Shown one piece after another: positions 1 through 20,156 of a stretch of 20,156 nt of DNA. A program made the position numbers and the translations under genes. Below the pieces are notes generated by a model that saw nothing but the letters and a program-made list of their open reading frames with translations, searched no databases and had not been told where the DNA came from. The stretch is from the IMG/VR virus record IMGVR_UViG_3300021131_000067, positions 1-20,156 of that record. One strand, given 5' to 3'. Positions within the stretch are counted from its first letter, which is position 1, and each line of letters begins with the position of its first letter. Source of the DNA: a virus.

Positions 1-1
1 A

Positions 2-163
2 AAAAGCGTAATGGAATGTCTTGAAGAATCGGTAGCTGATTTACCTAAAAAAGACCGTGAAGAAGCAAAAGCAGCTATTTTAGGTGCATTTTCTAAAGAA
101 ATGTTTTATGGAAAAACAAAAGCGCCAGCAACGGATTTCTTTAGGGAGAGTAAAGATGAGTGA
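2..163 (+). CDS. C-terminal end of an unknown phage protein (5' end outside window)
   Basis: The frame is open from base 2 to a TGA at 161-163 and gives about 53 residues. They are rich in Lys, Glu and Ala and end in FFRESKDE. The segment looks helical and soluble, with no membrane stretch. I do not recognise the family. It belongs to the rightward cluster of small genes that converges on the late operon. Its last 8 bases overlap the start of the next micro-ORF, whose ribosome-binding site (GGGAGAG) lies inside this gene's final codons, so the two are probably translationally coupled. The start is missing, so its full length and role cannot be judged. Confidence 0.6.
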   Translation, partial: KSVMECLEESVADLPKKDREEAKAAILGAFSKEMFYGKTKAPATDFFRESKDE

Positions 164-209
164 ATTTTTTGCAGAAATACTTTTTAAAGCAAGTAGAGGT
201 GAGAAATGA
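156..209 (+). CDS. 17-residue micro-ORF
   Basis: A very short frame (MSEFFAEILFKASRGEK) begins at an ATG placed 7 bases after GGGAGAG, a good Shine-Dalgarno match. Its stop forms an ATGA overlap with the ATG of the next gene at 206. It fills what would otherwise be an untranslated gap between two genes, which is the main argument that it is translated. It may act only as a coupling leader that carries ribosomes to the 84-residue gene. No family is recognisable at this length, and chance occurrence cannot be excluded. Confidence 0.4.
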   Translation: MSEFFAEILFKASRGEK

Positions 210-460
210 CTTTAAGGCTTAAACCATCGTATATGGAGTGGACACCAAATGAATTAGCAGATGCTTTAAGAAACTGGATTGGCAATAAAGACCAACTTTT
301 GGCGGCAGCAAATATGCTCCTAGACCAAGCACAAGAGATTGAACGCTATCACAATATGTTGCATGATAAAGATGTAGAAATAACAACACTAAAACAAATT
401 ATTGATGCAAACAATTTAATGTCAGATATTGGACAGTTTAAGAAAGCGAGTGAGAAATGA
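206..460 (+). CDS. Small coiled-coil protein of unknown function
   Basis: The protein has 84 residues. The N-terminal part (about residues 10-40) contains MEWTPNELADALRNWIG and looks like a small helical domain. Residues 40-70 (AQEIERYHNMLHDKDVEITTLKQII) show heptad-like spacing of hydrophobic residues, suggesting a coiled coil. There is no signal peptide or membrane segment. The ATG follows GAGGTGAG closely and overlaps the preceding TGA as ATGA; its own stop does the same with the next gene. I do not recognise the family. Such small proteins in a rightward phage cluster are often early or accessory, but nothing here shows the role directly. Confidence 0.65.
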   Translation: MTLRLKPSYMEWTPNELADALRNWIGNKDQLLAAANMLLDQAQEIERYHNMLHDKDVEITTLKQIIDANNLMSDIGQFKKASEK

Positions 461-543
461 AACTAAAAGATTATTTAGCATCACTTTTATTGGCAGTAGC
501 CTGGGGATTTTGGCTCGGTTATTTAATCTGGGGATACAAATGA
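457..543 (+). CDS. 28-residue single-pass membrane peptide
   Basis: The frame starts with MKLKDYLASLLLAVAWGFWL and ends GYLIWGYK. Residues 7-26 are almost entirely hydrophobic and aromatic, giving one membrane-spanning helix with a positive N-terminus. It is chained by ATGA overlaps to the genes on both sides, which supports real translation; the upstream AG-rich stretch (GCGAGTGAG) is a modest ribosome-binding site. The role is unknown. Candidates include a regulator of a holin or of a host membrane protein, but no sequence motif decides this. Confidence 0.5.
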   Translation: MKLKDYLASLLLAVAWGFWLGYLIWGYK

Positions 544-632
544 AATTTATATTCTTTTGCTTTTTAGTTGCTTTATTCATTTGCAGTTTAACTATTTTTT
601 TAGTCGAAAACACAAGGGGAAGTGTATGTTAA
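540..632 (+). CDS. 30-residue membrane peptide
   Basis: The frame starts with MKFIFFCFLVALFICSLTIF and ends LVENTRGSVC. Residues 2-22 form a single hydrophobic helix with two Cys inside it and a third Cys at the extreme C-terminus. GGGGA lies 6-7 bases before the ATG, and that ATG overlaps the stop of the preceding gene. The stretch resembles a signal peptide or lipoprotein leader, but there is no mature domain and no proper lipobox. Two membrane micro-proteins side by side are reminiscent of small phage membrane effectors; the function is undetermined. Confidence 0.5.
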   Translation: MKFIFFCFLVALFICSLTIFLVENTRGSVC

Positions 633-937
633 CACCGGATCAGAAAGAACTATTACAAATGGCCTCGAGCAAAATGTCACCAGAAGACTTTGCTAGTTTA
701 GAAAAAGAAGAAAAAGAATTTTATGTAAAACGAGTTGAGGCAGCCATTGCCACCATTCATGCAGTATCGCCACAAAATTTTTTATTCAAATATGTTAAAG
801 GTGAAAAGCAAGATATTGGTGCATTGATGTTAAACCGTAACTTCTACCATGCACCCATTGGCACAAACCAATTTAATTCAGCCAAGTCGCATCAAATTGT
901 ATTTCAAAATCATTTAAAGATTAAGGTGGGAGTATGA
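626..937 (+). CDS. 103-residue protein of unknown function
   Basis: I chose the ATG at 626 because GGGGAAG lies 5 bases before it and because this start overlaps the preceding stop by only 7 bases. A longer reading from 557 would run through the membrane peptide gene. The N-terminal half (MLTPDQKELLQMASSKMSPE and the following Glu/Lys-rich stretch) is predicted helical. The C-terminal half carries KYVKGEKQDIGALMLNR and ends in a basic KIKVGV. No membrane segment or known catalytic motif is visible, and I do not recognise the family. Its stop overlaps the next ATG as ATGA. Confidence 0.65.
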   Translation: MLTPDQKELLQMASSKMSPEDFASLEKEEKEFYVKRVEAAIATIHAVSPQNFLFKYVKGEKQDIGALMLNRNFYHAPIGTNQFNSAKSHQIVFQNHLKIKVGV

Positions 938-1053
938 ACAATCATCAGCCAGGTTGGAAGAATCCTAATTGGAAATACACTCCAGCCAAATATACCGACA
1001 TCGTTAAACGATTTAAAGCACTTGGCTGGATTCCTCCAACACAAAAGAATTAA
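934..1053 (+). CDS. 39-residue Trp/Pro-rich phage protein
   Basis: The frame contains PGWKNPNWKYTPAKYTDIVK and later RFKALGWIPPTQKN, with a strong ribosome-binding site (AAGGTGGGAG) just before the ATG. Short proteins of the pattern W-x-P-x-WKYT-P-A-x-x-TDI-x-x-x-F-x-x-x-GW-x-PP seem familiar to me from other phage genomes as unassigned ORFs, so I regard this as real; that is memory, not a search. It is the last gene of the rightward cluster, and its TAA shares bases with the stop of the opposing gene. Confidence 0.6.
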   Translation: MNNHQPGWKNPNWKYTPAKYTDIVKRFKALGWIPPTQKN

Positions 1054-1241
1054 GGTTTACGCATATTCGGCAGCGGATGGCTTTCTTGGCCATGAGCCTT
1101 CTCTGCCGGTAAAGACATATGCTTGTCCAGTTTCTTTTCAAGTCTGACCAATTCATTGTGTTCTTTTTTTTCATGTTCACGCTCAACAATGTAATGACCT
1201 TTTTTACTTTCGTGATGCTTACCTTCAATTTTAAATTTCAT
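1050..1241 (-). CDS. Small highly charged protein, last gene of the leftward operon
   Basis: The protein has 63 residues and is dominated by Lys, Glu and His, with a probable amphipathic helix around EREHEKKEHNELVRLEKKLD. There is no membrane segment. AAGGAAC lies just upstream of the ATG, which decides this frame over an overlapping one on the same strand. It starts 9 bases after the endolysin stop, so it is probably the promoter-distal gene of the lysis block. The family is not recognised. Its stop codon overlaps that of the convergent + strand gene within TTAA. Confidence 0.6.
   Translation of the reverse strand: MKFKIEGKHHESKKGHYIVEREHEKKEHNELVRLEKKLDKHMSLPAEKAHGQESHPLPNMRKP
1068..1108. 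other. GC-rich inverted repeat at the convergent gene junction
   Basis: CGGCAG (1068-1073) pairs with CTGCCG (1103-1108), and ATGGC (1077-1081) pairs with GCCAT (1089-1093) around a 7-base loop, giving a two-part stem. It lies in the last third of the small charged gene, close to where the two gene clusters meet. Neither side is followed by a T run, so it is not a standard intrinsic terminator. It could slow or attenuate converging transcripts, or simply reflect coding sequence. Confidence 0.25.
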
Positions 1242-1250
1242 ATCGTTCCT

Positions 1251-1682
1251 TTATGAGTAAATTCTTGTTCCTGTTTTATCAATAATGAGTGCCTGTTTCC
1301 TTGGAATCCCATTCGGCTCATTAGGAATGGAGATATGGGTCCAAGAATCAAATTCACGAATAATCTGATCATAATCTATATTGGATGCCATGATGGTTTG
1401 GATGACTTCATTTGGTGTCATGCCTGGCACCCTAATGTCGGCTGCACATCCAACACGATGCTGACTAGTATCCTTAGATCCGACTGCATCATTGACTTGT
1501 TTAGACCTAAACGCTGAATTAATCATCACCGGCTTGCTACCTAAGACAGTTTTAACTGTTTCTAAAAATTCAGCTAATCTTTGAAGATTCGCGATTTCAA
1601 TATCATTAGGAGTATTGTCAAACTCTCTGTGGCTAGTGACAGTTAATTCTTCTAAAGTAAAGTGTTCAGTTAGTTGAGTCAT
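1251..1682 (-). CDS. Peptidase M15 family endolysin
   Basis: The 143-residue protein fits the Peptidase_M15_3 fold, zinc peptidases that cut peptide cross-links in peptidoglycan. Visible are SAFRS (residues 56-60), SQHRVGCAAD (73-82), which supplies ligands His75 and Asp82, and WTHISI (114-119), which supplies His116; Glu110 is a plausible catalytic base. The length is typical of single-domain phage M15 endolysins. There is no signal peptide, so release would need a holin; two candidate holins lie immediately upstream. The ATG overlaps the preceding stop by one base (TAATG). It should degrade the cell wall at the end of infection. Confidence 0.88.
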   Translation of the reverse strand: MTQLTEHFTLEELTVTSHREFDNTPNDIEIANLQRLAEFLETVKTVLGSKPVMINSAFRSKQVNDAVGSKDTSQHRVGCAADIRVPGMTPNEVIQTIMASNIDYDQIIREFDSWTHISIPNEPNGIPRKQALIIDKTGTRIYS

Positions 1683-1885
1683 TATTTTTCTCCAATTTTA
1701 ATGCCGGTTATTAAACCAATAAATCCGCCAATGACAGTTTGAAAACTTGGCCCAATAATTTTAAATACTTCAGTATCATCGACTGCCGGATCTAAAATGG
1801 CATAGATAAACATGAGTAACATGGCCACAATGACACAAACCAATGACCAGGCACAAATTAATAAAACATGATCTTTTACATTCAT
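1682..1885 (-). CDS. Two-TM membrane protein, possible second holin or antiholin
   Basis: The 67-residue protein has two hydrophobic segments (about residues 7-31 and 44-63) separated by a short acidic loop containing DPAVDDTEV, and it ends in IKIGEK. Size and topology match class II holin-like proteins, but I recognise no family signature. It sits between the GTA-type holin and the M15 endolysin, linked to the first by ATGA and to the second by TAATG, so it belongs to the lysis block by context. It could be the true holin, an antiholin, or a membrane accessory to lysis. Confidence 0.6.
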   Translation of the reverse strand: MNVKDHVLLICAWSLVCVIVAMLLMFIYAILDPAVDDTEVFKIIGPSFQTVIGGFIGLITGIKIGEK

Positions 1886-2289
1886 TTTGAAGCCACTCCT
1901 TGAACTTTTTCAAAAGTTCTGAGTCCACCCATACCAAGCATTCCCATCATTAATTGCCATAGATTATCATCTAAGCCTGGCAATGGTGGAATTACAATTC
2001 CGAATATACCGGCAATAGTGCCTGATAGTGGCCTCAATAAATATTGGTAGGCTAACGCTAAAGCACTTACCCAACCAATTGCTGGTCTCCATCCTGATAC
2101 AAATAAAGATGGATTTGAAGCCTCTGCTTTATTGATGTCAGTCTGTGCAATCATCGATGCAAGTTCACCAGACTGTTGTAATTTGATTAATTCCAACTTT
2201 GCATTGGCTGCTTGAGCTGGATCTGGAAAAATTCGAGTAATTAAAGTATTACCTAAATCTAATGCTGCTGAAATTGGGTCTAAACTCAT
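1882..2289 (-). CDS. Holin, GTA three-TM type
   Basis: The 135-residue protein resembles the GTA_holin_3TM family (holins of gene transfer agents and related phages). The N-terminal part is a cytosolic helix (residues 20-55, NAKLELIKLQQSGELA). It is followed by the characteristic SGWRPAIGW (65-73), hydrophobic stretches at about 71-103, and LWQLMMGMLGMGGLRTFEK at 110-128, which is typical of the family end. It would form lesions in the inner membrane that let the downstream M15 endolysin reach the wall. It overlaps its neighbours on both sides by ATGA, showing tight co-translation within the lysis block. Confidence 0.8.
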   Translation of the reverse strand: MSLDPISAALDLGNTLITRIFPDPAQAANAKLELIKLQQSGELASMIAQTDINKAEASNPSLFVSGWRPAIGWVSALALAYQYLLRPLSGTIAGIFGIVIPPLPGLDDNLWQLMMGMLGMGGLRTFEKVQGVASK

Positions 2290-2519
2290 TTATCCACCTT
2301 ATTGTCTAATTTATCAAATAGCTTATCTAAGATTAATTCTAATTTATCAAAACGAGCATCAATGTCAGTTTTACGAACATAGTTTGTTGGCAAATCAATT
2401 TCTAATTTTTTTAAATCATCTTTAAGATTTTGCGTAGCTTCCCATAACTGTCTAGCAAACCAACCTAAACAAGCTAGTGCTGCACCAATGCCTATGTTTA
2501 ATAAATTTTGCATTTCCAT
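2286..2519 (-). CDS. N-terminal TM plus coiled-coil protein of the lysis block
   Basis: The 77-residue protein has one N-terminal membrane helix (about residues 5-22, LLNIGIGAALACLGWFA). A long charged helical tail follows, with leucines at regular spacing (LKKLEIDLP, then FDKLELILDKLFDKLDNKVD). The layout resembles inner-membrane spanins or XhlA-like haemolysin enhancers, but I see no clear family match. No partner outer-membrane lipoprotein is evident, although short embedded ones are easily missed. An alternative ATG two codons downstream (2513) is equally possible. The gene starts 2 bases after the collar protein stop and overlaps the holin by ATGA. Confidence 0.6.
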   Translation of the reverse strand: MEMQNLLNIGIGAALACLGWFARQLWEATQNLKDDLKKLEIDLPTNYVRKTDIDARFDKLELILDKLFDKLDNKVDK

Positions 2520-2521
2520 GA

Positions 2522-3244
2522 TTAAGTCTTTTGTATAAATGCAAGTGCATAATATGGAGGCAAATTAGCATTTGTGCCACTTACACCAGTTGTGCTATTA
2601 GCTACAGTAACGCCTGTTGTTGCTGTGCTTGTTGGGGTTACTGTTTGTGTGTATGGTGTTCCACCATTAGACCCTGCTCTTACTAAAGCAGTTTGATAAT
2701 CATTGTAATTATGGAAGTGACCTGGGTCAGTTACTGTTGCCGTATGGGTATGGCTTACAACAATAGCATCAGCAGAACCACCGACTGTACCAACTGCATA
2801 AGTAGAACCAGCGCCTAAAATAAATGAATTTCTAAGGTCTGGTGTGCCATTTGAGCCATTACACAATACCCAACCACTAGGAATTGAGCCTAATGAGCCT
2901 GACCATATTGCAATTAGTCCACTTGGCACTGTATTTGATACTGTTGGTGCTGTCTGCAAGATGCCATAAAGATTATCATAAGTCTGAATCACATTACCAT
3001 TGCTATCGCACAATACAAATTTATAACTATAGCCATACGTTACCCAAATCTCTGTAGCAGGTCTACCATCGACTCCCAAGACAATTGGATTTGCATTGGC
3101 TACATTACCGGCATTATCAGAATAGGTGGCTAAAGGAGTGCTAGAACCTGCTTGATAGGTATATAACAAACCACTATTTAAAGGTAATCCTGTAGTGGTT
3201 AAGAATTGGAATCCGTTTCCAATCGGTGACAGTAAAACAGACAT
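2522..3244 (-). CDS. Short tail fibre/spike with head-binding and tail-collar domains
   Basis: The 240-residue protein has two recognisable parts. Residues 1-95 resemble the head-binding domain of P22-like tailspikes, with GLPLNSGLLYTYQAGSSTP, NPIVLGVDGRPATEIWV and a following Y-K-F-V-L-x-D-x-x-G-N. Residues 106-230 look like a phage tail collar domain: IPSGWVLCNG, then TPDLRNSFILGAG, then a C-terminal LPPYYALAFIQK. Two H-x-H motifs (His165/His167 and His176/His178) could bind metal, as in T4-type fibre tips. It occupies the position of the P22 tailspike (gp9), after the gp16-like gene, but lacks any enzymatic beta-helix. The likely role is host recognition at the tail. Confidence 0.75.
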   Translation of the reverse strand: MSVLLSPIGNGFQFLTTTGLPLNSGLLYTYQAGSSTPLATYSDNAGNVANANPIVLGVDGRPATEIWVTYGYSYKFVLCDSNGNVIQTYDNLYGILQTAPTVSNTVPSGLIAIWSGSLGSIPSGWVLCNGSNGTPDLRNSFILGAGSTYAVGTVGGSADAIVVSHTHTATVTDPGHFHNYNDYQTALVRAGSNGGTPYTQTVTPTSTATTGVTVANSTTGVSGTNANLPPYYALAFIQKT

Positions 3245-5604
3245 TATTTCTCCTCAATTAATCCAGAATGTGGATGCGTTGTTTCTTGTGCGAATTTATT
3301 GCTCTTGTATTTAGAATACAGACCTTTTCCTACATTGACCACAGGAACAGATAATCCACCTGTTTTTACGGCCAAAGCACCCTCTCCAGACATCTTTAAT
3401 CCTTCTTTAAGTAAATCGCCTAAATAAGCAGAATAACTGTTGGAGAAATTAAATACATTCTCTGTTGGTTTTGCAACTTTTGAAGATAAAATACCTAAAT
3501 CTAACAAATCTTGTAATGACTCAGCATCATGCACATATTTTGCTTTATCAGCTTGTGATCTTAAATATTTGTTATACATATCTGGTTTTAATTGAGGCGT
3601 TGCAGTATTAGGCACGAGCGCATCTCTTGCATTCATAATATCGCCTGCCTTAACTGCTTTAATTGCGTTGGGAGAATCTTTTAATTCTGCCATCATTCTA
3701 CGGACTGCTTCAGGCGTTGCGTTAGTTACATATTTATCGTGAAATTTTGCTGCATTTAAAGCCGTAAGACCAGACTCAGCTTCTTCCATGGTTGAGGCTT
3801 CTTTTACGGCTGCTTTATAAGCAGGGTTATTTTTAATTACTTCCATTCTTTCTTTATACAATGCCCTTGCTTTATCTGCTAAAGGCTTTAAATGTTGCAT
3901 ATTTTCTGGGAATGGTAAATTTTCTAATTGTTCTCTAATAATATGAGCCGCAGCTCTTGCTGATCCACTTTGATTTGTTCGCATTTCATCAGCAAGATTT
4001 GATCTTAAATTTTCAAAATCATCAAATGTCATTTGACCATTTTTTATTAATCCATCAATGTCTTTTTTAATTGTTCCTAATTTATCTTCATAGACATTGG
4101 TTTTTAATTTTTTTGCTAAAGCATTATTAATGTTGTCGTTTAATTGAGCTACATCAATTGGTAATTGACCGCCATTAGCATTTTCTAAATCCTTGTATGC
4201 AGCTTTAATTGCATTTTGACGCAATAAATCTTTTTCTAATAATCCATTAATTTGCAATTGACCAATATTTTCTTTGGTTAATTCACCAATATCGCCAGCG
4301 TGTCTATCCAAAGCTCGTTCAAAACTTTCTTGAAATTGCATTGGTTGACTACTAAATTTTTTCTGAATATCTGGGTTGGTATCCCTTGCATTCCATTCGT
4401 TTGCATAAACTGATTTATCATTAATACGCTGACCTTTAGATAAATCAATTCCATGCTTTTCTTCAAGCGCTATAGTTTCCAAAGCAGGAAGATTAATTTT
4501 TTCCACAGGTGCGGATTTAATAATCTCTTGAGTTTCCGGCTTTAACTGAGGGAATATATTAGCAATTGATGATTGTTTATTTACATTGGCTGCACCTACC
4601 CCAGTCATGTCCAATGGTTCAATAGATACTGTAGGATTAACTGCTTTTTTTGCATTGGCAAATGATTCCTGCAAAGTGCCAAAACCTTCAGCTAATGGTG
4701 TTAATGCTTTACTCGTGGCAGAAATAACTGGTTTTGCCACTGCGCTTGCTGCGGTCATTACCGGCTTAGCTGATGGCCCTAATGGCAAATCATAAAAACC
4801 ATTTTTGATTATTTGACCTAATAACTCACCAGGTTCTGCTTGTGAAATTGCTTCATAGGTTTGAGATGGATTTAATAAAGCATTAATTGCCGTTTTGCCG
4901 GACTCAATTAATTTATTTTTTCCTTCTTGATGGAAACCTTGATCACCAACAATTGGCATTTCACCAACGCCATATTTCAACATATTGGCTAAAGTGGATT
5001 CTTTTTTCCAATCCTCTAAAGACATTGACTTTAAAGCATTAGTCACACCTTCAACGATTGGTTGTAAATTGCCACCACCAGCCTCCCTTGCTCGCTCTCC
5101 TTGTGCTACTAAATTAGGATTGTAAAAGCCTGGTTTCCATTCTTGTTGTTCTGGTTCTGGAGCATTTTCAATTCTATCTAATTGTTCTTCCGATGGGATT
5201 CTTGATAAATAAGAAGATGGGGTTTCAACTGCTTGAAAATTAGGATTAATGACTGCATGAACAGGATCCCTCTTCCCTAATGGTCGATGAATACCATATT
5301 GATTTAAAAAAGACTCCGGCACTTCTGTGCCAATATCTACTGCATCAGTGTGAAAATACTCTTTATCTGGGTAATCTTTAGGGTTAATAGGCATATAAAT
5401 GCCTTTTTCACCTTTTTGATGCCTATTAAATAATTCTTCTTGTTCTTTTCTTGTTCTTACCTTGCTAGTGACAGGAAGCTCTTTGCCATATTTTTCTTTA
5501 TAGACAATCTTTGCTTCTTCTAGTCTTTTTGCCAACTCTGGATCAGTTTCTGGCGCATCATCAAATTTAGGTATTCTAGAAAGAAAAGAATCATAGGCTC
5601 CCAT
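3244..5604 (-). CDS. Ejection protein (gp16-like) with N-terminal M15-type peptidase-like domain
   Basis: The 786-residue protein is in the P22 gp16 slot, the third of three consecutive ejection-protein genes, so it should travel inside the head and be injected with the DNA. Residues 24-125 resemble an M15 D,D-peptidase: TSKVRTRKEQEELF (46-59), FHTDAVDIG (84-92; His85, Asp90) and DPVHAVIN (113-120; His116). The His-to-Asp spacing is two residues shorter than in classical M15 enzymes, so activity is uncertain. A Pro/Glu-rich linker follows, then helical regions with Ala-rich amphipathic stretches (about 284-325) and charged coiled coils (about 420-640). SFLSRIP at 6-12 recurs as SYLSRIP at 131-137. 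The start overlaps the preceding stop (TAATG), and an SD-like GGAGAAT lies just upstream. Confidence 0.75.
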   Translation of the reverse strand: MGAYDSFLSRIPKFDDAPETDPELAKRLEEAKIVYKEKYGKELPVTSKVRTRKEQEELFNRHQKGEKGIYMPINPKDYPDKEYFHTDAVDIGTEVPESFLNQYGIHRPLGKRDPVHAVINPNFQAVETPSSYLSRIPSEEQLDRIENAPEPEQQEWKPGFYNPNLVAQGERAREAGGGNLQPIVEGVTNALKSMSLEDWKKESTLANMLKYGVGEMPIVGDQGFHQEGKNKLIESGKTAINALLNPSQTYEAISQAEPGELLGQIIKNGFYDLPLGPSAKPVMTAASAVAKPVISATSKALTPLAEGFGTLQESFANAKKAVNPTVSIEPLDMTGVGAANVNKQSSIANIFPQLKPETQEIIKSAPVEKINLPALETIALEEKHGIDLSKGQRINDKSVYANEWNARDTNPDIQKKFSSQPMQFQESFERALDRHAGDIGELTKENIGQLQINGLLEKDLLRQNAIKAAYKDLENANGGQLPIDVAQLNDNINNALAKKLKTNVYEDKLGTIKKDIDGLIKNGQMTFDDFENLRSNLADEMRTNQSGSARAAAHIIREQLENLPFPENMQHLKPLADKARALYKERMEVIKNNPAYKAAVKEASTMEEAESGLTALNAAKFHDKYVTNATPEAVRRMMAELKDSPNAIKAVKAGDIMNARDALVPNTATPQLKPDMYNKYLRSQADKAKYVHDAESLQDLLDLGILSSKVAKPTENVFNFSNSYSAYLGDLLKEGLKMSGEGALAVKTGGLSVPVVNVGKGLYSKYKSNKFAQETTHPHSGLIEEK

Positions 5605-7073
5605 TATTGGTATTCTCCACGCATTAATGCTTCAATATTATGAGCTTTTTCTGTAAATTTCTTAATATTCTCCTTTGACATTCCTTTAAACAATTTATTT
5701 ACTTCCAATTGTTTTTCAGCCTCTGATTTATTGGAATCGTGAATATTTTGCAAAATAAAAATATTAGGATCGTAATTGGATGCCCATGCGTTTTTAAATT
5801 GCGTATGATTGGCATTTGCGTTGTCAATACCACGCTTTGCCTCATACTTTTCATTTGCTTTTAAGAATGCTTTATAAGCAGTATTAGTGGCCTTAGATCG
5901 TTCAAGAATGGACTTTAAACCACCTTCTGTGATGTTTACATTAGGAGAAGCAGCAGCATTAGCATCTCTAGCTGCGTCAGTTCCAGCGCCCATAATTCTT
6001 GCTTGACGATTAGTAACATCAGCTAAAGACTTGGTTAAGATGTCCAAGTCCTCATTGCCTGCAATCCATTTACCACCTGATCTTAATAATCTTTTTGGTG
6101 CAGAGCCGGCAGTTGCAGATAATTTCTTTTCCGCAGTGTCGATTGTTTTATTTAATTCCTCAGTTTCTTGACCTAATGAACTGTATTGAGATTTTTCTTC
6201 TCTTGCTTGTTTAGCATTATCTCTTTGTTGTTCATTGAACAATGGGACACCATTCGCCATTCTGACAGGTGTTTCAGCAGTAATTAATGATGGTTTATTA
6301 GCACTTACTTGACCAGTAGGTTGAGTTGCTGGAGGTTGATTGCCTTGATTGGTCGAACCAAATGGAACATATTCATTAGTGGCTTTATTAAATGTGCCTG
6401 GCACTCCACCAGCGCTTACTACTTCAGATAATGGTCCTTTGTATTCTTGCGCTGCTTTGGCTGCTACTTGCGTTACTTGTGGTCCTGGCTTTGCATATCC
6501 CAAAGTTCCAATATAAGACTTTGCCAATTGTTGTGCATTAGGATCTGTTGGAAATTGATTGGCCCAATTCTGAACCTTCTCAATATAAACCTTTGGATCT
6601 TGCTCTCCGGATGCACTTAAGCCTGCCAAAACAGTTCCCAATGAACTTCTTTGAGTATCGGTTAACTTTGTTTTTGCTTCATTGGCTGAGGCTTGATTTG
6701 TCTTTAAATCAGTGTATTTCTTAATTGTTTCTGCGCCAGTATAGGGAGCCAAAGAATTGACAGAATGAGTGATTTTTTGTAAATCAATTTCACCATTTTG
6801 ATCTAAATAATTTGTTGGATCACTTGCCCAATTTTGTAAAATTTTGCGTTCATTATTTGCTTGAGTGGCTTTTTCTAAATCAATACCTTTAATTTGGGAT
6901 TCTATTTCGGCAGATTTAGAGCGAGATTGTTCACCAGAAATCATTGCCGGATACAGTTCTTTAATTTTACTTAATTCGTAAGATGATTTTTGAATATTGA
7001 GCATATCCGCTAAAGACATTCCCTTAGCCGGTTCTACTTTTATTGCGCTTGTGTCAGTTCTAAAATCAGCCAT
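5604..7073 (-). CDS. Ejection protein, gp20-like by position
   Basis: The 489-residue protein lies between gp7-like and gp16-like genes and is close to P22 gp20 in length (471 residues). It is mostly helical and charged. A Gln/Pro/Thr-rich linker (about 239-262) separates an N-terminal helical half from a C-terminal half. The C-terminal half has a coiled coil (290-320), a basic patch KRLLRSGGKW (327-336) and the motif MGAGTDAARDANAAASPN (361-378). No enzyme motif is seen. Assignment rests on order, size and composition rather than on a direct sequence match. The role would be an internal virion protein delivered into the cell during DNA injection. AAGGAT precedes the ATG. Confidence 0.65.
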   Translation of the reverse strand: MADFRTDTSAIKVEPAKGMSLADMLNIQKSSYELSKIKELYPAMISGEQSRSKSAEIESQIKGIDLEKATQANNERKILQNWASDPTNYLDQNGEIDLQKITHSVNSLAPYTGAETIKKYTDLKTNQASANEAKTKLTDTQRSSLGTVLAGLSASGEQDPKVYIEKVQNWANQFPTDPNAQQLAKSYIGTLGYAKPGPQVTQVAAKAAQEYKGPLSEVVSAGGVPGTFNKATNEYVPFGSTNQGNQPPATQPTGQVSANKPSLITAETPVRMANGVPLFNEQQRDNAKQAREEKSQYSSLGQETEELNKTIDTAEKKLSATAGSAPKRLLRSGGKWIAGNEDLDILTKSLADVTNRQARIMGAGTDAARDANAAASPNVNITEGGLKSILERSKATNTAYKAFLKANEKYEAKRGIDNANANHTQFKNAWASNYDPNIFILQNIHDSNKSEAEKQLEVNKLFKGMSKENIKKFTEKAHNIEALMRGEYQ

Positions 7074-7082
7074 AATTTATCC

Positions 7083-7835
7083 TTAAGGTACTGGGCCAAC
7101 AAAATTAGGGTTAGCCATGCCATTAATGTATTGCACTCCAGATTGGCCAAAACCACCTGGTTGACTTAATCCAGTTCCACCGCCTTGTCCAATACCAGAT
7201 AAATACGCATAATTGCCCACGTTACTTAATCCTCCGGCATAGGCATTAGCTTGACCTACTTGGCCGGCTGCTTGTGCTTGTCCGATGCCTTGCGTAAGTT
7301 GAGCCACATTAGTGCCTGTACCAAGCTGTGCATTGGCAGTACCAGCTGCACCTTGATAACCTATTCCAGCAATACCGGCTAATCGATTATAAATATTAGT
7401 TTGGTTTGCGCTGTAATTATTAAATGCGTTTTGATAAGCACTTTGAGCATAATTTTGCGTATAGTCTTGTAAACCTTTAAGTGCATTACCACCGACCATG
7501 CCACCTGTGGCATTATTGGCTGCGTTGGTTGCACCTTGCCCTTGTTGTAGCTGAAAAGCATAATTTGGTGCTAAATTGGCATTTAAATCTTGATTATTAA
7601 ATTGATTAGTTAAATAAGGAATATTTTGAGTTAATGCGTTTACGCCAGTTTGTCCTAATTGCGTATATGGTGCAAATTGCTGACTGGCTTGTTGGCCAGT
7701 CTGTAATAATTGATCTTGCGCTCTAGCATTGGCATCAGCTTGGGTTTGTGCAGCTTTTTGAGCGGCATTGCCTTGAATCACAGCACCTGCTAAAGATGCA
7801 CCCCCCATAATTACTGCCGCAGTTACCCATGTCAT
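7083..7835 (-). CDS. DNA transfer/ejection protein, gp7/p32-like
   Basis: The 250-residue protein begins with a hydrophobic Gly/Ala stretch (about residues 4-24) followed by an Ala/Gln-rich helix. It carries the pattern of P22 gp7-type DNA transfer proteins: PYTQLGQTGVNALTQ (57-71), PNYAFQLQQGQGATNAANN (90-108) and GGNALKGLQDYTQNYAQ (115-131), then a Gly/Gln/Ala-rich tail. P22 gp7 has 229 residues, a similar size. The hydrophobic start fits a protein that inserts into the host envelope during ejection. The ATG overlaps the stop of the cupin-like gene (ATGA), and AAGGAG lies in that gene's last codons. Confidence 0.78.
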   Translation of the reverse strand: MTWVTAAVIMGGASLAGAVIQGNAAQKAAQTQADANARAQDQLLQTGQQASQQFAPYTQLGQTGVNALTQNIPYLTNQFNNQDLNANLAPNYAFQLQQGQGATNAANNATGGMVGGNALKGLQDYTQNYAQSAYQNAFNNYSANQTNIYNRLAGIAGIGYQGAAGTANAQLGTGTNVAQLTQGIGQAQAAGQVGQANAYAGGLSNVGNYAYLSGIGQGGGTGLSQPGGFGQSGVQYINGMANPNFVGPVP

Positions 7836-8287
7836 AATACATTCTCCTTACTCTCTATTTTAAACTTTTTAAGTTCATTTGCAAAATTAAAAAGTGCAGT
7901 ATCATCTGGTTCAATTAATTGATGTTCAATTTTCTCTAAATCGGTTTCATCTGTTTTATGAATGGTAATACCAATTGCATCAGTTAAAGCCAAAGTTACT
8001 CGTTTAGTGCCTGCTTTAGATTCAACAATGTCACCTGCATTTAATGTTTTCATTCCTAATTCTGTCCATGCCATAATTTGACCACTTGCACATAAAAAAA
8101 TATGGTCTTCTTTATGAACTTTACCCACTATTAAAGTGCCTGCTGGTCTAAATACCTTTCGGCAATACATTCCACCACTAAAATAATGCTCAGTCTTTAA
8201 TTCAGCTTGTGGCATCTTGACCATTTCGGATTGCAAAGTATTAATTTGCTCACGACTAGGGATAAAATGTTCAATAATTTCAGACAT
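7832..8287 (-). CDS. Cupin-like phage protein
   Basis: I chose the ATG at 8287 (MSEIIEHFIPSREQ), which gives 151 residues; a longer reading would run far into the upstream gene. Residues 36-112 look like a single cupin barrel: FSGGMYCRKVFRPAGTLIVG, then KVHKEDHIFLCASG, with His58 and His62 as possible metal ligands, then a Gly/Asp turn (LNAGDIV), AGTKRV and ITIHKTDETD (His110). Proteins of this pattern recur in podovirus structural regions without an assigned role. It occupies the stretch where P22 has gp26 (tail needle) and gp14, but resembles neither. It overlaps the upstream gene by 8 bases and the gp7-like gene by 4. Confidence 0.65.
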   Translation of the reverse strand: MSEIIEHFIPSREQINTLQSEMVKMPQAELKTEHYFSGGMYCRKVFRPAGTLIVGKVHKEDHIFLCASGQIMAWTELGMKTLNAGDIVESKAGTKRVTLALTDAIGITIHKTDETDLEKIEHQLIEPDDTALFNFANELKKFKIESKENVL

Positions 8288-8507
8288 TGTAATAAGGCAC
8301 TTTGTAAGGTTTACCGTTGACCACCACATTAATATAACCCTGTGGATTACTTGGAAGGTTTGCACTTCCTTTGGTCGCTGAGGTTGAGCTAGTGAAATTA
8401 AGGATATTTAAAAAGAATTGTTGCCATGCCCTTGTCGGTCTTTTCGTCTGTTCATCAATTAGTTCAACTTGAGGATATGGACTATTAGTTAAATTAATAT
8501 TATTCAA
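8280..8507 (-). CDS. 75-residue phage protein with TTG start
   Basis: There is no ATG near the start of this frame. The plausible start is the TTG at 8507, which overlaps the gp10-like stop as TTGA and has AGGTGA six bases upstream. The protein contains PYPQVELIDEQTKRPTRAWQ and QFFLNIL, and ends in NPQGYINVVVNGKPYKVPYY NV (VNGKPYKVPYYNV). Short proteins pairing a 'T-x-x-W-x-x-F' helix with this beta-hairpin ending seem familiar from podoviruses next to tail genes, but I know no function. The position just after gp10 corresponds to the tail needle gene of P22, although this protein is far too short to be a needle. Confidence 0.6.
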   Translation of the reverse strand: MNNINLTNSPYPQVELIDEQTKRPTRAWQQFFLNILNFTSSTSATKGSANLPSNPQGYINVVVNGKPYKVPYYNV

Positions 8508-10639
8508 TTTTCACCTACACTTGATTTAAGGTTAGCAGCCACGATGACCGCATTAATTGGATCAGTTACCACTAATTCAAATACTCGATCTCTAGTCATG
8601 CCTAATCTTCGCCAAATAGCACGATTCTTATATTTACCAATCTTACCAATACTTTTCCAATGCTCATTGGACCAAGTAGAGCCACCATCATCGGACCATC
8701 TCATCATGGCCTGTGGATCAGCTCCCACAGTTTCAACATTTAATGGAGTAGTAATGCCAGTTAAACCAACACCAGGCTGAAAGTACACTTGTAATTCATC
8801 AAAGTATTCACGTTGATAATCTGCCACTAAATGCGTTGTTCTTCTTAATCTGCGTATTGGTTGGCCATTATCTGTAAAATTAGTAGGGTCTAACTCGTAA
8901 ATATTACCATTTTGCCAATCGCCTACTAACATCATATTTTGAAAGTTAATACAACAATTACCACGATGACGATGGTACTGATTTAAATCATCACAATATA
9001 ACCACTTATGCCACATTTGAGTGGCTATATCGTAGCACCAAGTAATATCTAAACTAGGAAATGATAAAACATAAACCTCATGCCCACCTTGTTGATAAGT
9101 CCAAGCAATTGCATCACTTACATCCTGATTAATGAATGTGTTTTCGACTGCATGAGTAGAAATCCTCTGTGGAAAATATCCATTCATCATCACCACTTCA
9201 GCTTGACCACGAATATTCTTACTTAAATAAGCAAATGAATTACCTAGTCTTGCAACGCTAAACTTGGCAACGATTCCATGCTGACTTGATGAGCCTGGTA
9301 TTCTTTGAAATGGAAAAGGGAAAGAACCAACATCTGCCCAGACTTCAGAAGTAGTTTCGCCAAGTAGATAAACTTGTCCATGATCAGCAATTTGAGCCAC
9401 TAAATTATCCGGTCCGGTAAACTTACTAGCAAAACTTAATGCCGGAGTAATTGGACTGAGGATATTGGACGCTGCCCATTGTTGAGTATTAGGATTATTG
9501 TAAATAAAGTAATTGTCGACAACATCCACAGAGCTCGCGCCTGTAAACGCACCATCAGTCGTTGGTATTACAGAAAAATTTAACGCATACATTGTTTCAG
9601 AGCCAACAGTTTGACTATTATTAATTACATAATTACCTGTACCACCAGCACCAGTTCCAAAAGATAAAGTTAAGGTTAAACCTGTGCCACTTCCTGTGGT
9701 TGAAGTAGATACGTTATTTGTTGGGTTAGAAGTATAAGCACCCACATTCTGCACAGATAAGCCTGTAACTGCACCAGAGCCACCAATTGAAGTTACTGTA
9801 TAAGTCTGTGGTGTATTGCCATAAACACCCCCTAAAACTGTAATCGTGTCATTGACTGCATAACCTGTTCCTGCTGTTGCAATACTTTGGCTCAATACTG
9901 TGCCTGATCCATAAGTAGTAATAATCGTGTTTGCAGTTACTCCAGCACCTTGAATGGTTTGACCATTATAAATAACTCCACTTGTTGCAGTAACAGTTAA
10001 AGTAGTGCCGGACATCGATGCAGTTAAGGTGGAGGCCACTGCTGCTGAGTTCATTTGCTCTGTTGCAATCGTCAATGAAGTATTGATGGTGTATGTACCA
10101 ACTCCACCTGTTCCTGAGCCAAGTGCAGTAATCACGATTTCATTACCTACACCTAAACCAAATAATGATTGACCTACTGCTATTGTGCCAGACTGCATTA
10201 AAGACACAGTTAAAGTTGTTCCACTGATCGAACCTCTAAATATAGCCGATGCAGGATTACTAATTCGCCAAGTATAACGATAAGTACCATCAACAATATA
10301 GACGTTTTGACCATTATCGGTAATTCCTACAATACCTGATGAGGTATTTAATTGACCTACTAATGTTGGGGTTAGATTAGACGTTAAAACATAAACATAA
10401 GGGCCACAAACTGCAACAGCATATTGCCCACCACTAACAGTTCTCATTCCTCGCACTTCAGCCATTGCTGACAAAACTGCTTTAGCAGATAAGCCTGGCG
10501 TTGGATATAAGGCCACTACACCATTTTGACCGGCTTGTTTGGTGATATCTATTTCTGTACGAAAATTGATGCAATCTTCGCCATTGACATAAATCGATGG
10601 TGCAACATAGGAAGGGCCAACAAAGCCAAAGTCTGCCAT
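8504..10639 (-). CDS. Packaged DNA stabilisation / tail hub protein, gp10-like, with repeat insert
   Basis: The 711-residue protein matches the P22 gp10 type (Phage_stabilise family), a tail hub protein that closes the portal after packaging. Family-like sequence occupies residues 1-134 (SIYVNGEDCINFRTEID, VALYPTPGL, the YIVDGTYRYTW region) and 355-711 (VDVVDNYFIY, EVWADVGSFPFPFQRIPGS, HGIVAKFS, then a beta-propeller-like C-terminus with WSDDGGSTWS). Between them, residues 135-350 are Gly/Thr/Ser-rich repeats. Without that insert the protein would have about 495 residues, close to the 472 of P22 gp10. Its ribosome-binding site (AAGGAG) lies in the last codons of the homing endonuclease gene, whose stop it overlaps by one base (TAATG). 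Confidence 0.85.
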   Translation of the reverse strand: MADFGFVGPSYVAPSIYVNGEDCINFRTEIDITKQAGQNGVVALYPTPGLSAKAVLSAMAEVRGMRTVSGGQYAVAVCGPYVYVLTSNLTPTLVGQLNTSSGIVGITDNGQNVYIVDGTYRYTWRISNPASAIFRGSISGTTLTVSLMQSGTIAVGQSLFGLGVGNEIVITALGSGTGGVGTYTINTSLTIATEQMNSAAVASTLTASMSGTTLTVTATSGVIYNGQTIQGAGVTANTIITTYGSGTVLSQSIATAGTGYAVNDTITVLGGVYGNTPQTYTVTSIGGSGAVTGLSVQNVGAYTSNPTNNVSTSTTGSGTGLTLTLSFGTGAGGTGNYVINNSQTVGSETMYALNFSVIPTTDGAFTGASSVDVVDNYFIYNNPNTQQWAASNILSPITPALSFASKFTGPDNLVAQIADHGQVYLLGETTSEVWADVGSFPFPFQRIPGSSSQHGIVAKFSVARLGNSFAYLSKNIRGQAEVVMMNGYFPQRISTHAVENTFINQDVSDAIAWTYQQGGHEVYVLSFPSLDITWCYDIATQMWHKWLYCDDLNQYHRHRGNCCINFQNMMLVGDWQNGNIYELDPTNFTDNGQPIRRLRRTTHLVADYQREYFDELQVYFQPGVGLTGITTPLNVETVGADPQAMMRWSDDGGSTWSNEHWKSIGKIGKYKNRAIWRRLGMTRDRVFELVVTDPINAVIVAANLKSSVGEN
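9590..10030 (-). repeat. Second type A beta repeat in gp10-like gene, split by a nested unit
   Basis: Codons 204-247 encode the first half of a type A repeat (TASMSGTTLTVTATSG, YNGQTIQGAGVTANTIIT). Codons 328-350 encode the second half (GTGAGGTGNYVINNSQTV, ending GSETM). The roughly 80 codons in between (9659-9898) are a different repeat type, so the second type A unit has been interrupted. Confidence 0.7.
9659..9898 (-). repeat. Nested type B repeat unit within the gp10-like gene
   Basis: Codons 248-327 encode ATAGTGYAVNDTITVLGG, then a TYTVTSIGGSGAVTGLSVQN core, GAYTSNP and TGSGTGLTLTLSFG. The pattern 'GtGY-x-x-N/GDtitv-x-GG ... vt-x-l-x-v-x-n-x-G-x-Y-x-x-x-P' is a repeat I associate with environmental phage structural proteins. 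It breaks the second type A repeat near its middle. Confidence 0.65.
10049..10237 (-). repeat. Complete beta repeat (type A) inside the gp10-like gene
   Basis: Codons 135-197 encode [10 protein letters not shown] near the start, then a hydrophobic stretch ending AVGQSLFGLGVG, then GSGTGGVGTYTIN and a T-x-A-T-E-Q-M end. The unit resembles the insert in the gp4-like gene at 11789-11995, in the same order and with the same length between anchor motifs. It looks like an all-beta, surface-exposed domain. Confidence 0.75.
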
Positions 10640-11244
10640 TAAATAACTCCTTTATATCGTTCACCACGCCATATTTTATGTATGGTATTTTTGTGAACAT
10701 TAAATTTATTACCTAATTCAATATGAGTCATAATCCCTTTGTTGGCTCGAACAAATCTTACTTCGTCATCTGTTAATTTTGCAGTATTCTTGTTTCCAAG
10801 CAATCCTTTGCTAATTGCTTCACAATGTGATTCTGTTAATGGTTTTCCAATTCTGGCAATACTTATTTTTTCTTTGGTTTCATCTGTTAATTTAACCCCT
10901 TTACGAGGGCTTTGAACACCTTTACGCATTACACTCCATTTGCGTTTTTGGTCTTCAGAATGACTCATTGAATAGCCAGAACAACCTTCACCACCATTTG
11001 TTAAATTAATTAATTTGATACCACGCTTTTTATAAACATCAATACATTCCATTTCAGCTAAAAAAGCCAATTCTTCATCTAAATTATCTTTAATTATTTC
11101 AGATACAAATCCATGCTTCGCAACATAAAATTTCCAATATCTACCTCTTTTATTTGTATCAGAGTGACGCTTGTCTTTACCTTTTCCAACATAAAAAATA
11201 TTGTTAGTGTCTAATGCTCGATGTTGATAGATGTAATATTGCAT
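10639..11244 (-). CDS. Free-standing GIY-YIG homing endonuclease
   Basis: I chose the ATG at 11244 (201 residues) because the catalytic domain begins there and because it lies outside the gp4-like gene; a longer reading would start inside it. Residues 3-22 hold the YYIY ... FYVGKG pair of the GIY-YIG domain. KDKRH follows, then Glu64 and Glu66 in FLAEMECI, and LINLTNGGEGCSGY (78-91), typical of phage and intron-borne members. Residues 107-150 carry NUMOD3-like DNA-binding motifs (RKGVQSPRKGVKLTDETKEK, then ISIARIGKPLTESH). Residues 157-199 form a helix-turn-helix region (LTDDEVRFVRANKG, VHKNTIHKIWRGERYKGV). It probably nicks or cuts phage DNA lacking the insertion. No strong ribosome-binding site precedes the ATG. 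Confidence 0.88.
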   Translation of the reverse strand: MQYYIYQHRALDTNNIFYVGKGKDKRHSDTNKRGRYWKFYVAKHGFVSEIIKDNLDEELAFLAEMECIDVYKKRGIKLINLTNGGEGCSGYSMSHSEDQKRKWSVMRKGVQSPRKGVKLTDETKEKISIARIGKPLTESHCEAISKGLLGNKNTAKLTDDEVRFVRANKGIMTHIELGNKFNVHKNTIHKIWRGERYKGVI

Positions 11245-11257
11245 AAGTATATGATTC

Positions 11258-12229
11258 TTAACGAAAAAATCCGCCTGCGAGAACCCAACCGGCATCTTTC
11301 TGTCTACTACTTAATAACGCATCAGCAAACCTTGCATTCTGTACCGGCTTCATATTGGTGCGTTTAATAGTGCTTTTAGATTGTGCTGCGTAACTCTGAA
11401 TTAAACCAATTTGCGTTGGTGAGGCTTTGCCATACATAGGCATTAATCGTTCTGCTAAACACCATCTTAGGCACATATTGTAGCCTTGAGGTAAATTGAT
11501 CACATCGTTTTGATTTACAAATCTTGCTAAGATAGTATTCGCGAATAAGTGCATTTCACCTTGTGATGGATTAGGCCACACAAAGATATTACCAAGCGTT
11601 TCTGTTGGCTGATAATAAATTGCTTTAGGCCAAGGACCATTTAAAGTTTTAAGTCCAATCATTTCATAATTTTCAACGCTCAATACTGCACAAGGGTAAT
11701 CTAAGCCACCATTTAAAATTGGCTGACCATTACTGTTTGTATTGACTCGAACAAATGCAGTATCAATTACTAATGGTCTTTGGTAATAAGAATTGATTGT
11801 TGTAGAAGATGCAGTTTGACTAATATTAACTGTATATGTGCCTGCTTCATTAATATTGCCACCAGCACCAGTACCAAAGCCTACGATAGTAGTGCCATTA
11901 CTGATGCCTGAACCTGATAAGGTTTGGCCTAAAGCAATTGCACCACTCTGAATTGCAGTAATGGTTAAAGTTGTGCCGGAGATTGAGCCAGTAAAGACTG
12001 CACCAATCTGCCCACCTGGTCCAATTGTGTATTGCGTTTGTCCTGGTGTTACTGGAAAGATAATTTCAGTCTTATAGTAAATCATCATGGATTCATTAGA
12101 CCATTGATCTAACATATCATTAAGCATATCAAAGGCATCTTGTGCATCTTCAGGTGCAGGAGTTTCTCCAGCAGCCAAAGCACCAATATCTTTTAATGCT
12201 CTGCTAATTATGTCGATGGGCATTGTCAT
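11258..12229 (-). CDS. Tail accessory / head completion protein, gp4-like, with repeat insert
   Basis: The 323-residue protein resembles the P22 gp4 type, the first tail factor to bind the portal ring. The N-terminal part (residues 1-75) has [20 protein letters not shown], then [16 protein letters not shown] and a [15 protein letters not shown] turn, all typical of this family. Residues 79-147 are a type A beta repeat. Family sequence then resumes ([59 protein letters not shown]). It is longer than P22 gp4 (166 residues) even without the insert. The ATG at 12229 overlaps the preceding stop (ATGA) with AGGATGAAG upstream; an ATG two codons further in is possible. Confidence 0.8.
11789..11995 (-). 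repeat. Type A beta repeat inserted in the gp4-like gene
   Basis: Codons 79-147 encode [40 protein letters not shown], and [11 protein letters not shown]. The same motif order occurs in the gp10-like gene 1.5 kb downstream ([10 protein letters not shown] ... GQSLFGLGVG ... GTYTIN). Codon choice differs between the copies, so the relationship is at the protein level and not a recent duplication. Confidence 0.75.
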
Positions 12230-12540
12230 ATCTTCATCCTAAAAGTATTAGGCTTCCAAGGAAGTCCTGTTTCTTTGTGTTCTAAAGCCTCAAACTGTCT
12301 TTCGATTCCACTCTTTACATGGCTTTGACCATCTCGATCTGTTTCCTTTTCAAGCCAGTCAATGCAGTTTAGCTCTGTTACATCTTCTAAAGGAATACCC
12401 ATTTCTGGATCAGTAAAGAACATTGTTCCTTCAGAATCTATGCTCATTTTCCCATTAAATCCTGTGCAAAGATACTTTATGCCAGTAATTAACTCGCCTT
12501 TAGTATATAAATTTAAGACTTTCCAAGTATATGAAATCAT
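12226..12540 (-). CDS. 104-residue phage protein of unknown function
   Basis: I chose the ATG at 12540, which overlaps the preceding TGA as ATGA and has TAGGGTG at suitable spacing; a GTG two codons upstream is less well placed. The protein starts [20 protein letters not shown] and contains [10 protein letters not shown], then [16 protein letters not shown], and ends near [11 protein letters not shown]. Small phage proteins of the pattern 'W-x-V ... G-x-x-x-x ... L-T-x-x-x-x-x-x-W' recur in genomes of this type, without a function that I know. It lies immediately upstream of the gp4-like gene, so a virion or assembly role is possible. Confidence 0.65.
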
Positions 12541-12866
12541 GCCCACACCCTAATAGGATCTGTTAGATAAACAATATATGGCTTTAATGGTTCAATATCC
12601 TCATCATCGAGTAAGCGAATATTAACCCCATAGTTAGGTGGTGGATAAGGAATTGGCACATAATCCTCAGGTGTTGGGATTGGCGGTCTTTGATAGACTG
12701 TTCCAATAACCGAGATGTTCTGATAATTAGGTTGTAAATATGATTCAGTTTTAACGACTTCAGTTGGCTGACCTTGTTCGTCAATTTCATACTCCGTTGG
12801 GATAACTGTATAAAGAATCGGTAAGGATTCGGCTTCGTCTGTAAAGGATAGGTAGATGTCTTGCAT
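12537..12866 (-). CDS. 109-residue Pro/Tyr-rich phage protein
   Basis: The sequence is acidic and Pro/Tyr-rich, with YLQPNYQNISVIGTVYQRPP, then PIPYPPPNYGVNIRLLDDED and a C-terminal DPIRVWA. No membrane segment or enzyme motif is seen. The many Pro residues and short beta-like stretches suggest an extended structural or binding protein. Proteins with a similar 'NYGVN-x-R' stretch seem familiar from phage fibre neighbourhoods, possibly as fibre assembly helpers, but I cannot name the family. It starts directly after the lectin-type fibre gene (one base between stop and ATG) and overlaps the next gene by ATGA. Confidence 0.62.
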   Translation of the reverse strand: MQDIYLSFTDEAESLPILYTVIPTEYEIDEQGQPTEVVKTESYLQPNYQNISVIGTVYQRPPIPTPEDYVPIPYPPPNYGVNIRLLDDEDIEPLKPYIVYLTDPIRVWA

Positions 12867-12867
12867 A

Positions 12868-14592
12868 TTAGCTTCCTGTAAGTGCTTGGAGTTGAGCAGA
12901 GGTTACTGCTTGCGGATAAAATGCAAGTTTTTTAATATGACCAGTAAATTGATTGGATGTTGTTATATATCCACCAATTGTTAATTGAGTTGGTAGAATT
13001 GATTGAGTTGTTGCAGTTATTGTTCCAATTGACCCACCATTTAATAACCCAGATGCACTTGAAGAACCTGCCACATTTGAATAAGTATAAATACTTAGTT
13101 GATTTGTATTTGCAGTTATTGTGCCGAATGAAGCATTATTTGTGCCTTCATAGCCCGATATAGTTGCAGTTGATTTATTGACATAATATTGAGCAGTTGT
13201 TCCGTTATCAATTCCCCATATTGCCATATTTGGGGCAGATGATGATATTGTTGGAGTATCAAAAGCACAATAAATAGTTCCTTGTTGATAATTAAACCAT
13301 TGAGTAAAATTTGTGCTTGTTGTTTTAGGTGGAACATCACTTGCCCTAGTTACTTGTGCTGAAGTAGTGGCTATATACGAGGTAGGAAATGCGAGGGCTT
13401 CTAGTTGTGCTCCCCAAATGTAGATGCCTGAATAGCCATTACCTGTGTAAGAATCTACACCATTTGAAGCACCTGTCGCAGGCACAGAACCAATATAAAC
13501 TCCTGGCTTAGCATTTCCTGAAGCACTAGCTGTTGCAGTTATTGAAAAACGCCACCATCCATTGCCTAAATTGGTAGAAGTTGTTACCAATGCACTTGAA
13601 TTTTTTTGAACAGTTCCATCAATTAAAGAAAATTGAACTCCATTGCCTAACCATCCATTTCCAATATCACCTGACAAAGTTATATAATTTCTAGTCCACG
13701 CTTTTGCTTCTACCGACCATGTGTATTGTTGTCCTGATGTAATAGTTTGTGAGCCATAATTACCGCACCCATGACTATTGGTTACAGTTGTATCTTCTAT
13801 TAATAATTGTGCAGTCTGTGTACCATCAGGTGCTATACCAGCAGTTTGTGTTATTGAACTTCTTATTTTAACCCAAGTTGAATCGCTAAATAGTTGTGAA
13901 TAAGTCAGTAAATTCGTACTACTCTGCTCAATCAATAAACCTAAACTTTCCCCTGTTGTAGGATTAAAATCAAATCTAGGTGCGTTAATTGGTGCTGTTA
14001 GTAGTTGAGGGATGTAGTTCGTTATTGCTGTGGTAGTTGTAATATTAGTCGCAGTAGCACTACTTCTATTTTCTAATTGTGAGCCATAAATATTGATTGC
14101 ATCGCCACTTGTAACAATCTGAATACCAATAGTTCTAGAACCTGCCGATGGTGTCGCAGTATAAGTATATTTAGCCCATGAGCTTGTGATTGTTACTGGG
14201 CTTAGTGTAGAACCATCAAGCGTTAAGTTAATCGTGCCTGTGCCTGTTACACGCTGAATATAAATGCTTTCTGTGTAGGCAGTTGCAGTTAATGTTAATG
14301 TTTGATATAAAGTTGCGTTTCCAGCAGTTGCAGTCATTGAAAAAGCAGTTGTTCCACCCGCAGGATCAGTTACTCCACTTGCAATAGTCGCACTTGTAGC
14401 CACCCACGCAACATTACTAAATGTATTAGATTGCAACAACAAATTCTGCTCTGCCAATACGCTCGTTTTACCATCATAATATGGTGCAGTAGTTGACCTA
14501 GAGAAAGTCACACGAGGGTCTAAAGTCTGAGCATTAGCAAAGTCCAATAACAAAGATGGTCTGACATTAGGATAGTTAGTATTAATGCTCAT
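12868..14592 (-). CDS. Fibre/spike protein with tandem carbohydrate-binding-like domains
   Basis: I chose the ATG at 14592 (574 residues) because GGAAG sits just upstream and it overlaps the preceding stop (ATGA). The N-terminus has RPSLLLDFANAQTLDPRVTF and SRSTTAPYYDGK, the opening seen in phage head spike fibre domains. Two jelly-roll, lectin-like modules follow. One runs from about 49 to 176 (NLLLQSNTFSNVAW ... NIYGSQLE). The second runs from about 205 to 420, beginning APRFDFNPTTGESLGLLIEQ, continuing STNLLTYSQLFSDSTWVK, and closing with YIWGAQLEALAFPTSYI. Residues 430-574 resemble a LamG/concanavalin-like domain (QQGTIYCAFDT ... FTGHIKKLAFYPQAV). It is probably a surface fibre that binds host or environmental glycans. 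No catalytic motif is seen. Confidence 0.75.
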   Translation of the reverse strand: MSINTNYPNVRPSLLLDFANAQTLDPRVTFSRSTTAPYYDGKTSVLAEQNLLLQSNTFSNVAWVATSATIASGVTDPAGGTTAFSMTATAGNATLYQTLTLTATAYTESIYIQRVTGTGTINLTLDGSTLSPVTITSSWAKYTYTATPSAGSRTIGIQIVTSGDAINIYGSQLENRSSATATNITTTTAITNYIPQLLTAPINAPRFDFNPTTGESLGLLIEQSSTNLLTYSQLFSDSTWVKIRSSITQTAGIAPDGTQTAQLLIEDTTVTNSHGCGNYGSQTITSGQQYTWSVEAKAWTRNYITLSGDIGNGWLGNGVQFSLIDGTVQKNSSALVTTSTNLGNGWWRFSITATASASGNAKPGVYIGSVPATGASNGVDSYTGNGYSGIYIWGAQLEALAFPTSYIATTSAQVTRASDVPPKTTSTNFTQWFNYQQGTIYCAFDTPTISSSAPNMAIWGIDNGTTAQYYVNKSTATISGYEGTNNASFGTITANTNQLSIYTYSNVAGSSSASGLLNGGSIGTITATTQSILPTQLTIGGYITTSNQFTGHIKKLAFYPQAVTSAQLQALTGS

Positions 14593-14855
14593 AGTGACTT
14601 CCAATTATGAAATACGACTGCAATATAAACAATGATTAATCCTACTAATAAAATAGGATATTCAAGTCCAATGTAATAGCTTAAAACCCCTAATAGAACC
14701 GACTTAATTGCTAAGGCTATATCAACATTTAAGTATTTAAATACAAATGACATAACAGGATTCTGCTCATATCCACCATTTTTTAAGATAGTGCGAGTGG
14801 TATACCAATCTAAGAGTTGGAGAATAAAGAATGTAAGGGTAAGAATATAAATCAT
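14589..14855 (-). CDS. Small membrane protein, DUF5658-like
   Basis: The 88-residue protein has three or four hydrophobic segments (about residues 2-17, 45-62 and 64-84). It carries the motif LLDWYTTRTILKNGGYEQNP (residues 14-33) followed by VM. The 'D-x-x-T-T-x-x-x-x-x-x-G-x-x-E-x-NP' pattern is that of DUF5658-type membrane proteins, found in bacteria, archaea and phages without an established role. Its place between two fibre genes, joined to both by ATGA overlaps, is odd for a membrane protein. It may act on the host envelope and simply share the late transcript. Confidence 0.7.
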   Translation of the reverse strand: MIYILTLTFFILQLLDWYTTRTILKNGGYEQNPVMSFVFKYLNVDIALAIKSVLLGVLSYYIGLEYPILLVGLIIVYIAVVFHNWKSL

Positions 14856-16471
14856 GCTATGCGATAAGTGACATAAGTATTTGTTGCAGTCTTAACAGTC
14901 TGAAACTGTGCTGAGGTATTAATTGCGACTGTAGCATTACCGACATAAGTATGCCCTGTTCCAGCAGTCATTGTAATTGCACCTGAAGCTGAACCTGTGT
15001 TGATTACAATCCATAGAAATGAGTTATTGACCACGCTGAGACCATTTAACACTCCAGCGTCTGTTAATGTGCCTGTTGGTAATGTTAATGCTACAGCAGT
15101 TGCAGAAGTAACTTGCACAATGTAAGTAAGCAATTGAGCAATTGTAAGCGTTGTTGTAGCAGTTAATGCAGTAATAGTTGGTTGAATCTGATAACCACTC
15201 GTGCCAACTAAGTTTGTAGTTGAGCCACCACCAATCTGAACTGCTTTAGCATCTTGATAGGCCATTGTGCCTAAGTATTGATTCAAAGGAATTTGATTCG
15301 CACCAGTTCCCACATCTTTTTGACTAACAATGTTGTAGCCATTTTCGATAAAAGATGTAACACTTAATGCACCTGTTGATGGATTAAATGTGTAGTTTGG
15401 ATTGGTGTACTCAGTAGTTGCAGTACCTGTTTGAGCAGTAAAATAAGTAGGGTAGTAAGTGGCATTTGTCGAGTTTGTAGAGATACCAATCGTTGATGCC
15501 GATGTGCTAATTGCTGACCATACAGGAGCTCCTGCACCATTGGATTGCAAGAAGTTACCTGCTGTACCTACCGTAGAAAAAGCGTATGCAGTTCCTGTGC
15601 CATAACCCACACCACCTGCTGTTGGTGTTGCTGATGAGTTTGTACCACCATTGGCAATCGGTAATATGCCTGTTACCCCTGTTGTTAAGGGTAAGCCTGT
15701 TGAACTTGCTAAACTACCCACCAAGTTTGTGCCTGTTACAGTAGTTGCGTTTAATGATACTAATCCTGCAATAGTACCTGTAATGCCACCTAGTGCTATA
15801 GAAGTGCTACCTATTGTTACCGAGCTATTCGTTAAAGCACTATTCGGTATGTTGGTTAAAGACGCACCTGAGCCACTAAATAAGGTTGCAGTAAACTTTC
15901 CTGTTGATGGCTGATATTGTAGTTTAGTAGAGGAAGTTTCAACAATATTGGTTGATCCAGAGGTCGCACTATAAAATAATGGGTAATAAGTGGATGTATC
16001 AGTAGTTTGATCAGAAATTGTTACTGAAGTTGCAACAGTTGACCAAGATGGTGCTGATGTACCATTACTTAATAAGAATTGCCCAGTAGATCCTGCTGCT
16101 AAATAAGCAGTTGAGTTTAAAGCATTTTGATAAACAATCTGCCCAGCACCACCACCACTTAAATTATTAGCAGTATTGGCAGTTCCGTTCAGGGTGCCAA
16201 AGAATGTAGGAGCAGAAAATACCCCTGTGCCTGGATTCCATGTCAAACTTGGTGAAGCAATGGCTAGACTTGTTACTTGGCCACTTGTTGCACTTGTAAA
16301 GGTAGGGTAAAGCGTTGCATTGACATTTGTGTTAACAATTCCAATCGATTCAGTCGCAGTAATTACGAATGGCTGACCTTGACCAATAAAGGTATTAAAC
16401 GTGCCATCAAGGTTAAAGTATGCTTGAACTGGCAGTATATTTTGATCTACTGTTAAAGCCGGACCAGTCAT
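14852..16471 (-). CDS. Repetitive tail/head fibre protein
   Basis: The 539-residue protein is almost free of charged residues and rich in Thr, Ser, Gly, Ala and Asn. One repeat (about 43 residues) appears three times, at about 51-93, 158-200 and 336-378. Each copy reads like ATLYPTFTSATSG followed by L-x-W/Y-N-P-x-T/S-G-x-F/L and a short S-F/L-F end. A second motif occurs twice: GSTGQFLLSNGTSAPSW (127-143) and GTAGNFLQSNGAGAPVW (302-318); IANGGTN lies before the second copy. These are typical of phage fibre shafts. The C-terminal region (about 425-539) is a separate beta domain with LTLPTGTLTDAGVLNG and TAGTGHTYVGNATV. Its role is probably host or surface contact. AAGGAG precedes the ATG. Confidence 0.72.
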   Translation of the reverse strand: MTGPALTVDQNILPVQAYFNLDGTFNTFIGQGQPFVITATESIGIVNTNVNATLYPTFTSATSGQVTSLAIASPSLTWNPGTGVFSAPTFFGTLNGTANTANNLSGGGAGQIVYQNALNSTAYLAAGSTGQFLLSNGTSAPSWSTVATSVTISDQTTDTSTYYPLFYSATSGSTNIVETSSTKLQYQPSTGKFTATLFSGSGASLTNIPNSALTNSSVTIGSTSIALGGITGTIAGLVSLNATTVTGTNLVGSLASSTGLPLTTGVTGILPIANGGTNSSATPTAGGVGYGTGTAYAFSTVGTAGNFLQSNGAGAPVWSAISTSASTIGISTNSTNATYYPTYFTAQTGTATTEYTNPNYTFNPSTGALSVTSFIENGYNIVSQKDVGTGANQIPLNQYLGTMAYQDAKAVQIGGGSTTNLVGTSGYQIQPTITALTATTTLTIAQLLTYIVQVTSATAVALTLPTGTLTDAGVLNGLSVVNNSFLWIVINTGSASGAITMTAGTGHTYVGNATVAINTSAQFQTVKTATNTYVTYRIA

Positions 16472-16480
16472 AAAAACTCC

Positions 16481-16837
16481 TTAGTTTTGGTCTACCATTG
16501 GCATTACATAAAGCGTTGTTCCTGATGTACCAATAGCAGTAATTGCAAAACTTGGTGGAACTGCAATAACTGTTGGCTGACTCATGCTAACACCTAACAC
16601 AAAACTTTGGCTTGTATTGCCACCAGTCGGTAATACCGCAGGATTAGCAGTTGTGGTTGTGCCTGCGATGGCCGGAGCAATTGTAATTGCTACAGGATTA
16701 GCTGAAGTATTCAAGAAACCACAAAAGTTGACTTGATCATTACCATTTGGAGTAATTGTTACTGATGTGGAAGAAGTGCCTGTAACTGCAATCGCAGTCG
16801 TAGGTCCTACAAAACGATATGCAGATACGTTAGCCAT
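16481..16837 (-). CDS. 118-residue beta-rich virion-type protein
   Basis: The protein is rich in Thr, Val, Ala and Ile with almost no charge. It contains VSAYRFVGPTTAIAVTGTSS, SVTITPNGNDQVNFCGFLNT, then SQSFVLGVSMSQPTVIAVPP. Alternating polar and hydrophobic residues suggest a beta sandwich. Proteins like this are common next to coat genes in environmental phages and are usually called hypothetical; a capsid decoration or fibre-base role is my inference. It lies 3 bases after the preceding gene and 9 bases before the fibre gene. Confidence 0.65.
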   Translation of the reverse strand: MANVSAYRFVGPTTAIAVTGTSSTSVTITPNGNDQVNFCGFLNTSANPVAITIAPAIAGTTTTANPAVLPTGGNTSQSFVLGVSMSQPTVIAVPPSFAITAIGTSGTTLYVMPMVDQN

Positions 16838-16840
16838 AAT

Positions 16841-17167
16841 TTAAACCATATTTAGAGGTAAAGGTCCATCAGTTCTAGTTACTGAAAAAACATAAGTTCC
16901 GGCAGCAGGTGTAACTGAAGCATTTGTTGTATTAGCGAATTGAACTGTCAAAACGCCATTTGTTAATACATCGCACTCAGCAATAATAATACCTGCTGTT
17001 TGATTACCATTTAAACCAACTGCGATAACTTGGTCAGTAGTTTGTAAGCCTGCGATATTAAAATTTTGTGCTGCTGAAGTATAAGACGCTACTGCAACAG
17101 GTGTTAAAGATGGTCCAATGAAAGTCGTGGATAAAACATTACCACGAGTGATTGTTGTAGATGGCAT
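16841..17167 (-). CDS. 108-residue beta-rich virion-type protein
   Basis: The protein starts MPSTTITRGNVLSTTFIGPS and continues with LTPVAVASYTSAAQNFNIAG, then GVLTVQFANTTNASVTPAAG followed by TYVFSVTRTD. The pattern 'tsaaq-x-f-x-v-x-G-L-x-t-x-D-x-V-x-v ... n-x-L-x-v-x-f-x-N-t-t ... a-x-p-x-x-G-x-Y' is a recurring small beta protein of phages. It is the first gene after the coat-block terminator, and a perfect TATAAT lies 28 bases before its ATG. It could be a decoration or fibre-anchoring protein; the function is unproven. Confidence 0.65.
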   Translation of the reverse strand: MPSTTITRGNVLSTTFIGPSLTPVAVASYTSAAQNFNIAGLQTTDQVIAVGLNGNQTAGIIIAECDVLTNGVLTVQFANTTNASVTPAAGTYVFSVTRTDGPLPLNMV

Positions 17168-17195
17168 GATTATTCCTTTATAAGAAGTAACTTTA

Positions 17196-17201
17196 ATTAT
17201 A
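17196..17201 (-). promoter_or_regulatory. Candidate -10 box upstream of the post-coat genes
   Basis: TATAAT on the minus strand is a perfect sigma-70 -10 hexamer placed 28 bases before the ATG at 17167, just beyond the terminator. No good -35 box sits 16-18 bases upstream, because that space is the terminator stem. In such AT-rich DNA the hexamer can arise by chance. A restart of transcription here would make sense after termination of the coat transcript. Confidence 0.25.
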
Positions 17202-17212
17202 AAACAAGTAAT

Positions 17213-17240
17213 AAAAAACCCCTAATTAAAGGGGTTTTTT
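17213..17240. terminator. Symmetrical intrinsic terminator after the coat block
   Basis: AAAAAACCCC (17213-17222) and GGGGTTTTTT (17231-17240) form a perfect 10-bp inverted repeat around an 8-base AT loop. Read on either strand, the stem ends in a T run, so it can stop transcription both ways; the relevant direction is leftward. It lies 8 bases past the stop of the 141-residue gene and separates scaffold-coat-141 from the fibre and tail genes. Partial read-through would give high coat and lower tail expression. Confidence 0.8.
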
Positions 17241-17248
17241 ATGCTCAA

Positions 17249-17674
17249 TTAAGAGTAAGTGCTGAAATCATAGCCATAAACGTATACGTCCATTGTAGCC
17301 GCTGCACCTTGTGCAGTTCCTACGTTGAGGTATAAATTTTGACCTGATAATGTTGCTGTTGATGCAACAGTTCTCTGGCTTACTACTGTTGAGCCTGTTA
17401 ATGCGGATAAAGCAGCATTAGCAACAACACCAGTTCCACCGGCAGTCGGAGCAGTAAATAGACCTGCTGCGGCTGTTGTGAGGGAAGTTGATGCGTTGGT
17501 AAATACTACGTTAGAAACAGAGTAGTTAATAGAGTTGATGATAGGCAATACTGCTTGATCACCTGTTGCGTTGACGTTTACACCTGTTGCGACTGCTAAC
17601 AAACGAATTGCTTGGTTTGATAGCACTCCCTGTGGGTGAATCGTTTGTACTGATGCTGGTCCTGGATTAGACAT
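17249..17674 (-). CDS. 141-residue small virion-type protein next to the coat gene
   Basis: The protein is Ala/Thr/Val/Asn-rich with low charge. It contains TIHPQGVLSNQAIRLLAVAT, then INSINYSVSNVVFTNASTSL, FTAPTAGGTGVVANAALSAL and a C-terminal MDVYVYGYDFS. AAGGAG lies at good spacing before the ATG, 18 bases after the coat stop, so translation should be strong. Sharing the coat transcript and lying just before the terminator fits a protein made in many copies, such as a capsid decoration protein, but I see no known decoration-protein signature. It is probably a beta-sandwich fold. Confidence 0.68.
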   Translation of the reverse strand: MSNPGPASVQTIHPQGVLSNQAIRLLAVATGVNVNATGDQAVLPIINSINYSVSNVVFTNASTSLTTAAAGLFTAPTAGGTGVVANAALSALTGSTVVSQRTVASTATLSGQNLYLNVGTAQGAAATMDVYVYGYDFSTYS

Positions 17675-17692
17675 TTTATTTTCTCCTTAAAA

Positions 17693-18949
17693 TTAAGCTG
17701 CGATACGGCAAGCGAGTTCAGGATAGAGCGGAGCCCATCCGTACAATACATCTAAACGAGTCGGAATAGAATCGTTGTTGATGGTGTATTGGCGGACAAT
17801 ACGCATACTCAAACCGATTTCCTTATCAGAAGCACGACCTGCAAAATGGACACCTTCAGGTAGCTCTAAATCTGCTACTGCGAGGGTAAACGCATTTCTA
17901 TGCATAATCATATTCTGAGGAGATACTGCACCAGTTGAATTGAACTGAGTTACCGCAGCAGATGCTGATGGTGTAGGGATCGATACGTTTTGGAACTGAC
18001 CAGCAGTAATAACCGCAGGAGATACAGTAACAGAAACGCTTGAACCTGAAGCAATCGTAACAGCAGACTTAACAACAAAGTTGCGTAACTTGTTTGAACC
18101 ATACGCTTGACGATTCTGTGGGTTAACTGCATAAACACCAGCGATCGTGAATGTATCACCAGCATTTAATACTAAGTTACCAGTATTAGCAGCAGTCAAA
18201 GTGATTGTTGAGCTTGATGCCCAGCCACTTGTCAAGAAACCAGTTGCAGTTGTAGTCGCTACAGATGCAGTCACAGTAGTTGTGCTGTTGTTACCGAATA
18301 CTTGTGCTACTACGTTTTGGTCTAATTTCCAGTTCATCCCCGCGGAATCGCGCCCCATAAGTCCTTTGCGATACTGTTCGCCAATTGCTTCTTGAGGTAC
18401 AAATAAACCCTTTAAAGAATCAACGATAGTAGCTGATGTGAATGGCTCAACGATGCATGATCTGCGACCATCTCGAGGAGCACCTTCAGAATCAAGGTAA
18501 GCACCAGCAGTTAGATATGTAATCAAACCAGTTGGAGGAGTTCCAGCAACACCTACGATATTCGCAGTATTGAGGGTAGCCATTGCTAGACCATCTCTGT
18601 CAATTTTGTTTGCAATTGCAGCTACGGCAGGCTTCAATACACGATCAGAGAACATATCTAAAGACAATGCTAAGTCTTGAGTTGTAAACTGAGTTGATAC
18701 TTGGAATTGAGTTGATAAAGTAACAGGAACTGAGGATTCGTTGAAATCTTCAACTACTAACTGGGGGCCTGTTGCACCTACGAACCTTCCAGGTCGTCTT
18801 ACATTCACCGTGTTACCAATCTTGCCACCAACTACAGCAAACTGGTCATCATAGTTACGATCTACTTCTGAAGTAAATGTGAGTTCGTTTTCAAGAACCA
18901 TTAGAGCTTCATTAGTAATTTTTGAAATAGTCAATAAATTATTGGCCAT
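17693..18949 (-). CDS. Major capsid (coat) protein, P22 gp5 family
   Basis: The 418-residue protein matches the P22 coat family in length (P22 gp5: 430) and pattern. It opens with LLTISKITNEALMVLENELT, then GKIGNTVNVRRPGRF (43-57), a helical spine segment SLDMFSDRVLKPAVAAIANK (96-115) and IDRDGLA. The region of roughly residues 225-345 (Thr/Ser/Val-rich, including TLTAANTGNLVLNAGDTFTI) is probably the inserted telokin-like I-domain of P22-type coats. It ends IPTRLDVLYGWAPLYPELAC. It would build the icosahedral HK97-fold shell on the scaffold encoded just upstream. AAAGGT precedes the ATG. No protease gene lies nearby, as in P22, whose coat is not cleaved. Confidence 0.88.
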   Translation of the reverse strand: MANNLLTISKITNEALMVLENELTFTSEVDRNYDDQFAVVGGKIGNTVNVRRPGRFVGATGPQLVVEDFNESSVPVTLSTQFQVSTQFTTQDLALSLDMFSDRVLKPAVAAIANKIDRDGLAMATLNTANIVGVAGTPPTGLITYLTAGAYLDSEGAPRDGRRSCIVEPFTSATIVDSLKGLFVPQEAIGEQYRKGLMGRDSAGMNWKLDQNVVAQVFGNNSTTTVTASVATTTATGFLTSGWASSSTITLTAANTGNLVLNAGDTFTIAGVYAVNPQNRQAYGSNKLRNFVVKSAVTIASGSSVSVTVSPAVITAGQFQNVSIPTPSASAAVTQFNSTGAVSPQNMIMHRNAFTLAVADLELPEGVHFAGRASDKEIGLSMRIVRQYTINNDSIPTRLDVLYGWAPLYPELACRIAA

Positions 18950-18981
18950 GATATTACCTTTCTATAAAATAAATTAAGTTT

Positions 18982-19833
18982 TTACCTAATCCTTTTAGCT
19001 TGCCTCATTGCTTTGTACTGCGAGTAAGTCATCTTATCTGTATCAGTAATGATGGCTTGTTCACTCGTACCAGCTTTGATTGGACTAATCGGTGCAGGTG
19101 CTTTGGACTTCTGGGCAACAGATTTAACAGGTTCAGTCTTTTCAAACTTTGCCTCTAATTTACCTATTTCTCTTAAAGCAGTAATTAGACTTGATTTAGA
19201 TATTTTTTCTGCTAGTTCTTGGTTCTCAGCCAAGTGATAAAGAATTCTAGGACCAACATCTGATTCTAAAATTGCATCTCTCACTTGATCGCTCACCACA
19301 ACATCAGATGAAGCTACCATATCATCAAAATCAGGCAATTCAGACTTAGTTGCTTCAAGTTTCTTGTTCCAAGTATCAATAACTTTGGCACGTTCCGCTT
19401 GTTTCATTTTTTCTACATCTTCTTGCCTTGCTCTCATTACAGCGTTTTCAGCACTCCAATCAGCCAATGCTTCAGCGTATTCAAACGCATCAACAAATTG
19501 GTCTGGTCTTGGTTTCTCATCTCTGCTCTGCTCTTTTGGTGCAGCCTGAGATTTAATTGCTTTTAACTCTTGCTCTAATTCTTGTGTTCTGATTCTTGCT
19601 TGTTCAGCTTCCTGTTTAGCAAGGTCACGTTGTTTGGTGACTTCATCAAAACGCATCTTTACTTTAGGTTTTGGTTCTTCTGTTGCTTTTTCCTCGTTCT
19701 CGACAACTGGTTCACTCTGTTCAATTTCAGCAACTGGCTCTGTTTCTACAGCCTCAGTCGGAGAATCTTCAGCTAAACCTAATTTATTTGCGTAAAACTC
19801 GGCACTATTTTCACTCGTTAATACATCGGCCAT
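18982..19833 (-). CDS. Capsid scaffolding protein
   Basis: The 283-residue protein (P22 scaffold: 303) is almost wholly charged helix. The N-terminus (20-56) is acidic with many Glu, Pro and Val. Coiled-coil sequence follows at 60-95 (KQRDLAKQEAEQARIRTQEL) and 130-165, then SDVGPRILYHLAENQELAEK (191-210), a motif seen in many phage scaffolds. The C-terminus (MTYSQYKAMRQAKRIR) is a basic helix like the coat-binding end of P22 scaffold. Its place directly upstream of the coat gene supports the call. It would direct procapsid assembly and leave before or during packaging. GAGGAG precedes the ATG. Confidence 0.85.
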   Translation of the reverse strand: MADVLTSENSAEFYANKLGLAEDSPTEAVETEPVAEIEQSEPVVENEEKATEEPKPKVKMRFDEVTKQRDLAKQEAEQARIRTQELEQELKAIKSQAAPKEQSRDEKPRPDQFVDAFEYAEALADWSAENAVMRARQEDVEKMKQAERAKVIDTWNKKLEATKSELPDFDDMVASSDVVVSDQVRDAILESDVGPRILYHLAENQELAEKISKSSLITALREIGKLEAKFEKTEPVKSVAQKSKAPAPISPIKAGTSEQAIITDTDKMTYSQYKAMRQAKRIR

Positions 19834-19856
19834 CTTTCGAAGCTCCTCAGTTATTT

Positions 19857-19873
19857 CCTGTTAAACGAACAGG
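19857..19873 (-). other. Small hairpin in the scaffold gene leader
   Basis: CCTGTT and AACAGG form a 6-bp stem with a 5-base loop, between the candidate promoter and the scaffold ribosome-binding site. No T run follows, so it is not a terminator. It would lie at the 5' end of a transcript from that promoter and might stabilise the mRNA; chance is also possible. Confidence 0.25.
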
Positions 19874-19882
19874 CACGTTTGT

Positions 19883-19911
19883 ATCTTAATGCGTCAAATA
19901 ATTATTGACAA
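19883..19911 (-). promoter_or_regulatory. Candidate sigma-70 promoter upstream of scaffold and coat
   Basis: On the minus strand, TTGTCA (19911-19906; 5 of 6 matches to the -35 consensus) and TAAGAT (19888-19883; 4 of 6) are separated by exactly 17 bases. They lie in one of only two sizeable non-coding gaps in the window, about 50 bases before the scaffold ATG. This is a sensible place to boost scaffold and coat expression over the portal. The -10 match is imperfect and the DNA is AT-rich, so confidence is moderate. Confidence 0.4.
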
Positions 19912-19913
19912 TA

Positions 19914-20156
19914 TTAAATTCCACGTTCAACAGCCTCTGCCTCTGCTTCTTTAGCTGATGTTTTATTCATATTTGCCAATAAGAGCGCTAATTGCGCTTT
20001 CATGGTTTCAATTTCTTTCTGTGTTTCAGTCTTAACAATCGTATCTTGCGCAGTAGTTTGGACACGCATCTCGGTATCGTGCGCCTTCGTTGTTTGACGC
20101 ATGAGTTCACGCTTCGTCTCAGCTTCTTGCTTAACGCCTTCAATGTCTTGACGTTG
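19914..20156 (-). CDS. C-terminal end of probable portal protein (5' end outside window)
   Basis: The frame is open from the right edge of the window to a TAA at 19914-19916, giving 80 residues. They are highly charged, helical and rich in Gln, Glu, Lys, Thr and Ala, for example VQTTAQDTIVKTETQKEIET and the end KEAEAEAVERGI. P22-type portals end in a long helical barrel and coil, and the portal gene directly precedes the scaffold gene in this gene order. The assignment is by position and composition only, because the conserved portal core lies outside the window. The end of another protein inserted between portal and scaffold is the main alternative. Confidence 0.5.
   Translation of the reverse strand, partial: QRQDIEGVKQEAETKRELMRQTTKAHDTEMRVQTTAQDTIVKTETQKEIETMKAQLALLLANMNKTSAKEAEAEAVERGI

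Follow-up and report, generated by a model that had tools for sequence, protein, structure and literature searches.

The gp16-position ejection protein (E3) of the virus examined here carries in its N-terminal segment two short matched motifs that, judged from sequence comparison, probably form a bivalent and lineage-specific code for docking E3 on the neighbouring ejection protein E2. The window, that is, the whole stretch of DNA analysed, comprises 20,156 nucleotides (positions 1 to 20,156 of IMG/VR virus record IMGVR_UViG_3300021131_000067). In this virus and its relatives the two copies match within each protein. They co-vary with E2 in its C-terminal half and with none of the remaining virion proteins that were tested, and the enzymes encoded between the copies are swapped. 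Such a code would involve direct binding of E3 to E2, two E2 subunits for each E3, and positioning of a hydrolase during assembly of the periplasmic tunnel. How the ejection proteins of P22-like phages recognise one another and how their ratio is set are poorly known, and homology between phages is often lost because these proteins diverge so fast. The motif pair and its matching receptor domain, found in well over 100 distinct environmental phages, would amount to a pairing rule readable from sequence, predicting which ejection proteins are compatible, where hydrolases are naturally swapped and which residues are suited to probing tunnel assembly.

The genes concerned lie on the minus strand of the window. 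E3 (3244..5604, 786 amino acids) was assigned from its open reading frame and from synteny with P22 genes 7-20-16. E2, the ejection protein at the gp20/gp15 position (5604..7073, 489 amino acids, from its open reading frame), shares one base with E3 in a stop/start overlap, which is also found between P22 genes 20 and 16 and in 104 of 183 relatives. The third member of the operon, E1 (7083..7835), is a gp7-like ejection protein matching phrog_598, DNA ejection, at 2.2e-22. The order gp7-like, E2, E3 corresponds to the P22 order 7-20-16, and the coat protein of the window is likewise of P22 type (Pfam 1.6e-35). Translation confirmed the two motifs that the preliminary description had placed around a peptidase-like segment: copy 1, SFLSRIP, at codons 6-12 (5569..5589), which is backed also by the family-wide pair statistics, and copy 2, SYLSRIP, at codons 131-137 (5194..5214), which is unchanged in the relative L005. 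In the AlphaFold2 (AF2) model of E3, motif 1 has a pLDDT of about 50 and motif 2 of about 63-72, values in keeping with segments that might become folded once bound. The remainder of the protein, the E3 body (amino acids 140-786, 3247..5187), recombines independently of the motif pair, as judged from comparisons with L001 and L005. The window body has no PHROG match; the body of L003, whose M15 domain is in common with the window E3, matches phrog_26400, 'DNA ejection protein', at 6.7e-40. The C-terminal half of E2 (amino acids 250-489, 5607..6326) is the putative receptor of both E3 motifs on the basis of co-variation and of its AF2 model, which is helical with a pLDDT of 80; fold searches of the PDB with this model gave no clear match, T7 gp15 included. 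At its other end, E2 starts with an MSLADMLNI-like motif (window 7073 to ~6960), which reads SLxDMLNIARGAQAYQ in many relatives and is constant across the E3 motif classes. This motif may serve a docking of its own, with the gp7-like protein or the portal as conceivable partners.

Within the window protein alone, the repeat is modestly improbable. The two copies are identical in 6 of 7 residues; their 9-mer pair score was reached by 156 of 20000 shuffles (~0.008), and some heptamer pair with six identities of seven arose in 42 of 5000 shuffles. There is no third copy in the window, the next-best 9-mer scoring 24 against 31. Relatives were collected through the conserved downstream collar gene, E3 then being read upstream of the collar, and 62 dereplicated proteins entered the main pair test; an out-of-sample scan with the E2 C-terminal half gave 107 new dereplicated E3 proteins. 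Two matched short N-terminal copies are the rule in 169 dereplicated relatives. The motif is hydrophobic-acidic and its sequence varies by phage (TLAELW, DELGQLILG, INAAVGDAF, SFLSRIP), and the copies within one protein match: TLAELWDS/TLADLWDK in L006, DELGELILG/DELGQLILG in L066, DINQFL/DINEFL in L010, and YSSAAIDDF/YSSESIDKF in L013. Each protein was scored by its best-matching pair of 9-mers, one taken from residues 1-40 and the other from residues 41-240. The mean of this pair score over the 62 dereplicated proteins was 24.84, compared with 20.75±0.47 when partners were permuted and with a maximum of 22.66 in 5000 permutations, so that the repeat, as the preliminary description had supposed, is nonrandom on wider comparison. 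The same holds inside single classes, with 35.97 against 27.35±0.89 in class A8 and 29.45 against 24.79±0.66 in class A9; the within-class permutation test, made without regular expressions, gives strong support in A8 and A9 and weak support in A7.

Class-appropriate pairs also occur in the environmental genomes ctn9Y15 (DEISALILG/DDISSLILG) and cta1H496 (DAVEQLF/DSIEQLF). Xanthomonas phage PBR31 has an A7-type E2 match, and LSDELLNDVP/LATDLLSEAP can be seen by eye in its E3, the automatic test having chosen another pair (weak support). The automatic pair test detected no motif pair in P22 gp16, Sf6 gp13 or Rhodoferax phage P26218. Searches with the E2 C-terminal half returned no relatives from GTDB genomes, and nothing among isolated phages matched that of the window. 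A literature search, mostly outside subscription titles, surfaced no report of a comparable paired motif. In phage DSL-LC05 (L225, from 23371) the E3 N-terminus bears a tandem NPFAQFA, the two copies 14 amino acids apart, and by eye its E2 C-terminus appears different; motifs in pairs may extend beyond the clade of the window.

The match between copies is one of protein and hardly of DNA. Identical residues use the same codon in 318 of 680 cases, where 290 are expected from the codon usage of each gene, and the 3' flanks of the copies are 0.314 identical against a background of 0.287, a slight excess only. Recent DNA duplication or gene conversion was rejected, since identical residues are encoded by nearly random codons and the flanks lie near background. 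The preliminary description had proposed that the enzyme was added ahead of the old N-terminus with duplication of a leader, the repeat being the scar of the insertion. The arrangement in the window, taken alone, would agree with this, but many relatives (L010, L043, L066, L184 and L196) lack any enzyme domain and still have two motifs, the very pattern which that description had named as contrary to a scar; the reading is thus refuted on its author's own terms. The near-random sharing of codons, and the fact that the motif differs between phages while its copies stay matched, also oppose it, and we consider it scarcely credible. The same domain-free pairs bear on another possibility, that the copies are paired protease sites which free the enzyme during or after ejection. 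A precedent exists in P22 gp7, whose N-terminal 20 residues are removed by a host protease (database record note). Pairs with nothing to release between them, and lineage-specific matched motifs that follow E2, are not what targets of a host protease would be expected to show, and this explanation is highly improbable.

The link to E2 was seen in several comparisons. How similar copy 1 of one phage is to copy 2 of another can be predicted from the resemblance of their E2 C-terminal halves (beta 0.21, Mantel p<0.001), and in the same regression the E2 N-terminal half, the E3 body and the collar give no prediction. Between the gp7-like E1 and the motif there is no co-variation (r=0.04). In a sliding-window analysis the signal fell within the final ~210-240 amino acids of E2, where r is 0.16-0.21 compared with 0.03-0.05 in the N-terminal half. 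Within class A8 beta is 0.63 for the E2 C-terminal half (p<0.001) and 0.01 for the body, and within A9 it is 0.47 (p<0.001); within A7 the fine-scale regression on the E2 C-terminal half is not significant (p 0.22). For the out-of-sample scan the prediction was fixed beforehand: in loci found by the E2 C-terminal half alone, the next gene should carry the motif of its class twice. The A7 regular expression, written in advance, found two matches in 72% of new E3 proteins of its class and in 0% off class. Those written in advance for A8 and A9 failed, misfitting examples of their own class, and the patterns were relaxed post hoc; with these relaxed patterns two class motifs were found in 29/29 (100%) of A7, 89% of A8 and 82% of A9, and in <=5% off class, among the 107 new E3 proteins. 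The regex-free tests stand apart from the post-hoc patterns, as they make no use of them.

Natural experiments among the relatives separate the motif pair from its surroundings. L005 shares with the window 99% of the last 150 E2 residues and identical motifs, and identity in the E3 body is no more than 45%; L001 has an E3 body 87% and an M15 domain 59% identical to those of the window, an E2 C-terminal half only 32% identical, and changed motifs. Together they constitute a double dissociation of the motif pair from the E3 body in the lineage of the window. L006 resembles the window in coat (95.7%) and scaffold (96.9%), and its portal agrees at 94.3% with the portal of L005, but the last 150 residues of the L006 E2 are 24% identical to those of the window and its motif pair belongs to another class. 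L018 and L019 have nearly the same portal (1.0), scaffold (0.98) and coat (0.99), unrelated E2 C-terminal halves, and both motif copies switched. These cases bear on the proposal, also made in the preliminary description, of an encapsidation or scaffold-binding signal, to which binding of the portal may be added; the T4 capsid targeting sequence and encapsulin cargo peptides would be analogues. Encapsidation signals are typically short amphipathic motifs in the disordered tails of internal proteins, a description which counts in favour of this proposal. However, both copies change completely while the head proteins remain 94-100% identical (window/L005/L006 and L018/L019), and it is the E2 C-terminal half that changes with them. 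In 20 genomes the motif follows the E2 C-terminal half (r 0.345, p 0.001) and correlates significantly with none of coat (r 0.10, p 0.08), scaffold (0.06, p 0.31) or portal (0.08, p 0.22). What survives of that interpretation is a nonrandom repeat, with which a short binding signal needed at both ends agrees well; a signal for scaffold or capsid is very improbable.

Since E2 and E3 are adjacent, some of the co-variation between E2 and the motif arises from joint recombination. Carried to its limit, this becomes a reading in which the 3' end of E2, the motifs and the middle recombine as one DNA block and the motif and the E2 C-terminal half never touch. The 1-base overlap of the two genes speaks for it, as do L184 and L196, between which a block running from the E2 C-terminal half to about amino acid 230 of E3 was exchanged as a unit. 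Linkage of this kind predicts an association with E2 that falls from copy 1 through the middle to copy 2, whereas the values observed are 0.594, 0.402 and 0.588, with 0.279 past copy 2. Copy 2, farther from E2 than the middle, tracks E2 better, by 0.186 (bootstrap 95% 0.093-0.270), a difference to be read with the fact that copy 2 was selected for matching copy 1 best, a choice that tends to raise the association of copy 2 with E2; the cross-test between copy 1 and copy 2, free of this selection, agrees with the tracking of E2. Middles and motifs also reassort, and L018 and L019 retain a homologous middle, and a stretch about 90% identical after copy 2, despite the switch of both motifs. Linkage as the whole explanation is accordingly rated unlikely. 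The very close match of the copies (r between copies 0.95) would also suit a homotypic zipper, in which the copies pair together or with those of neighbouring E3 subunits and E2 is a bystander. Co-variation with the E2 C-terminal half in proteins with unrelated middles, and the within-class regression, are not predicted by a zipper, and the distance between copies, which ranges from about 17 to 200 amino acids, is too variable to favour one; we hold it to be quite unlikely.

The two copies enclose a cassette slot in which enzymes are interchangeable or absent. It holds an M15 domain in the window, L001, L011, L030 and L364, an M23 domain in L006 (Pfam 2.8e-25), an SLT transglycosylase in L219 (1.3e-10) and L437 (1.8e-13), and a phrog_873/phrog_7182 endolysin-like (lysozyme-like) domain in L009 and L329. 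The middle of L002 and L417 is a domain without assignment, and in other E3 proteins it is linker only. Flanking of a domain by the copies is common and not universal: in SLT-first proteins (L020, L031, L064) and in those with an N-terminal helical domain (L052, L070) both copies come after the domain. Motif classes and enzymes reassort, with several enzymes per class and M15 in several classes. A lysozyme-like sequence (NNPGAL...KWAPPNENDT) seen by eye in the E3 of L329 is also present in the E2 of PBR31 (L466 3714-5456), possibly a hydrolase that moved between ejection proteins.

Between the copies of the window lies a domain of the M15/VanY fold (amino acids ~18-126, 5227..5553), with H85, D90 and H116 as candidate zinc ligands, delimited from alignment A10, AF2, Foldseek and VIA-align. 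The M15-like identity proposed in the preliminary description is well supported at the level of fold, and peptidase function is putative. The AF2 model of the domain has a pLDDT of 83, and the 19 best PDB matches in Foldseek are all M15 peptidases (VanY, LdcB, VanXY or Ply500). In VIA-align the best 20 rows, with Z of 5.7-7.9, consist of M15 enzymes and related peptidoglycan peptidases; as Z stays below 8, this is supportive and no proof of the M15 fold. The window copy has no match in a Pfam search, and the relatives L291 (6e-7) and L364 (1e-7) lie above the Pfam VanY cut-off. H85, D90, D113 and H116 are conserved in aligned relatives, the last two in the form D113-P-V-H116. The domain shares with VanY, LdcB and Ply500 the fold and a conserved candidate His/Asp/His site, but the window subfamily differs from canonical M15 in having H-x4-D for H-x6-D and D113 for the usual Glu; the canonical H-x6-D is present in relatives L266, L291, L364 and L247. 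Since the first metal-binding loop lacks two residues, the assignment reaches fold and not activity. The phage has a second M15 enzyme, a separate endolysin (window 1682-1251) with a canonical Peptidase_M15_3 domain (2.7e-18).

The docking code favoured here may be pictured as follows. A flexible N-terminal segment of E3 would carry two short linear docking motifs, both of which would bind E2 through its helical C-terminal half. Each phage lineage would have its own cognate version of motif and receptor, so that both copies must change with E2. The slot between them would exchange peptidoglycan hydrolases (M15 in the window), and a hydrolase tethered at both ends to E2 would cut the wall next to the E2 tunnel as it grows. 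The site of docking might be the head or the periplasm. In a more specific and rather doubtful form, the two motifs would each capture one gp15/gp20-like subunit, setting a 2:1 ratio (8:4 in T7) and letting enzyme cassettes be exchanged without disturbing assembly. Natural E2-E3 fusions were searched for and none was found.

Several known systems can be compared. In T7, whose core consists of octameric gp15 and tetrameric gp16 (PMC11784390), the transglycosylase is followed by the gp16-N 'molecular tape', which lends stability to gp15's C-terminal domain within the periplasmic tunnel (PMC8954989). What the two systems have in common, by inference in the case of E3, is an N-terminal segment of the gp16-position protein that lies beside a hydrolase domain and targets the gp15-position protein in its C-terminal half. 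The T7 tape is, however, one continuous stretch of 72 amino acids after the hydrolase, whereas E3 has two short matched lineage-specific motifs that usually flank it, and fold searches with the C-terminal half of E2 gave no match to gp15. The gp7-gp20-gp16 set of P22 and Sf6 resembles the window in gene order, P22-type coat and the 1-base overlap of genes 20/16; P22 gp16 is reported to be without an N-terminal hydrolase (PMC8954989), and P22 gp16 and Sf6 gp13 differ from E3 in their undetectable motif pair. The ejectosome of phage PhiM1 combines an octameric with a tetrameric ejection protein, either of which can bear hydrolase-like domains, and in this it is like the arrangement proposed here; the section of its account that was consulted describes no paired docking motif (PMC11440229).

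Two further observations concern the structural genes. In several relatives the P22-type coat gene is interrupted by an insertion of ~240-290 nucleotides near codon 41 or 82: L506 at about 1298-1618 (contig of L005), L496 (contig of L011), L498 (contig of L009) and L223 at about 3750-3968 (ctn9Y15). The inserts of L005, L011 and ctn9Y15 have core words in common, ACGACTAAGTGAGA ... GCGATAGTCTGAAC, which recall a small group I intron; no insert matched Rfam at gathering thresholds, nor did the one insert tested to E up to 1. The coat gene of the window is uninterrupted. Elsewhere in the window (11295-10639), an open reading frame of 218 amino acids overlaps the ends of both adjoining structural genes and looks by eye like a homing endonuclease of GIY-YIG/NUMOD type.

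Follow-up and report, generated by a model that had tools for sequence, protein, structure and literature searches.

A shared beta module gained stepwise by two stacked ring proteins of a short phage tail

When two stacked proteins of a phage tail carry the same accessory repeat, it must be asked whether the copies were acquired together, whether they are still exchanged between the two genes, and what they do on the virion. The question is raised by an IMG/VR virus record of a freshwater phage (IMGVR_UViG_3300021131_000067), analysed over its whole length of 20,156 bases (the window). The record, possibly a genome fragment, codes for a P22-like coat protein and a tail block on the minus strand (Table 1). 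Between coat and adaptor (window 12868-16471) are two large proteins of 578 and 539 amino acids, the first matching the tail-protein family phrog_5939 and the second nearly matchless. Elsewhere, at locus L005 (2290-3805; MW202674.1), a P22-like coat gene is annotated in two pieces with a small ORF in between, which may reflect either an element that interrupts the gene or faulty sequencing.

Table 1. Features of the adaptor-hub region of the window
Feature	Position	Strand	Basis
gp4-like head-tail adaptor, 323 aa	11258..12229	-	PF24175 SU10_adaptor, phrog_12985, AF2, Foldseek
Adaptor repeat module, codons 79-147	11789..11995	-	profile match; absent in 234-aa homologues; pLDDT
GIY-YIG/NUMOD3-type homing endonuclease	10639..11295	-	phrog_314 7e-24; NUMOD3 19.9 bits, slightly below Pfam cut-off
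gp10-like tail hub (head closure Hc3), 711 aa	8504..10639	-	phrog_578; sequence and fold matches
Hub repeat 1, codons 135-197	10049..10237	-	profile match 85 bits; pLDDT 89-95; absent in insert-free hubs
Hub repeat 2, N-terminal part, codons 204-245	9905..10030	-	profile match 56 bits; contiguous in L015/L056/L064/L079
modB, glycine-rich module nested in hub repeat 2, codons 246-325	9665..9904	-	phrog_32129 9.7e-9, phrog_9703 1.7e-7
Hub repeat 2, C-terminal part, codons 326-352 (GTGAGGTGNYVINNSQTVGSETMYA)	9584..9664	-	aligns with repeat end in uninterrupted relatives

A sequence-only reading of the window had proposed that the gp4-like protein and two segments of the gp10-like protein share a beta repeat, and the open reading frames are as it described. 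The copies are modules of 63-67 residues. In local alignments tested against 2000 composition-matched residue shuffles, the gp4 repeat and gp10 repeat 1 are identical at 34 of 63 positions and score 164 (best shuffle 84, z = 16.9), the gp4 repeat aligns with the joined halves of gp10 repeat 2 at z = 12.5, and a repeat profile recovers the module in gp4 and at both places in gp10. Composition bias is strong, which might invite the view that Gly/Thr/Ser-rich segments resemble one another by chance or low complexity; this view has to contend with z values of 12-17 in the composition-matched shuffle tests, with anchors that keep their order, with the profile E-values and with a consistent predicted fold, has a practically negligible chance of being right and is rejected. 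Translated BLAST of single repeats against phages is weak because of low-complexity filtering. Neither copy is a recent duplicate, as had been supposed from codon choice: nucleotide identity across aligned codons is 57%, and the same codon is used at only 12 of the 34 identical residues. The third copy, placed by the earlier reading at gp10 codons 204-350, is present but is not the single long repeat that those limits imply, since an unrelated module, modB, splits it in two. This intervening segment does not rise above shuffles in comparison with the repeats (z 0.8 and 1.6), matches PHROGs of its own (phrog_32129 and phrog_9703) and has low pLDDT, and repeat 2 is uninterrupted in four relatives. 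The hubs of L043 and L045 hold another distinct module of ~90 residues (ITGIAGQFSC...TYYIIATNGSTTFTL) between repeats 1 and 2, so that several module types use the same hub region.

Judged from aligned sequences, the adaptor and hub segments are insertions, as the corresponding positions of homologues are without them. The adaptors of Rhodoferax phage P26218 and ctfPj964 have 234 amino acids and lack the module that here separates YTIGP from the RP strand, and it is absent at this site from the 234-residue homologues L007 and L008. In insert-free hubs (475-529 aa) everything from the early propeller strand up to FxxLP is missing. The expectation that the hub without its inserts would approach the P22 length holds well: subtracting ~218 residues from 711 leaves ~493, against 488-489 in insert-free relatives and 472 in P22 gp10. 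With insert-free homologues at both sites, accessory beta domains have indeed been inserted in two proteins which, in tails of this type, lie stacked on each other, and the AF2 models give these modules a consistent predicted fold. An outgroup-rooted tree rules out that the hub inserts are ancestral core lost elsewhere. The same is rejected for the adaptor module, though less surely, because in adaptors of the type found in relatives of Xanthomonas phage PBR31 this site is taken by a different insert, whose hhalign probability against the module is 50%.

The identity of the two carriers bears on where the modules might lie. By fold and Pfam the 'gp4-like' protein is an adaptor of the SU10/T7 type and not of the minimal P22 gp4 type. 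It scores 33.4 bits with PF24175 SU10_adaptor (cut-off 27), it has no Pfam match to P22_Tail-4, and its Foldseek matches are the portal-tail adaptors 9k09_d, 8jov_G and 7z47_B, the P22/Sf6-type adaptor 7sp4_c appearing only weakly (E 0.39). In the AF2 model (pLDDT 82.6, with the module at ~90 over most of its length) a long beta region holding the module is flanked on both sides by helices. The SU10 adaptor consists of a helix bundle and a fibre-dock domain, and this long-tail-fibre dock is absent from the P22 and Sf6 adaptors (PMC9509320). By layout, the middle beta region of the window adaptor may be read as the counterpart of the SU10 dock. The window adaptor shares the helix-beta-helix arrangement, the Pfam family and the fold matches with T7/SU10-type adaptors (PMC9509320), and differs in the extra 69-residue module held in the beta region.

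The hub belongs with the P22 gp10/Phage_stabilise (Hc3) proteins on its match to phrog_578 (1.4e-101), sequence matches to 7eeq/9vyg and a fold match to P22 gp10 (8u10_1, 1.7e-18). The window protein itself fails the Phage_stabilise profile, which its insert-free relative L019 passes (PF11134 7.2e-12, above the cut-off). Its core is homologous by PHROG, sequence and fold to P22 gp10 and to the needle-head/stabilization proteins of Pam1 and Pan3, from which it differs by ~218 extra residues in the propeller. In the AF2 model (pLDDT 76.7, repeats ~90) the insert lies between strands 112-125 and 355-358 and the repeats enter early blades of the beta-propeller, the blade being counted from predicted strands. 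A comparable arrangement is known from the Kuravirus SU10, whose nozzle protein gp17 has four Ig-like nozzle domains between propeller blades 2 and 3 (PMC9509320). In both, beta domains lie in an early propeller loop of the hub, hexameric in SU10 and presumably so here, whereas the window hub is of the P22 gp10 type and has two repeats, one of them split by modB, with no sequence match to the SU10 domains.

The order in which the two proteins were modified can be traced in a census of ~200 loci, compiled by scanning viral contigs together with phage records, in which hub repeats occur only where the adaptor has the repeat. On a tree of 77 rows built from adaptor and hub cores, insert columns omitted, the hub insert requires one change, on the branch leading to 52 rows (SH-aLRT 99.8). 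The adaptor module is found in the same 52 rows and in eight more that have insert-free hubs, forming a clade of 60, and the adaptor was therefore modified first. The hub followed later, in one event and always with at least two repeats: complete insert-bearing hubs have two or more in 137 of 137 cases and never one. Within this framework a second adaptor repeat accounts for four changes on the tree, and the presence or absence of modB for at least five. This is an ordered, stepwise example of core ring proteins of a short-tailed phage gaining decoration modules, in which insert-free relatives on both sides permit direct comparison.

Because the gains are separate, the coordinated acquisition envisaged by the earlier reading is not supported. 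Its other suggestion, ongoing shuffling between the genes, fares no better, since repeats in the same genome are hardly more alike than those taken across genomes: adaptor-hub identity is 0.470 in true pairs and 0.463 in permuted ones (59/2000 permutations), an excess of less than one percentage point, and the partial correlation of adaptor and hub inserts given the core is 0.02. The repeats group instead by position. Identity within a class is 65.5% for adaptor copies, 55.5% for hub copy 1 and 57.9% for hub copy 2, and 40-44% between these classes; the inserts track the phylogeny of the cores (Mantel r 0.30 and 0.36, 0/500 permutations). The copies are inherited vertically, by position. One might still derive the hub pair from the module of the adaptor, with exchange continuing within the tail gene block, given that the hub gain is restricted to lineages whose adaptor already had the module and that neighbouring genes repeatedly carry it. 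In L037 (6977-8125; also L038-L041) a 383-residue ORF between adaptor and hub has the same repeat, giving three adjacent module-bearing genes, and adjacent neck-terminator and tail-sheath genes both carry the module at six other loci. Yet the identity of hub repeats to adaptor repeats (40-44%) does not exceed that to the repeats of a third, unrelated neighbouring protein (45-47%), and a same-genome excess is absent from the sheath and terminator pairs (0.456 vs 0.466). Together with the separate gains and the marginal adaptor-hub excess, these figures make such copying with continued exchange very unlikely.

Separate, positionally inherited gains leave the question of what kind of module this is. 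A profile finds it in other proteins at 82 loci, in families of tail fibre, tail sheath (phrog_205/DUF3383), neck terminator, baseplate wedge, capsid, cement and minor head proteins, and Foldseek finds the module alone in viral capsid, side-tail-fibre and chaperone-tipped proteins (for example over 77 columns at rmsd 1.0 and 43% identity). In these unrelated virion proteins it is extra to the core, as a decoration module is. The six loci at which terminator and sheath genes both carry it (L295, L257, L259, L300, L312 and L320, the pair of the last assigned by layout without an individual scan) show that modification of stacked neighbours is recurrent; they are myophage-type, and several come from contigs of bacterial genomes. 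The module itself has no match in Pfam, NCBIfam or PDB sequences, including named domains of the Ig-like kind, its PASTA match being below threshold (14 bits, cut-off 23.2). Kinship to the solved capsid decoration protein 8eci was considered and dropped (E 0.095, biased, and not reproduced with a PBR31-type profile), as was an FCCH-type name, for which the literature search yielded nothing useful. A widespread virion module that lacks a curated family is thereby brought to light. It is probable that the repeats are copies of a promiscuous surface-decoration module of phage virion proteins akin to the Ig-like domains known from phages (Fraser et al., 2006, J Mol Biol 359:496, cited in PMC10684548). 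The likeness lies in small beta modules spread across unrelated virion proteins and extra to the core fold. 'Ig-like' is an analogy only, there being no solved or sequence-matched structure; the window module has no Ig-type Pfam match, and here it occupies fixed internal sites in two stacked ring proteins with the order of gain traced.

In the course of events that we favour, one module copy entered the fibre-dock-like beta region of an adaptor taken to be dodecameric, and in a later, separate event a tandem pair entered the early blades of the hub propeller. ModB and its relatives subsequently entered hub repeat 2, the module copies being inherited by position thereafter. Twelve adaptor modules and six times two hub modules would then ring the outside of the short tail, off the DNA channel, and most likely add weak contacts to host surface glycans or neighbouring fibres. 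The adaptor insertion would lie in the peripheral dock region and that of the hub near the position of the SU10 Ig-like nozzle domains; SU10 propeller blades 1-3 lie away from the axis and channel (PMC9509320), so that by analogy the modules should project outward. They are nearly without charged residues, a scarcity as compatible with a passive spacer as with an adhesin. By these analogies peripheral decoration with weak surface contacts appears most likely, a brace or moving nozzle being the main rival and neutral insertion the null.

The main rival holds that 12 adaptor and six times two hub modules pair one to one, locking the 12-to-6 symmetry step or swinging outward during infection as the nozzle domains of SU10 do. 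With 12 adaptor copies expected, each bearing one module, and six hub copies expected, each bearing two at the least, the ratio would indeed be 12:12. We nevertheless regard it as rather unlikely, as the clade of eight has the adaptor module with none in the hub, so that the insert of the adaptor evidently needs no counterpart in the hub to work; the inserts do not co-vary beyond the core (the partial r of 0.02); and seven of the 77 tree rows break the ratio with two adaptor and two hub repeats. A more specific version, in which the modules make up an outer 12:12 collar of matched parts that spans the symmetry step and is rearranged when infection begins, as a two-protein counterpart of the SU10 nozzle built stepwise on a P22-type tail, is decidedly unlikely. 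Should the modules attach to the surface of the host, or shift position during infection, the tail rings would, besides the fibres, share in host contact.

The earlier reading was silent on the GIY-YIG/NUMOD3 endonuclease gene that separates the adaptor and hub genes. L011 has an HNH type at the same junction (6942-7598) between proteins 97-98% identical to those of the window, which means that the nuclease is swapped at one site; the gene spacing at the junction of L013 is the same as in L011. Nuclease genes have been reported at boundaries of phage exchange (PMC10448857), and repair at the adaptor-hub junction could spread flanking inserts through populations. On the null reading the modules are neutral passengers, loop-tolerant and spread by illegitimate recombination and drift, with the junction endonuclease co-converting its flanks. 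The modules are inserted at loops, modB has been gained or lost repeatedly, and one junction holds two endonuclease types in near-identical phages, all as this reading would have it. Only 31 of 136 insert-bearing pairs, however, have a gene-length spacer between adaptor and hub, and we consider neutral passage unlikely; the module is kept in all 60 rows of its clade and the hub pair is never reduced to one, which suggests selection.

Follow-up and report, generated by a model that had tools for sequence, protein, structure and literature searches.

The DNA analysed here (the window, 20,156 nt, positions 1 to 20,156 of IMG/VR record IMGVR_UViG_3300021131_000067) carries a probable GIY-YIG homing endonuclease gene (HEG) between two virion genes, and the open reading frame list places all genes of the locus on the minus strand (Table 1). 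The gp4-like product upstream matches the Pfam model SU10_adaptor (E 7.7e-8) and, over residues 5–53 only, PHROG 637 (head-tail adaptor Ad3; E 1.1e-4); a sequence search for its solved relatives returned none credible (E 0.63). The gp10-like product downstream matches PHROG 578 (head closure Hc3; E 1.4e-101) and has 7eeq and 9vyg as solved relatives. An earlier sequence-only reading of this DNA stated that genes 4 and 10 are neighbours in P22, and they are indeed adjacent there, with a 41-nt overlap. It also placed the GIY-YIG gene 14 bases past gp4, which agrees with our coordinates: the gp4 stop TAA (11260–11258) is followed by 13 nt and then by the HEG ATG (11244–11242), whose first base is the 14th after that stop. 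The mechanical open reading frame of the HEG opens further upstream, at 11295 inside gp4; position 11244 is the likely start because conservation among relatives begins at MQYYIYQH. At the other end, the HEG stop TAA (10641–10639) and the gp10 ATG (10639–10637) have one base in common, and the final HEG codons, AAA GGA GTT ATT TAA, include the gp10 Shine-Dalgarno sequence, so the layout of this junction is as that reading described it. Since the open frames of gp4 and gp10 are both whole in the window, the HEG lies between intact genes; no Rfam family was found at E up to 1 in 10300–11600, and on these two grounds an intron-borne gene was rejected.

Table 1. Features of the gp4|gp10 locus in the window.
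Feature	Position	Strand	Basis or remark
gp4-like head-tail adaptor gene, upstream neighbour	11258..12229	-	profile matches and P22-like gene order
Exchange tract accompanying the insert, last 60 nt of gp4; putative homing-site region	11261..11320	-	
Leader, gp4 stop to HEG start, 13 nt	11245..11257	-	without Shine-Dalgarno or promoter-like site
Probable GIY-YIG homing endonuclease gene (HEG)	10639..11244	-	201 codons and TAA
GIY-YIG nuclease domain, about residues 1–85	10990..11244	-	alignment and structure model
NUMOD3-like motif, residues 95–128	10861..10962	-	just below the Pfam cut-off here
C-terminal helix-turn-helix domain, about residues 154–198	10651..10785	-	profile match to the domain of HNH occupants
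AAAGGAG, gp10 Shine-Dalgarno within HEG codons	10647..10653	-	7 nt from the gp10 ATG
TAATG, HEG stop overlapping gp10 start	10637..10641	-	
gp10-like head closure gene, downstream neighbour	8504..10639	-	PHROG match

The HEG product matches PHROG 314 (E 5e-23), and the sole GIY-YIG Pfam model listed, LEM-3, stays below its cut-off. Residues R26 and E64, which we take to be the counterparts of the I-TevI catalytic pair, are invariant in 10 aligned HEG sequences. The structure model, which is weak (mean pLDDT 61), predicts a strand-strand-helix-strand-helix order followed by a three-helix C-terminus. Its structural matches are modest (Z 5–6), with the I-TevI catalytic domain at Z 5.5 and the UvrC GIY-YIG domain also listed; Foldseek alone found nothing at E 0.001 or better, and a sequence search for solved relatives gave none credible (one match, E 0.52). 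By family and fold, the gene probably encodes a GIY-YIG homing-type endonuclease, in line with the sequence-only reading. It includes a separate DNA-binding region, composed of the NUMOD3-like motif (above the Pfam cut-off in the relatives L164, L067, and L019) and the helix-turn-helix domain. Detectable similarity between the GIY-YIG genes and the HNH genes that occupy the same slot in relatives is limited to this last domain, which may be a generic domain of phage HEGs. In 12 chosen HEG pairs (8 GIY-YIG, 4 HNH), dN/dS was 0.10–0.33, and these genes are under purifying selection.

The HEG start had been described as lacking a strong ribosome-binding site, and the same is seen among relatives: a Shine-Dalgarno pattern occurs in none of 10 distinct GIY-YIG leaders, as against 34 of 39 distinct leaders of HNH genes that occupy this slot. 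No promoter of the HEG's own was seen in the 13-nt leader, and a scan of 10500–11500 found one promoter-like site, inside the HEG (mean of shuffled sequences, 4.2), and no terminator. Promoter-like sites with at least 9 of 12 matches are present in 21/39 HNH leaders and 1/10 GIY-YIG leaders, and 16/39 of the HNH leaders have one rarer than 1 in 10 shuffles. Hairpins at the two junctions of the window are unremarkable (z -1.0 and -0.4).

The loci compared were the best 80 of 465, the best 80 of 226, and the best 80 of 262 relatives. Almost all near relatives are metagenome contigs, in which misassembly of strain mixtures is possible, although the key junctions are found again in assemblies with separate numbers. 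The gp4|gp10 slot is mostly empty among the loci fetched (86 of 156 distinct loci compared) and has been occupied repeatedly by GIY-YIG or HNH genes, with 33 state changes by parsimony on a gp4-body tree of the 156 loci. All 15 GIY-YIG loci with at least 62% identity follow gp4 (L183–L188 left out), and 45 of the 47 distinct HNH ends are at gp4|gp10 (best 80 of 262 relatives); the HNH family in its full breadth extends beyond the slot, since distant HNH relatives (<60%) occur in about 1,180 phage records. The window and the HNH-bearing locus L007 have flanks that are 95% and 99% identical. Empty slots such as the sequence-only reading proposed to compare do exist, and some match occupied ones around the slot except for the insertion and a short tract. 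Between L066, which carries a GIY-YIG gene, and the empty L049, there is no difference over -540..-60 of gp4 or in the first 390 nt of gp10, while the last 60 nt of gp4 hold 17 differences; presence or absence at one site is seen when L066 is compared with L048, L049, and L070 (600 nt upstream, 300–390 nt downstream). A 335-nt remnant of an occupant retains the HEG 3' end, as does a 31–34-nt scar that probably arose by deletion. At the level of sequence comparison, these relatives show a mobile element, a slot shared by two nuclease families, and a remnant that kept its 3' end, and they mark the junction as a probable homing hotspot. The sequence-only reading would have been contradicted by another gene originally in this slot; a non-nuclease gene does occupy it in 8/160 loci, but their gp4 is only 67–79% identical to that of the window, and nothing indicates that the slot once belonged to another gene in the window's lineage.

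Among 49 distinct 3' ends, including that of the window and that of one remnant, each has an AGG- or GGAG-type core 4–13 nt before the gp10 ATG, with AAGGA or longer in 42 (a raw count, given with no chance expectation). As comparison among the occupants indicates, codon choice at this end is unusual: the terminal lysine before Glu, Asp, or Gly is AAG in 40/45 cases, versus 20/231 internally in the same genes (kinship ignored), and where this lysine is replaced, a purine run remains (GGAGA, AAGGG). Overlap with gp10 did not arise with the insert: at 22 distinct empty junctions it is gp4 that overlaps or abuts gp10, by TAATG or nearly so, and the HEG therefore takes over this role. The idea that HEGs give gp10 a stronger Shine-Dalgarno sequence was rejected, as the HEG-carried signals have means of -6.2 and -6.1 kcal/mol, versus -7.1 kcal/mol for empty TAATG alleles; the HEG-borne signal, being no stronger, is a replacement and not a gain. 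This similar strength, together with the frequency of gene overlaps, would suit an explanation in which the signal is incidental to dense phage gene packing, any slot gene ending so, and is no retention device. The layout alone is ordinary, since phage HEGs often run at their 3' end into the start of the following gene: among 12 hand-picked HEGs elsewhere, the next gene starts within -40 to +17 nt in 11. We nevertheless regard this explanation as rather unlikely, because the lysine codon preferred at the C-terminus is the one disfavored elsewhere in these genes, because the 3' end survives in both the remnant and the probable scar, and because, in the four distinct junctions where the slot gene is not an HEG, a spacer is present and the signal is weaker (-3.4 to -4.0 kcal/mol). 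An incidental origin and a later retention are also compatible with each other. A terminal Lys-(Glu/Asp/Gly) was rejected as a general feature of phage HEGs, most of the 12 ending otherwise; D478 (Lys-Glu) and RHph_Y1_10 (Lys-Gly) do carry such terminal codons at the next start.

On the gp4 side, near-identical backgrounds with different slot contents differ over the last 30–60 nt of gp4, mostly synonymously. In all 8 background clusters with discordant contents, identity over the last 30 nt of gp4 (11261–11290 in the window) is at most 0.82 (mean 0.744), and these 30 nt fall within the exchange tract in 8/8 clusters tested; the mean in 16 empty/empty clusters is 0.958 (p 1.4e-4, both sets sharing backgrounds), and six pairs carrying the same HEG have a gp4 end identity of 0.98. 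The last gp4 codon is AGA in 64/75 empty, 5/48 HNH, and 4/14 GIY-YIG loci. In 15 independent tree pairs, AGA changed with occupancy in 8.3 on average and against it in 0.1 (median p 0.008, range 0.004–0.07). The tract is one-sided, since in the clearest discordant pairs gp10 agrees from the ATG onward; identity of the first gp10 bases is 0.985 over 22 pairs with starts taken from protein matches and 1.000 in the 11 best HEG/empty pairs, but 0.73–0.77 in smaller classes, some of which is probably explained by gp10 starts that the start pattern shifted. The claim that the insertion disturbed neither gene consequently fails for gp4, whose last 30–60 nt differ with the insert. By comparison, then, the gp4 tract is linked to the insert; its one-sided form agrees with co-conversion and points to cutting close to the 3' end of gp4. 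It is improbable, in our view, that the junction is instead a general recombination breakpoint of divergent phages, with endonuclease genes carried along passively and no cutting. Phage nuclease genes are known at exchange boundaries (passages of PMC10448857), and 2 of the 16 empty/empty clusters also have a divergent gp4 end (0.82, 0.77); against this, the tract is absent from the other 14, is short, touches the insertion, and is tied to the insert in 8/8 clusters, the HEGs are under purifying selection, and the near GIY-YIG and HNH relatives fetched sit in this very slot. Least credible by far is a domesticated gene serving virion assembly or DNA packaging, like HNH proteins beside terminases, a role which the late morphogenesis cluster around the HEG would suit and which has been suggested for one group of HNH proteins in lactococcal phages (in part of PMC12724721), but which is at odds with the many empty slots and with mutual replacement by two nuclease families with unrelated catalytic domains.

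We favor, with a probability of roughly 0.7, a free-standing GIY-YIG homing element that itself provides the translation signal which an essential gene needs, and thereby holds this signal hostage; within this reading we infer cutting and its position, homing, immunity by recoding, coupling, and selection for retention. The HEG protein would cut alleles that lack the HEG, close to where gp4 ends, and repair from an occupied co-infecting genome would copy in the HEG together with the donor's last 30–60 nt of gp4 and rejoin at the opening codons of gp10, which are conserved. The donor gp4 end, altered mostly synonymously, may resist further cutting. The HEG would be read from the gp4 message, probably at low efficiency. 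Because the insertion would part gp10 from its signal in or just after gp4, the element must bring a substitute: the codons of a C-terminal Tyr-Lys-(Gly/Asp/Glu) would double as the gp10 Shine-Dalgarno sequence, with the HEG stop overlapping the gp10 start. Such a substitute would keep the essential gene working, and an imprecise loss should then be costly, with the result that a swap for another HEG, GIY-YIG or HNH, would be easier than removal; the HEG may be easy to swap and hard to delete. A more elaborate scenario is put forward tentatively, in which one homing site is read by the shared helix-turn-helix domain fused to either nuclease, and the occupants' lock is two-sided, with a recoded gp4 end (immunity) and the gp10 Shine-Dalgarno codons; occupants would be swapped or leave lock-keeping scars, and the clean empty state would rarely be regained.

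What keeps free-standing homing genes in place after all genomes have been invaded is a standing question, and this phage group offers a natural allele series: empty, occupied, swapped, half-deleted, and probably scarred. The terminal lysine codon signature can be measured in other HEG slots, and the short one-sided tract gives a concrete cut-site prediction. I-TevI is a modular enzyme with a C-terminal DNA-binding region, and the window HEG resembles it in this build and in its modelled GIY-YIG nuclease fold but does not lie in an intron. SegH and Hef reportedly replace mobC and mobE in relatives of T4; different HEGs likewise use one slot here, but they come from the GIY-YIG and HNH families, are related in their C-terminal domain, and do so in many distinct loci. 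As in gp4|gp10, slots at constant positions that take varying HEGs, along with truncated remnants, are described for Skunavirus HNH slots H1–H11 and ICP1 tape-measure introns, in other phages and other genes; ribosome-binding sites are not mentioned in section 16 of PMC12724721 or section 21 of PMC10448857. Among titles and abstracts of open-licence literature, we found no HEG in the gp4|gp10 slot and no HEG holding the Shine-Dalgarno sequence of an essential gene. The T4 Seg genes, as passages of PMC2988022 describe them, are intergenic, intronless GIY-YIG genes, several without a promoter or clear ribosome-binding site, and their flanks are co-converted. The window HEG is similarly intergenic, without an intron, its own promoter, or a strong ribosome-binding site; however, the Seg enzymes cut at a distance of hundreds or thousands of bp (same passages), whereas the linked tract here spans 30–60 nt on one side and suggests that cutting takes place near the insertion, as it does with intron-encoded enzymes. 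In T4 segG, segA, segE, mobB, and mobC, embedded promoters of downstream genes are proposed to favor retention (PMC2988022, in the part concerned). The window HEG likewise holds a signal of its downstream gene, but a translational one in its last codons and not a promoter, so the gp4|gp10 case would represent the same logic at the level of translation.

The minus strand of this 20,156-base virus record bears a morphogenesis cluster of the P22 type, in which a 201-codon gene is inserted between the gp4-like and gp10-like genes; in the P22 comparison, genes 4 and 10 adjoin with a 41-nt overlap. The inserted gene starts 13 nt past the gp4 stop, its own stop has one base in common with the gp10 start, and AAAGGAG lies within its final codons. 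The sequence-only reading had described this layout, with the gp10 Shine-Dalgarno in the last codons and a stop overlapping the ATG, and it is exact to the base. We regard the gene as a free-standing homing element that re-supplies the gp10 Shine-Dalgarno, with a probability of roughly 0.7.

Features of the window and the matches that identify them
Feature	Position	Strand	Match
P22-like coat protein		minus	Pfam E 1.6e-35
Scaffold		minus	PHROG 8865
gp4-like adaptor	11258-12229	minus	weak: PHROG 637 E 1.1e-4, residues 5-53; Pfam SU10 adaptor E 7.7e-8
GIY-YIG endonuclease	10639-11244	minus	PHROG 314 (homing endonuclease) E 5e-23, residues 1-176
gp10-like head closure	8504-10639	minus	PHROG 578 E 1.4e-101

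In the window, gp4 (residues 76-148) and gp10 (residues 125-201) each contain a module of about 70 residues. In both proteins it matches PHROGs 21413 and 38233 (tail fibre or unknown), and it resembles a decoration domain that has entered connector proteins of the head-tail junction. In other phages, several of the gp10 matches fall into two pieces.

GIY-YIG nucleases have the order strand-strand-helix-strand-helix, and the same order appears in an AlphaFold2 model of the endonuclease, built from 10 sequences and weak overall (mean pLDDT 61), with a C-terminal three-helix unit of higher confidence than the rest. Foldseek alone returned no structural match at E 0.001 or better (top, PD-T4-3, E 0.004). 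VIA-align gave modest scores, pairing residues 1-89 with the restriction enzyme PD-T4-3 (Z 6.2), I-TevI (Z 5.5) and UvrC GIY-YIG (Z 5.4), and the C-terminus with helix-turn-helix proteins such as Tc3 transposase (Z 5.2). R26 and E64, by analogy with I-TevI the presumed catalytic pair, are invariant in the alignment. NUMOD3 scores slightly below the Pfam cut-off in the window's protein and above it in three relatives (L164, L067, L019), and dN/dS is 0.10-0.33 across 12 chosen pairs (8 GIY, 4 HNH).

Scans with gp4 (best 80 of 465), gp10 (best 80 of 226) and the endonuclease (all 31), together with phage and own-genome records, yielded 188 loci, 160 of which include the end of gp4 as well as the start of gp10. 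The slot between the two is empty in 107, and holds a GIY gene in 27, an HNH gene in 10, another gene in 8, a 31-nt insert in 5 and a 335-nt remnant in 3; these counts are not prevalences, because copies of one contig were counted and each gp4 or gp10 scan covered the best 80 relatives only. All 15 GIY loci of at least 62% identity from the endonuclease scan lie directly after gp4 (three contigs stop inside the gene), and ten loci at 29-31% identity (L172-L181) have no gp4 or gp10 within the available stretch. Among the best 80 of 262 relatives of the HNH occupant, 45 of 47 distinct 3' ends are at the gp4-gp10 junction, and the remaining two lie between gp4 and the other slot gene. When the states empty, HNH and GIY are mapped onto a quickly built gp4-body tree of 156 distinct loci (86, 53 and 17, respectively), parsimony requires 33 changes.

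The other slot gene (L033-L037, L097, L128, L131) encodes a protein that begins MASTTF or MTTTVF and resembles tail-fibre proteins; L230 and L232 have a gene of this type behind an HNH gene. In Vibrio phage D478, an HNH gene (L004:3480-4004) lies immediately upstream of the gp4-like gene; the two overlap by 4 nt, and the last HNH codons contain AAGGA. In Rhizobium and Proteus phages, distant GIY relatives have overlaps of 20 and 23 nt with the start of the terminase large subunit gene (L279:999-1018, L280:1044-1066).

Where an empty junction is of the TAATG type (22 distinct cases), gp4 codons contain the best gp10 Shine-Dalgarno; at 52 other empty junctions it comes mostly from a short spacer. 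An insert in between must supply its own. Among 49 distinct 3' ends, one of them the remnant's, 42 have AAGGA or longer, 3 AAGGG, 2 a GGAG-type signal and 2 AGG. Terminal lysine before E, D or G is encoded by AAG in 40 and AAA in 5 cases (48 protein clusters), against 20 and 211 for internal lysines of the same genes (Fisher p 1e-27, kinship ignored); in two of the five AAA cases Gly follows, and the resulting AAAGG is already a signal. When another residue takes the place of the lysine, the purine run is kept as GGAGA (L054) or AAGGG (L254, L261). Binding energies are about those of empty alleles, and thus the endonuclease gene restores the gp10 signal rather than improving it.

Near-identical pairs reveal what travels with the insert. 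L066 (GIY) and L049 (empty) are the same over gp4 -540 to -60 and the first 390 nt of gp10, but have 17 differences within the final 60 nt of gp4, with proteins alike save one Ser/Thr; separately numbered assemblies repeat both junctions (L064 that of L066; L048 and L070 that of L049). The GIY gene of the window and the HNH gene of L007 stand between flanks that agree at 95% (600 nt) and 99% (300 nt) of positions. For 8 background clusters, which give 34 discordant pairs, mean gp4 identity is 0.973 at -90 to -60, 0.832 at -60 to -30 and 0.744 in the last 30 nt; the last value is 0.958 in 16 empty/empty clusters (p 1.4e-4), two of which are low (0.82 and 0.77) and some of whose backgrounds are common to both sets. 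Pairs with the same endonuclease gene average 0.98 (n=6). For the first 30 nt of gp10, identity is 0.985 in 22 discordant pairs with starts set by protein matches, and 1.000 in 11 occupied/empty pairs with background of at least 0.95; smaller pair classes reach only 0.73-0.77, in part because the start pattern shifts the gp10 start. These identities indicate that 30-60 nt of the gp4 end travel with the insert, the other edge being sharp at the gp10 ATG in cleanly readable pairs. The most economical reading is a double-strand break close to the 3' end of gp4 that was repaired with the conserved gp10 start as anchor. AGA is the final gp4 codon in 64/75 empty, 5/48 HNH and 4/14 GIY alleles, and the change of this codon follows occupancy in 8.3 and runs against it in 0.1 of 15 independent tree pairs on average (median p 0.008, range 0.004-0.07); the recoded end may confer immunity.

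Between the GIY and HNH occupant profiles, the alignment is confined to the C-terminal 47 residues (hhalign probability 90, E 1.5e-6, 30% identity), a stretch ending in a Tyr-Lys motif. The GIY gene of L054 (2283-2840) is chimeric: it matches L164 at 95% over its first 378 nt and L068 at 90% over 107 nt close to its end. Our boldest suggestion is that the shared C-terminal module might read a common site. The wider proposal of one site, a shared helix-turn-helix module and a two-sided lock is tentative, and we lean against it. Confidence in this proposal and in the main reading is slightly reduced, since neither the comparison on the gp10 side nor the generality control, 12 hand-picked phage endonuclease genes elsewhere, was fully clean.

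The two families differ in their leaders: a Shine-Dalgarno is found in 34/39 distinct HNH and 0/10 GIY leaders, and promoter-like sites (at least 9/12) in 21/39 and 1/10. In L054, L164 and L165, the endonuclease ATG is joined to the gp4 stop as TAATATG, near the position held by gp10 in empty alleles. Near-consensus sigma-70 promoter-like sites (11-12/12 matches) occur in 11/39 HNH leaders (e.g., L047, L193, L215, L249, L253, L263) and would also transcribe gp10.

The 335-nt remnant (L108, L110, L111; three contigs) is what is left of an HNH gene without its N-terminal half, the end being retained. Four contigs (L024/L148, L028, L029, L147) carry a 31-34-nt insert behind a gp4 end of HNH type (AGG TGA); its left edge resembles some HNH elements (about 15/20 bases with L193), and its right edge, TAAGGAATCTA, is present in HNH 3' codons. 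We take it to be a probable deletion scar.

Literature searches among open-licence papers found no report of the slot, its sharing by two families, a one-sided tract or a translation-level embedded signal. What appears to be new is the slot, its occupation by two families of nucleases at many distinct loci, a short tract on one side only that predicts a near cut, and the embedding of a downstream signal at the translation level. This is a mobile gene of a known kind in an unusually informative setting. A T4 review describes intergenic GIY-YIG genes with co-conversion and weak ribosome-binding sites, cut sites distant from the insertion, and downstream genes' promoters within the endonuclease genes, which aid retention (PMC2988022); other reports describe loci with varying endonuclease genes in other phages (PMC10448857, PMC12724721) and truncated remnants (PMC12724721).
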